Shown here in pieces: positions 1 through 44,099 of a stretch of DNA of 44,099 nt (the stretch's first letter is position 1; every line of letters starts with the position of its first letter). Made by a program: the position numbers and the translations under genes. This DNA is from a virus. Below the pieces are notes generated by a model. That model did no database searches, was not told the DNA's origin, and worked only from the letters and a program-made list of their open reading frames with translations. The DNA is taken from positions 1 through 44,099 of the IMG/VR virus record IMGVR_UViG_3300030419_000770. One strand, given 5' to 3'.

Positions 1-1431
1 TTTAATCAAGCAGAAGAAATGCAAGACGGTGGCAGTGTTAAACCTCGCAAGATGTTTAGAGGAGGTGTGGGTGGTTTTGAACTTCCTGAAAATTTACAAG
101 AACTTATTGGGTATGCTCCTCAAAATTTTACAGGAAACGTAATTGAAGACGAAGAACCCGCACCTCAAAGAAGCGATCCTGAATATCAGTTTGGTCCAAT
201 GCAAGGTAAAAAAGGCATGGATGCTTTTAAAGCTGATTTAACACTTACTCCCGCGCAACTTGCAAGACAACGAGAAGATTTAACACTTCGTCCTGAAGAC
301 GTAGACAGGTATGGGTTATCCCCGTACTCAGGATTACCTACTACAGAAGGCGCAGCAGAATTTTTGTATGGGTTTGGAGACCCTTACTACGACACTACTG
401 GTACAACGGAAGAGACTACTACTGAGACAGTTCCTACAGAAGAAGTAACTGTACAAACAATCCAGGAGATGATAGAGGAAGGAAGCCTTACTCCTGAGTA
501 TATTCAAGAACTAATTAATGCTGAAGGTCTTACAAGAGACGATGTCTACAGTATTCTTGAAACAGGATTCTCGTTCAGCGAAGAACAAATGGCCCAGCTG
601 TTTGATCAAGGAGTCTTGACAAGAGATGAAATTGCAGCTTTAGTTGATGAAGCGGTTGCAGCCGCTGAAGCTGGAGAAGAAACAGGAGAAGCATTAACGG
701 AAGAAGAGGTCGCTGAGATAGCCGCTTCTTCGGGCATGACTGAAGATCAAATAAACGAGCTTATTGCTCAACAAATTGGCGGTCAAGATATGAGCCAGTT
801 TGTAACACAACCTCAGTTGCAAGAACAGATTGCAGGACTAGAAGGACTGTTTCAAAATTATCTAACGCCTGAACAGCTACAAGGTTACTTAGACGAGCAA
901 AGCACTGGTTATGATCAAACGATTCAAGAACTTACGAACAAACTAGGTTCCTTGGAACAACAGTACCAAGACGTACAGTCACAATACGAAGCGGATGCGG
1001 TGCAGAATCAAATTGATCAAACTAAAGATGATCTCAATACTTATTTTGCTAGTGCCGCTCCTACTGGTCCACGAACAGGGTCTACGTCGCAGTTTAAATC
1101 TGGATCTTCGTTCCTTCCTGGAGGTAGCCCGATGGCTAACCTAATAGGAATGCAGAGAGAAGGACAAGGACAAGACCCGTTTAGCACATACTTAAAAACA
1201 TTTACTCCAAGTTATTCGGATTATAATGCACCGTTTACTGCAGAAGAGTATGGTAGTCGAAACCAGCCACTTCTAGGAACCCAATACTCTAATCCGTTTA
1301 CTGGTGGAGCTTCTTACAGAGGAGCTGACGGTGGTCAAATTTCTTCTAATGGGATTATGGATCTCACGAACTTCGATACGAATGTTCAGCCTTTTCAAAA
1401 CGCTTTTAGACCGAATAAACCAAGGACATAA
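1..1431 (+). CDS. Virion-associated acidic repeat protein (5' end outside window)
   Basis: The frame is open to the left edge (codons before the first ATG at 19 read FNQAEE), so the true start lies outside the window. At least 476 residues are present. The protein is rich in Glu and Gln. Roughly residues 140-260 form a series of short helical units of about 17-20 residues (for example LTPEYIQELINAEG, TRDEIAALVDE, MTEDQINELIAQ), followed by a coiled-coil-like stretch around 300-345 and a Gly/Ser/Pro-rich tail. The DGG motifs near both ends resemble those in the 26803 product. No enzyme motif is visible. It is followed 5 bp later by another low-complexity gene. A virion or internal-head role is inferred from position after the tail genes if the genome is circularly permuted; the family is not recognised. 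Confidence 0.7.
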   Translation, partial: FNQAEEMQDGGSVKPRKMFRGGVGGFELPENLQELIGYAPQNFTGNVIEDEEPAPQRSDPEYQFGPMQGKKGMDAFKADLTLTPAQLARQREDLTLRPEDVDRYGLSPYSGLPTTEGAAEFLYGFGDPYYDTTGTTEETTTETVPTEEVTVQTIQEMIEEGSLTPEYIQELINAEGLTRDDVYSILETGFSFSEEQMAQLFDQGVLTRDEIAALVDEAVAAAEAGEETGEALTEEEVAEIAASSGMTEDQINELIAQQIGGQDMSQFVTQPQLQEQIAGLEGLFQNYLTPEQLQGYLDEQSTGYDQTIQELTNKLGSLEQQYQDVQSQYEADAVQNQIDQTKDDLNTYFASAAPTGPRTGSTSQFKSGSSFLPGGSPMANLIGMQREGQGQDPFSTYLKTFTPSYSDYNAPFTAEEYGSRNQPLLGTQYSNPFTGGASYRGADGGQISSNGIMDLTNFDTNVQPFQNAFRPNKPRT

Positions 1432-1436
1432 TTATT

Positions 1437-1841
1437 ATGATGCCGATTAACGAACAGCCGAACCGATTAGATCAAATGAGAACCGCTATGTCTCAGAACA
1501 CGGCCCCTATGCCTATGGGAGGCAACCTAACTCCCTTGAATGCTCCCCCCGTAGGCTCTATGCCTCCTCCCCCACCTGCAGGGGGAGGCGGTCCTCAAAC
1601 GGCTTCAGCTGCACCCATGGATCCTGCGCCAGCAGAGGACAACGCTCGTTTAGATGAGCTGTTAAACGCTGTTGCAGGCGAAGAAGGGATGATGCCTGAG
1701 GAGGGTATGATGGAAGAGGCTCCTATAGAAATAGCTAGTGGGTTAGCCGATGCTGCAGTTAGTCTTGCAGGTTCTATTCCTGCTGCTAGAGCAGAATTAG
1801 AAGCAGCGTTAGCTCAACTAGATGCGATGGAGATGGTATAG
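1437..1841 (+). CDS. Small Pro/Met/Ala-rich phage protein, function unknown
   Basis: This 134-residue protein begins with either of two adjacent ATGs (1437 or 1440). The N-terminal half is low complexity, with Met, Pro and Gly runs including a penta-proline followed by AGGGG. The C-terminal half is acidic and probably helical (about residues 65-134). No catalytic motif is seen. It lies 5 bp after the previous gene and ends 3 bp before the convergent stop of the minus-strand helicase, so it closes the plus-strand late transcript. Such proteins are common beside virion genes of marine phages, but no function is known to me. Confidence 0.65.
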   Translation: MMPINEQPNRLDQMRTAMSQNTAPMPMGGNLTPLNAPPVGSMPPPPPAGGGGPQTASAAPMDPAPAEDNARLDELLNAVAGEEGMMPEEGMMEEAPIEIASGLADAAVSLAGSIPAARAELEAALAQLDAMEMV

Positions 1842-1844
1842 GGA

Positions 1845-3287
1845 CTAGCGTAACCAGTCCTGCCACTTATCATCTCCTAGGACTTCCTGAGCAAGATCTA
1901 GTTTATTTCTGAGGGCGTCGACAATTTTTTCATCTACTGTATCTTTGGCTACAAGATCAACGTAGGTAACTTTATTAGTCTGCCCAATACGGTGCGCTCT
2001 ATCTTCAGACTGTAAGCGTTTCTCTAAGTCAAAATTGTTAGAGTAGTAAATTACATTCTTAGCTTCGGTCAACGTAATCCCATACCCCCCTGTTTGTGTG
2101 TTTCCTACGAAAAACCGTAACGGGGATTCAGGGTCTTGAAAATCTCTAATAACACGCTCACGCTCATCAGGATGAGTATCTCCGAAATAAGAAGATACTG
2201 CCTGTGTACCAAACACTTCGTGTAAGCTGTTTACTATTTCTACAATGTTCTGTCGATAGTTCGCCCAGATTATTACCTTGCCTTGCATCTCTGATATTAC
2301 TTCGAACATTGAGTCAATACGATTATTGTCTATAGGGATGTCTTTGTCATCATCACTTTTAACATGGCCACATACTATCTGATGAAGTCTTAATAACTGT
2401 GTGAGTATGTTCGTAACAGAAATCTGTTCCTGATCTTCTAGGATCGTGATTGCGTATTCTTTTAACTCGTTATAGAGCTTCTTCTGTTCAGCTGTCAGTT
2501 CTACGTCTCTGCGCTGATAGACTTTATCAGGTAAGTCTAAGCAGTCTTTCTTCAATACCCTGAAGGAAAACTTATCTAGTTTCGTGGTTAGTTCATCTAG
2601 GTTTCTAAACCCTACAACCTGTTTCACTGTTCTCCCTCCGAAGTACCGATTAACAACCTCACCGTAATGATTCTGAAAAGAATAGAAAGAACTAAACCCT
2701 AGCAGATTTCTCTCTAAGGTCTCTGTCTGGCTATACAGGTCTAGTGGTGATTGAGTTATTGGAAACCCTGTCAGTATTCTTCTAAACTTAGCGTCTTTAC
2801 TAAGTTTTATGATTGCCTTAGTTCTAGCAGCTTTCGGATTCTTAATTGTCGTTGATTCATCAACCGCGAACATTGTTAAGTGACTGAAGATAAACTTCTC
2901 AGTGAACGTCACTCCTTTCTTTGAGCTAAACGCCTCTACGTTTATGACCAGGATCTTCAGCTTATCCATTACATCAAACAACGCGGTTAGATCTTCTTTC
3001 TCCTTCTTACGAGGATTAGGCGACCAAACGGCTATGTGGTGATCTATGTAGTCAGGGAGGTGTGTAGGTATCTCCCTAGAAGCCCAGTTTTTGTAGACTC
3101 CTTTAGGGGCGATAATAACAGCTGCGTTGATAGCTCCTTTACCGTAAAGTATGCCAATAGTATCAATTAAGACTTTCGACTTCCCCGTACCCATCTCCAT
3201 GAACAGCGCATACTTCTCTTTTTTCCATGAGCGAAGCAACGCAGTGCGTTGATGTTCAAACGGTTCAGTCTTGAATTCGTATTTCAA
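1845..3287 (-). CDS. SNF2-family DNA helicase/translocase
   Basis: The 480-residue product carries the full superfamily 2 SNF2 set: Walker A GTGKSK at about residues 33-38, a DEST form of motif II at 143-146, motif III LTGFPIT, and in the C-terminal RecA lobe the motif V stretch GGYGITLTEAKNVI and motif VI DRAHRIGQ near residue 440. It should be an ATP-driven double-stranded DNA translocase; similar proteins are frequent in marine phage replication modules. The only start that keeps the conserved N-terminus is TTG at 3287, since an in-frame TAG lies at 3303-3305; an AAGGAAA sequence precedes it. The gene is transcribed away from the early region, from the divergent region 3288-3591, and converges with the preceding virion genes. 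Its substrate and exact role are not shown by the sequence. Confidence 0.9.
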   Translation of the reverse strand: MKYEFKTEPFEHQRTALLRSWKKEKYALFMEMGTGKSKVLIDTIGILYGKGAINAAVIIAPKGVYKNWASREIPTHLPDYIDHHIAVWSPNPRKKEKEDLTALFDVMDKLKILVINVEAFSSKKGVTFTEKFIFSHLTMFAVDESTTIKNPKAARTKAIIKLSKDAKFRRILTGFPITQSPLDLYSQTETLERNLLGFSSFYSFQNHYGEVVNRYFGGRTVKQVVGFRNLDELTTKLDKFSFRVLKKDCLDLPDKVYQRRDVELTAEQKKLYNELKEYAITILEDQEQISVTNILTQLLRLHQIVCGHVKSDDDKDIPIDNNRIDSMFEVISEMQGKVIIWANYRQNIVEIVNSLHEVFGTQAVSSYFGDTHPDERERVIRDFQDPESPLRFFVGNTQTGGYGITLTEAKNVIYYSNNFDLEKRLQSEDRAHRIGQTNKVTYVDLVAKDTVDEKIVDALRNKLDLAQEVLGDDKWQDWLR

Positions 3288-3391
3288 GACTCTATTTCCT
3301 TTCTAAGTTCTAATAGAGATTATAGTAAAAAATAATAAAAATAGAAAATTTATTTCTTGAGAAAAAGCCCCTTACTAATACAACTAATATA

Positions 3392-3507
3392 TTCTATTAC
3401 TTTCTTCTCTCTGTTTTTCCCTTACGTCTCAACTGCTTAGGACTGAATTATTACTTCTATTACTCTATTGCTCTTCTTTTACAAAATTTTTAAAAAAGTT
3501 TTTATTT
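3392..3507 (-). repeat. Left copy of inverted regulatory element (TAATAGA iterons)
   Basis: Read on the minus strand, this element has an AAATAAAAACTTTTTT block (3507 to 3492), then iterons CAATAGAG, TAATAGAAG and TAATAATT (3470 to 3446), then AAAGTAATAGAA (3403 to 3392). The same three blocks occur on the plus strand at 22529-22645. The spacing is 38 nt between the first and second blocks in both copies, and 66 versus 67 nt between the second and third. The central identical block is 21 nt long (3449-3469 versus 22567-22587). Each copy lies upstream of an outward-reading gene. Confidence 0.8.
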
Positions 3508-3529
3508 TAAAATCAAGTAATACAATAAA

Positions 3530-3566
3530 TACCGCTTTACTTTCCAGCGAGTCCTCTAGTAAAGTT
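3530..3566 (+). promoter_or_regulatory. Promoter A of the repeated phage promoter family
   Basis: GCTTTACTTTC at 3534-3544 gives a -35-like TTTACT (3536-3541), followed after 18 bp by TAAAGT (3560-3565) as the -10 box. The CTTTACT/AGTAAAG inverted repeat seen in this copy spans the two boxes. It is matched by six other sites (near 8340, 14750, 16712, 18400, 20254 and, on the minus strand, 22469). It drives the gene at 3592, which has a strong AAAGGAG. Confidence 0.75.
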
Positions 3567-3591
3567 TTTACTTATAAAGGAGAAATTAGAA

Positions 3592-3927
3592 ATGACAGTG
3601 TATATTGTGCAAGAATCTCCTGGAAAAAACTTAGTCCCTGCTCAAAAGTACGGTGAACTAGAGTTACTACTTCCAGCGAGAACAAACCTGATGCTTTCTA
3701 CAGGACCAGAGGTTTTAAAACTAAAGAGAAAGCTAAGTGATTTCAATGATGAAGATTACCTGTTACTGGTGGGAGACCCAGCAGCAATAGGTTTATGTTG
3801 CGCTATCGCAGCATCCGTAAACGGACGGTTTTCAGTTTTGAAGTGGGATAGACAGGAGATGGCTTACTATCCTGTTACATTCGATATAAGAAGAACTCCA
3901 ACAGAATTAGGGGAAATATATGTCTGA
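3592..3927 (+). CDS. Early phage protein, function unknown
   Basis: A 111-residue protein, first in operon A, with AAAGGAG placed 10 bp before ATG. The body alternates predicted strands and helices; the central LLLVGDPAAIGLCCAIAAS segment looks like a buried strand-turn-helix, and the C-terminus is short and basic-acidic mixed. There is no recognisable enzyme motif. It overlaps the next gene by 8 nt. Being first in the operon that also encodes SSB-like, primase and helicase proteins, it may act in replication or early takeover; this is only a positional inference. Confidence 0.75.
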   Translation: MTVYIVQESPGKNLVPAQKYGELELLLPARTNLMLSTGPEVLKLKRKLSDFNDEDYLLLVGDPAAIGLCCAIAASVNGRFSVLKWDRQEMAYYPVTFDIRRTPTELGEIYV

Positions 3928-4501
3928 GACAGAAGACGCAGGGTTGACTTTCGAGGAGTTGACTGGTGGAGAAACCACAGAAGAGTGGAGCGACACCACT
4001 ACTGATAATGAATACTCTAAGATTTCTGCAACAGCGCAGAGACTACTACATCAAGATAGACTAGTAGAAAGTTTAGAAGCTGACTTGAAAGCGGCTAAAG
4101 AACTAGCCAGAACAATACGGGAACAAGAGCTTCCTGAAGCAATGCAGTCTGCTAACTTGATGGAAATAAAATTAACAGACGGCTCTAAGATATCCATAGA
4201 GCAGTTCTATAAAGGTCACATCTCCGAAGCTAACAGAGATAAAGCACACGACTGGTTAATGGCTAACGGTCACGGTGGAATTATTAAACATGAGATTACT
4301 GTTAAGTTCGGTAAGGACGAAGACGAAAAGGCTTCGAACACATTAGAGAGATTAAAGCAGCAGGGACTAGACCCTGCGGTTAAGCAAGGAGTTCATTCAC
4401 AGACGTTAAATGCGTTTGTGAAGGAGCAGCTCACGGGTGGGAAGGATATTCCTGCTGATTTATTCGGGATATACGTGGGATCCCGCGCCAAAATAAAGTA
4501 G
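3920..4501 (+). CDS. Conserved early phage protein with coiled coil, unknown
   Basis: The 193-residue product has an acidic, Thr-rich N-terminus (1-30), a predicted coiled coil at about 37-75 (AQRLLHQDRLVESLEADLK), and a compact C-terminal part with IKLTDGSKISIEQFYKGHIS and the conserved-looking VHSQTLNAFVKEQL near 160-175. Proteins of this layout sit just upstream of SSB-like and polymerase genes in several marine phages. Its place between the first early gene and the SSB-like gene suggests a DNA-replication accessory role, not shown directly. Overlap with the previous gene (8 nt) indicates translational coupling. Confidence 0.75.
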   Translation: MSETEDAGLTFEELTGGETTEEWSDTTTDNEYSKISATAQRLLHQDRLVESLEADLKAAKELARTIREQELPEAMQSANLMEIKLTDGSKISIEQFYKGHISEANRDKAHDWLMANGHGGIIKHEITVKFGKDEDEKASNTLERLKQQGLDPAVKQGVHSQTLNAFVKEQLTGGKDIPADLFGIYVGSRAKIK

Positions 4502-4511
4502 AGGAAAAACT

Positions 4512-5303
4512 ATGGCTAGTAAGAAAGTAGCAGAGCAGCAAGCCTCTGACCTCATACCTTTCGATGACGATTTGTTATCTGCGGGTACAGGGCTAGAGGA
4601 CGCGGAGGCTTCAGATTATGCAATTCCGTTTCTACGGATTCTGCAATCAATGTCGCCTCAATTAAAAAAGAGTGACGGTAAATATATCGCTGAGGCAGAA
4701 GAAGGTAACTTCTTCAATACGGTTACTGAGGCGGTGTACGACGGGTCAGACGGAGTATTGATTATTCCATGCGCCTATAAAAAGAAGTATATAGAGTGGG
4801 TGACTCGGGAAAACGGTGGTGGTTTCGTAAGTGACCAACATAATATACAGACATTAGCATCTTGTAAAAAAGATGACAGTGGACGTTTTATCATGCCTAA
4901 TGGTAATCAACTTGCTGAAACGGCAGAGTATTACTGTATTTTTGCGCAAGATGAAAATGCTCCTGAGCAAGTTCTATTGAGCTTGACTTCTTCACAGCTA
5001 GGCTTTTCGAGACGTTGGAATACAATGTTGAACAATGCTCGAGTGGTAAATAAGGCAGGAGAAGCTGTACCAGCTCCTATGTTTGCACATACATATCGAC
5101 TAACTACAATTCCGCAATCTAATGATCAATATAGTTGGATGGGACTTTCTGTTGAAAAAGAAGGGCCAACTTCGTTGCCATTAGCAACAGCGGCATTAGA
5201 GTTTATGAAGGCGGCTAGACAAGGCACTGTTCAAGTACAACAAGAACAAGAATCAGTGGTAACAACTACGGAGGAAGAGAACGAGGACGACGTTCCATTT
5301 TAG
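4512..5303 (+). CDS. Probable single-stranded DNA-binding protein (SSB-Ct tail)
   Basis: The 263-residue product ends in NEDDVPF, after a Gln/Glu/Thr-rich linker from about residue 232. This acidic tail ending in a hydrophobic-Pro-Phe is the hallmark of bacterial SSB proteins (E. coli SSB ends DDDIPF), where it docks replication partners. The folded part (about 30-230) does not show an OB-fold signature I can recognise, with motifs such as AIPFLRILQSMSPQLKK and LSLTSSQLGFSRRWNTML. AGGAAAA precedes the ATG. It lies directly before the primase and helicase genes. The SSB assignment rests on the tail, size and neighbourhood; the core family is not named with certainty. Confidence 0.7.
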   Translation: MASKKVAEQQASDLIPFDDDLLSAGTGLEDAEASDYAIPFLRILQSMSPQLKKSDGKYIAEAEEGNFFNTVTEAVYDGSDGVLIIPCAYKKKYIEWVTRENGGGFVSDQHNIQTLASCKKDDSGRFIMPNGNQLAETAEYYCIFAQDENAPEQVLLSLTSSQLGFSRRWNTMLNNARVVNKAGEAVPAPMFAHTYRLTTIPQSNDQYSWMGLSVEKEGPTSLPLATAALEFMKAARQGTVQVQQEQESVVTTTEEENEDDVPF

Positions 5304-5318
5304 TGTTAAGGGTGAGCA

Positions 5319-6842
5319 ATGTCATTACAGGAAGAGTTTGCCCACCGTTTTGCGGGGTTAAGGCACGGTCATAGTGTCTTTACCCCGACAAAAGAAACAC
5401 GGGAAGATGGGAAAGCAAAGGGTAAGTATGTAACTATATCTAAAACTCTGAGCAAAAAAGAACTTGAGGATATTTGGTTACAACACCTAAAAGGTGAAAG
5501 AGGTCTCGGTATAGTACCGATTGACGAAGATAACAACTGCATTTGGGGATCTATTGACATCGATGAGTTTTCAGTAGATCTGAAGGCTTTAGCCAAGAAG
5601 CTAAAGAAATTTAAATTACCTTTGGTCGTGTGTCGATCAAAGAGTGGAGGGGCGCACTTATTTCTATTTGTGTTTGACCCCGTTCCTGCATCTACGATGC
5701 AACGAAAACTTAGACAAGTAGCGTCTGCTATTGGGTTTGGTCAGTCTGAGATATTTCCTAAGCAAACTAAGCTCTTATTAGAGCGAGGGGATAGAGGAAG
5801 TTCTCTGAATATGCCTTATTTTGGCGGGGAGAACTCTACTGGTTACGGCTTCGGCCCGACTGGTAAAGTTCTCAGTCCGAAAGAATTCCTAGAGTATGTA
5901 GAGACACTCGTTCTAACTGAAGAAGAGTTAGAGAAACTAGAAGTGGTTCCTATACTAGAGGACGCTGAGTGGCTAGATCAAGCTCCTCCTTGTTTAGAGC
6001 ATCTTATAGCTCAGGGGTTTCCGAAAGGAATGCGAAACTCAGGACTGTTTAACGTAGGAGTTTTTCTACGAAAGAAGTTCCCAGATGATTGGGAAAGCCG
6101 AGTAGAGCAGGCTAACCATAAGCACTTCTCTCCTCCTTTGAGTGCGCAAGAAGTGTTGACGGTTACGAAACAGGTTCAGAAGAAAGATTATTTCTATAAG
6201 TGTAACGATCAGCCGATAGCGGGACACTGTAACAGTCCTCTATGTAGAACTCGTAAATTCGGTATAGGAGCTTCGGGCGGCACTCCTCTGTTCAGTAATC
6301 TAACTAAACAGAATAGTGATCCACCTATCTGGTTCTTAGACGTAGAAGGTGGACGACTAGAGTTAGAAACTGAAGAACTGCTGAACCAGAATAGGTTTCA
6401 GAGAAAGTGTATGGATAGCCTCAATATTATTCCTCAGAAGGTAAGGGATAATGTCTGGCGTCAGATTATACAACAGCTCCTGGATACTTTAACTATCATC
6501 GAAGTTCCTAAAGACGCATCAACTGAGGGGCATTTCAACGAATTATTAGAGACGTTTTGTACTGAACGTCCTGCTAGAGAACGTGACGAGTTACTATTAG
6601 GAAAGCCGTGGTCAGATAAGGATAGAACATATTTTAGACTAGGCGATCTGATGGACTACTTACATCGCAAGAACTTTAGAGAGTACCCTAGAAATAAACT
6701 TACAGCTAAATTGAGGAACATGGGAGGAGATTCTTATTTCTTCAATATAAAAGGGAAAGGTGCGAATGTGTGGCATATACCACAGTTTGAAGCTCAGACA
6801 GAATCACACGATTTACCTGATTTCGACGACAGCGTACTGTAG
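5319..6842 (+). CDS. AEP-type (TOTE/PrimPol-like) DNA primase
   Basis: The 507-residue product has an N-terminal archaeo-eukaryotic primase domain: the metal-binding DxD as DID at residues 80-82 (WGSIDIDEF), the nucleotide-binding motif ending GGAHLF with His113, and SEIFPKQ downstream. After about residue 295 comes a Cys cluster (CNDQPIAGHCNSPLCR), a likely zinc site of the PriCT type, and a C-terminal helical part that includes LDTLTIIEV. Such primases are described in TOTE conflict systems and in phage replication modules. It should make primers for the polymerase at 12295. Its stop abuts the ATG of the UvrD-like helicase, so the two are probably translated together. AAGGGTGAG precedes the start. 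Confidence 0.85.
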   Translation: MSLQEEFAHRFAGLRHGHSVFTPTKETREDGKAKGKYVTISKTLSKKELEDIWLQHLKGERGLGIVPIDEDNNCIWGSIDIDEFSVDLKALAKKLKKFKLPLVVCRSKSGGAHLFLFVFDPVPASTMQRKLRQVASAIGFGQSEIFPKQTKLLLERGDRGSSLNMPYFGGENSTGYGFGPTGKVLSPKEFLEYVETLVLTEEELEKLEVVPILEDAEWLDQAPPCLEHLIAQGFPKGMRNSGLFNVGVFLRKKFPDDWESRVEQANHKHFSPPLSAQEVLTVTKQVQKKDYFYKCNDQPIAGHCNSPLCRTRKFGIGASGGTPLFSNLTKQNSDPPIWFLDVEGGRLELETEELLNQNRFQRKCMDSLNIIPQKVRDNVWRQIIQQLLDTLTIIEVPKDASTEGHFNELLETFCTERPARERDELLLGKPWSDKDRTYFRLGDLMDYLHRKNFREYPRNKLTAKLRNMGGDSYFFNIKGKGANVWHIPQFEAQTESHDLPDFDDSVL

Positions 6843-8336
6843 ATGCTAACACAACGGGCACAAATAATACTTGGCCCTCCTGGAACTGGTAAAACAAGCA
6901 CCTTGTTAGGGTTACTCGAAGAGGAACTTGATAAAGGAACAGACCCTGAAGACATAGGGTTCTTTACGTTTACGAAACAGGCAGTGCAGGAAGGAAAGAG
7001 CAGAGCGATGTCGAAGTTCTCTGTGACTAATAACCAACTGCGGTATTTTAGAACCCTCCACTCGTTATGTTTTTATCAGTTGAGTCTATCTAAAAGCAGT
7101 GTTATGTCTTCTTCGGATATACACGACTTAAATGAAAAGCTGAACCTTAGATTGAAAGGAGCAGTAAGTACCGAAGAAGGACACATCTCTGGCATCTCTA
7201 AAGATGATCGACTATTGTTCATAGAAAATCTCTCTAGGATGCGACAAGTCAGTTTAGAAACACAGTGGCACGACGCTGACGATGCTGTGGGTTGGTTCGA
7301 GTTAGAAAGGTTTGCTAACGGACTAAAGCTGTTTAAACAGGATCGACTGTTGATCGACTACACTGATATGCTGCAACTGTTCCTTACCCGAGGAAAGGCT
7401 CCGAAGCTAGATGTAATGTTTGTCGATGAAGCTCAAGACCTTTCTCCTCTTCAATGGGCCGTGGTCAGGAAGTTGTGTGACTCAGCTGATCGTATCTATA
7501 TCGCAGGCGACGATGATCAAGCTATCTATCGTTGGGCTGGTGCAGATGTCGATTACCTCATTCGGAACTCTAAAGATGCGATGGTTCTCAAACAGTCCTA
7601 TAGAATCCCTAAATCTATCCATAGCCTTGCCGAGCGTTGTATCGGACAAGTCGGTTCGCGTGTACATAAAGTGTGGAACCCTAGAAAAGAAGAAGGACAC
7701 GTTTCGTGGGAACCGTCTTATGAAACTATAGACATGGAACACGGTGAGTGGTTAGTGTTAGCAAGGACAAATTATCTACTCAACAACATCGAACAACACT
7801 GTAGGTCTGAAGGTTGGTTCTATAAAAGCAAAAATAAGCCAAGCGTTTCGGAAAGGAAGATCATGTCAGTGCGATCTTGGGAGAGTTTTAGAAAAGGAGA
7901 GGGAATCCCCTTTGTAGATTTTACCAAAGTGCTTAATTATTTAAAGATTCGTCTACCTAACTCCCTCGAGAATTTCGACTTTGATACTTATATCACACAC
8001 GAAATAGCCTCAAAACACATTCCCAACCTTCCTAACGAATATTGGTACGATGTATTCACGGCAATCTCAGCAGATGAGCGCAGTTACATACGAGCCATGC
8101 TTAGGCGGGGTGAAAAGATCACGAAAGAACCACGGATACGCTTATCCACCATTCACGCAGCCAAAGGAGGTGAAGCAGATAATGTAATTTTACTAACCGA
8201 CATATCAAGTCGCGTGTACAAATCTTTCCAGGATAATCCTGACGATGAGTCGCGTGTGTTTTATGTAGGGCTTACTAGAGCAAAAGAAAATCTTTATTTA
8301 ATTGAGCCGCAGACGCAAAAGTATTTTCCGCTTTAG
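6843..8336 (+). CDS. UvrD/Rep-like superfamily 1 helicase
   Basis: The 497-residue product has the SF1A motifs in order: Walker A GPPGTGKT (about 11-18), motif Ia FFTFTKQAV, Walker B VDEAQD (about 194-199), motif III AGDDDQAIYRWAGA, motif IV LKQSYRIP, motif V STIHAAKGGEADNV and motif VI VFYVGLTRAKENLYL. It should unwind DNA 3'-5' with ATP. It is shorter than cellular UvrD (about 720 residues), mainly through small accessory domains. It is the last gene of operon A, starting at the base after the primase stop. Its own TAG stop forms part of promoter B. No DnaB-type replicative helicase occurs in the window, so this or the SNF2 protein may serve at the fork (inference). Confidence 0.92.
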   Translation: MLTQRAQIILGPPGTGKTSTLLGLLEEELDKGTDPEDIGFFTFTKQAVQEGKSRAMSKFSVTNNQLRYFRTLHSLCFYQLSLSKSSVMSSSDIHDLNEKLNLRLKGAVSTEEGHISGISKDDRLLFIENLSRMRQVSLETQWHDADDAVGWFELERFANGLKLFKQDRLLIDYTDMLQLFLTRGKAPKLDVMFVDEAQDLSPLQWAVVRKLCDSADRIYIAGDDDQAIYRWAGADVDYLIRNSKDAMVLKQSYRIPKSIHSLAERCIGQVGSRVHKVWNPRKEEGHVSWEPSYETIDMEHGEWLVLARTNYLLNNIEQHCRSEGWFYKSKNKPSVSERKIMSVRSWESFRKGEGIPFVDFTKVLNYLKIRLPNSLENFDFDTYITHEIASKHIPNLPNEYWYDVFTAISADERSYIRAMLRRGEKITKEPRIRLSTIHAAKGGEADNVILLTDISSRVYKSFQDNPDDESRVFYVGLTRAKENLYLIEPQTQKYFPL

Positions 8337-8368
8337 TGCTTTACCTTCTAAGGGTCTTTAAGTAAACT
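8333..8368 (+). promoter_or_regulatory. Promoter B, overlapping the helicase stop codon
   Basis: TTAGTGCTTTACCTTC starts at 8333; the TAG at 8334-8336 is the stop of the UvrD-like gene. -35-like TTTACC (8340-8345), 17 bp spacer, -10-like TAAACT (8363-8368). It precedes operon B (8392 to 14746), which begins with AAAGGAG and ATG. Unlike copies C to G there is no GC-rich leader hairpin. Confidence 0.75.
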
Positions 8369-8391
8369 AATAAATAAGAAAGGAGAAATAA

Positions 8392-8916
8392 ATGAATATA
8401 TTTGTTACTGACCCAGATCCAGTAATAAGTGCACAGACGTTGTGTGATAAACACGTTGTCAAGATGGTACTTGAATCAGCGCAGATGTTATCTACAGCTT
8501 GGCGCGAACCTAACGATCTAAGGTCGAGTGAATTCTCGTCAAAGTACGCAGACGAACATGAATTATACAAAACCGCACATCCTAATCACCCCTGTAGTAT
8601 TTGGGTTAGACAAGCTCGAGAAAACTATAAGTGGTTATACAGACACTTCGTTGCTTTGTGCGATGAGTACACACACCGCTACGGGAAAAGTCATGCCTCT
8701 GCTAGACTCAAGGGGCCATTGATGTGGCGTCCTTTTAGATCTAGTGCCCTACTAGATGCGATAGAAGAACCTTACGGGTTCGTACTAGCAATGCCAGATG
8801 AATATAAGTCAGACGATGTGTTTGACTCTTATCGAAATTATTTAATAAACGAAAAACAACATTTTGCTAAATGGGAGAAAGACCCTAGCCGCAAACCAAC
8901 ATGGTGGAGAACATAA
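8392..8916 (+). CDS. Conserved phage protein, possibly T4 endonuclease V-like glycosylase
   Basis: The 174-residue product begins MNIFVTDPDPVISAQTLCDK, then HVVKMVLESAQML, a central NHPCSIWVRQARENYKWL, and ends in NEKQHFAKWEKDP...PTWWRT. It belongs to a family widespread in marine phages. The arrangement CDKH...ML and a terminal PTW recall T4 endonuclease V (pyrimidine-dimer glycosylase, which has ADQHLM and ends PTWYKYYG), which would repair UV damage, but the similarity is distant and the catalytic N-terminal Thr of the T4 enzyme is not obvious (residue 2 is Asn). It is first in operon B with AAAGGAG, and overlaps the methyltransferase start as TAATG. Function is tentative. Confidence 0.75.
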   Translation: MNIFVTDPDPVISAQTLCDKHVVKMVLESAQMLSTAWREPNDLRSSEFSSKYADEHELYKTAHPNHPCSIWVRQARENYKWLYRHFVALCDEYTHRYGKSHASARLKGPLMWRPFRSSALLDAIEEPYGFVLAMPDEYKSDDVFDSYRNYLINEKQHFAKWEKDPSRKPTWWRT

Positions 8917-9779
8917 TGGCTTCTATTAGGAAGAAACTCGAAGAAAACGTAAACAACAGTAAAAACACTCGAATGGATATTGCTAGTGGAAATATGCTAG
9001 GAAACTGGCGACCTGACGAGATCACCCACATGACTCGTTACGATAAGATTTCCTCGCTCTGTATCGAAGAAGCGAAGAAATTAGGCAGACCTATCAACAC
9101 GCTAGAGGCAGGATGTGGAGAGATATGGGTTCTTAGAAATCTGTACAAAGCCTACACCGTTAAGAAGTCTGACATCATCGCCTCTTATCGAGGAGTCGAT
9201 ATAGACCCTGCGTGTCTCAACGAGAAACAAGGGTACAGCAGCCCGACAGGACTAGTAGAAGATTCTACTTGGTTTAAGAACTTCAACGGGCAGATCGATA
9301 TCCAAGACCTTACCGTTAACCCTGTATTCGATTTACCTGATAACTCTATTGATTTCTTCTGGACGACAGAAGTTATTGAACACATGAACCGAGAGTTCAT
9401 TCAAGCGTGGCTTGATGATGCTAACCGTGTTTTGAGACCAGGAGGTTTGATTTACGTCTCTACACCTAACCACGACGGCTCCAACGATAAGTTGCCTGAA
9501 GACCACATATACGAATGGGGGTTCGAAGAACTCAAGAAAGAGTTGACCCGATATACTCGAGGATGGTTTTTACAATCTGTAGTTGGTACGTTCGCTCAGA
9601 TGCCTAAACTAAAAGCAGCTATGCATAAAGACAACGAAGACGGTGAGTGGCGGTTGATGGAAGACCAGTTCGAGTTATTACAAGAACGCTACGGTAAACA
9701 GTTTCTTAGAGTAGTAGCCGCGACGTACTTCCCAGAAGTATCTAACAACTGTGCATGGATATTAAGAAAGAAACCATGA
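8916..9779 (+). CDS. Class I SAM-dependent methyltransferase
   Basis: I choose ATG 8916 (TAATG overlap with the previous stop, GGTGGAG 8 nt upstream); an in-frame ATG at 8901 is possible. The product of 287 residues has the Rossmann SAM site LEAGCGEIW at about 63-71, an acidic GVDID strand end at about 93-97, DNSIDFFWTTEVIEHM as motif post-I/IV region, and RVLRPGGLIYVSTPN as motif VI. This is the Methyltransf_11/UbiE-like type that methylates small molecules or modified groups; there is no DNA-methylase catalytic motif (no DPPY or PC). Its neighbour is a thymine-hypermodification enzyme, so methylation of a modified base precursor is possible but unproven. Confidence 0.85.
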   Translation: MASIRKKLEENVNNSKNTRMDIASGNMLGNWRPDEITHMTRYDKISSLCIEEAKKLGRPINTLEAGCGEIWVLRNLYKAYTVKKSDIIASYRGVDIDPACLNEKQGYSSPTGLVEDSTWFKNFNGQIDIQDLTVNPVFDLPDNSIDFFWTTEVIEHMNREFIQAWLDDANRVLRPGGLIYVSTPNHDGSNDKLPEDHIYEWGFEELKKELTRYTRGWFLQSVVGTFAQMPKLKAAMHKDNEDGEWRLMEDQFELLQERYGKQFLRVVAATYFPEVSNNCAWILRKKP

Positions 9780-10726
9780 GCCAGATGCCTTTTATTTCAG
9801 AAGAGCTTGTTCTCTATCTGTATTGGATAGAAGAACGAGAGCGGATTAGACGAAAGAAAGAAGATGCTGAAGCTGACCCGCCTTGGACTGAAGATGAGAT
9901 TTTCAAGAAGTTCAAGTTCTGTCAAGTCTTTCGAGAAGACGATAGAACAACTCGTTGGTTCGCTGCTCATATACGCAGACCGTTATCTGCTGAACCTGAA
10001 GTAGCGATGGCAACGATCATCTTTAGATTTTTCAACTTGATTGAGACAGGAAGAACGCTGTTAGACCACAATCTACATCTCGAGTGGGATAGAGAGAAAG
10101 CTATCGAAGAGATCAGTAAACAACCTAAATGGGTAACAGGAGCTTATATCGTTAAGACTCCTAATCGCATGAACAAGGTCAAAGGTGTTGCTGAATGTGT
10201 TTCTCATATCTGGTCTAAACGTGAACAGCTACTTGCTGCGCTAGAGAGAATGACCACCCTTGAAGAGGCGTGGTCTTTTCTCATGCAGTACCCGTATATC
10301 GGTCCTTTCGTTTCGTACGAAATTGTAACTGACTTACGACACACCTATCTGTTAAACGAAGCAACAGATATCCGTACTTGGGGTAATCCAGGACCAGGAG
10401 CCATGAGAGGATTGAACAGACTAACAGGTAGACCACTAGACTTTACTCGTAAAACACACGACTGGCATACAGAGATGCGAATCCTGTACGACATTTGTCA
10501 AGAAGAACTAACAGTTCCTGGAATGACCACAGATAGTCCGTACTACCGAATGCCGTTTGAAATGCGAGAGGTAGAGGGAGGATTGTGCGAGTTCGATAAG
10601 TACTCTCGAATATATAAAGGAGAAGGCCGTACACGAAGCGTGTATGACTACTCTAATAGGGAAATGCCACTAATAGAAGATTTACATAAAGGAGAAAGCA
10701 AATGGGTAAACTCAAACAACACGTGA
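9776..10726 (+). CDS. Hypermodified-thymine enzyme (aGPT-pyrophosphorylase/5-hmdU modification superfamily)
   Basis: Start chosen at ATG 9776 (ATGA overlap with the previous stop; 9755 and 9785 are alternatives), giving 316 residues. Features match the alpha-glutamyl/putrescinyl-thymine pyrophosphorylase superfamily of phage base-modification systems: YWIEERERIRRKK near residues 16-28, FCQVFREDDRTTRW at about 48-61, WVTGAYIV near 119, VTDLRHT at 184-190, the signature GNPGPGAMRGLNRL at 203-216, and CEFDKYSRIYKGEGRTRSVY at 271-290. Relatives include amino acid:DNA transferases and the helical domain of 5-hydroxymethyluracil DNA kinases. No P-loop kinase domain is fused here. I cannot assign the clade. 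Its operon also encodes a thymidylate-synthase-family enzyme, so the phage probably carries a derivative of 5-hmdU in its DNA. Confidence 0.8.
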   Translation: MSQMPFISEELVLYLYWIEERERIRRKKEDAEADPPWTEDEIFKKFKFCQVFREDDRTTRWFAAHIRRPLSAEPEVAMATIIFRFFNLIETGRTLLDHNLHLEWDREKAIEEISKQPKWVTGAYIVKTPNRMNKVKGVAECVSHIWSKREQLLAALERMTTLEEAWSFLMQYPYIGPFVSYEIVTDLRHTYLLNEATDIRTWGNPGPGAMRGLNRLTGRPLDFTRKTHDWHTEMRILYDICQEELTVPGMTTDSPYYRMPFEMREVEGGLCEFDKYSRIYKGEGRTRSVYDYSNREMPLIEDLHKGESKWVNSNNT

Positions 10727-10938
10727 TGGAAGGGGAAGAAAGCTACGCTGAAAAAGTGATGTTTTATTACGGTAACTTCCTAGTTGGATGTATGGAAGAT
10801 AGGACGATGCCTAACACGTGGCAGGACGCTATCAACGCGATACATTGGTCTATGTATTTCGAAGGGAAAGAGATTAGTCGATTGCAGATCGAATATATTC
10901 TTAAAGAGAACACGGAGAGTTTATATGAAGACGATTAG
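10702..10938 (+). CDS. Small phage protein between modification genes, unknown
   Basis: A 78-residue protein with AAAGGAGAAAGC before the ATG, overlapping the upstream gene by 25 nt and the thymidylate-synthase-like gene by 14 nt. It looks all-helical and acidic (EGEESYAEKVMFYYGNFLVG, then NTWQDAINAIHWSMYF). No known domain. The tight overlaps on both sides suggest it is co-produced with the base-modification enzymes. Confidence 0.75.
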   Translation: MGKLKQHVMEGEESYAEKVMFYYGNFLVGCMEDRTMPNTWQDAINAIHWSMYFEGKEISRLQIEYILKENTESLYEDD

Positions 10939-11992
10939 AGCTAGGAACGTGGATGAAGCTCTTTATTTAGGAGTGGACTTTTTTCGAGGCCCAGAAGGGG
11001 TCAACTACAGAAAGCAAGAAAGTAGAAATGGAATGACAAGAGAAGCCCTTGGACCAGTAGTCACTCACTTCACGAGACCTTGGGAACGTGTTTCATTTCA
11101 GAAAGAACGCGATGCAAATCCTTTCTTTCATTTGTACGAAGCTATCTGGATGTTAGCAGGATCTAAAGAACTAAAGAAGCTGACTTATTTCAACGCAGGC
11201 ATGGCTAACTTTTCAGACGATGGGGTGACGTTAAACGGTGCTTATGGGTATAGATGGACTAAGACCTTTATGTGGAATCAGATCGACATAATTATAAAAA
11301 TGCTAAAAGAAGACCCAGACTCTAGGCGTTGTGTATTACAAATGTGGGACGGTGTGCACGACTTGAACAGTTCGAGTATCGACATACCCTGTAACACAAA
11401 CATCTATTTCAAAATCCGAGATGGAAAATTACAGATGACAGTCTGTAATCGGTCGAACGATATGATTTGGGGAGCTTACGGAGCCAACGCAGTCCATATG
11501 TCAATACTAATGGAATACGTTGCCGTTGCAGTAAACGCCCCGATGGGTTCGTACTACCAGATCAGCGATAGTTTTCACATCTATGAAAATGAACAATGGG
11601 ACAAGATAAAGGATTTATCAGGTAGAGGATTCGGCTCTTGGTTTTCTTCCACTTACCCTTCACCTCACTATCCCTTGGTCTCAGACCCAGCCACATTTAC
11701 CGATGAGTGCATGAAGTTTATACAGACTACTCCTCCTACTCGACGGTCTGGAAACCCAGAAGAAGTGGATGCGTTCTCACCGTCGTTTACTACGGAAACC
11801 TATAACAACACGTTCTTTCCTGACGTGATGATACCGATGGTTTCAGCATTTAGAAGCCACAAAGAAAGAAACTACAAGGAGGCTTATGACTTTCTTAAAG
11901 AAATTAAAGCACTGGATTGGCAAGAAGCCGCATTCCATTGGATTAAACGAAGACAACTTAATTGGGAGAAGAAACATGGGACTGGATCCTAA
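10925..11992 (+). CDS. Thymidylate synthase family enzyme (dTMP synthase or dUMP hydroxymethylase)
   Basis: Start ATG 10925 (GGAGAG upstream) removes an out-of-place N-terminal extension and gives 355 residues, longer than E. coli ThyA (264). The catalytic Cys is C156 in IDIPCNTNIYF; 20 residues on is R176 in CNRSND with D179, the same spacing as E. coli C146, R166 and D169. The dUMP-contacting His and Tyr appear as FHIY. The Asn that selects uracil over cytosine (E. coli N177) is present one residue later as N188 (GAYGANAVH), favouring dUMP. The NPFFHLYEAIWMLAG and FSDDGVTLNGAYGYRW blocks are typical of phage relatives. Beside an aGPT-superfamily gene it may make 5-hydroxymethyl-dUMP rather than dTMP; sequence alone does not decide. 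Confidence 0.88.
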   Translation: MKTIRARNVDEALYLGVDFFRGPEGVNYRKQESRNGMTREALGPVVTHFTRPWERVSFQKERDANPFFHLYEAIWMLAGSKELKKLTYFNAGMANFSDDGVTLNGAYGYRWTKTFMWNQIDIIIKMLKEDPDSRRCVLQMWDGVHDLNSSSIDIPCNTNIYFKIRDGKLQMTVCNRSNDMIWGAYGANAVHMSILMEYVAVAVNAPMGSYYQISDSFHIYENEQWDKIKDLSGRGFGSWFSSTYPSPHYPLVSDPATFTDECMKFIQTTPPTRRSGNPEEVDAFSPSFTTETYNNTFFPDVMIPMVSAFRSHKERNYKEAYDFLKEIKALDWQEAAFHWIKRRQLNWEKKHGTGS

Positions 11993-12326
11993 GTGGCAGG
12001 ATGTTAAGTCTATTGCGCAGGAAGATATACACAGCCTGATTGAGTCTGAGAAGTCGTACGGAGACTCTTGGAGAAGACGCGGCGGCACTGGGGCGTTTAT
12101 GATGTTAGCTCGTAAGTTCGACCGTATCGAACAACAGAGTAAAGACTGTAACTACGATATTTTCGAAGCGGGAGACAAGTACAACGGCGAGGACGGCCTA
12201 CTAGACGATATAGGGGATCTTAGACGATACCTCTTACTAGTAGAGCATCACATCAGATACGGCTCTAACGAGCTTATAGAGGAAAAGGTAAGGGATGTCG
12301 AGACAGATACCGTTGATTCAGCCTGA
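11976..12326 (+). CDS. Nmad1/DUF1599-like nucleotide-modification-associated protein
   Basis: Start ATG 11976 (GGGAGAAG upstream), 116 residues. A helical protein with SEKSYGDSWRRRGG, FMMLARKFDRIEQQ and DGLLDDIGDLRRYLLLVEHH. The YGDSW motif, a following Arg-rich helix and a closing acidic helix resemble DUF1599 (nucleotide modification associated domain 1), described in phage base-modification operons and related to MazG-like all-alpha folds. It overlaps the thymidylate-synthase-like gene by 17 nt and the polymerase by 32 nt, which fits a job in nucleotide metabolism. Family placement is by motif memory, not by a search. Confidence 0.65.
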   Translation: MGLDPKWQDVKSIAQEDIHSLIESEKSYGDSWRRRGGTGAFMMLARKFDRIEQQSKDCNYDIFEAGDKYNGEDGLLDDIGDLRRYLLLVEHHIRYGSNELIEEKVRDVETDTVDSA

Positions 12327-14154
12327 GAGCGAGTGGGCAGCTCCTGAGATACTACCCTCGTTTGCACCTACTGAAACGATTGCGGTAGACCTTGAGACAT
12401 ATGATCCTGATCTATCGAAAACAGGACCAGGATGGGCTACGGGAAAAGGACACACGGTAGGTATTGCACTAGCCACTGAAACGTGGTCTGGTTATCTTCC
12501 CATACGACACGAGGGCGGTGGTAATTTAGAAGAAGAACTTGTCCTACGTTGGCTCAAGAACACTCTTGAAAACCATAAAGGCACACTCGTTTTCCACAAT
12601 GCACTTTACGATGTAGGCTGGCTCAAGCGAGAAGGGATCGACATAAAGTGTTCTATCAGAGACACGATGTTTGCGGCTCCTTTGCTAGACGAGAACAGAA
12701 GATCCTACTCGCTAAACAATCTAGGAAAAGATTACTGCGGAGAAGAGAAAGATGAGTCATTATTACATGATGCGGCAACCGCTTGGGGGGTAAGCACTAA
12801 GGGAGGACTCTACGCACTTCCCGCCAAGTATGTTGCACCTTACGCAGAGCAGGACGCTGTCCTGACTTTAAAACTCTGGGCTATCTTCAGCAAGCTGATT
12901 GCCTCGGAGGGCTTACAAAAAATCTACGACCTAGAGTGCGATCTCATTCCTCTGTTAATCGAAATGCGATGGAGAGGAGTGAGGATCGACCTCGACCGAG
13001 CACATCAGGTATCAGAAGAACTATCGAAAAAAGAGCAGCAGCTTCTAGTTGAGTTTAAGAGAAAGTTTGGTTCCAGTGTTGAGATCTGGTCTAACGCCTC
13101 GATACAAAAAGCCTTCGATAACAATGACATATGGTATCCACACACAGAAAAAGGGATGCCTAGTTTCCAAGCTAATTGGCTCGAGAATCACGACCACGAA
13201 CTACCGAAGATGCTGGTCGCTGCTCGAAAGCTAAACAAAGCTCGGACTACGTTTATCGACGGAATGATTTTAGAACATTGTTCAGACGGTAGGATTCATG
13301 CTGAAGCCCATCCGCTGCGCAACGATGAAGGAGGAACGGTCACAGGTAGATTTAGTTACTCGAATCCAAACCTACAGCAAGTTCCTGCTAGAGATCCTGA
13401 GATCGGTAAGATGATTCGATCGCTGTTTATTCCTGAAGAAGGAGCACATTGGGGAGTGTTCGATTACTCTCAGCAAGAACCTAGAATCACGGTGCACTAC
13501 TCATCATTGCTCGGACTTACAGGAGCAGAGGAGGCAGTAGAAGCCTACTCCAGCCAAGATGCAGACTTTCATCAGATCGTAGCAGATATGGCTGACATAC
13601 CTAGAAAGCAAGCTAAGAATATCAATCTCGGCTTGACTTACGGAATGGGCAAAGACAAGTTAATTCGAGAACTCGGACTCGAGTCAGAAGAAGCGTTTCA
13701 GCTGTTGAACAAATATCACGATCGAGTACCTTTTATTAAAGGGATACAATCGATGTGTACTCGGATGGCAGACCAGCGAGGCTACATTACAACACTCGGC
13801 GGTCGAAAATGTCACTTCGATTTGTGGGAGCCTAGCCACGGCGAACGATCGACTCCTCTACCTCACGAAGAAGCACTCGATAAATATGGTCAGTCGATCA
13901 AACGATCGTTTACCTACAAAGCACTTAACAGATTGATCCAGGGATCAGCAGCTGACATGACGAAACTTGCAATGCGTGACTTGTGGAAAGAGGGACTTGT
14001 TCCACATCTACAAGTTCACGATGAACTCGACTACTCGGTCGAGACAGAAGAGCAAGCTCAGCTCATTATCGACAAGATGGTGAACTGTGTTGAACTAAAG
14101 GTTCCACTAGTAGTGGATTACGAAAAAGGACAAACATGGGGCGAAGCAGAATGA
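12295..14154 (+). CDS. Family A DNA polymerase with 3'-5' exonuclease
   Basis: The 619-residue product has an intact proofreading domain: Exo I VDLETYD, Exo II FHNALYDVGWL, Exo III YAEQDAVLTLKLW. The polymerase domain has TGRFSYSNPNLQQVPA, motif A DYSQQEPR with catalytic D390, motif B RKQAKNINLGLTYG, and motif C QVHDELDYS with D576. In motif B the residue matching E. coli Phe762 (T7 Tyr526) is Leu445; Leu at this site is known from many marine phage polymerases and is linked to altered speed, fidelity and ddNTP discrimination. There is no 5' nuclease domain, as usual for phage enzymes. The start at 12295 lies inside the previous gene, with GAGGAAAAGG upstream. It is the replicative enzyme of operon B. 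Confidence 0.95.
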   Translation: MSRQIPLIQPESEWAAPEILPSFAPTETIAVDLETYDPDLSKTGPGWATGKGHTVGIALATETWSGYLPIRHEGGGNLEEELVLRWLKNTLENHKGTLVFHNALYDVGWLKREGIDIKCSIRDTMFAAPLLDENRRSYSLNNLGKDYCGEEKDESLLHDAATAWGVSTKGGLYALPAKYVAPYAEQDAVLTLKLWAIFSKLIASEGLQKIYDLECDLIPLLIEMRWRGVRIDLDRAHQVSEELSKKEQQLLVEFKRKFGSSVEIWSNASIQKAFDNNDIWYPHTEKGMPSFQANWLENHDHELPKMLVAARKLNKARTTFIDGMILEHCSDGRIHAEAHPLRNDEGGTVTGRFSYSNPNLQQVPARDPEIGKMIRSLFIPEEGAHWGVFDYSQQEPRITVHYSSLLGLTGAEEAVEAYSSQDADFHQIVADMADIPRKQAKNINLGLTYGMGKDKLIRELGLESEEAFQLLNKYHDRVPFIKGIQSMCTRMADQRGYITTLGGRKCHFDLWEPSHGERSTPLPHEEALDKYGQSIKRSFTYKALNRLIQGSAADMTKLAMRDLWKEGLVPHLQVHDELDYSVETEEQAQLIIDKMVNCVELKVPLVVDYEKGQTWGEAE

Positions 14155-14357
14155 GGATACAGAGTCTTACTCAGGAGAAAATATCTAAATTTGAAAAAAG
14201 GAATCTTGAAATCTTTCGATTATACTCAGAGGAGGAAAAGACTCTGGAAGAGATCGGAAAAGATTACGGCTTGACTAAACAGCGAGTCTGGCAAATCGTA
14301 CAGCGTTGTTCAGATGGTCAGGGAGATTATTATGCACAGCATCGACAGGAGAACTAA
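14151..14357 (+). CDS. Small sigma-70 region 4-like helix-turn-helix protein
   Basis: I favour ATG 14151 (ATGA overlap with the polymerase stop), giving 68 residues; ATG 14136 is an alternative. Residues about 31-50, TLEEIGKDYGLTKQRVWQIV, match the -35-recognition helix-turn-helix of sigma region 4.2 (E. coli RpoD: TLEEVGKQFDVTRERIRQIE). Regions 1 to 3 are absent, so it cannot act as a complete sigma factor. It may bind DNA alone or bind RNA polymerase and alter -35 recognition. The repeated promoter family of this phage with a TTTACT -35 box is an obvious candidate target (inference). Confidence 0.75.
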   Translation: MRIQSLTQEKISKFEKRNLEIFRLYSEEEKTLEEIGKDYGLTKQRVWQIVQRCSDGQGDYYAQHRQEN

Positions 14358-14746
14358 TGCCACAAGAAGCATCGCTCTGGAAGCTACTGAAAGCTAACCT
14401 TCCCAAAGAAGCCCATGTTCAAAGGATCGAGACTGGAGGGACTGCTCGAGGAGTGCCTGATGTCAATGTCTGCTATGCAGGGAAAGAAGTCTGGATCGAA
14501 CTGAAATCAATCAAAGGAAATAAACTAACTCTGACTGAGTTTCAGATTGTCTGGATGCATAACAGAAACATGAGCGGAGGGAACTGTTTCATCCTAGTGA
14601 AAAAAGACAAAGAGCTACGAGCGTTTGACATTTCCGAGTATGAACTAGAAGAGTTTTTAGAGGGAAAAGTGAATTGGAACAGTGACTTACACGTTAGTCT
14701 TAGCCCTCCTTACGAATGGGAGAAGCTGTTTAAATTCATTTTTTAG
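14357..14746 (+). CDS. VRR-NUC family nuclease
   Basis: The start ATG 14357 overlaps the previous stop as TAATG with AGGAGA upstream; this gives 129 residues. The PD-(D/E)XK core is clear: GVPDVNVCY with Asp35, then KEVWIELKS with Glu48 and Lys50, followed by FQIVWMHNRNMSGGNCFILV. Stand-alone VRR-NUC proteins are common in phages next to polymerase and helicase genes and cleave branched or structured DNA in the families studied. It is the last gene of operon B; its TAG stop (14744-14746) lies inside promoter C. Confidence 0.85.
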   Translation: MPQEASLWKLLKANLPKEAHVQRIETGGTARGVPDVNVCYAGKEVWIELKSIKGNKLTLTEFQIVWMHNRNMSGGNCFILVKKDKELRAFDISEYELEEFLEGKVNWNSDLHVSLSPPYEWEKLFKFIF

Positions 14747-14802
14747 TGCTTTACTTTCTAAACGTCGGCGGTTAAGGTATAAAAAGTAGCGCGGCATACC
14801 GC
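14743..14802 (+). promoter_or_regulatory. Promoter C with leader hairpin
   Basis: TTAGTGCTTTACTTTC starts at 14743 and contains the VRR-NUC stop TAG. TTTACT (14750-14755), 17 bp, TAAGGT (14773-14778). A GC-rich hairpin GCGG-CATA-CCGC follows at 14791-14802, in the presumed 5' leader, before TAAGGAGG and the ATG at 14841. Confidence 0.75.
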
Positions 14803-14840
14803 CTACCAAAGAAAGTAGAACTGAAATAAGGAGGCCAATT

Positions 14841-15890
14841 ATGGCAGCAGCAGTAGAAACGATGGCGTACTCAGGAGAAGTACCATGGCACCGCGAGGGT
14901 GTTGCAGTACAACCTGACCTAACGCCATATGAAATGATGGAAGCCGCAGGGCTTGACTGGACTGTTACTAAACGTAACACTTGGACGTCAGCGATTCCTA
15001 TGAATCAATACGAACCTGACGAAGATGGCAACATTGCGTTGCAACTTCTACCTAACCCTGATCGCTTTGACCTAGTACGCGACTCAGACAACTCAATACT
15101 TGGTTCGTGCGGTAGCGATTACCAACCCATACAAAACGAGCGTATCTTCGATTTCTTTCAGAAGTTTTCTAAGCACGCCGACATCACTATGGAAACGGCG
15201 GGTAGCTTAAAGAACGGCCAGAGCATATGGGGTCTTGCGCGTATTAATGACGCGTACGAACTTATCGGCGGCGATGAAATGAACAGTTTTGTATTGTTTC
15301 ATCAACCGCACCAACCAGGACATTCCATGAACATACGAGGAACGGAAGTTCGTGTTGTGTGCAACAACACATTGCAGATGGCAATGCGTAGCCAAGCACA
15401 AAACGAGTTTCGTATGTCACACCGTTCTGTATTTGACGAAGTACGAGAGGCCGAAGCTCTTAAAACGATGGGCGTTATACAAGATATGCGTACCGAGTTC
15501 AAAGATGCTGTGAAGTTTCTTTCTACCAAGAAAGCTACGGAAGGTCAGGTACTTGAGTTTGTCACTAGGGTACAGCAGCCTACATTGTACAAAGAGTACG
15601 CTGAGCAACAACGGCTCAAAGAAGAAGGCAAGAAGATTGGCGAGCCTATCCTCTTACGCGAGCAGTTTAGTAAATACGCTGAACTAACTCGACGTTCACT
15701 TGAAGAATCTCCTGGAGCGCAACTGAAATCTGCCAAGGGCACTTGGTGGGGCGCACTAAACGCGGTTACATTTATTGAAGATCACCAGCGCGGTGGCGAC
15801 AATAAAGTATACAACGCGATGTTCGGAGATGCTTCTAACCGTAAGACGAAAGCGTTGAACTTAGCTCTTGAATACGCGAGGGCAGCGTAG
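14841..15890 (+). CDS. Phage/plasmid-like DUF932 protein (TIGR03299)
   Basis: The 349-residue product matches the DUF932/TIGR03299 family: an N-terminal GEVPWHREGV, then GLDWTVTKRNTW, ILGSCGSDYQPIQNERIFDFF at about 87-107, SLKNGQSIWGLARI, a central IRGTEVRVVCNNTLQMAM, and a C-terminal TWWGALNAVTFIEDHQRG near 295-315. Members are abundant in phages and plasmids; the biochemical role is unknown. It is the first gene after promoter C with TAAGGAGG, so it is probably well expressed. The base use of this gene is slightly different from operon B (more GCG and CGT codons), consistent with high expression or separate ancestry. Confidence 0.88.
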   Translation: MAAAVETMAYSGEVPWHREGVAVQPDLTPYEMMEAAGLDWTVTKRNTWTSAIPMNQYEPDEDGNIALQLLPNPDRFDLVRDSDNSILGSCGSDYQPIQNERIFDFFQKFSKHADITMETAGSLKNGQSIWGLARINDAYELIGGDEMNSFVLFHQPHQPGHSMNIRGTEVRVVCNNTLQMAMRSQAQNEFRMSHRSVFDEVREAEALKTMGVIQDMRTEFKDAVKFLSTKKATEGQVLEFVTRVQQPTLYKEYAEQQRLKEEGKKIGEPILLREQFSKYAELTRRSLEESPGAQLKSAKGTWWGALNAVTFIEDHQRGGDNKVYNAMFGDASNRKTKALNLALEYARAA

Positions 15891-16162
15891 TGGGAAGAGT
15901 TCAGAAGTTAAAGAACGCAATCGTTGTAGACGAAGACACCATCAGCAAGGTCTGGTGGTGTCTCAACCAACTAGCAGATCCTGATCTGCTAGACAACCCA
16001 CTCTCAGAGTTTGAAGAGCTACAGAACTTTAGTCGAGACCTTTCTCGCAACGTAGCTATAAAGATGAAACTACAAGAGTGCGAACTATCCGAAGACACAG
16101 TCCGATTCTGTGACGAGCTGTCTCTCGCAGAGTTCAACCAGACAGGAGATGTGAATGAGTGA
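15890..16162 (+). CDS. Small phage protein, unknown
   Basis: A 90-residue protein starting at GTG 15890, overlapping the previous TAG stop (TAGTG), with GAGGG upstream. It looks helical (WWCLNQLADPDLLDNPL, SRDLSRNVAIKMKLQE) and acidic at the C-terminus. No known domain. It overlaps the next gene by 8 nt, as part of the 14841-16699 operon. Confidence 0.65.
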   Translation: MGRVQKLKNAIVVDEDTISKVWWCLNQLADPDLLDNPLSEFEELQNFSRDLSRNVAIKMKLQECELSEDTVRFCDELSLAEFNQTGDVNE

Positions 16163-16454
16163 CGACGACTTCGAGCTAGACTATAGCTACGATATTCCTA
16201 CAGACATCAGAGGTAAAACCCAAGTTCCTTGGGAAAAATTTGATGCTCCGAGGGAAGAGAAAGGCAAAAAAGTTTACGCTTCAAAATTTTTCATACCTGA
16301 CGACAACCCTGACGATAATGCTAAAAAGCTCAAGAATCGTCTAGACCAGTCGTTTAGAGGATTTTCTAAAAAACAAGACCCCGAATGGAAATTCACGGCG
16401 CGTGTTAAGCTCGAGAATGAAGTGAGTGGGGTTAGGATATGGAGGATCGAATGA
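16155..16454 (+). CDS. Small acidic/basic phage protein, unknown
   Basis: A 99-residue protein with AGGAG before ATG. It opens with an acidic segment (MSDDDFELDYSYDIPTD) and continues with a compact mixed alpha/beta-looking part, including VYASKFFIPDDN, a basic helix KKLKNRLDQSFRGFSK and a final FTARVKLENEVSGVRIWRIE. The DDNPDDNAKKLKNRL stretch followed by strand suggests a small folded domain. No family recognised. Confidence 0.65.
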   Translation: MSDDDFELDYSYDIPTDIRGKTQVPWEKFDAPREEKGKKVYASKFFIPDDNPDDNAKKLKNRLDQSFRGFSKKQDPEWKFTARVKLENEVSGVRIWRIE

Positions 16455-16699
16455 CCGATAATAAAGATGAAATTGACGTAATCGGCGAGCTTATGGCGAT
16501 GGCTGTAGAGCTTGGGACTACGGCAGAGCGTTTAGACCACTACTGTGAACAGTTGAAGGTTCTTGAAAAACGAACGTCAGATCTTCTGGCACTAGTAGCA
16601 GAGAATACACTTGCACCTGAGACGGGAAAGTTTTTCGACACTGGTGAACCAACAAGTGCTTACGTTAACCAAGACCCTGATCTAAAGAATAGGCACTAG
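16451..16699 (+). CDS. Small coiled-coil phage protein, unknown
   Basis: GGAGG at 16441-16445 with a 5-nt spacer points to ATG 16451, which overlaps the previous stop as ATGA; ATG 16439 lies upstream of this ribosome binding site and is less likely. The product has 82 residues with a predicted coiled coil (IGELMAMAVELGTTAERLDH, QLKVLEKRTSDLLALV) and a polar tail. It ends the operon begun by promoter C; promoter D starts 5 bp after its stop. Confidence 0.65.
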   Translation: MTDNKDEIDVIGELMAMAVELGTTAERLDHYCEQLKVLEKRTSDLLALVAENTLAPETGKFFDTGEPTSAYVNQDPDLKNRH

Positions 16700-16704
16700 T
16701 GTTC

Positions 16705-16760
16705 TTAGTGCTTTACTTTCGTAACGTCCTGCGTTACGCTAGTTGTTCCTACTTAGTAGG
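16705..16760 (+). promoter_or_regulatory. Promoter D with leader hairpin
   Basis: TTAGTGCTTTACTTTC at 16705-16720, TTTACT (16712-16717), 17 bp, TACGCT (16735-16740). The spacer holds GTAACG-TCCTG-CGTTAC, an inverted repeat special to this copy. A leader hairpin CCTAC-TTA-GTAGG follows at 16748-16760, then AAAGGAGA and ATG 16797. Confidence 0.72.
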
Positions 16761-16796
16761 CAGAAAGAAGAATGGCTAATAGAAAGGAGAACCATT

Positions 16797-17189
16797 ATGG
16801 CCGCAGCGAAGAAGGTAGCGAAAGCTACGACGAAGAAACCTACTGTCGCTAAGACAGTATCGAAAACACCCGCACCTGTTGTGAGTGTGCCTCTACCCGA
16901 GGCGTCCACTCGTGGCAGAGCGAGGAAGTTGTACAAGAAAACAACTAAGTCTATAAAAGATGTCGATAAGAAAACCCCACAGTTTCGTGGCTTGGGGAAT
17001 GCCTTAGAGGATATCGAAAGCAAGGAATTTGATAGACAATCATTTCCTATATCGCAACTTGTTGATCTCGCGGTTGAGGAGGGTCACTTAGATATGGCCC
17101 GTACCAAAAACCCCGAGAAACAGAAGAAGCGTATTGCTAACGAGTACACAAAAGACTTGTTGGCAGAGGGGCTCATAGAGCTTGTATAG
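16797..17189 (+). CDS. Histone H1-like basic early protein
   Basis: AAAGGAGA at 16783-16790 selects ATG 16797 (130 residues) over the upstream TTG frame extension. The N-terminal 35 residues are Ala/Lys/Thr/Pro-rich (AAAKKVAKATTKKPTVAKTV), like tails of histone H1-type and HU-tail proteins, and likely disordered and DNA- or RNA-binding. From about 75 to 130 is a more ordered part (FPISQLVDLAVEEGHLDMAR, KKRIANEYTKDLLAEGLIELV) that could be a small winged or helical DNA-binding domain. Single gene between promoter D and a terminator. A role in organising phage or host DNA is inferred only. Confidence 0.7.
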   Translation: MAAAKKVAKATTKKPTVAKTVSKTPAPVVSVPLPEASTRGRARKLYKKTTKSIKDVDKKTPQFRGLGNALEDIESKEFDRQSFPISQLVDLAVEEGHLDMARTKNPEKQKKRIANEYTKDLLAEGLIELV

Positions 17190-17196
17190 ACTAAAC

Positions 17197-17222
17197 GGGA
17201 GGCTTCGGCCTCCCCAGTTTTC
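17197..17222 (+). terminator. Rho-independent terminator-like hairpin
   Basis: Perfect stem GGGAGGC-TTCG-GCCTCCC (17197-17214) with a UUCG tetraloop, followed by CAGTTTTC. The T run is short (four), so termination may be partial. It separates the histone-like gene from the next group of small genes, which have no promoter of the family in front. Confidence 0.65.
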
Positions 17223-17232
17223 GGAGAAAAGT

Positions 17233-17397
17233 ATGAGAAAGAGTACAAGTTACCGAATTAAATCGGTCAAGGAAGCGGGAAACAGAACGACAGATCCCGA
17301 CATGAAAAAATACTGGGCAGACGTAGAGTCTTACCTAAGAACAGGATATTGGAGACGTGATGAAGTGTTAGGAACTCCAATAGCAGGTCGACTATGA
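17233..17397 (+). CDS. Small basic phage protein, unknown
   Basis: TCGGAGAAAAG precedes ATG 17233, giving 54 residues; the longer frame starting at 17182 would run through the terminator hairpin and is unlikely. Basic N-terminus (MRKSTSYRIKSVKEAGNR), then DMKKYWADVESYLRTGYWRR. It overlaps the next gene by 4 nt (ATGA). No family recognised. Confidence 0.6.
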   Translation: MRKSTSYRIKSVKEAGNRTTDPDMKKYWADVESYLRTGYWRRDEVLGTPIAGRL

Positions 17398-17768
17398 AAG
17401 CAAGAATAGTTGATGACGGTTCACTCGATACCATAGTCGAGTACAACGGAACAAGAAGAAGGTACAGCACAGACTATAGAAACTCCTTCGAATCAGACGG
17501 AGATTTTCTACAGAGTACGTTCAATGATTTTTACGACGCAGAAGGCGAGGAGCTAGACATACTCTACGAATTAATGGAAGGCGATGCAACAATATGTCCT
17601 GACCAAAAATGCGGAGAGTGGTTTAGTTTTGATAGACCTGATGAAGAGAAGTACAACGCGGTACAGTGTGACAAGTGTGGATGGTTCATGTTATTAACCA
17701 GGAAACTTCCTGAGATCCCACCGAACTTGCACCGACGAATAGTAGTAGACGCGGAGACAATGTATTAG
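17394..17768 (+). CDS. Zinc-ribbon phage protein
   Basis: The 124-residue product has a likely four-Cys zinc site: CPDQKC (C68 and C73) and CDKC (C92 and C95), separated by a loop. The N-terminal half has an acidic helical segment (FDYAEGEELDILYELMEG region). Such ribbons bind nucleic acid or protein; the target is unknown. It overlaps the previous gene as ATGA and is followed by an 83-nt non-coding leader. Confidence 0.7.
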   Translation: MKARIVDDGSLDTIVEYNGTRRRYSTDYRNSFESDGDFLQSTFNDFYDAEGEELDILYELMEGDATICPDQKCGEWFSFDRPDEEKYNAVQCDKCGWFMLLTRKLPEIPPNLHRRIVVDAETMY

Positions 17769-17851
17769 ACCGAAGCTACACCTTAGCTTTGTTAGCACGT
17801 ACCCGTCCGTGTGGTCGAAGACGGGCCTATCAATTCCAATGCAGGGGAAAT
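17769..17851 (+). ncRNA. Structured leader with possible H-type pseudoknot
   Basis: This 83-nt gap holds a hairpin AAGCTA-cacct-TAGCTT (17773-17789) and then a pseudoknot geometry: stem 1 CACG (17796-17799) with CGTG (17808-17811); the loop contains CCCGTC (17802-17807), which pairs with GACGGG (17820-17825). Loops are 2, 0 and 8 nt, which suits an H-type fold. Helices of 4 and 6 bp can occur by chance in 83 nt, so the call is weak. The next ATG is 26 nt downstream of the last helix. Confidence 0.3.
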
Positions 17852-18160
17852 ATGGATATAGAAATTAGAAAGAATGTACCGCTTCCAGACTCACGTGAGG
17901 GAGGATCGCTTCCTCCAGGACGCAGCAAGTCTAAATTACGAGTCGCTGTTGAACAATTAGAGGTTGGTGACTCGTTTGAAATGGGACCGTATACCAGCCG
18001 TAAAGTTGCGGAAAAAATGAGAGCGAAAGTTATTCGATGTATGGTGCATCACAAGCGTCGCCCTGATTCGAAAGACGTCAGACACAAAAAATTAGCCACT
18101 CGGCTAAGACAAGATGAAGATAATGGCCAGTTTTATCTAGGGGCATGGAGAACTCAATGA
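17852..18160 (+). CDS. Small basic phage protein, possible DNA-binding, unknown
   Basis: AGGGGAAAT lies before ATG 17852 (102 residues); a longer open frame from 17789 has no ribosome binding site and covers the structured leader. The middle segment, VAVEQLEVGDSFEMGPYTSRKVAEKMRAKVIR, reads as a short strand followed by helices; the C-terminal part is basic (HHKRRPDSKDVRHKKLATRLR). VEQLEVGDSF resembles small phage proteins with a MarR/AbrB-like or nucleic-acid-binding role, but no family is assigned. Confidence 0.65.
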   Translation: MDIEIRKNVPLPDSREGGSLPPGRSKSKLRVAVEQLEVGDSFEMGPYTSRKVAEKMRAKVIRCMVHHKRRPDSKDVRHKKLATRLRQDEDNGQFYLGAWRTQ

Positions 18161-18396
18161 AGAGAACAGAACAGGCGATTCGTGAGTACATCGCTGAGAA
18201 CGAAGATGTTCTCAAACAACGAGTGGTTAAGATATTTATCGAAGAAATAGCAACATCTGTGTTCTGTACCGAACATGGAAAGATAGGATTAGGTGAGAGT
18301 ATTTATCTACAATGGTCGCAAGAAATTCTCGACGACATAGAAGACATAGTAAAAGAAGTTTTAGACTTTGACGAGGACCCCACGGTCTCGGCTTAG
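18157..18396 (+). CDS. Small acidic helical phage protein, unknown
   Basis: Start ATG 18157 overlaps the previous stop as ATGA with GGAGA upstream (79 residues); ATG 18145 is an alternative. The product is helical and acidic at its end (SQEILDDIEDIVKEVLDFDEDP). Its TAG stop (18394-18396) lies inside promoter E. No family recognised. Confidence 0.65.
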   Translation: MKRTEQAIREYIAENEDVLKQRVVKIFIEEIATSVFCTEHGKIGLGESIYLQWSQEILDDIEDIVKEVLDFDEDPTVSA

Positions 18397-18456
18397 TGCT
18401 TTACTTTCAGGTAGTCCCTAAGTAAAGTATAAATTGGCGCGGCCTACGGGCCGTAG
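18393..18456 (+). promoter_or_regulatory. Promoter E with leader hairpin
   Basis: TTAGTGCTTTACTTTC starts at 18393 and contains the stop codon of the upstream gene. TTTACT (18400-18405), 17 bp, TAAAGT (18423-18428). CTTTAC and GTAAAG form an inverted repeat. A GC-rich leader hairpin lies at 18440-18456 (CGGCC-TACG-GGCCG or the alternative CTACG-GGC-CGTAG). AAAGGAG precedes ATG 18480. Confidence 0.75.
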
Positions 18457-18479
18457 ACTATAACGAGAAAGGAGAAAGT

Positions 18480-19043
18480 ATGAAAACATTTCTTGCAAGT
18501 GAGTTCAAGGATCGCATCCTGCGACCTTATTACCTAGAAGCGTGTAACTTTTCGACACACCACACCAGTGCGATGTGCGACTACGGTAGACACGCATTCG
18601 AAGCAGTAAGCAGTTACATCCTATCGAAAGATCAGGAAGAGTTCCAGCACATCATGTCAGGTATGTACATGGAAGCAGTGTTCTACAGTATTGTATCGCC
18701 TGCCGATATCCTGCCTGACAACAAGGGTATGTCGCTTGTACGAGAGTACAAGATCGGCGGTTCGATAGTCGACCGTCTTAAACACTTTAGCGACTGGCTT
18801 TACGCGAAGTCTATAGACACTAATGAACATAACCGCGATCAGTTCAGTGTTTACTACATAGGGTTCAACGAGAAGCTGCAGCAGTCAGGTGTGTTCGACA
18901 GTACTTACGATACTCAAGACAAGAGTATCTTCGACCACGAGCCTGAGACCAGTTTGCTAGAAGACGTTGAGAATATGAAGAACCTAGCTGACGAGTTCAT
19001 GAAAGATGCAGATAAGTTTGTAGAGGAACAGCGTGCCAAGTAG
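18480..19043 (+). CDS. Early phage protein, unknown
   Basis: A 187-residue protein, first behind promoter E with AAAGGAGAAAGT. Predicted mostly helical: FKDRILRPYYLEACNF, HAFEAVSSYILSKDQEEFQHI, a middle VREYKIGGSIVDRLKHFSDWL, and a terminal acidic coiled coil (LLEDVENMKNLADEFMKDAD). No catalytic motif recognised. Overlaps the next gene by 11 nt. Confidence 0.7.
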   Translation: MKTFLASEFKDRILRPYYLEACNFSTHHTSAMCDYGRHAFEAVSSYILSKDQEEFQHIMSGMYMEAVFYSIVSPADILPDNKGMSLVREYKIGGSIVDRLKHFSDWLYAKSIDTNEHNRDQFSVYYIGFNEKLQQSGVFDSTYDTQDKSIFDHEPETSLLEDVENMKNLADEFMKDADKFVEEQRAK

Positions 19044-19275
19044 ATACAAGATGCTCCCAAACAGAAAAAGGCCGGAACCACCATTCCGGCCACTGCAACG
19101 TAAACCACAACCTGAGTGGCAGTCACGAGCCGACTACCCTTCGCGTGAGCCTACGACTCATGCTACGGGGAAAGTCGAATCACGACCGCTTGCGAATGCG
19201 ACGATTGCACCTGCGTACAACAAAGGCGCGTATCAGGTTATTCCAGACTCAGACATTAAATTTATAGGAAGATAA
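19033..19275 (+). CDS. Small Pro/Arg-rich phage protein, unknown
   Basis: GAGGAAC placed 7 nt before GTG 19033 supports this start; ATG 19051 is an alternative. The 80 residues are proline- and arginine-rich (NRKRPEPPFRPLQRKPQPEW) with a C-terminal AYNKGAYQVIPDSDIKFIGR that resembles the conserved end of a small marine-phage family (a Lys-Gly-x-tyr/met, then a short acidic strand). The first part contains a strong inverted repeat at 19070-19091 that looks like a minus-strand terminator. Confidence 0.55.
   Translation: MPSRYKMLPNRKRPEPPFRPLQRKPQPEWQSRADYPSREPTTHATGKVESRPLANATIAPAYNKGAYQVIPDSDIKFIGR
19065..19091 (-). terminator. Terminator-like hairpin on the minus strand, inside a small gene
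   Basis: GGCCGGAA-CCACCA-TTCCGGCC (19070-19091) is a perfect 8-bp stem. On the minus strand it is followed by TTTTT (complement of 19065-19069), the classic rho-independent layout; on the plus strand no T run follows. No minus-strand gene nearby needs it, so it may block antisense transcription or be a relic. Confidence 0.5.
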
Positions 19276-19287
19276 TCAGGAGCAATA

Positions 19288-19572
19288 ATGAAAACTACTA
19301 GATTTGACTCAGCAGATAAACTTACGTGGGAGCCTATCGCCGACGACGATACCCAACAAGCAATGGACGACTCGAGCGATATAGCCCTAGTTGTGGGAGA
19401 AACAATAGAATTTTCGAAACGACAGCATGCAGGTGATGTTCACGGTGCGATGGGACCAGTCGGATTATATATCTATACGATGGAAGATGACGATTGGGTA
19501 TATATAGCTCACTACATCAATGAGGTCGAGCACCAGTGTTTTTTATTTAGACATAGAAAAGGAGAAGAATGA
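19288..19572 (+). CDS. Small acidic phage protein, unknown
   Basis: A 94-residue acidic protein with CAGGAGC before ATG. A polar N-terminus is followed by an apparently beta-rich part (IALVVGETIEFSKRQHAGDV, VGLYIYTMEDDDWVYIAHYI). No family recognised. It overlaps the next gene by 4 nt (ATGA). Confidence 0.65.
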   Translation: MKTTRFDSADKLTWEPIADDDTQQAMDDSSDIALVVGETIEFSKRQHAGDVHGAMGPVGLYIYTMEDDDWVYIAHYINEVEHQCFLFRHRKGEE

Positions 19573-19778
19573 AAATGGAAGAAGACCCTAACGGAAGATT
19601 CCTGGAACCAGTAAAACTGGAAAACTGTGTAATCTGTAAAGAAGCGATCGAACCCCAACGTACTCCGGAAGGTGACATTTTCTGGACTCACGGGCATAAT
19701 GCTAGACCCGTGGCAGAAGGACAGTGTTGTGACGATTGCAATTACTCGGTGGTGATACCAGCGAGACTAAGGGCATAA
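19569..19778 (+). CDS. Small putative zinc-finger phage protein
   Basis: The 69-residue product has CVIC (C20, C23), HGH (41-43) and CCDDC (C53, C54, C57), enough ligands for a zinc finger similar to small treble-clef-like phage proteins. It is joined to the previous gene by an ATGA overlap. After its stop comes a 244-nt non-coding stretch. Confidence 0.7.
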   Translation: MKMEEDPNGRFLEPVKLENCVICKEAIEPQRTPEGDIFWTHGHNARPVAEGQCCDDCNYSVVIPARLRA

Positions 19779-20022
19779 AGAAGGATCGATGCATCATTGA
19801 AACTGGCGAGTAGTAGCGTCTGTTGGAGATTCCTGCGGTTTATTCATAGCCGTTCTCGCCACCTGACCATCGCAGTATGTTGGTCAAGGAGAAAAAGGAG
19901 CGATGAAGTGCGTCTGCATCGGGGAGTAGTCTTACGGTGCGTTTGCTACTCTTGAATTTGACGTGAATCGCTCCGACTACTACACTAGAAACCAGTTCTA
20001 CTCGATAACTAAAGAGGTAAAA
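19779..20022 (+). ncRNA. Candidate structured non-coding RNA region
   Basis: No credible gene is seen here (ATG 19902 gives only eight codons; the minus-strand frame lacks a ribosome binding site). Three structures line up: a 7-bp stem TGGCGAG/CTCGCCA (19804-19810 with 19855-19861) enclosing smaller hairpins; TGACCA/TGGTCA (19864-19869 with 19881-19886); and an 8-bp stem GGAGCGAT/ATCGCTCC (19897-19904 with 19967-19974) closing a 78-nt element. Inside the last, GCATCG/CGGTGC (19916-19921, 19935-19940, one G-U) and GAGTAG/CTACTC (19924-19929, 19946-19951) interlock as a pseudoknot or as competing helices. It is not a tRNA: T-loop and D-loop consensus are missing. It may be a regulatory leader of the 20023 gene or a separate small RNA. 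Confidence 0.45.
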
Positions 20023-20205
20023 ATGGATAGCGAGGAGATAAATAAACAAGTCGAAGAGTTCCTCAAGAAGGGAGGATCGATCGAAAAAGTTCCTGCAGGA
20101 GCCAGTGCAGATAGGCCACTGAGCGAGAAGAAAAAGTTATTTGGATTGTCTAGTAGACGACCAGGATTCGACAGGGAGCGACTAGTATTAACACCGAAAG
20201 AATAA
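20023..20205 (+). CDS. Small phage protein, unknown
   Basis: AAAGAGGT precedes ATG 20023 (60 residues); the longer frame from 19963 would include the structured RNA. The segment INKQVEEFLKKGGSIEKVPAG is a pattern seen in many small phage proteins (helix, GG, short strand, basic-polar end). Followed by 41 nt without a clear gene, then promoter F. Confidence 0.6.
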   Translation: MDSEEINKQVEEFLKKGGSIEKVPAGASADRPLSEKKKLFGLSSRRPGFDRERLVLTPKE

Positions 20206-20246
20206 TAACTACAGGTACTCATAATACAGCTGTTGGGACTCGTCGT

Positions 20247-20330
20247 TTAGTGCTTTACTATCGGGTAGTCGCGGGTTAACCTAAACGTAGCCCCCGCGCC
20301 CGTAGGCGGGATTTTAGAAAGATAGAAAGG
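20247..20330 (+). promoter_or_regulatory. Promoter F with leader hairpin and shared leader
   Basis: TTAGTGCTTTACTATC starts at 20247; TTTACT (20254-20259), 17 bp, TAACCT (20277-20282). The leader has a stem CCCGC/GCGGG (20293-20297 with 20306-20310). From 20306 to 20330 the leader is identical over 25 nt to the leader of promoter G (complement of 22395-22419). The ATG follows at 20340 after AAAGGAAG. Confidence 0.72.
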
Positions 20331-20339
20331 AAGAAAGAA

Positions 20340-20717
20340 ATGAGAAATGCGTATGGACAACTCTTTATAGAGGGAACAGAGCTTATCGAACATTACTTGA
20401 GTGACGAGTTCTGGGTGTTGAGTGACCCTGAAGATTGGGGGGTTATTGAAAGACCTAAAGAAAAAGAGATTAGCGACCTTAACCTACACGAACTAAGCCC
20501 GACCATAGAAGAGTTTATAGTTGATTTAACTAAGCACGAAAACATCACAGATGTTGATCACAAAAACTTCGGCCCCATCGAAGTAGTTACATTCCACTGG
20601 CAAGACCCACGAGGAGAAGAATATCCAGGAATGTATTATAAATTCGACGTGTGGACGAACGGCCCCGCCACATACTATGAACCAACACGTTGGTACGATA
20701 CACCTTATTCAGGATAG
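20340..20717 (+). CDS. Early phage protein, unknown
   Basis: A 125-residue acidic protein, first gene after promoter F. It alternates short predicted strands and helices, e.g. IEEFIVDLTKHENITDVDH, then IEVVTFHWQDPRGEEYPG and a YYKFDVWTNGPATYYEP tail rich in aromatics. It is not visibly related to its minus-strand counterpart at 21958, although both are first genes behind copies of the same leader. Function unknown. Confidence 0.7.
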   Translation: MRNAYGQLFIEGTELIEHYLSDEFWVLSDPEDWGVIERPKEKEISDLNLHELSPTIEEFIVDLTKHENITDVDHKNFGPIEVVTFHWQDPRGEEYPGMYYKFDVWTNGPATYYEPTRWYDTPYSG

Positions 20718-20731
20718 AAAGGAGAAAGAAT

Positions 20732-21016
20732 ATGCCTAGAGAAGAAATCGAATGGGAATGGGAAGAAGCGTTCGACAAGTTCGGATTCGGGGACGGTGAC
20801 GGTTGGAACGGAACCGATATCGTAGCCGACTTTATTCAGGACAAGGGGTACGAGGTCGAGTGCGACCATTGGGGGATTCATAATTATATGATCTTCGACA
20901 TCAAACTAAGAGGCGAGTCGATCTACACCAAAGACGTTGATAAGGGTTACGATAACCCGCACGACTACTTACCTCGAGGCTTGGTCAAGAATTTGGAGGA
21001 GAAGTTTAGTGAATAA
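20732..21016 (+). CDS. Small acidic phage protein, unknown
   Basis: AAAGGAGAAAGA before ATG 20732 selects a 94-residue product. It is acidic with a Trp-rich start (EEIEWEWEEAFDKFGFGDGD) and a middle ATGY-like strand region (VADFIQDKGYEVECDHWG). It overlaps the next GTG-start gene by 8 nt. No family recognised. Confidence 0.65.
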   Translation: MPREEIEWEWEEAFDKFGFGDGDGWNGTDIVADFIQDKGYEVECDHWGIHNYMIFDIKLRGESIYTKDVDKGYDNPHDYLPRGLVKNLEEKFSE

Positions 21017-21218
21017 AAGACACGGATCCCCCCACGATCGAGGATCAGCCGATGCGTATTACCATCGGCCCCCCGACCCTCATTATTACAAAGGCGATAG
21101 TTATGCGTCGGATCGAGTTGAGAAGAAAGACATGAGCGACGAACAGAGAGCTGAATACTATCTCGGTTACAACGAAACGACCGCCCGTAAGGATTGGGGA
21201 GACTTTGATGAAGAATAG
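21009..21218 (+). CDS. Small polar phage protein, unknown
   Basis: GGAGGAG upstream of GTG 21009 and an 8-nt overlap with the previous gene select this 69-residue frame. It is rich in His, Tyr, Asp and Pro (RGSADAYYHRPPDPHYYKGD) with a short C-terminal helical end (MSDEQRAEYYLGYNETTARK). It is the last plus-strand gene before the convergent terminator. Confidence 0.6.
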   Translation: MNKRHGSPHDRGSADAYYHRPPDPHYYKGDSYASDRVEKKDMSDEQRAEYYLGYNETTARKDWGDFDEE

Positions 21219-21229
21219 GAGCAACGCAT

Positions 21230-21253
21230 AAAAAAGCCCGCTCAGTGGCGGGC
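21230..21253 (-). terminator. Strong rho-independent terminator for the minus-strand cluster
   Basis: GCCCGC-TCAGTG-GCGGGC (21236-21253); on the minus strand it is followed by TTTTTT (complement of 21230-21235). It closes the cluster that runs from promoter G down to the 21274 gene. On the plus strand no T run follows, so it is mainly directional. Confidence 0.88.
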
Positions 21254-21273
21254 TAATCTAGAACCGTGGTTCG

Positions 21274-21561
21274 TTAACAAATCTCTTTGTCTAGTTCTGC
21301 AAACCGTGGACATTTCTCACGTAGCTCTTCTCGTTCGAAGTCACTAACTTTCCAGCGTATCCCTGCTAACTTATCGCGAGGCGGGTGGACACTGTAAATG
21401 TCTCCGTTTCCACAAAAAGCGTAAAGTTCCGCATGATACCTGTCTTGTCTTCCTTCATATCCTGGTACGTTGATGTAGGTCAAACATACGTCTCGAGTCA
21501 CTTTAAGAAACCCGTCGTACCCTTGACCACCTTCGAGTATTTCGATGTTAACCGTTCGCAT
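21274..21561 (-). CDS. Small phage protein, unknown (minus strand)
   Basis: A 95-residue protein with AAGGAGGC before ATG 21561. It has a beta-rich start (MRTVNIEILEGGQGYDGFLK, VTRDVCLTYINVPGYEG), then HAELYAFCGNGDIYSVHPP and a charged C-terminal helix (FEREELREKCPRFAELDKEI). Its start overlaps the end of the 45-residue gene at 21548. No family recognised. Last gene before the terminator. Confidence 0.7.
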   Translation of the reverse strand: MRTVNIEILEGGQGYDGFLKVTRDVCLTYINVPGYEGRQDRYHAELYAFCGNGDIYSVHPPRDKLAGIRWKVSDFEREELREKCPRFAELDKEIC

Positions 21562-21685
21562 GAAGTGCCTCCTTCTCAGCTTCTAGTGCAGCACGTCTCT
21601 TGGCTGCGCGTCGCTTTCTTAGAAGTTCCATACCAACCGTTTTTCGGAAGGCGTTTTCGTTTCGCTTTTGTCTTTTCTTACTCAC
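21548..21685 (-). CDS. Short basic protein of 45 residues (minus strand)
   Basis: This frame starts with GTG at 21685, overlapping the TAG stop of the upstream gene (TAGTG), with GGGGAGAAA upstream, and ends 14 nt inside the next gene. The product MSKKRQKRNENAFRKTVGME continues as LLRKRRAAKRRAALEAEKEA: strongly basic with an Ala/Glu helical end. Coupled overlaps on both sides and a good ribosome binding site support a real gene despite its size. It may bind nucleic acid; function unknown. Confidence 0.65.
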   Translation of the reverse strand: MSKKRQKRNENAFRKTVGMELLRKRRAAKRRAALEAEKEALHANG

Positions 21686-21879
21686 TATATTTCTCCCCAT
21701 CCTGCAGATCGTAACCACGCATTATCTGCTTCGGCTAATGACTCGCGATGCTCTCGCTGTGATTCGCATTTCTCACACAGGATCATCTGACCGTATATTC
21801 CGGTCGATCCGCAACGGTACTCAACAATCTTATAGTCGTAGCCTTTTGGTACTGTAACCTCTATTCTGTTATCGCACAT
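21685..21879 (-). CDS. Small Cys-containing phage protein (minus strand)
   Basis: A 64-residue product with AAGGAAAAG before ATG 21879. CGSTGIYG and CEKC (C23, C35, C38) could form a partial zinc site; the C-terminal part is helical (REHRESLAEADNAWLRSAGW). Proteins with a strand followed by CGSTGIYG occur in marine phages; function unknown. Overlaps the next gene by one base. Confidence 0.65.
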   Translation of the reverse strand: MCDNRIEVTVPKGYDYKIVEYRCGSTGIYGQMILCEKCESQREHRESLAEADNAWLRSAGWGEI

Positions 21880-21957
21880 ATCTTTTCCTTTTTGTTAGTT
21901 AATGAAACGTAGTGTTTCCAAGAACGACCTCTTTTCAGAAGTCGCTCGGAGAACCAC

Positions 21958-22386
21958 TCAGATAATTTTAACTAGGTATGGATTACAGTGAGTGTCGTGA
22001 ATTATTCCTGTCATTCGAGTACTACCCGTATCAGGATCGCTCCACATAACAGTCTCCCACGTTCCTGGTTCCCCGTAGTCAGTTTCAAACCATCGCGTAA
22101 CTGTTACCGTTTCCGTAGGCGGTATCATTTTATACAGTGGCTTAAAGTTCATTTCAGCAAGGTCAGCGGCCTCGCCCCAATGATCTATTCTAGTACCGTA
22201 AGCAGGCGCGTCAGCGGGATAGTCTAATTCTATCAACCTTAACGACATAGTCTCGGAACGCAGTGGGTTCATTTCGTTAATCGTATTTTCGGGGTTAGCC
22301 AAAATATCAATCAACTCCCTACTAAACTTAGTAGTCGTAGTAGGTCTTTCGGAAAACATTTCCATGGTTATATCTTTTAGATCCAT
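21958..22386 (-). CDS. Phage protein, first of minus-strand cluster, unknown
   Basis: A 142-residue protein behind promoter G, with GAAAGGTAGAAAAA before ATG 22386. It has an N-terminal helix (FSRELIDILANPENTINEMN) and a mixed beta-rich remainder (VTVTRWFETDYGEPGTWETV, STRMTGIIHDTHCNPYLVKI). Position suggests an early gene. No family recognised. Confidence 0.7.
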   Translation of the reverse strand: MDLKDITMEMFSERPTTTTKFSRELIDILANPENTINEMNPLRSETMSLRLIELDYPADAPAYGTRIDHWGEAADLAEMNFKPLYKMIPPTETVTVTRWFETDYGEPGTWETVMWSDPDTGSTRMTGIIHDTHCNPYLVKII

Positions 22387-22394
22387 TTTTTCTA

Positions 22395-22482
22395 CCTTTC
22401 TATCTTTCTAAAATCCCGCCCGTGTAAAAGCGGGGCTAGCGTATAGTATAAAGTACCAAAACGCGCATAGTAAAGGACTAAA
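22395..22482 (-). promoter_or_regulatory. Promoter G (minus strand) with leader hairpin
   Basis: On the minus strand: TTAGTCCTTTACTATG from 22481, TTTACT (complement of 22469-22474), 18 bp, TATACT (complement of 22445-22450), the best -10 of the family. The leader has stem CCCGC/GCGGG (22430-22434 with 22415-22419) and shares 25 nt with promoter F's leader. It drives the 22386 to 21274 cluster. Confidence 0.72.
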
Positions 22483-22528
22483 GTGCTATTGGAAATGGCC
22501 GATTTATTACGGTTATTGTTCTATTTAG

Positions 22529-22645
22529 AAATAAAAACTTTTTTTATTTTTTCAACAGAATTGACTAATAGAGTAATAGAAGTAATAGAATCACGTTGAA
22601 AGTCTCGAGAACAGTGGATCTTGGTGAGTGTCAAAAGTAATAGAA
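22529..22645 (+). repeat. Right copy of inverted regulatory element (TAATAGA iterons)
   Basis: AAATAAAAACTTTTTT at 22529-22544; tandem TAATAGAG, TAATAGAAG, TAATAGAA at 22566-22590; AAAGTAATAGAA at 22634-22645. These match the minus-strand copy at 3392-3507 in sequence, order and spacing (38 nt and 66-67 nt). The two copies face away from each other and bracket the early region. Confidence 0.8.
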
Positions 22646-22773
22646 AATCTATGAGTTATTAGAAATGAAACAGAGAATAAGTAAGAGAGGGCGTGAGCAA
22701 AACATTTCGTTTTTTATATTTTATTTTCATTCTAATATATAGTTCACCCATCGAAACACCTCGGAAGCGTTGG

Positions 22774-23361
22774 ATGAAACACTTACAGTACACTCCCATG
22801 ACACCTGCTGATGACGGAAACGGTTACGTCGACCCTGATGGTAAGAAGTGGCAACCGCTGAATCCTAAGCAGAAGAAGTTCGCACGAGAGTATCTGAAAG
22901 GCCAAAACGCTACAGAAGCAGCGGTGAAAGCGGGTTACACGAAGAACCGCAACGCCGCTAAGAGACAGGGCAGCGTATTACTCAATCACAACCCACTTCT
23001 CCGAAATTACCTAATAGAGCAGGAAATGAAAGAGGCAGAAAGAGATAGAGTTTCTATGGAAGGTCATCTTTCCGCTCTTCATGATTTGAGGGAGGAGGCG
23101 AGGGGGCAGGGCCAAATCAACGCGGCTATCACAGCCGAGATCCACCGAGGGAAGGTCGGTGGGCTTTACATCGATCGACGCGAGGTCTTGACCGCACAGA
23201 TCGACGCACTGAGCAAGGACCAGATCCTGGATCGACTGACGCAGCTCATCACGAAACGAGTTCCCCAAACCATCGAGGGAGAGGTCACGAACCGACTCGG
23301 TTCGAGTGAAGGATCGATCGACGGATCGACTGATCGATCGACTATAATGGTGGAGCGATAG
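22774..23361 (+). CDS. terS: Terminase small subunit
   Basis: I choose ATG 22774 (CGGAAG upstream), giving 195 residues; GTG 22693 would prepend a hydrophobic stretch (FRFLYFIFILIYSS) unlikely for a DNA-binding protein, and ATG 22798 is also possible. The core LNPKQKKFAREYLKGQNATEAAVKAGYTK followed by AAKRQGSVLLNHNPLLRNYL matches the helix-turn-helix of the Terminase_2 family, which recognises the packaging site. The rest is helical (multimerisation) with a Ser/Gly/Asp-rich tail encoded by GATCGA repeats. Note the motif exceeds the usual gap to the large subunit: that gene lies 4.6 kb downstream at 27981. Confidence 0.85.
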   Translation: MKHLQYTPMTPADDGNGYVDPDGKKWQPLNPKQKKFAREYLKGQNATEAAVKAGYTKNRNAAKRQGSVLLNHNPLLRNYLIEQEMKEAERDRVSMEGHLSALHDLREEARGQGQINAAITAEIHRGKVGGLYIDRREVLTAQIDALSKDQILDRLTQLITKRVPQTIEGEVTNRLGSSEGSIDGSTDRSTIMVER

Positions 23362-23441
23362 ACCCGCCGCCACCCTCCCACCCACCCTTATTACTGACAG
23401 ACGGATCGACGATCGGACTCGGGATCGATCGATCGATCGAC
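23173..23441 (+). repeat. GATCGAC repeat tract (candidate packaging or origin site)
   Basis: The heptamer GATCGAC occurs eight times in 269 bp: at 23173, 23199, 23230, 23316, 23324, 23336, 23404 and 23435, with longer ATCG runs at 23311-23342 and 23423-23441 and near-matches GATTGAC and GATCGCG at 23447-23462. It covers the 3' end of the small terminase gene and the gap after it. The 5'-GATC core is self-complementary. Small terminases often bind repeats in or near their own gene (pac sites), so packaging is the first hypothesis; replication origin is the second. Confidence 0.7.
23373..23387 (-). other. G-quadruplex motif on the minus strand
   Basis: CCCTCCCACCCACCC on the plus strand, so the minus strand reads GGGTGGGTGGGAGGG: four G3 tracts with single-nucleotide loops, a very stable quadruplex pattern. 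A weaker relative lies at 23473-23486 (CCCACCCACCCACC, three full tracts plus GG). Confidence 0.7.
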
Positions 23442-23603
23442 TTAGATTGATTGACGGATCGCGCGACCGCGACCCACCCACCCACCACACTTGACGCCAC
23501 GGCCAGCGAGCGACGGACGGACGGACGCCGACGGGGAGCCACTAACAAGCGACTAGACGGGACGGGACTAGCTAACAAGGAATTTATTTATTTACTTTAT
23601 CGC

Positions 23604-23635
23604 TTGACTTATTAGCCGCCAGACCTCATTATAAT
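23604..23635 (+). promoter_or_regulatory. Sigma-70-like promoter of the 23687 gene
   Basis: TTGACT at 23604-23609. A -10 candidate CATTAT lies 17 bp downstream (23627-23632), overlapping a consensus TATAAT (23630-23635) that would need a 20-bp spacer. It is unlike the TTTACT family used by the early operons. AAGGATTC precedes ATG 23687. Confidence 0.5.
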
Positions 23636-23686
23636 AACCAGCTAGACAATAACGCCTAGCTAATTAACTAAATAAGGATTCATTAA

Positions 23687-24151
23687 ATGAATAAGAACTT
23701 AAAGAAAGAAGATCAACAGTCAGTCAAAGATGCGATAACTAACATCGAAGCTAAGAAAGAAGTTATCGCTAACCCTAACTTAGCTATTGCTAAGAATTTA
23801 GTGGTTAAGGGTTCCGCGTCTGCTGATCTAGTAGGTACGTTTAAGTTAACTAGTGACCCAAGGCTAGAGGCGGTACTTAATGCTTACCCTCCTCAAGGTC
23901 AACGCATGAATCGTGAAATGGCTCAAGGTCTTAACGATAAAGGCTTAGTCACTATTGATGCTGATCGCGCCGCTGAGATAGAAGAGGCTTGCATAAACAA
24001 GTCTACTGTTAACGATGTGGTTGGAACTTATCTTCCCTTAGCATTAGGTAAGTCTTGGATATCCGATGGTGAGAAAAAATCTAAGCGTGGTAGTCAAGCC
24101 TTGTTTGCTGCGATGGGCGGTAATTCCTTCGCTGTCTGGACTCGCGTATAG
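23687..24151 (+). CDS. Isolated single-gene cassette protein, unknown
   Basis: A 154-residue protein with TAAGGA upstream. It starts with a charged helix (NLKKEDQQSVKDAITNIEAK), then ANPNLAIAKNLVVKG, a middle LEAVLNAYPPQGQRMNREMA, and ends with GGNSFAVWTRV. No known domain. It has its own promoter-like sequence and a strong terminator, and is flanked by similar AT-rich motifs (CTAATTAACTAA upstream, the palindrome TAACTAATTAGTTA at 24153-24166 downstream) and by quadruplex motifs. This independent layout suggests an acquired, separately expressed gene (moron-like). Codons such as CTT, GCT and GGT are frequent compared with neighbouring early genes. Confidence 0.75.
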   Translation: MNKNLKKEDQQSVKDAITNIEAKKEVIANPNLAIAKNLVVKGSASADLVGTFKLTSDPRLEAVLNAYPPQGQRMNREMAQGLNDKGLVTIDADRAAEIEEACINKSTVNDVVGTYLPLALGKSWISDGEKKSKRGSQALFAAMGGNSFAVWTRV

Positions 24152-24152
24152 T

Positions 24153-24166
24153 TAACTAATTAGTTA
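24153..24166. repeat. Perfect 14-bp palindrome
   Basis: TAACTAATTAGTTA directly follows the stop of the 23687 gene. A related CTAATTAACTAA precedes that gene near 23660-23675. It could be an operator or a footprint of insertion; no more can be said from sequence. Confidence 0.5.
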
Positions 24167-24175
24167 GCTAACACT

Positions 24176-24199
24176 AAGCCCACTTCGGTGGGCTTTTTT
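24176..24199 (+). terminator. Strong rho-independent terminator
   Basis: AAGCCCAC-TTCG-GTGGGCTT (24176-24195) with a UUCG loop followed by a T run to 24199. It ends the transcript of the 23687 gene. Confidence 0.92.
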
Positions 24200-24466
24200 A
24201 TGTCTAAAATTAGTGCTTGACTAGCCTAGCTAAATATGATATTGGGGCGGCCCGCTAAATTAGGGGTATACCCCCTATTGACTTTCCCGCTCCCGCCCAC
24301 CCACCACTACCTTATTCCCGACTCTTTTTCCGCTGTACTTTTGCTATAGGTTCCCTACTCAAAAATTTTTCGCAATGTGTATTGGGACTCCGGCCTTGAA
24401 AATTTTCGCCAAATTTTTTTAGGCTGTTGCGTGGTATGCTATCTGGGAGTTACGATTGGCCCCACT
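24200..24466. other. Non-coding region before the late genes, with palindrome and quadruplex motif
   Basis: No gene is supported. It contains GGGGTATACCCC (24263-24274, perfect 12-bp palindrome), TTGACT at 24278-24283, and a C-rich tract at 24286-24302 whose minus strand has four G3 runs (loops T, C and AGC), a third quadruplex motif. The frame from 24377 into the next gene lacks a ribosome binding site. A late promoter could lie here, but no consensus -10 is convincing. Confidence 0.55.
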
Positions 24467-24931
24467 ATGATAATCGAATCAGTCGCCGCCGCCGGTGCAA
24501 TTCTATCCACGATCTCCACTGCCATTAACAAACTGAACGAAGTTGGCGACGGAGCAGCTAAAGCCGTTGAGTTAATGCAAGGGTTCTCTGACGCCTTGGA
24601 TTCGTTTGAGCGCGAGAAGAAAGATTCGGTTATCAACAACCTCAGCTCACAGGAGCTTCTGAAATTGGAATCAATAAAACACAGACGCGATCAGTGGGAG
24701 AAGTCACTCCACGATATGCTCGTGATTCACGATCCGGCATTGTTGCAACGCTGGGACGAGGCTAAGGCAAGACAGAAAGCGAATCACAAACGGCAGATGG
24801 AAGCTATCAAAGCTAGGGCCGCTGCCCGAAAGAAAATGATTCGTCAGATTTGGATAATTATGGGGGTAACAGCAATAGGGTTACTTTGTTCATTTATATT
24901 AATTGGAGGGGTCATACTGATCTTTAAATAA
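24467..24931 (+). CDS. Membrane-anchored helical phage protein (holin- or spanin-like layout)
   Basis: Start placed at ATG 24467 (154 residues); an upstream frame extension exists but has no supported start. N-terminal Ala/Ile-rich segment (MIIESVAAAGAILSTISTAI), a long charged coiled-coil region (about 40-125, ending in RQMEAIKARAAARKKMIRQI), and one clear C-terminal transmembrane segment (IWIIMGVTAIGLLCSFILIG). This layout is common for an unnamed family at the start of marine phage late modules. A lysis or membrane role is possible, but no lysis neighbour is seen. Confidence 0.7.
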   Translation: MIIESVAAAGAILSTISTAINKLNEVGDGAAKAVELMQGFSDALDSFEREKKDSVINNLSSQELLKLESIKHRRDQWEKSLHDMLVIHDPALLQRWDEAKARQKANHKRQMEAIKARAAARKKMIRQIWIIMGVTAIGLLCSFILIGGVILIFK

Positions 24932-25137
24932 TGGATGTAGGAGCACTTACACCAGCTAACCAAATAGCGTGGCGGCAGGTAGCCGAAGAGCGGTATCAGA
25001 AGTTGATGGAAAATACCCAGCGCGAGGAACGACGGCAGGCGGTACAAAATCTGCAGTCAAAGTTATATATCGCCAAGAATGGTAAGGTAGAAGTACAGAT
25101 TGCCAGTACCAGACAGAATATTGACCTACTAGCGTAG
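24931..25137 (+). CDS. Small helical phage protein, unknown
   Basis: A 68-residue protein whose ATG overlaps the previous TAA stop (TAATG). It is largely helical and charged (WRQVAEERYQKLMENTQREE) with a C-terminal YIAKNGKVEVQIASTRQNID. No family recognised; translationally coupled to the membrane protein. Confidence 0.65.
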   Translation: MDVGALTPANQIAWRQVAEERYQKLMENTQREERRQAVQNLQSKLYIAKNGKVEVQIASTRQNIDLLA

Positions 25138-25164
25138 TAAAATTTTTCCAGTTACGATTCGCAC

Positions 25165-25461
25165 ATGGCACACGAAACTCGTAAAGCGAATTTAATTAAG
25201 AAGCATAATTTAAAGGGTGTAAACAAACCAAAGCGCACACCTAACCATCCGAAGAAATCGCATATGGTATTAGCGCAGGAAGGCCACAAGTTAAAACTCA
25301 TTCGTTTTGGGCAACAGGGTGTAAAAACTGCGGGTAAGCCTAAGAAGGGTGAGTCAGCAAAACAAAAGGCGCGGCGTAAGAGTTTCAAGGCTCGCCATGG
25401 AAAGAACATCGCAAAAGGAAAAATGTCAGCGGCTTATTGGGCCGATAAGGTGAAATGGTAA
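25165..25461 (+). CDS. Conserved basic protein (DUF5872-like)
   Basis: The 98-residue product is strongly basic. HKLKLIRFGQQGVKTAGKP, then KARRKSFKARHGKNIAKGKM and the ending SAAYWADKVKW match a small family (DUF5872-like) found widely in marine phages and some large viruses, often beside virion genes. Its function is unknown; nucleic-acid binding in the virion is plausible. It overlaps the next gene start (TAATG). Confidence 0.8.
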   Translation: MAHETRKANLIKKHNLKGVNKPKRTPNHPKKSHMVLAQEGHKLKLIRFGQQGVKTAGKPKKGESAKQKARRKSFKARHGKNIAKGKMSAAYWADKVKW

Positions 25462-26249
25462 TGGCAGACATGCAAGCAATCTACGACGAAGAAGCGGGGC
25501 TTAACGACGGAGGCGGCTTGATGTCCCTGTTACGCGGAGGCGGTGAAATGCTCCTTGGTCCAGAGATCATGGACAACTTACCAATGTTATTGCGAGCACT
25601 GCAAAACACGAACAAAGATACGCTGACCATGGAACAGATGCGAGATATGTCTGGGCCGCTGGATGAGTCCAGTTTATCTGTACGATTAAGTAATACCCCT
25701 GGATTGGAAGAGTCTATTGGGCCTGAGTTAGCTTTGATGCTTGGAATGGCTGGTGGTCCTGGAGGAAAAGGAAAGGGTCTAGGAAGTTTATTTGACATGT
25801 TAGGCGATTCGCTGGATCCCTCAAAGATTAAACGATATGACGATAAAGAATTTATGGATTTCCAGAAAGCGTCTAGGGAAGTTGATGAGCAGATAGGTCT
25901 TCCCCGAGAAGGCCGCGAAGGGTTCGATGACCTAGTACAAGAGATGCGTGATGAATATATGGATTCAGATGAAGCGTTAGAAAAGGCCCAACGAGCGCAG
26001 AGAATAATAATGCGTAAAGCCAGACGTGATGGCGATATGATGGCCACGGGTGGTCGCCCAGGATTGTACGCAAATATACACGCGAAGCGTAAGCGTATAG
26101 CAGCAGGGTCTGGTGAGCGGATGCGAAGGAAAGGTGAGAAAGGCGCACCCACCGCTGAGAATTTTAGGCAAGCCGCGAAAACTGCAAAGAAAGCTAATGG
26201 CGGTGCTTTAAGTTATAAACAAGGTTACTACGGCAAGAGCTATAAATGA
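25461..26249 (+). CDS. Putative virion protein, Gly-rich middle and basic tail
   Basis: ATG 25461 overlaps the previous stop (TAATG); ATG 25455 is also in frame. The 262-residue product has a helical N-terminus, a Gly/Leu-rich middle (GMAGGPGGKGKGLGSLFDML), an acidic helical stretch and a basic C-terminus with GLYANIHAKRKRIAAGSGER and KGAPTAENFRQAAKTAKKA, a block common to small marine phage proteins that often stand alone. Here it looks fused to an extra N-terminal part. Probably structural. Overlaps the cupin gene by 4 nt. Confidence 0.75.
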   Translation: MADMQAIYDEEAGLNDGGGLMSLLRGGGEMLLGPEIMDNLPMLLRALQNTNKDTLTMEQMRDMSGPLDESSLSVRLSNTPGLEESIGPELALMLGMAGGPGGKGKGLGSLFDMLGDSLDPSKIKRYDDKEFMDFQKASREVDEQIGLPREGREGFDDLVQEMRDEYMDSDEALEKAQRAQRIIMRKARRDGDMMATGGRPGLYANIHAKRKRIAAGSGERMRRKGEKGAPTAENFRQAAKTAKKANGGALSYKQGYYGKSYK

Positions 26250-26806
26250 GCGAATTGTCGGTTGTAAAAAAGACTGTTCCGTTAGATCTGGAACACGAAT
26301 TTACATCTAGTGAAGTACAAGCGTTTGTAGAGTATAAAAGAAAACAAAAAGAGTTCAGAGAAAAAATTACTCAGTTTGAACAAGCCGTTGTTCAACACCC
26401 TTCTAAAATAGAAGACGTTGACGAGGTAAACCCACTTAGACACAGTTTCGCAGATGGACAGTATATTCGACAAATGTCCAATCCTGCAGGGGTGTTTATC
26501 GTTACGAAAATACATAATAAAAACCATCCGTTTTTCTTGATGAAAGGTGAGATGACGATTTTTTCAGAAGACGGGTTAGAGCGTATTTCTGCTCCTTATC
26601 AAGGGATTACAAAAGCAGGAACTAAACGCGCAATGTACACTCATACAGAATGTATCTTTATTACCGTACATGCAACAGATAAATTAAACATAGACGATGT
26701 TGAGGATGAAGTAATCGCTAAGTCGTTTGAAGATGTGAACTTACTTCCCCCTGACATTAAACAGGTTGAAAATTTAATTGTTCAATTACAGGAAAAACAA
26801 TTATGA
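26246..26806 (+). CDS. Cupin-fold phage protein
   Basis: The 186-residue product has an N-terminal coiled segment (VEYKRKQKEFREKITQFEQA) and a C-terminal cupin-like domain at about 75-150: DGQYIRQMSNPAGVFIVTKI with HNKNHPFFLMKGEMTIFSED, the phage version of the HxH...E...G cupin motif 1, and TKRAMYTHTECIFITVHAT as motif 2. Such cupins occur next to large terminase genes in marine phages; the ligand and role are unknown. Overlaps neighbours at both ends by 4 nt. Confidence 0.75.
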   Translation: MSELSVVKKTVPLDLEHEFTSSEVQAFVEYKRKQKEFREKITQFEQAVVQHPSKIEDVDEVNPLRHSFADGQYIRQMSNPAGVFIVTKIHNKNHPFFLMKGEMTIFSEDGLERISAPYQGITKAGTKRAMYTHTECIFITVHATDKLNIDDVEDEVIAKSFEDVNLLPPDIKQVENLIVQLQEKQL

Positions 26807-27984
26807 GCTTTATAACGGCAGCGATAATAGGAGCAGTTGCTACTGCGGGAGCAACAGCATATTCGTCAAAACAAGCAAGAAAAGCTCAGAAAAAGGCTAG
26901 AGAGGATCAACAGCTTCGAGATCTAATTGAAGGTGCAGCTCCCAATATTTCCGCTGTTGAGGAAATTATAGCAGAGGAGATTGGACAGCAAGACGCGGCT
27001 CTACTTGACGATGCATTAAAACAAATGGATTATCAAACTCAACAAGCCCAAGAGGGAGCTGATTTTGCAGCTCAAGCGCAAGCTGATCAAGCTCTTCAAC
27101 AAGCACTTACAGAAGAGGAAGCCCTGCAACTTTTACAACAGCAAGGTGGAATTGCGGGCATGGCTCGCGGTGGTCCTATAGGAACTCCGAACGACACTTA
27201 TTATTTCAGCGTTCCTCAAGTAATGCAGATGATGAAAGACCCTAATCCCCAGATTCAAGGAGTGGGAATACAACTAGCTGACCAGATGACTTCCACTCCT
27301 GGAATGTCTATGGTTCCTGCAACACCAGACCAGATTCGAAGCATGGCTTACGGAGGGCAGGTAGAACCAAAAAAGCTCGCTGACGGCGACGTGGTAGATG
27401 AGTTTAGCGTCGCTGATTTAGGAGATGGATTATACGATATGCGACGTTTAGGCTCAGACGGTCGTCATTCACAGTATAGAGAGATAACTTATGAAAGACC
27501 TCTAACCGAAGACGAAGGAGGCTGGCCTGCTGAAAGGGTAAGAGAATTTAAAGAAAGACGCGAATTATTTGGAAAATTAGCTACTCCTTATGTTTTAGCT
27601 GGAGAAGAAATACCAGACGACATAAAACGATTAAACCCAGAACTACCAGTTGAATATCCCCCTGTTCGCATTGAGAGTGAACAAGCTAGTCGACAAAGTA
27701 GTAAACCGTATTACGATGATGGCGGGGTAGTTACTGATCCTGACCCAATGAATCAAGTTATTAAAGATTTATTAGTGAGTCAGATTCCAGGAGTTTCTCA
27801 AGCACGTGCTCTAAAAGATGTAAAGGAAGCTGAAGGTCTGGAAAAATTAGTAGAAGCATTAGACTTAGCTCCTATAAATCCTGTAAAACTAGGTAGAGGA
27901 ATGAAAGAAAGAATCGCGGCTCGTAGAGCTGCAAGAAGAGCTGCTGAAGAGGAAGCTGAATCTAGAGTCTTCGGTCCGAGGTGA
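26803..27984 (+). CDS. Virion-associated protein with hydrophobic N-terminus
   Basis: The 393-residue product begins with a hydrophobic Ala/Gly segment (FITAAIIGAVATAGATAYSS) followed by a basic-acidic coiled coil (SKQARKAQKKAREDQQLRDL) and Gln/Ala-rich helices. Then come Gly-Gly motifs (MARGGPIGTPNDTYYF, MAYGGQVEPKKLADGD, DDGGVVTDPDPMNQVI) and a basic Ala/Arg-rich end. This layout resembles internal or ejection proteins and unnamed marine phage virion proteins; the DGG motifs also occur in the first gene of the window. Overlaps the terminase gene as GTGA. Confidence 0.65.
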   Translation: MSFITAAIIGAVATAGATAYSSKQARKAQKKAREDQQLRDLIEGAAPNISAVEEIIAEEIGQQDAALLDDALKQMDYQTQQAQEGADFAAQAQADQALQQALTEEEALQLLQQQGGIAGMARGGPIGTPNDTYYFSVPQVMQMMKDPNPQIQGVGIQLADQMTSTPGMSMVPATPDQIRSMAYGGQVEPKKLADGDVVDEFSVADLGDGLYDMRRLGSDGRHSQYREITYERPLTEDEGGWPAERVREFKERRELFGKLATPYVLAGEEIPDDIKRLNPELPVEYPPVRIESEQASRQSSKPYYDDGGVVTDPDPMNQVIKDLLVSQIPGVSQARALKDVKEAEGLEKLVEALDLAPINPVKLGRGMKERIAARRAARRAAEEEAESRVFGPR

Positions 27985-29498
27985 GCGACCCACTAGACCA
28001 GTTGCGAAATGTTGATCTTTCGCATCTGTCAAAACAAGAAGCTAAGGAGTTTACCCTTCTTCTTGAAGAGTTGGATTTACGCGAGAAACGAGATTCTTCC
28101 GCAGCGACCTTCTATGATTTTGTATTAAACATCTGGCCTGAGTTTATTGCGGGGTCTCACCATAAGAAAATGGCTGAGGCTTTCGACAAGATTGCAAACG
28201 GCGAATCAAAAAGACTAATTATCAATATGCCGCCCAGACATACTAAGTCTGAGTTTGCGTCATATCTGTTTCCTGCCTACTTGTTAGGTAAACGTCCTAA
28301 GTTAAAAATCATTGAAGCAACACACACCGCTGACCTTGCAATAAATTTCGGTAGACGTGTGCGTGACTTAATTGAAAGCGATGATTATGCAGAGATTTTT
28401 CCCAGTACACAGCTAAAGGCTGACTCACGAAGTGCTGGTAAATGGCTGACCTCTCAGGGGGGAGAGTACTATGCCTCTGGTATTGGGGGTGCTCTCGCAG
28501 GGAGAGGTGCGGATTTGTTTATTATTGACGATCCGCACTCTGAACAAGACGCGTTTTCTGACAAAGCGTTAGACGAAGCGTACGAATGGTATCAAACTGG
28601 GCCGCGTCAGCGTCTACAACCAGGAGGTGCCATCGTTATTGTGATGACTCGTTGGTCTAAAAAGGACTTAACGGGTAAGTTAATCAAACGAATGACGCAG
28701 GAGAAAGGGGGCGATGAGTGGGAGTTAATAGAATTCCCTGCAATTTTGCCGTCAGGCACACCGTTATGGCCTGAGTTCTGGAAACTAGATGAACTTCAAG
28801 CAACGAAATCTTCGATACCTCCGTCTAAATGGGCAGCTCAGTACATGCAGCGGCCAACTGGTGAAGGTATTTCTATTATTCCGAAAGAATGGATCAAACA
28901 TTGGCCTGAAGACAACCCTCCATCTTGCGAATATTTAATACAAAGTTACGATACAGCGTTTCTAAAGTCTGAACGTGCCGACTATACTGCAATAACAACG
29001 TGGGGAGTTTTCCATCCAGAAGGAAAAATTGGTGATGAGTTGTATAGTGGAGCTGATGCACACCTGATTCTGCTAGATTGTGTTAAAGAACGGCTAGACT
29101 TTCCCGAACTCAAGCGTGAAGCGATGCGTTTATACGAACATTGGGAGCCTGATTCTGTAATAATTGAGACAAAAGCGTCTGGTATCCCGCTAACGCAGGA
29201 ATTACGGCGACAAGGAATACCGATTAACACGTTTTCTCCTAGCAAAGGACAAGATAAGATTGCAAGACTTAACACGGTAAGTGCAATTTTCCAAGAGGGC
29301 CGAGTTTGGTTGCCTGAAACGTCTTGGGCACAAGAATTAATGGATGAAATTGTTGATTTTCCTAACGGAGAGAACGACGATTGCGTAGATGCGACAACTT
29401 TAGCGTTAATGCGCTTTAGAAACGGTGGATTTTTGCGTTTAGAAACTGATTATCAGGACGAAGAAGATTATTACCCAAAAGTCCGTGCATATTATTGA
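27981..29498 (+). CDS. terL: Terminase large subunit
   Basis: GTG 27981 overlaps the previous stop (GTGA); 505 residues. ATPase domain: a variant P-loop PPRHTKS at 84-90, DLFIIDDP as Walker B with Asp183 and Asp184, and VMTRWSKKDL as coupling motif. RNase H-like nuclease: Asp324 in QSYDTAF, Glu396 in IIETKASG and the DDCVD cluster at 466-470. It is the packaging motor and headful or cos nuclease. The small subunit is 4.6 kb upstream rather than adjacent. Confidence 0.95.
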   Translation: MSDPLDQLRNVDLSHLSKQEAKEFTLLLEELDLREKRDSSAATFYDFVLNIWPEFIAGSHHKKMAEAFDKIANGESKRLIINMPPRHTKSEFASYLFPAYLLGKRPKLKIIEATHTADLAINFGRRVRDLIESDDYAEIFPSTQLKADSRSAGKWLTSQGGEYYASGIGGALAGRGADLFIIDDPHSEQDAFSDKALDEAYEWYQTGPRQRLQPGGAIVIVMTRWSKKDLTGKLIKRMTQEKGGDEWELIEFPAILPSGTPLWPEFWKLDELQATKSSIPPSKWAAQYMQRPTGEGISIIPKEWIKHWPEDNPPSCEYLIQSYDTAFLKSERADYTAITTWGVFHPEGKIGDELYSGADAHLILLDCVKERLDFPELKREAMRLYEHWEPDSVIIETKASGIPLTQELRRQGIPINTFSPSKGQDKIARLNTVSAIFQEGRVWLPETSWAQELMDEIVDFPNGENDDCVDATTLALMRFRNGGFLRLETDYQDEEDYYPKVRAYY

Positions 29499-29535
29499 TT
29501 TACTGACTTAAAAAAGAAGAGTATGGTGGCGAATT

Positions 29536-31908
29536 ATGGCAGAATTCCAAGTTCCACAAGATCTTGAAGGCGAAGAAGAGCTAGAAATCCTTTTTGATGA
29601 GGATGATAATGTTCTTTACCCCGAAGCACTGCAAGCTGAGGGTGAAATGCCTTTCGGTGAGAACATGGCTGACTATCTTGAGGATAGTGTTCTAGGTCAA
29701 ATCTCCTCACAGCTTATTTCTTCTTACGAAGACGACTTATCTTCACGACAAGACTGGTATGAGACCTTTAGAAACGGTCTTGACTTGTTAGGAATTGATA
29801 GCGAAGCTCGCAGTGAGCCGTTTGAAGGTGCAAGCGGGGTATACCACCCGTTACTAGCTGAAGCTACCACGCATTTTCAAGCACAAGCATACAAAGAACT
29901 TTTACCGGCTAATGGACCTGTAGATACAAAGGTTATGGGAGCATCTAACGACCCTAAACTGATGCAGGCTAACCGCGTAAAAGATTTCATGAATTATCAG
30001 CTAATGTATAAGATGGAAGAATACGATCCTGAAATGGATCAAATGTTGTTCTTCCTTCCGTTAGCAGGATCTGCATTTAAAAAGTGTTATTACGACCCTT
30101 CGATGGGACGAGTCGTTTCTCGTTTTGTTAAAGCTGAAGATTTAGTCGTTCCGTACACAACCACGGATTTACATACCACTCCTCGGATTACGCACGTCAT
30201 TAAAATGACTGAGAACGATATGCGTAAGTTACAGCTTAGTGGTTTCTATCGCGACGTAGGTATGACGCCTCCTGGATATACTACAGACGAAAATGTCATA
30301 CAAGAAAAGATTGACGAATTAGATGGAGTTTCTAGAACAGGTTCTTCTGAAGAATACACGTTGTTAGAGTGTCATGTAGAACTAGATATAGAAGGATTCG
30401 AACACACAGATGCGAACGGTGAAACGACTGGATTAGCGTTACCGTATATTGTAACTATTTGCCAAGACAACAGTGAAGTTTTGTCGATTAGACAGAACTA
30501 CGATGAGATTGATCCTATGCGTAAAAAGATTGAATACTTTACGCATTATAAATTCCTTCCTGGATTAGGATTTTATGGGTTCGGGCTGATTCACATGATT
30601 GGTGGAGTAACTAAGTCTGCTACAGCAATACTGAGACAGCTAATTGATGCAGGCACACTTGCTAATCTACCGGCTGGTTTCAAATCACGCGGATTGAATA
30701 TACAGCGTTCAGATGACCCATTACAACCAGGAGAGTGGCGTGACGTTGACGCTCCTGGAGGTACTATTCGCGATTCCTTCTTACCGTTGCCGTATAAAGA
30801 ACCTAGTGCAACTTTAGCCCAGCTGCTGGGGTTATTAGTTGAATCTGGACAACGGTTTGCGGCAGTAATGGATCAGCAGACGGGAGAAGGCAATAGTCAA
30901 GCTCCTGTAGGCACTACTGTCGCCCTTTTAGAAAAAGGCCAGAAGGTTATTTCTTCGATACATAAGCGACTACATTATGCACAGAAGAATGAGTTTAAGA
31001 TTCTAAAACGATTATTCGGAGAGTATCTACCTCCTGAATATCCGTACCAAGTACAAGGAGCACAACAGACTGTTTTTGCTCAGGACTTCAATAACAGTGT
31101 AGACATTGTTCCTGTTTGCGACCCTAACATTTTTAGTACTACGCAACGAATTATCTTAGCGCAGACGCAACTACAGATGGCGCAAAGTGCACCTCAGATT
31201 CACAATATGAAAGAAGCCTTCCGTAAGATGTATCTTGCGTTAAATATCAAAGATATTGACGACGTGCTTCTTCCTGACTTTGCCCCTACGCCTAAAGATC
31301 CTGTTCAGGAAAACATGGACGCATTAATGAATGTTCCGTTAAAAGCGTTTCCTCAGCAGAATCATGATGCACACATCCAAGCACATATGGCGTTTATGCA
31401 AAGCCCACAGATACAGCAGAACCCACAAGCAATGTCAGCGTTACAAGCGCATATTCAAGAACACATTGCATTGAAGTATCGAGTGCAGATGGAACAGATA
31501 CTAGCTGAACAAGGTATTCAGTTACCACAGCCTGGACCAGATGGTCAAATGCCGCAGCTTCCACCTGAAATGGAAAGTCAGATTGCGGTAGCGGCTGCTC
31601 AAGCTACGCAGCAAATAACAGGTCAAGAACAAGCACTAGCGCAAGCGATGGCGGCACAACAACAAGATCCGCAACGCCAGATGTTTGAAGAACAGATGGA
31701 ACTTGAATTTGAGAAAATTAATCAACGCGACAGAGAATCTGAACGCAAGATGCAACTTGAAAGAGAGAAGATTGAGTCTCAAGAACAGCAAACAGATATT
31801 AAGGTTGCTGCAGAACTTCAAGAAGCTGAAATGCAGAATGAGCGAGACATGGACTCTAACCTAACTGAGATCGCGAAAGTTGTTCGCGAATCCAGAGAAC
31901 AGGAATAG
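29536..31908 (+). CDS. Portal protein
   Basis: The 790-residue product is of P22-like portal size. Signature blocks: YEDDLSSRQDWYETFRNGLD, EPFEGASGVYHPLLAEATTH, LPLAGSAFKKCYYDPSMGRV, and GTLANLPAGFKSRGL. The C-terminal 120 residues are Gln/Glu-rich coiled coil (barrel and crown). It is the ring at the head vertex through which DNA is packaged. It lies between terminase and scaffold/capsid genes, as expected. Confidence 0.92.
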   Translation: MAEFQVPQDLEGEEELEILFDEDDNVLYPEALQAEGEMPFGENMADYLEDSVLGQISSQLISSYEDDLSSRQDWYETFRNGLDLLGIDSEARSEPFEGASGVYHPLLAEATTHFQAQAYKELLPANGPVDTKVMGASNDPKLMQANRVKDFMNYQLMYKMEEYDPEMDQMLFFLPLAGSAFKKCYYDPSMGRVVSRFVKAEDLVVPYTTTDLHTTPRITHVIKMTENDMRKLQLSGFYRDVGMTPPGYTTDENVIQEKIDELDGVSRTGSSEEYTLLECHVELDIEGFEHTDANGETTGLALPYIVTICQDNSEVLSIRQNYDEIDPMRKKIEYFTHYKFLPGLGFYGFGLIHMIGGVTKSATAILRQLIDAGTLANLPAGFKSRGLNIQRSDDPLQPGEWRDVDAPGGTIRDSFLPLPYKEPSATLAQLLGLLVESGQRFAAVMDQQTGEGNSQAPVGTTVALLEKGQKVISSIHKRLHYAQKNEFKILKRLFGEYLPPEYPYQVQGAQQTVFAQDFNNSVDIVPVCDPNIFSTTQRIILAQTQLQMAQSAPQIHNMKEAFRKMYLALNIKDIDDVLLPDFAPTPKDPVQENMDALMNVPLKAFPQQNHDAHIQAHMAFMQSPQIQQNPQAMSALQAHIQEHIALKYRVQMEQILAEQGIQLPQPGPDGQMPQLPPEMESQIAVAAAQATQQITGQEQALAQAMAAQQQDPQRQMFEEQMELEFEKINQRDRESERKMQLEREKIESQEQQTDIKVAAELQEAEMQNERDMDSNLTEIAKVVRESREQE

Positions 31909-32598
31909 GTGGCTTATTTATTAAGCAACATACCTCATTTTAACGCATGGATCCGAAAAGAATTTACACACAATCACATAGACTATCACGGAGAGTATTT
32001 ACACGCGGTTGTTTTTGCTGTAAATACCATTCCGGACAGATGTCTATCTTTTCAAGTAGTCTTTACGGGATTTGAACTTGATGCAGAAGAGGATGCAGAA
32101 AATATACACGGTGGCGCGATGTGGGCTAGGATGCCTATAACTGCGCTTGTTGCAGACTCCGTTTTAGAGGAGATGCCTGAAGCTATGCCTACGCATTTAG
32201 CTCAGCCGTGGGATTGTAGTTCTCATGAACATGCAGTAATCAAAATGGATCGTGTTTCCTCTAGCCCTTGGCTTTGTAAGATAGATAATGAATTCCACAC
32301 TGGACGTTATTTATTTACTGTTGACTACACTGGAAATGATATCGCTGATGATCCAGCACAACATAAACAAAGTCATGTGTTAGAACTAACGGATGCTGGT
32401 AAGTGGACAGGTAATATTGTTGCACTTCCTAACAACCGTGTAAGAGCGACTAACCCAGCACTTTGGGAGACAGGATCAGGCGCACCTGATTTTTATCCTA
32501 GTCAGCATTTACACAGTGCAGAAATTCATGACAGTTACATGGATCCAAAAGTGACTTTTAATAATTTGTATTCAGAAGGAGACAAAAGTGAAAGGTAG
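31909..32598 (+). CDS. Structural-module protein of unknown function
   Basis: GTG 31909 directly follows the portal stop with AGGAA upstream (229 residues). It is largely beta-rich, with HAVVFAVNTIPDRCLSFQVV, GGAMWARMPITALVADSV and HEHAVIKMDRVSSSPWLCKI. The family is frequent between portal and GroES in marine phages. No function known. Confidence 0.75.
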   Translation: MAYLLSNIPHFNAWIRKEFTHNHIDYHGEYLHAVVFAVNTIPDRCLSFQVVFTGFELDAEEDAENIHGGAMWARMPITALVADSVLEEMPEAMPTHLAQPWDCSSHEHAVIKMDRVSSSPWLCKIDNEFHTGRYLFTVDYTGNDIADDPAQHKQSHVLELTDAGKWTGNIVALPNNRVRATNPALWETGSGAPDFYPSQHLHSAEIHDSYMDPKVTFNNLYSEGDKSER

Positions 32599-32683
32599 AA
32601 AGAAAATGCCTAAGATGATGAAAAAAGGTGGGCCAACTAAAAAGAAAACTAAAAAATCTCCTAAGATGAAGAGGAGGAAGTAA
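32588..32683 (+). CDS. Very short basic protein of 31 residues
   Basis: AGAAGGAGA is placed 6 nt before GTG 32588; the frame ends with TAA overlapping the next ATG (TAATG). The product is MKGRKKMPKMMKKGGPTKKK followed by more Lys and ending KMKRRK, almost half Lys/Arg. Overlap with both neighbours and a good ribosome binding site support it. Similar tiny Lys-rich proteins occur in the head modules of marine phages; it may neutralise DNA in the capsid (inference). Confidence 0.6.
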   Translation: MKGRKKMPKMMKKGGPTKKKTKKSPKMKRRK

Positions 32684-32886
32684 TGAAGCGATATAACCGA
32701 GAGTATCCTGCACCTAGTTCTCAACCAGCAGGCGTTAAGGTAGAGCCTATGACTGCTTCTTCAGAAGGGTTTGCAACTCCTACTGAACTCAAGCAAAAAA
32801 CTATCGACATTCCTGGGAAAAAAGTGAAGACTAAAGGAACAGGAGCGGCGACTAAAGGTTTAGATTTCATTAGTTATGTTAACTAA
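32683..32886 (+). CDS. Small structural-module protein, unknown
   Basis: A 67-residue protein starting within TAATG, with GAGGAGG upstream. Polar and Pro/Lys-rich (EYPAPSSQPAGVKVEPMTAS, then IDIPGKKVKTKGTGAATKGL). The end is GLDFISYVN. Coupled by TAATG to the next gene as well. No function known. Confidence 0.65.
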   Translation: MKRYNREYPAPSSQPAGVKVEPMTASSEGFATPTELKQKTIDIPGKKVKTKGTGAATKGLDFISYVN

Positions 32887-33086
32887 TGGATTTTATAAAA
32901 ACTTCGGAGCATTTGCTCCGCAAATTACGAGAGCGTCAATACGACCTTTCGCAATCACTCGCTTCGGGGAGTGCAAACGACTATGTTCAGTACCAACGAA
33001 TAGTTGGGGAAATTTCAGGGTTAAATTTCGCTGAACAAGAGATAACAACCCTGCTTGGAAATATGGAAGATATAGATGACGACTAG
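32886..33086 (+). CDS. Small helical structural-module protein, unknown
   Basis: A 66-residue helical protein (KTSEHLLRKLRERQYDLSQS, then YVQYQRIVGEISGLNFAEQE) with an acidic tail. It overlaps the GroES gene by 11 nt. This kind of small coiled-coil gene commonly precedes the GroES-like gene in marine phage head modules. Function unknown. Confidence 0.7.
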   Translation: MDFIKTSEHLLRKLRERQYDLSQSLASGSANDYVQYQRIVGEISGLNFAEQEITTLLGNMEDIDDD

Positions 33087-33507
33087 CAAAAAAGTAGAGG
33101 ATAGAGTTTTAAATTTCGGGTCTGATACGTCTGAAGAACCGAAACCTACTCTAACGCACGAGAACGTAGATTCTCATACAGAAAAATTACCCAATCCAAC
33201 AGGATACAGGGTTTTAATTCTACCGTTTACTCCTCCAGAGAAAACGAAAGGCGGCATTATGTTAGCTAAACAAACTCTTGATAAAGAGCGGATAGCTACC
33301 ATAGTTGGGCTTGTTGTAAGACTAGGCCCAGATGCTTATTCCGACGAAGAAAAATTCCCAGAAGGCCCGTGGTGTAAAGAGGGTGATTGGGTGATTTTTG
33401 GTCGCTACGCAGGAGCTAGATTTAATATTGAAGGTGGGGATATGCGTCTCCTCAACGATGATGAAATCTTAGCCACTGTTAATAACCCAGAAGATATTCT
33501 GCAATAA
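33076..33507 (+). CDS. GroES-like co-chaperonin
   Basis: The 143-residue product has a disordered N-terminus (1-38) and a Cpn10 domain: GYRVLILPFTPPEKTKGGIM (first strand and mobile-loop region), VVRLGPDAYSDEEKFPEGPW, CKEGDWVIFGRYAGARFNIE and LLNDDEILATV. Phage GroES homologues (T4 gp31 type) team with host GroEL to fold the capsid protein. No GroEL is encoded here. It sits between portal and scaffold genes, which fits that role. Confidence 0.9.
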   Translation: MTTSKKVEDRVLNFGSDTSEEPKPTLTHENVDSHTEKLPNPTGYRVLILPFTPPEKTKGGIMLAKQTLDKERIATIVGLVVRLGPDAYSDEEKFPEGPWCKEGDWVIFGRYAGARFNIEGGDMRLLNDDEILATVNNPEDILQ

Positions 33508-33517
33508 GGAACTTAGA

Positions 33518-34387
33518 ATGGCTGAATCACAAGAAATTGAGTTAGAACTTCCCGAGGAAGAAGTAGATATTCATGAGGCTGATGTAATTCAAGAGTCTGC
33601 GCAAGACGTAAACTTTTCTGCTGAAGAGGAAACGTCTAATGAAGACGAGCTTAATGAGTATAGTGATGGCGTAAAGAAACGTATTGATAAATTAACTTAT
33701 CGTATGCGTGAAGCTGAACGTCAGCGCGAAGAAGCAGTAAAACTTGCTAAACAGATGGCTGAACAAAATGCTCAGCTTCAAACTAAACTGCAGTCTTCTG
33801 ACTCTACTTTAGTTAACGAATACGCTACTCGTGTAGAGAGTCAAAAAGAGCAAGCACGAAAAGCGTTGAAAGAAGCTCAAGAGTTAGGTGATGCTGAGGC
33901 TATTGCATTAGCTACAGAAGCAGTTGCTAAAACTTCCTTAGAAGAGCAAAATGCTCAACGACTGAAACAAAGACAACAAAGACCGGCAGCTCAACAGCCT
34001 CAACAGGGGGCTCAACAACCTCAGCAGCAAAACTTACAACCTGCACCTGTTGATCCAAGAGCTGAAGAATGGGCAGAAGAAAACCCATGGTTTGGAGAAA
34101 ATGAAGGAATGACCTATGCAGCAATGGGCATCCATCAGAAATTATTAGGTGAAGGAGTTCCTCCGAATACTAAACATTATTATCAAAGAGTGGATAGTGA
34201 AATGAGAGAACTTTTTCCGCAACAGTTCGCCGATGAGACGAAGAACGTGAAATCCCCTGTAGCAGGAGCTAGCCGTGGTGTTGGTTCCGCTAAGAAAGGC
34301 TCACGCAGTGTAAAACTCACTCCATCACAGATAGCTATTGCTAAACGTGTAGGGGTGCCTCTTGAAGAGTACGCAAAATATGTATAA
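33518..34387 (+). CDS. Capsid scaffolding protein
   Basis: The 289-residue product is acidic at the N-terminus, then a long coiled coil (about 48-150, KLTYRMREAERQREEAVKLA and onwards), a Gln/Pro-rich linker (about 150-180), and a C-terminal part with GSAKKGSRSVKLTPSQIAIA and KRVGVPLEEYAKYV, typical of scaffold C-termini that bind capsid protein. It lies before the decoration and major capsid genes. Scaffold proteins guide procapsid assembly and then leave or are cleaved. Confidence 0.85.
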   Translation: MAESQEIELELPEEEVDIHEADVIQESAQDVNFSAEEETSNEDELNEYSDGVKKRIDKLTYRMREAERQREEAVKLAKQMAEQNAQLQTKLQSSDSTLVNEYATRVESQKEQARKALKEAQELGDAEAIALATEAVAKTSLEEQNAQRLKQRQQRPAAQQPQQGAQQPQQQNLQPAPVDPRAEEWAEENPWFGENEGMTYAAMGIHQKLLGEGVPPNTKHYYQRVDSEMRELFPQQFADETKNVKSPVAGASRGVGSAKKGSRSVKLTPSQIAIAKRVGVPLEEYAKYV

Positions 34388-34399
34388 AGGAGATGACAA

Positions 34400-34867
34400 A
34401 TGACAGATCGAACCTCCAGATCTGCTGAAACCCGAGCAAAAAAAGCTCGCAAAAAGAAATGGCAACCACCTTCAATGTTGGACGCCCCAGAAGCACCTGA
34501 AGGATTTAAACACAGGTGGATACGTGCAGAAGTCAGAGGACACGATGACAAAGCGAATATGTCTAAGCGTATTCGTGAAGGATTCGAACCAGTAAGAGCG
34601 GAAGATCATCCAGATTTTGATGCTCCTACAGTGGACGATGGAAAGCACGCGGGTATAATTGGAGTAGGTGGCTTAGTTCTTGCAAAAGTTCCAGAAGAAA
34701 CCGTAGAAGAAAGAACCGATTACTTTGCACAAAGAAGTCGGGAACAACTTCAGGGAGTAGACAATGATCTTTTGCGGGATAGTGATCCTAGAATGCCTAT
34801 AAGTAAAAGAGACATTCAAAGGAACTCTAAGGTTGAATTTGGCAGTCGGAACTCAGGTTCTGATTAA
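34400..34867 (+). CDS. Head-module protein of unknown function
   Basis: A 155-residue protein, with AAAGGAGATG before the ATG. It begins with a basic segment (TRAKKARKKKWQPPSMLDAP), has EGFKHRWIRAEVRGHDDKAN, GIIGVGGLVLAKVPEETVEE, and ends with QRNSKVEFGSRNSG. This family regularly lies between scaffold and capsid genes in marine phages. Function unknown, perhaps a head assembly factor. Confidence 0.75.
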   Translation: MTDRTSRSAETRAKKARKKKWQPPSMLDAPEAPEGFKHRWIRAEVRGHDDKANMSKRIREGFEPVRAEDHPDFDAPTVDDGKHAGIIGVGGLVLAKVPEETVEERTDYFAQRSREQLQGVDNDLLRDSDPRMPISKRDIQRNSKVEFGSRNSGSD

Positions 34868-34895
34868 TTTATCACTCTAATATGAGGGTTTAATA

Positions 34896-35435
34896 ATGGC
34901 TAATACGGATGCACCTAATGGGTTCACTCCTGTAAAGTCCCTGTACGGGGGCACGGTTAGACCCAAGAAAATGCGTATTGCAAGTGCATACGGAACTGCT
35001 ATTTATAGCGGTGATGTTGTCACACTTTCTTCGGGCTATGTTAATCAGGCGGGAGCAACTTCAACTCCTGTTGGCGTGTTTTACGGTGTGTATTACACGG
35101 CTACAGATGGGACTCCTACGTTTTCTAAATCGTGGACTGCAAGCACAGCTACACTTGGCAGCGCAGATGCGGAAGCATATGTGTATGCTGATCCTGGCAT
35201 TGTGTTTGAAGCACAGTTCACAGCAGGAACTCCTGCGGTAAGTTTTATCGGCAATAAGTACACTTTGAGTACTACTGCTGGTAGCTCTACTAACGGTCGT
35301 TCTAAAGAGGGTGTAACAGCCACTACTTCTAGTGGTGTTGCTTTATGTGTCGGTTTTGTAGATTCTCCTAGCAATAGCATCGGTGCTTATGCTCGGGCGT
35401 ACTTTACATTCCCAACTAACACCTTCGCAGTTTAA
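34896..35435 (+). CDS. Probable capsid decoration protein
   Basis: The 179-residue product is beta-rich and low in charge: MANTDAPNGFTPVKSLYGGT, then IYSGDVVTLSSGYVNQAGAT, a Ser/Thr/Gly-rich centre and DSPSNSIGAYARAYFTFPTN. Small Thr/Gly-rich beta proteins directly before the major capsid gene are typical head stabilisation or decoration proteins; the assignment is from position and composition. Confidence 0.7.
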   Translation: MANTDAPNGFTPVKSLYGGTVRPKKMRIASAYGTAIYSGDVVTLSSGYVNQAGATSTPVGVFYGVYYTATDGTPTFSKSWTASTATLGSADAEAYVYADPGIVFEAQFTAGTPAVSFIGNKYTLSTTAGSSTNGRSKEGVTATTSSGVALCVGFVDSPSNSIGAYARAYFTFPTNTFAV

Positions 35436-35447
35436 GGAGAGTAATTA

Positions 35448-36356
35448 ATGGCTATTAATAGAGCACAACTCGTTAAAGAGCTTGTTCCTGGCCTTCATGC
35501 TCTCTTTGGACTAGAGTATGATCGTTATCCGAATGAGCACGAAGAGATTTTCGACACAGAAAACTCTGAAAGAGCTTACGAGGAAGAAGTCATGCTAACT
35601 GGCTTTGGAGAAGCACCGGTCAAGAGCGAAGGCTCTGCGGTGAACTACGACACTGCACAGGAAGCATGGACAGCACGTTATACACACGACACGGTCGCTT
35701 TGGCCTTCAGCTTGACTGAAGAAGCCATCGAGGACAACTTGTATGACACTCTGTCTTCTCGTTACACACGAGCACTAGCACGTTCCATGATGACCACTAA
35801 GCAGATTAAGGCAGCTAACATTTTAAATAATGCTTTTAGTTCGTCTTATGTTGGTGGTGATGGAAAAGAGCTTTGTGCAACTGACCACCCAACCGTTGGA
35901 AATGAAGATCAGAAAAATGAGCTGTCTACTGCAGCTGATTTGAATGAAACTTCATTGGAGCAAGCGTTGATTGATATTGCTGCGTTCGAAGACGAGCGCG
36001 GTCTTAAAATTAACGCTCAGGCAAGAAAGCTAATTATCCCACCTGCTTTGCAGTTTGTTGCGGATAGGCTTCTTGAATCTCCTGGAAGAGTTGGTACGGC
36101 AGACAATGATATTAACGCGGTTCGCAATATGGGCATGGTTCCTGAAGGCTACACCGTAAATCATTATCTGACTGATACTGATGCGTTCTTCCTGAAGACT
36201 GACGTTCCTAACGGACTTAAGCATTTTGTTCGTACGGCTGTATCAACAAACATGGAAGGTGACTTTGAAACCGGAAATGTGAGATACAAGGCCAGAGAGC
36301 GTTATAGCTTTGGTTGGTCTGATTGGAGAGGTATTTTCGGCTCTCCTGGAGCATAA
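35448..36356 (+). CDS. Major capsid protein
   Basis: The 302-residue product resembles Mu gpT-like HK97-fold capsid proteins: a head start FDTENSERAYEEEVMLTGFG, then YTHDTVALAFSLTEEAIEDN, the central CATDHPTVGNEDQKN loop, RKLIIPPALQFVADRLLESP and a C-terminal RYKARERYSFGWSDWRGIFG. AAGGAGAG precedes ATG. It is followed by a very strong terminator, which fits a highly transcribed gene at the end of the head operon. Confidence 0.88.
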   Translation: MAINRAQLVKELVPGLHALFGLEYDRYPNEHEEIFDTENSERAYEEEVMLTGFGEAPVKSEGSAVNYDTAQEAWTARYTHDTVALAFSLTEEAIEDNLYDTLSSRYTRALARSMMTTKQIKAANILNNAFSSSYVGGDGKELCATDHPTVGNEDQKNELSTAADLNETSLEQALIDIAAFEDERGLKINAQARKLIIPPALQFVADRLLESPGRVGTADNDINAVRNMGMVPEGYTVNHYLTDTDAFFLKTDVPNGLKHFVRTAVSTNMEGDFETGNVRYKARERYSFGWSDWRGIFGSPGA

Positions 36357-36362
36357 TACCAC

Positions 36363-36387
36363 AGGGGGGCTATGCCCCCCTTTATTT
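36363..36387 (+). terminator. Strong rho-independent terminator after the capsid gene
   Basis: AGGGGGGC-TAT-GCCCCCCT with a following TTATTT (stem 36364-36370 with 36374-36380, plus an A-T pair). It ends the head transcript or lowers expression of the downstream tail genes. Confidence 0.9.
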
Positions 36388-36460
36388 CTGGGAATATAAT
36401 AGCCCTAGCGACTGTCCCAGCAGACGCTTACGAAGACTCTAGGGCGAAACCTTTCGTAAG
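36388..36460 (+). ncRNA. Candidate kissing-loop RNA before the 36472 gene
   Basis: Two hairpins lie side by side. Hairpin 1: stem CTGGGA/TCCCAG (36388-36393 with 36415-36420), loop of 21 nt holding GCCCTAG (36402-36408). Hairpin 2: stem CTTACGAA/TTCGTAAG (36427-36434 with 36453-36460), loop of 18 nt holding CTAGGGC (36439-36445). The two loop segments are perfectly complementary over 7 nt, giving an intramolecular kissing loop. The last stem strand runs directly into the ribosome binding site GGAGG. A TATAAT hexamer at 36395-36400, in loop 1, is an alternative explanation (a -10 box), but no -35 is present at the correct distance. Confidence 0.55.
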
Positions 36461-36471
36461 GAGGAAAACCG

Positions 36472-36978
36472 ATGGCTCAGACGACTTTCGCTGGCCCCGT
36501 TAGATCACTCGCTGGTCTTATTAATGCTGGATACAATGGTGTTGTTAGCTTAACAGCTAATACAACAATTACTGTTGCTGATCATGCAGGACGACCACTT
36601 CTTTGTAATGATGCAGATGGTGTTTTTACACTGCCTAGTATTGTTGTTACAGAACCTACTGATAAAGGTTCTCCAAGTCAAACAGCCAATTTAGGTGCGC
36701 AATTTACATTTATAGTTGTAACAGCTGCTACTGACATGGACATCGTAACGGATGGTACTGACAAATTTGTTGGTGGAATTTACACAGGCGTAGATGATGC
36801 AACTGGTAAAACTTTCATCTCAGGTGCGTCTAATGACGTTATTACTCAGAACGGTTCTACTAAAGGTGGATTAGCTGGAAGTATTATCAGAGTTACTGCT
36901 ATAGCAAGTGCTAAATATGCGGTAGAAGGATTAATACTTGGTTCAGGTACACTTGTTACTCCATTCGCTGACTCTTAA
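36472..36978 (+). CDS. Beta-rich structural protein, unknown
   Basis: AAGGAGG lies before ATG (168 residues). A low-charge Thr/Ala/Gly-rich beta protein: AGYNGVVSLTANTTITVADH, GAQFTFIVVTAATDMDIVTD and GSIIRVTAIASAKYAVEGLI. It is probably a virion surface or stabilisation protein. The gene follows the terminator and kissing-loop candidate. Confidence 0.7.
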   Translation: MAQTTFAGPVRSLAGLINAGYNGVVSLTANTTITVADHAGRPLLCNDADGVFTLPSIVVTEPTDKGSPSQTANLGAQFTFIVVTAATDMDIVTDGTDKFVGGIYTGVDDATGKTFISGASNDVITQNGSTKGGLAGSIIRVTAIASAKYAVEGLILGSGTLVTPFADS

Positions 36979-36995
36979 TAGAGGAGTAAATTGAT

Positions 36996-37403
36996 ATGGC
37001 AGATGCAGTTACCAGTACAACTATTATGGACGGTACGCATAGAGCAGTCATCCAGATAACCAACCTTAGTGACAGCACTGGAGAAAGTGCTGTTACAAAA
37101 GTTGACGTTAGCGCGTTGAATGCTAGAGCCGATGGAACTGCGTGTAGTGGTGTTACTATTGATAAAGTGCACCACTCTATAACCGGCTTCACCCAAGTAC
37201 AATTACTTTGGGATGCAGACACGAATACGATCGCATTAGCATTGGCAGAGTCAAGTAATGGACATATGGACTTTAGCGGTTTTGGTGGATTACAGAATAC
37301 TTCTGGTACTGGAAAGACAGGAGATATTGCTCTAACTACCATAGGAGCTGCCGCTAACGATACTTATGTTATCGTTCTTGATTTATTAAAGCATTACGGA
37401 TAG
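36996..37403 (+). CDS. Structural protein of a common marine phage family, unknown role
   Basis: A 135-residue protein with AGAGGAGTAAA upstream. Characteristic parts: MDGTHRAVIQITNLSDSTGE, VTKVDVSALNARADGTACSG, IDKVHHSITGFTQVQLLWDA and FGGLQNTSGTGKTGDIALTT. The family usually sits between capsid and adaptor genes. It ends directly before the next ATG. Function unknown; virion location inferred. Confidence 0.75.
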   Translation: MADAVTSTTIMDGTHRAVIQITNLSDSTGESAVTKVDVSALNARADGTACSGVTIDKVHHSITGFTQVQLLWDADTNTIALALAESSNGHMDFSGFGGLQNTSGTGKTGDIALTTIGAAANDTYVIVLDLLKHYG

Positions 37404-38081
37404 ATGGCTACTTCAGGTACTAGAACTTTTAGTTTAGACGTAGCGTTAGCTATAGAGGACGCATACGAACTAGCAGGACTCGAACTTCGTACAGGTTACG
37501 ATGCGGTCACTGCTAGGCGTTCTTTAAATCTAATGTTTGCAGATTGGTCTAACAGAGGTGTTCAGCTTTGGGAAGTTGTAGAGGTCTCTCAGACTTTAAC
37601 TGAGGGAGATTCTTCTTACGACCTGAATGCTTACGATATTGATATACTAGACGCGATAATTCGAAGAACTGTTAATGGTGTTCAAACTGATTTTCAGATC
37701 TCTAGGGTTGATCGTAATGAGTACTTCAATATTCCTAATAAGAACTCTAAAGCTAGGCCCACACAGTTTTATGTAGAACGCACAATAACACCTAAAGTGT
37801 ATTTGTGGCCTTCTCCAGAAAACTCGACGGATCAGTTTATATCGTACAGATGGCAACGTATCCAGGATGCTACTGCTTCTGTTAACGATCTTGATGTACC
37901 TAGTCGATTCTTACCTTGTTTAACTATGGGATTAGCTTACTACTTAGCAGTTAAAAAGAACCCAGATAAAGTTGCTTTATTACAGCCTATGTATGAGCAA
38001 GCTCTTATGAACGCAATGAGGTTTGATGAAGATAGAACATCTGTACATCTGATTCCTAAAATAAGTTCTGTTTTCACCTAA
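37404..38081 (+). CDS. Head-tail adaptor protein (P22 gp4/SU10-like candidate)
   Basis: The 225-residue product starts with a helical FSLDVALAIEDAYELAGLEL, then YDAVTARRSLNLMFADWSNR, a beta part with IRRTVNGVQTDFQISRVDRN, and TQFYVERTITPKVYLWPSPE, ending in helices (TMGLAYYLAVKKNPDKVALL, PMYEQALMNAMRFDEDR). This helix-beta-helix plan fits gp4-like adaptors of short-tailed phages that connect portal and tail. Homology is inferred, not searched. It is adjacent to the next gene. Confidence 0.7.
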   Translation: MATSGTRTFSLDVALAIEDAYELAGLELRTGYDAVTARRSLNLMFADWSNRGVQLWEVVEVSQTLTEGDSSYDLNAYDIDILDAIIRRTVNGVQTDFQISRVDRNEYFNIPNKNSKARPTQFYVERTITPKVYLWPSPENSTDQFISYRWQRIQDATASVNDLDVPSRFLPCLTMGLAYYLAVKKNPDKVALLQPMYEQALMNAMRFDEDRTSVHLIPKISSVFT

Positions 38082-38449
38082 TGGCCTATGCACAAGGTAA
38101 ACACTCACTAGGCGTTTGCGATCGCTGCGGTTGGGCATATAAGTACTTACAACTCCGTATGGAGTGGACAGGTTTTAAGGTCTGTCCTGAGTGCTACGAG
38201 CCTAAAAACCCCCAGCTTGATCCTCCGCTTATACCTACAGATCCTGAAGCACTTCATCAACCTCGACCTGAAGTACCGTTACCTCAAGCGCAACTTGGAC
38301 TGGTCATAGCTAACAGCGCAACTTTTACAACGAGTGCTGGGGTTAATGTAGGTGCTCTTCCAGCCACTACAGCAGACCCTATTGGTTCAGACTTTTCAGC
38401 AGAAGGGGCTACAGGTAGTATTGGCACAGTAACAGTGGTGACTACATGA
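38081..38449 (+). CDS. Zinc-ribbon protein in the tail-adaptor module
   Basis: The 122-residue product has a four-Cys ribbon (CDRC at 13-16 and CPEC at 35-38) in GVCDRCGWAYKYLQLRMEWT, then Pro-rich sequence and a Ser/Thr/Gly tail. The family occurs between the two adaptor-like genes in marine phages. Role unknown. The ATG overlaps the previous TAA, and the end overlaps the next gene by 4 nt. Confidence 0.75.
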   Translation: MAYAQGKHSLGVCDRCGWAYKYLQLRMEWTGFKVCPECYEPKNPQLDPPLIPTDPEALHQPRPEVPLPQAQLGLVIANSATFTTSAGVNVGALPATTADPIGSDFSAEGATGSIGTVTVVTT

Positions 38450-39084
38450 GCTGGACATACGCAACATTAAAGACTGCTATTCAAGATTATTGTGAAACGA
38501 GTGAAACCACATTTAACAATAATTTATCAGTCTTTATTCAAGAAGCCGAAGAGCGGATTCTAAAAACTGTTGAGATTCCTGATTTTAGAAAGAACGTAAC
38601 AGGTACAGCCACTTCAGGCAGCACTTATTTGTCTATGCCTAGCGATTTCCTGGCTCCGTTGAGTTTAGCGGTTATCTCTAGTAGCGTGTATACATACTTG
38701 TATTTGAAGCACGTTTCCTTTATTAGAGACTATACGCCGAACGCATCGACCACAGGAACTCCTATCTATTATGGATTATTTGATAGCTCAACTTTTATTT
38801 TGGCTCCTACACCTGACGCTAATTATACTTTTGAGCTTCATTACAAGTACAGACCGGCGTCGTTAACAGCTGGCTCTGACAGTGGTACAACTTGGCTATC
38901 TACGGATGCTCCTGACGCGCTCTTATATGGTTCTTTAGTAGAAGCGTCAACATTTATAAAGACCCCAGAAGAAACTTCTTACTACGAAGAGCGTTTTCAA
39001 CAAGCTATAGCAGGGTTGAAAAAACTTGGAGAAGGTTACGGAATTCGAGACGAGCATCGTTATGATATATCTAGGATGGGTTAG
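38446..39084 (+). CDS. Second adaptor-like protein (tail tubular/SU10 adaptor type)
   Basis: The 212-residue product has TLKTAIQDYCETSETTFNNN, LSVFIQEAEERILKTVEIPD, FRKNVTGTATSGSTYLSMPS, the conserved beta part FILAPTPDANYTFELHYKYR and a helical end AGLKKLGEGYGIRDEHRYD. This is the pattern of phage adaptor proteins with a helical bundle around a beta core, typical of short-tailed virions. Two adaptor-like genes with a zinc-ribbon gene between them form a conserved cluster. Confidence 0.72.
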   Translation: MSWTYATLKTAIQDYCETSETTFNNNLSVFIQEAEERILKTVEIPDFRKNVTGTATSGSTYLSMPSDFLAPLSLAVISSSVYTYLYLKHVSFIRDYTPNASTTGTPIYYGLFDSSTFILAPTPDANYTFELHYKYRPASLTAGSDSGTTWLSTDAPDALLYGSLVEASTFIKTPEETSYYEERFQQAIAGLKKLGEGYGIRDEHRYDISRMG

Positions 39085-39086
39085 TT

Positions 39087-39377
39087 ATGTTTAAGATGTC
39101 TGTTGAATCAAATCTAGGAGACGTTGTTGTTAAAACAACAGAACGCAGAGGGTTGTCTCCTGAAGAACTAGCTGAACGAGCGGTGGAACAAATAGTTAGT
39201 GTTTCTTCCTCTGTCGACCCTGTTGTGCGACAACAAGCAGAAGCGTTTAGAAACCGCATTTATCATGTAGTATTAGGTATAATCAAACAAGCAATCAAAA
39301 GCGACAGGACAACGCTTATTAATGAGTTTATTCAACAGGGTCAGTCAGACACTGCTGATATTTTAAGGAGACTATAA
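39087..39377 (+). CDS. Small helical tail-module protein, unknown
   Basis: A 96-residue protein that starts 2 bp after the previous stop. Helical and mildly acidic (VVVKTTERRGLSPEELAERA, VEQIVSVSSSVDPVVRQQAE, FRNRIYHVVLGIIKQAIKSD). This small family with GLSPEELAERAV is common between adaptor and tail genes. Function unknown. Confidence 0.7.
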   Translation: MFKMSVESNLGDVVVKTTERRGLSPEELAERAVEQIVSVSSSVDPVVRQQAEAFRNRIYHVVLGIIKQAIKSDRTTLINEFIQQGQSDTADILRRL

Positions 39378-39853
39378 TGGCTATCACCACAGCTATGGCA
39401 ACCTCGTTCAAATCAGAGCTTTTACAGGGAATACATAATTTCCATAACGGTTCTGGTGGAGGAACGACTACCACTACAGGTACGGGCAATACGTTTAAGA
39501 TTGCTTTGTATACCAGTAGTGCAACTATGTCAGCGTCTACTACGGCTTATGCAACGACTAACGAAGTCTCTGCTACAGGCACAGGGTATACCGCTGGCGG
39601 TAATACATTAACGAATGTAGACCCGACCACATCAGGAACTACTGCACTGACAGATTTTGCTGATACTACTTGGTCTAGTAGTTCGATTACTGCAAGAGGA
39701 TGTTTAATTTATAACTCCTCAACTACCGCAGGAACAGCTAATAGAGCAGTAGCGATATTAGATTTCGGAGCGGATAAGACATCTACAAGTGGGGACTTTA
39801 CTATTCAGTTTCCAACAGCAGACGCTTCTAACGCGATTATAAGAATCGCATAG
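39377..39853 (+). CDS. Thr/Ser-rich tail-associated protein, unknown
   Basis: A 158-residue, beta-rich, Thr/Ser/Gly-rich protein: SFKSELLQGIHNFHNGSGGG, FKIALYTSSATMSASTTAYA, YTAGGNTLTNVDPTTSGTTA and GCLIYNSSTTAGTANRAVAI. The family is frequent in marine phage tail modules, sometimes fused to fibre proteins. Probably part of the tail or host-recognition structure. Its ATG overlaps the previous TAA. Confidence 0.75.
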   Translation: MAITTAMATSFKSELLQGIHNFHNGSGGGTTTTTGTGNTFKIALYTSSATMSASTTAYATTNEVSATGTGYTAGGNTLTNVDPTTSGTTALTDFADTTWSSSSITARGCLIYNSSTTAGTANRAVAILDFGADKTSTSGDFTIQFPTADASNAIIRIA

Positions 39854-39863
39854 GATATAGTGT

Positions 39864-40565
39864 GTGGCTGATGTCAAGGTTGCCTTTGATGGATGGAATT
39901 CTTCCTCTCATGGATGGGGCGAAGGAACGTGGGGTAATGGCGAAGCAGTTCCTGGAGCAACAGGGACTCTTGGTACAGTCTCGGTTACGGCAGACGCTAA
40001 TGTCTCAGTTACAGGCGTTGCGGGAACGGGGACTCTTGGGTCGGTTTCTGTATCCGCTGATGCGGATGTTAGTGTATCTGGTGTATCAGGTACTGGTGCT
40101 CTTGGTTCACTTACGGTTACGGGTACGGCAACTGTTAGTCCTACGGGAGTTGCAGGCACGGGAACACTTGGGTCAGTTACGGTCTCGGCTGACGCAAGCA
40201 CTTCGGTCACTGGCGTGGCAGGCACAAGCTCGCTGGGATCAGTTACGGTTACAGGCACGGCGACAGTCTCTGTCACAGGCGTGGCAGGAACAACAGGGCT
40301 TGGAAGCGTCACCACGATCACAAGTAACACGATTGAAGTTTCTACACCAGAAATGGTCGGAGCTGTTGGAGCGGTTACGTTTGATGGAGATGCGAATGTT
40401 TCGGTTACAGGTGTGGAAGCGGCCTGTACAACGAGTGGCGTTAATGTTTGGGGGCTTATCGATGATAGCCAAACAGCGAATTGGTCAGGAATTGATGACA
40501 GTCAGACGCCGAATTGGTCAACTATTGACGATAGTCAAACACCAGATTGGAAAGAGGTAGCGTAA
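39864..40565 (+). CDS. Tandem-repeat tail protein
   Basis: GTG 39864 starts this 233-residue frame. About six units of 20-25 residues with the theme GTGTLGSVSVSADADVSVSG (residues about 32-165) form a Gly/Thr/Ser/Val beta repeat. The C-terminus has three near-copies of IDDSQTPNWS (about 200-230). The shifted frame starting at 39862 is open only because the repeats lack stops in that frame. It is likely a structural or host-contact protein of the tail. Confidence 0.75.
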   Translation: MADVKVAFDGWNSSSHGWGEGTWGNGEAVPGATGTLGTVSVTADANVSVTGVAGTGTLGSVSVSADADVSVSGVSGTGALGSLTVTGTATVSPTGVAGTGTLGSVTVSADASTSVTGVAGTSSLGSVTVTGTATVSVTGVAGTTGLGSVTTITSNTIEVSTPEMVGAVGAVTFDGDANVSVTGVEAACTTSGVNVWGLIDDSQTANWSGIDDSQTPNWSTIDDSQTPDWKEVA

Positions 40566-43500
40566 ATGGCTAGTACATATGTAAACGATCTTCGCCTAAA
40601 TGAAATGGCGACAGGAGATGGTTCAGGAACGTGGGGAACGACCACGAATTTAAACCTGGAGATGATCGCAGAAAAATTTGGAACAGGGTCTGAAGCTCTT
40701 TCAGACGCCTCTACCGCCACCATAACGATGGCTGACGGGGCTTCAGACGCTTTTCGTTCTACAGCACTAACACTTACAGGTTCTTTATCACAAGCCTGTA
40801 CCGTGACGTTTGCTCCTAACACTATTAGTAACGTATGGGTAGTTCAAAACTCTGCTGGTGATACCGTAACGATTTCACAAGGCACAGGCGCAAATGTAGT
40901 CATACCAAATGGCGGTATTAGGATGATCGCCACTGACGGTGCTGGCTCTGGTGCAGCGGTTACAGATGTACTCGACGTATTAGGCGGTACAGGCAACGTA
41001 GGGCTTGGTTCAGGTGCGTTTGGCACAGGGCTGACCACAGGTACAGATAACGTAGCGATAGGTGAGGCTGCTGGCGATGCTCTAACCACTGGGTCTGATA
41101 ATACTTTGATTGGAGACAATGCGGGTGGCGCATTGACAACTGGGGGAAGTAACGTAGCTGTCGGCTCTAGTGCGCTTCTTACTGAAGATGGAAATGGCAA
41201 CAATGTTGCGGTAGGTTTTGAAGCACTTAAAGTATTAAATGCTGGTACGGATGGTTATAACGTAGCTATTGGTTACCAAGCTGGCGCATCAATGACTACT
41301 GGTACGTCAAATACTTTGATCGGCGGAGTTTCTGGAGACGTTATAACAACAGGATCGAACAATGTTGGTATCGGAATTAATACGTTAGGTCAACTTACGA
41401 CTGGGAGCCAAAATATAGCCATCGGCACTGCTGCTTTAGATGCAGCTACTACCGCAGATAATAACACAGCTATTGGACATGGTGCTTTAGGTGCTAACAC
41501 TTCAGGTACACGCAATGTTGCGGTTGGGCATAGTGCGTTAGACGCACTTACCACTGGGACGGACAACACGGCTGTTGGAAAAGACGCTCTAACTGCCGCT
41601 ACTACTGGAAACTACAACATAGCTTTTGGAACAGCTTTAGCCGCTAACACCACTGGAGGCCAAAATGTAGCTGTTGGATTTGCAGCGTTAGGGTCAAACA
41701 CAACGGCAACCGGAAACACTGCGGTAGGAGATTATGCACTTAATGCAAACACCACAGGTATACGCAATGTGTCTGTCGGAAAAAATGCATTAGACGCAAA
41801 TACTACCGCAGACGATAACACAGCGGTGGGATATAATGCCGCTACTACTAATACGACTGGAACAAACAACTCTGCTTTTGGTGCTTACGCACTAGGTTTA
41901 AACACCACAGGTTCTCAAAACACTGCGATTGGAAGAAGCACTTTATACCAAAACACGACTGCGGATAACAACACCGCTGTAGGCACAAGCGCGTTAAATG
42001 CGAACACCACAGGTGACACGAATGTAGCTGTCGGTAAAGATTCAATGTTAGCGAACACCACCGGAACAAATAATACTGCGGTGGGTGCGCGATCTTTACA
42101 GGACAACACTACAGCGGCAAACAATGTTGCCGTGGGCGATCTTGCGTTGGGGTCTAACACCACTGGTGCTAGCAATGTGGCGGTAGGAGTAGAGGCGTTA
42201 ATGACTAGCACAACGAGTACAGAAAATGTTGCGGTTGGCTACAATGCTTTAAAACTTACCACAGCAGGTGCAAACACCGCAGTTGGATATGCTGCTGCGG
42301 ATGCAAACACAACAGGTTCAGCTAACACAGCAATAGGCAGTAACGCTTTACACTCAAACTCAACAGGGTCACAAAATACTGCGATTGGAGAAAACACCTT
42401 ATCAGCTAACACCACCGCAGATAATAACACGGCGATAGGTTATAGGGCACTTTTATCTAATACTACAGGTTATGCCTTAGTTGGTGTTGGTAGAACTGCT
42501 TTAGCGGATAACACAACTGGTGCTGCAAACGTGGCGGTTGGTCAGAACGCACTAGCCAATAACACCACAGCAAGTAACAACATTGCCATTGGGTTAGAAG
42601 CGTTATTTACCAACACTACTGGGGCGCAATGTATTGCAATTGGTGGTGGTGCAGCCGCTGCATCAAACATATCTAATACTCTTGCTATTGGATATAGCGC
42701 ACTTAACGATCTTACAACAGGGGCCAGAAACGTAGCGATTGGAAATTATGCGTTAGATACTACTCAATCAGGCTCAAATAGTGTTGCTGTTGGTTATGCG
42801 GCGGGCGATGCGGTTACTACAGCCAGCTCCCTTGTCTTGGTAGGCGATGTAGCTGGAGATGCTATAACAACGTCTAGTCACTGTGTAGCTGTTGGGGCAG
42901 GTGCGTTAAGCACTCACGCAACGGGTACTGGAAATACCGCTGTTGGTTTTACTGCTTTAGCGAATTGTACTAATGGAGGAAATACAGCAGTAGGGCTTGA
43001 AGCAGGGGCAGCTGTTACAACAGGCTATAACAATACTTTTGTTGGAGAAGATGCAGGAGATAGTATTACAACAGGGTATGGCAACACTTGTGTCGGAATT
43101 AATGCTAATCCCAGTGGTAGTAATGGAGAAAAACAAATTGTTATTGGTTACGACTTTTCTGGTAATGGAGACAATAAAGTAAACCTTGGAAGTTCTGGTG
43201 GATATGTTTGGAACTCATTTACAGTAAACAATACTTGGACTCAGGTTTCGGACGAGAGAACTAAAAAGAATATTGAGTCAGACGATTTAGGTTTAGAGTT
43301 TATAAACGAATTAAGACCAGTAACTTTTAATTGGAGACATTCTTCTGAAATTGATCCTGAATTTATTGAACAAACTGTCAATATTGGTAAGGGTGAAAAA
43401 GACACAGAAACTTTAATTCACGGGCTTATTGCTCAAGAGGTTAAAGCTGCGATGGATTCTGTTGGCAATACAACATTTAATGGCTGGGAAGAAGGCCAAG

Positions 43501-43616
43501 ATGGACAAGCGGTTTCAAGAGAAATGTTTATTACTCCGTTGATAAAAGCTGTTCAAGAATTGTCTGCTCAAGTTACTACATTGAAGTCGGAAATAGCTGC
43601 GCTCAAAGGAGGCTAG
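40566..43616 (+). CDS. Long repeat tail fibre with C-terminal Peptidase S74 chaperone
   Basis: The 1016-residue product has an N-terminal attachment part (TYVNDLRLNEMATGDGSGTW), then from about residue 145 to 870 dozens of 20-23-residue repeats of the type NNTAVGYNALxxNTTG, like the left-handed parallel beta-roll heads of YadA-type trimeric adhesins. At the end is a Peptidase_S74 intramolecular chaperone: SDERTK with Ser895 and Lys900 (catalytic dyad spacing of five as in endosialidases), FINELRPVTFNWRH, LIHGLIAQEV and a coiled-coil end (VQELSAQVTTLKSEIAALKG). The chaperone trimerises the fibre and is expected to cut itself off before Ser895, releasing about 122 residues. It is the host-recognition fibre. 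Confidence 0.92.
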   Translation: MASTYVNDLRLNEMATGDGSGTWGTTTNLNLEMIAEKFGTGSEALSDASTATITMADGASDAFRSTALTLTGSLSQACTVTFAPNTISNVWVVQNSAGDTVTISQGTGANVVIPNGGIRMIATDGAGSGAAVTDVLDVLGGTGNVGLGSGAFGTGLTTGTDNVAIGEAAGDALTTGSDNTLIGDNAGGALTTGGSNVAVGSSALLTEDGNGNNVAVGFEALKVLNAGTDGYNVAIGYQAGASMTTGTSNTLIGGVSGDVITTGSNNVGIGINTLGQLTTGSQNIAIGTAALDAATTADNNTAIGHGALGANTSGTRNVAVGHSALDALTTGTDNTAVGKDALTAATTGNYNIAFGTALAANTTGGQNVAVGFAALGSNTTATGNTAVGDYALNANTTGIRNVSVGKNALDANTTADDNTAVGYNAATTNTTGTNNSAFGAYALGLNTTGSQNTAIGRSTLYQNTTADNNTAVGTSALNANTTGDTNVAVGKDSMLANTTGTNNTAVGARSLQDNTTAANNVAVGDLALGSNTTGASNVAVGVEALMTSTTSTENVAVGYNALKLTTAGANTAVGYAAADANTTGSANTAIGSNALHSNSTGSQNTAIGENTLSANTTADNNTAIGYRALLSNTTGYALVGVGRTALADNTTGAANVAVGQNALANNTTASNNIAIGLEALFTNTTGAQCIAIGGGAAAASNISNTLAIGYSALNDLTTGARNVAIGNYALDTTQSGSNSVAVGYAAGDAVTTASSLVLVGDVAGDAITTSSHCVAVGAGALSTHATGTGNTAVGFTALANCTNGGNTAVGLEAGAAVTTGYNNTFVGEDAGDSITTGYGNTCVGINANPSGSNGEKQIVIGYDFSGNGDNKVNLGSSGGYVWNSFTVNNTWTQVSDERTKKNIESDDLGLEFINELRPVTFNWRHSSEIDPEFIEQTVNIGKGEKDTETLIHGLIAQEVKAAMDSVGNTTFNGWEEGQDGQAVSREMFITPLIKAVQELSAQVTTLKSEIAALKGG

Positions 43617-43618
43617 AA

Positions 43619-43957
43619 ATGTCGGTTACTAAAACATTAATTGATGCCGTTCCTACTAGTGAGGACGGAAAGGTGGTTGGTTGGTATATAGATTTTAAAT
43701 ATGAAAAAGGTACGAAGGGAGAAGCTGACTACCACTCGAATGTTTTTCATAGAACAATTGAATCAGTAAAGAAAAAACCCAGTGAAACAATTACAAGGTT
43801 TACGCCAAAGCCTGAAGCTGAATGGACAAAAGCAGACATTATAGCAGTTTGTCCTATAGAACAATGGGATGCAGCTTTTGAAGCGCAGTATGATTCTGTT
43901 ATCACTAATCCAGATAAAGAACAATCCGCAAACCCAAATTTTGTTATACCTGATTAG
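43619..43957 (+). CDS. Small tail/fibre-associated protein, copy 1
   Basis: AAAGGAGG lies before ATG (112 residues), 2 bp after the fibre gene. The protein begins KTLIDAVPTSEDGKVVGWYI, has EADYHSNVFHRTIESVKKKP and PIEQWDAAFEAQYDSVI near the C-terminus. It is followed by a paralogue at 43967. Position right after the S74 fibre suggests a fibre chaperone or tail component; not recognised. Confidence 0.75.
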   Translation: MSVTKTLIDAVPTSEDGKVVGWYIDFKYEKGTKGEADYHSNVFHRTIESVKKKPSETITRFTPKPEAEWTKADIIAVCPIEQWDAAFEAQYDSVITNPDKEQSANPNFVIPD

Positions 43958-43966
43958 GAGACTTAA

Positions 43967-44099
43967 ATGGCTATAAAGAAAACATTAACTGATGCAGTAC
44001 CTTCTGTTTTGGACGGAAAAGTAGTTCGTTGGAGTCTTACAATGAAGTACGAGCAAGGTACTGAAGGCGAAGCGGATTATTACACGAATGATAAAAACG
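43967..44099 (+). CDS. Small tail/fibre-associated protein, copy 2 (3' end outside window)
   Basis: AGGAG precedes ATG 43967; the frame is open to the window edge (44 codons). Of the first 44 residues 25 are identical to copy 1, including KTLxDAVP, DGKVVxW and GEADYxxN. This is a tandem duplication. The rest of the gene is outside. Confidence 0.7.
   Translation, partial: MAIKKTLTDAVPSVLDGKVVRWSLTMKYEQGTEGEADYYTNDKN

Follow-up and report, generated by a model that had tools for sequence, protein, structure and literature searches.

Predicted pseudoknotted RNA conserved before the putative capsid cement gene of a phage group

The closest described system to the element reported here is the RNA motif Mu-gpT-DE (Rfam RF03012), which follows the gene for a Mu gpT-like capsid protein and extends to the start codon of the cement gene. 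Inspection of its Rfam alignment gives a core made of a stem, one bulged A, a second stem and a long 3' internal loop of the form AC...GA. The ZWD and Rfam alignments of this motif differ (PMC7657543). More distant likenesses are found in the leader of T4 gene 32, where a pseudoknot at the 5' end of a phage mRNA precedes the ribosome-binding site (PMC535899), and in the IGR-IRES of dicistroviruses, in which several interlocked pseudoknots stand immediately ahead of the point where a structural-protein gene begins (PMC12221177).

The window considered here, the whole 44,099-nt stretch of viral DNA, agrees with Mu-gpT-DE in location, with PF10124 in its capsid protein P0001 and a cement-protein-like gene starting at 36472. 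Like the T4 leader, its element places a pseudoknot before the Shine-Dalgarno (SD) sequence, the -10 boxes that suggest a 5'-terminal position being found in other lineages and not in the window; the T4 pseudoknot, however, is simple, about 28 nt long and bound by gp32, and has neither sequence nor core in common with the window element. The dicistrovirus likeness is a loose analogy only, as those elements serve eukaryotic ribosomes, have no SD and are built from other helices.

An initial annotation of this DNA had described two adjacent perfect hairpins (6 bp and 8 bp) whose loops are complementary over 7 nt, directly after the capsid terminator. Sequence inspection found all three helices within 36388-36460, and the terminator is likewise real. 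The strands are interleaved in the order a-b-a'-c-b'-c'. The 7-bp core of helix b pairs GCCCTAG (36402-36408) with CTAGGGC (36439-36445), and both strands extend further to include one C-U mismatch. The four 3'-terminal bases of c' (TAAG) are also the first bases of the SD. Two parts had been absent from that annotation, namely a fourth helix, d, and a set of invariant unpaired bases (A 36411, AC 36424-36425 and GA 36435-36436, the last preceded by a nearly invariant A). The features of the locus are as follows.

35448..36356, + strand: major capsid protein gene P0001 (Mu gpT-like); Pfam PF25209 and PF10124 (Mu-like_gpT) above cut-off, PHROG major head protein
36363..36381, + strand: intrinsic terminator 3' of the capsid gene, 8-bp stem and T-rich tail; a terminator-like hairpin occurs here in nearly all relatives listed
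36388..36393, + strand: helix a, 5' strand CTGGGA, 6 bp with 36415-36420; seen in the sequence, a2-a4 covary significantly, changes on both sides in 5 of 5 pairs tested
36394..36401, + strand: loop L1, ATATAATA, a variable A/T-rich linker containing a non-conserved TATAAT (comparison of relatives)
36402..36410, + strand: helix b, 5' strand GCCCTAGCG, partner 36437-36445 with one C-U mismatch; b1 and b3-b9 covary significantly
36411..36411, + strand: bulged A at the b/d junction, invariant (99 of 99 distinct elements; the descriptor required A)
36412..36414, + strand: helix d, 5' strand CTG, partner CAG 36421-36423; CUG/CAG, CCG/CGG and CAG/CUG occur, the middle pair having switched five times independently
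36415..36420, + strand: helix a, 3' strand TCCCAG, forming the apical loop of d (covariation, pair counts)
36421..36423, + strand: helix d, 3' strand CAG (covariation, pair counts)
36424..36425, + strand: AC, invariant, opening the 3' internal loop (99 of 99; the descriptor required AC)
36427..36434, + strand: helix c, 5' strand CTTACGAA, 8 bp, within the internal loop; 24 different matched strand pairs among relatives
36434..36436, + strand: AGA, closing the internal loop and adjoining b (A in 96 of 99, G in 99 of 99, A in 99 of 99)
36437..36445, + strand: helix b, 3' strand CTCTAGGGC (covariation, pair counts)
36453..36460, + strand: helix c, 3' strand TTCGTAAG, its final four bases in the SD (sequence, comparison of relatives)
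36457..36464, + strand: SD TAAGGAGG, seen in the sequence; overlapping or closely spaced with the c 3' strand in relatives
36472..36978, + strand: cement-protein-like gene P0002 (MAQTTFAGPV...), ATG at 36472; the gene at the same place in phage DSL-LC04 is annotated as cement protein

Nested folding of the single sequence was unimpressive (z = -1.8), a score that is uninformative here because such folding leaves pseudoknots out of account. When the 44-kb record was searched with a covariance model of the core, this site was the single match (50.4 bits, E = 8.5e-9). A further pairing, between the terminator (36367-36373) and 36399-36405, was taken as coincidence, being missing in many of the relatives listed.

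Relatives were gathered as 160 viral loci found through the capsid and cement proteins of the window, a further 160 through the cement proteins of DSL-LC04 and HTVC023P, and about 115 more through a DNA pattern; a DNA similarity search against named phages returned merely short chance or terminator fragments. The statistics were computed on 163 distinct leaders, taken from orthologous genes that had been selected through protein similarity only, with 815 dinucleotide shuffles as the control. The pseudoknot was present in 132 of the 163 leaders and in 1 of the 815 shuffles, which excludes a chance origin and bears out the view of the initial annotation that three such helices were unlikely to be fortuitous. 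Covariation was assessed against a phylogenetic null in the spirit of R-scape, in our own simplified version, with columns evolved independently at observed change counts on a 165-member cement-protein tree. Under this null 11 column pairs were significant, all of them pairs of the model (a2-a4, b1 and b3-b9), and no off-model column pair reached significance. The structured RNA proposed at the ribosome-binding site is thus attended by compensatory changes in relatives, the outcome that the initial annotation had named as support. Helix d did not contribute to the 11; the five independent switches of its middle pair gave E = 0.1.

Other counts agree with this picture. In 27 ungapped sequences, 97.2% of cells were paired as compared to 24-43% with partners slid, and the covariation score was 0.717 as compared to 0.06-0.12 for the slid versions; the descriptor had demanded pairing in a, b and d, so that the paired-cell percentages are biased upward and the shuffle and tree controls are fairer. 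Among 99 distinct elements, the bulged A, AC and GA occurred in all 99 and the base before GA was A in 96, an invariance that is partly built into the descriptor but that unselected leaders display as well. Intergenic sequence turns over almost completely across these relatives and the pairings persist, as in helix b, where the core pair of the window is replaced by GTTTTAG/CTAAAAC in L036, TCTATCG/CGATAGA in L431 and TTTTGTAG/CTACAAAA in HTVC023P. It is the predicted RNA shape, not the sequence, that is kept across hundreds of relatives. Within helix b, G-U pairs outnumber A-C combinations (49 vs. 12), as is expected of an RNA of the sense strand.

Read 5' to 3', the consensus runs from a through a linker of 6 to 14 nt into b, A, d, a', d' and AC, and then through another 6 to 8 nt into AGA, b', c', the SD and AUG. 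These alignments show a predicted pseudoknotted fold, conserved before the SD and start codon, that consists of helix b, the bulged A, helix d, an internal loop AC...AGA and an apical loop paired upstream as strand a. The three pairs of d flank a', which makes a' the apical loop of a small hairpin. Topologically, the helices are those formerly read as kissing hairpins; that reading gives way to a core of b, d and the internal loop, with a as a pseudoknot on the apical loop and c as an optional addition.

The status of helix c differs between lineages. In those whose loop has a variable part of 7 or 8 bases (N7 and N8), c pairs over 6.1-7.0 nt on average vs. 3.3-3.6 in shuffled sequences, through 24 different matched strand pairs, and its 3' strand overlaps the SD or lies close to it. 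The lineage with 6 bases in this part (N6) has no helix c, pairing over 2.65 nt comparing with 2.73 in shuffles; there the SD falls within a local hairpin, e.g., ATTAAGGAGACTTAAT. From these alignments helix c is best described as optional and lineage-specific, and the SD as generally in or beside some predicted helix, not always the same one. The internal loop of the N6 lineage (e.g., L431 and L032) is nearly fixed as nnGCC[AG]AGA, has no visible pairing partner and resembles the AGCCA of Mu-gpT-DE. A separate arrangement was seen downstream of b in the DSL-LC04-like lineage (L437, L439, L455 and relatives), in which the c 3' strand is placed in a 3-bp mini-hairpin, GTG-CTACTA-CAC. In that lineage, helix c may be a true loop-to-loop contact.

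The initial annotation matched the element to no known RNA family. This held for the window element itself, since searches against Rfam at gathering and with E up to 10 gave chance matches only, none at the element, and the RF03012 model (gathering threshold 49 bits) reached only 10.1 and 7 bits at its best matches in the window, both elsewhere. It did not hold for core and place, which RF03012 shares. A minority of leaders lack helix a and have a long local second stem; 10 of 20 loci tried, and phage CRP-902 in addition, match RF03012, and several relatives of the window carry RF03012 in place of the pseudoknot. In the reciprocal test, our model of the pseudoknotted class (R1) had no match at the RF03012 sites searched. 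RF03012 differs in having a second stem that is long, local and closed by a loop of its own, neither helix a nor helix c, and a first stem that pairs part of the SD, whereas in the window d has only 3 bp, its loop pairs upstream and the SD lies outside b. Because neither model finds the other class, though core and place are common to both, the window element is, as far as alignment can tell, a pseudoknotted variant and not a member of RF03012. The pseudoknotted class appears undescribed as judged against Rfam; the ZWD alignment of Mu-gpT-DE may already include it. Rfam types RF03012 as an sRNA gene, yet the last bases of its consensus are the cement AUG, which makes a 5' leader the likelier identity. 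An orphan Rfam motif may thereby be recast as the 5' leader of a cement gene instead of an sRNA.

In many lineages, hexamers resembling a -10 box cluster 5-10 nt upstream of strand a (58 observed vs. 7.2 expected), which would place the start at or just before this strand. In these relatives the RNA therefore probably forms the very 5' end of a distinct transcript for cement, which would begin 3' of the capsid terminator at a -10 box of the host sigma70 type. HTVC027P, a carrier of the CG-type variant, has been found to use host RNA polymerase (PMC12753301). No such promoter-like site was seen upstream of a in the window or its closest relatives, so there transcription would enter the leader after passing the capsid terminator, or from another place, and the RNA need not be a 5' end. 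A start at the TATAAT of the window (36395-36400), which had been raised as a possibility that would remove the first hairpin, is rejected because the hexamer is not conserved in close relatives; moreover, the -10 boxes of many other lineages lie upstream of helix a and leave it intact. Two suggested roles also fell away: the element cannot control read-through at the capsid terminator because the terminator lies upstream of the RNA, and dimerization of the mRNA was not supported.

In 155 of the 169 loci checked, the immediate upstream neighbor is a capsid gene. In L252, L257, L274 and HTVC027P, other genes stand between capsid gene and element, and the element has remained beside the cement gene. 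Almost all members from the pattern scan precede a protein starting MAxTTFxGP, and the genomes tested (the window, DSL-LC04 and HTVC023P) have one copy each. This distribution shows the predicted element to belong to the putative cement gene, practically always before that gene type and in one copy per genome where tested.

P0002 appears to be a capsid-reinforcing (cement) protein of marine phages, judging by its position and the annotation in DSL-LC04. It resembles its DSL-LC04 counterpart at the N-terminus only and had no match in Pfam, PHROG or the PDB, and AlphaFold modelling of the cement protein gave a result of too low quality for use (pLDDT 45). Across the phage group, cement proteins have a common N-terminal arm of about 23 residues (MAxTTFSGP...) and bodies without detectable similarity, a pattern that looks like bodies swapped behind a fixed leader and arm. 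Two cement types (alignments A4 vs. A5) align over the first 23 residues only. Leader and protein reassort freely: in 727 pairs, RNAs at least 95% identical precede cement proteins less than 45% identical, and RNA identity shows a correlation of only 0.04-0.06 with cement identity and 0.14 with capsid identity.

Given its conservation and placement, we consider it probable that the element serves the capsid cement gene as a conserved 5' leader RNA, acting in cis on initiation or stability, whether raising or restraining translation. The folded leader would act in cis on the cement mRNA, its folded 5' end shielding the transcript and its fold keeping the SD in a defined, partly paired state, such that ribosome loading on the cement gene would be set independently of the capsid gene. 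In the window lineage, without a -10 box, the RNA would be reached by read-through. The actor would be the fold itself or a conserved factor, in the simplest case the ribosome or some other host factor, that recognizes the invariant internal loop, and the body of the cement protein would play no part. Several observations run counter to this explanation. Helix c is missing from the N6 lineage, which means that the fold is not coupled directly to the SD everywhere; nine invariant positions exceed the needs of a mere stability hairpin; the window lineage shows no promoter-like site that would make its RNA a 5' end; and a single gene type is served, which a general ribosome-recruiting module would not require. 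We entertain more tentatively the idea of a portable translation-initiation module of dsDNA phages, whose interlocked pseudoknots might engage the host ribosome or an initiation factor through the A / AC...AGA loop and so set the translation of whichever decoration protein sits behind it.

In an autogenous operator, cement protein not yet assembled would bind the core at the internal loop and so repress translation of its own mRNA, in the manner of gp32 on the T4 gene 32 pseudoknot. Such control would explain the gene-specific placement in one copy per genome, the invariant unpaired bases and an SD in or beside a switchable helix (part of the SD being paired in RF03012), and has its precedent in T4 (PMC535899). 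We nevertheless regard it as unlikely: near-identical RNAs precede cement proteins without detectable homology past about 23 N-terminal residues, the common segment MAxTTFSGP has few or no basic residues, and the free reassortment makes a repressor role of the cement body unlikely. The regulator might instead be another phage protein, for instance the Mu gpT-like capsid protein, which is conserved better than cement and would tie the output of the two together; the capsid gene is usually the direct upstream neighbor, and capsid and cement occur in equal copies in phage GP4 (PMC9698820). However, RNA identity hardly tracks capsid identity, which renders this improbable. HK97-fold capsid proteins are also not known to bind RNA.

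The put sequence of phage HK022 is an antitermination RNA, and an RNA acting similarly on RNA polymerase at the start of the tail transcript would fit a single copy before the tail genes that is probably promoter-proximal in many lineages. Yet its strands abut or overlap the SD and RF03012 ends at the start codon, neither of which antitermination needs, and the window lineage has no promoter, making this reading quite improbable. A compact pseudoknot with invariant unpaired bases might also suggest a self-cleaving ribozyme or metabolite riboswitch; this we hold to be very improbable, as the window element and class I loci match no Rfam family, a 5'-terminal ribozyme would have nothing to remove where the start lies just upstream, and no metabolic gene context is seen. 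Finally, the reassortment of leaders, capsid and cement genes around the element could be taken for a recombination hinge at the DNA level without RNA function, but pairs that covary while the sequence around them changes, together with the excess of G-U, require selection for pairing in RNA, and this account is scarcely credible. The preferred reading, a cis-acting leader of the cement gene, lends itself to experiment: the structure is defined to the base pair and occurs in growable isolated phages, and a simple reporter readout would make its function testable.

When 85,000 bacterial and archaeal genomes were scanned with the pattern, 97 matches came up, roughly what we estimate chance would yield; the structure was found in none of them by the strict descriptor and in seven by the relaxed one. 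Three of these seven (L374, L400 and L425) are real members with capsid and cement genes. In L374 (near position 5039, reverse strand; near 1,090,926 of CP070693.1), the element and capsid genes lie beside bacterial-looking genes in the 1.1-Mb chromosome of a Dehalococcoidia MAG, which represents either an integrated relative of the phage group or a chimera. The Roseobacter phages CRP-902 (L166, 4496-4548) and CRP-901 (L547, 551-603) both carry Mu-gpT-DE at 72.3 bits each, providing hosts for this Rfam family.
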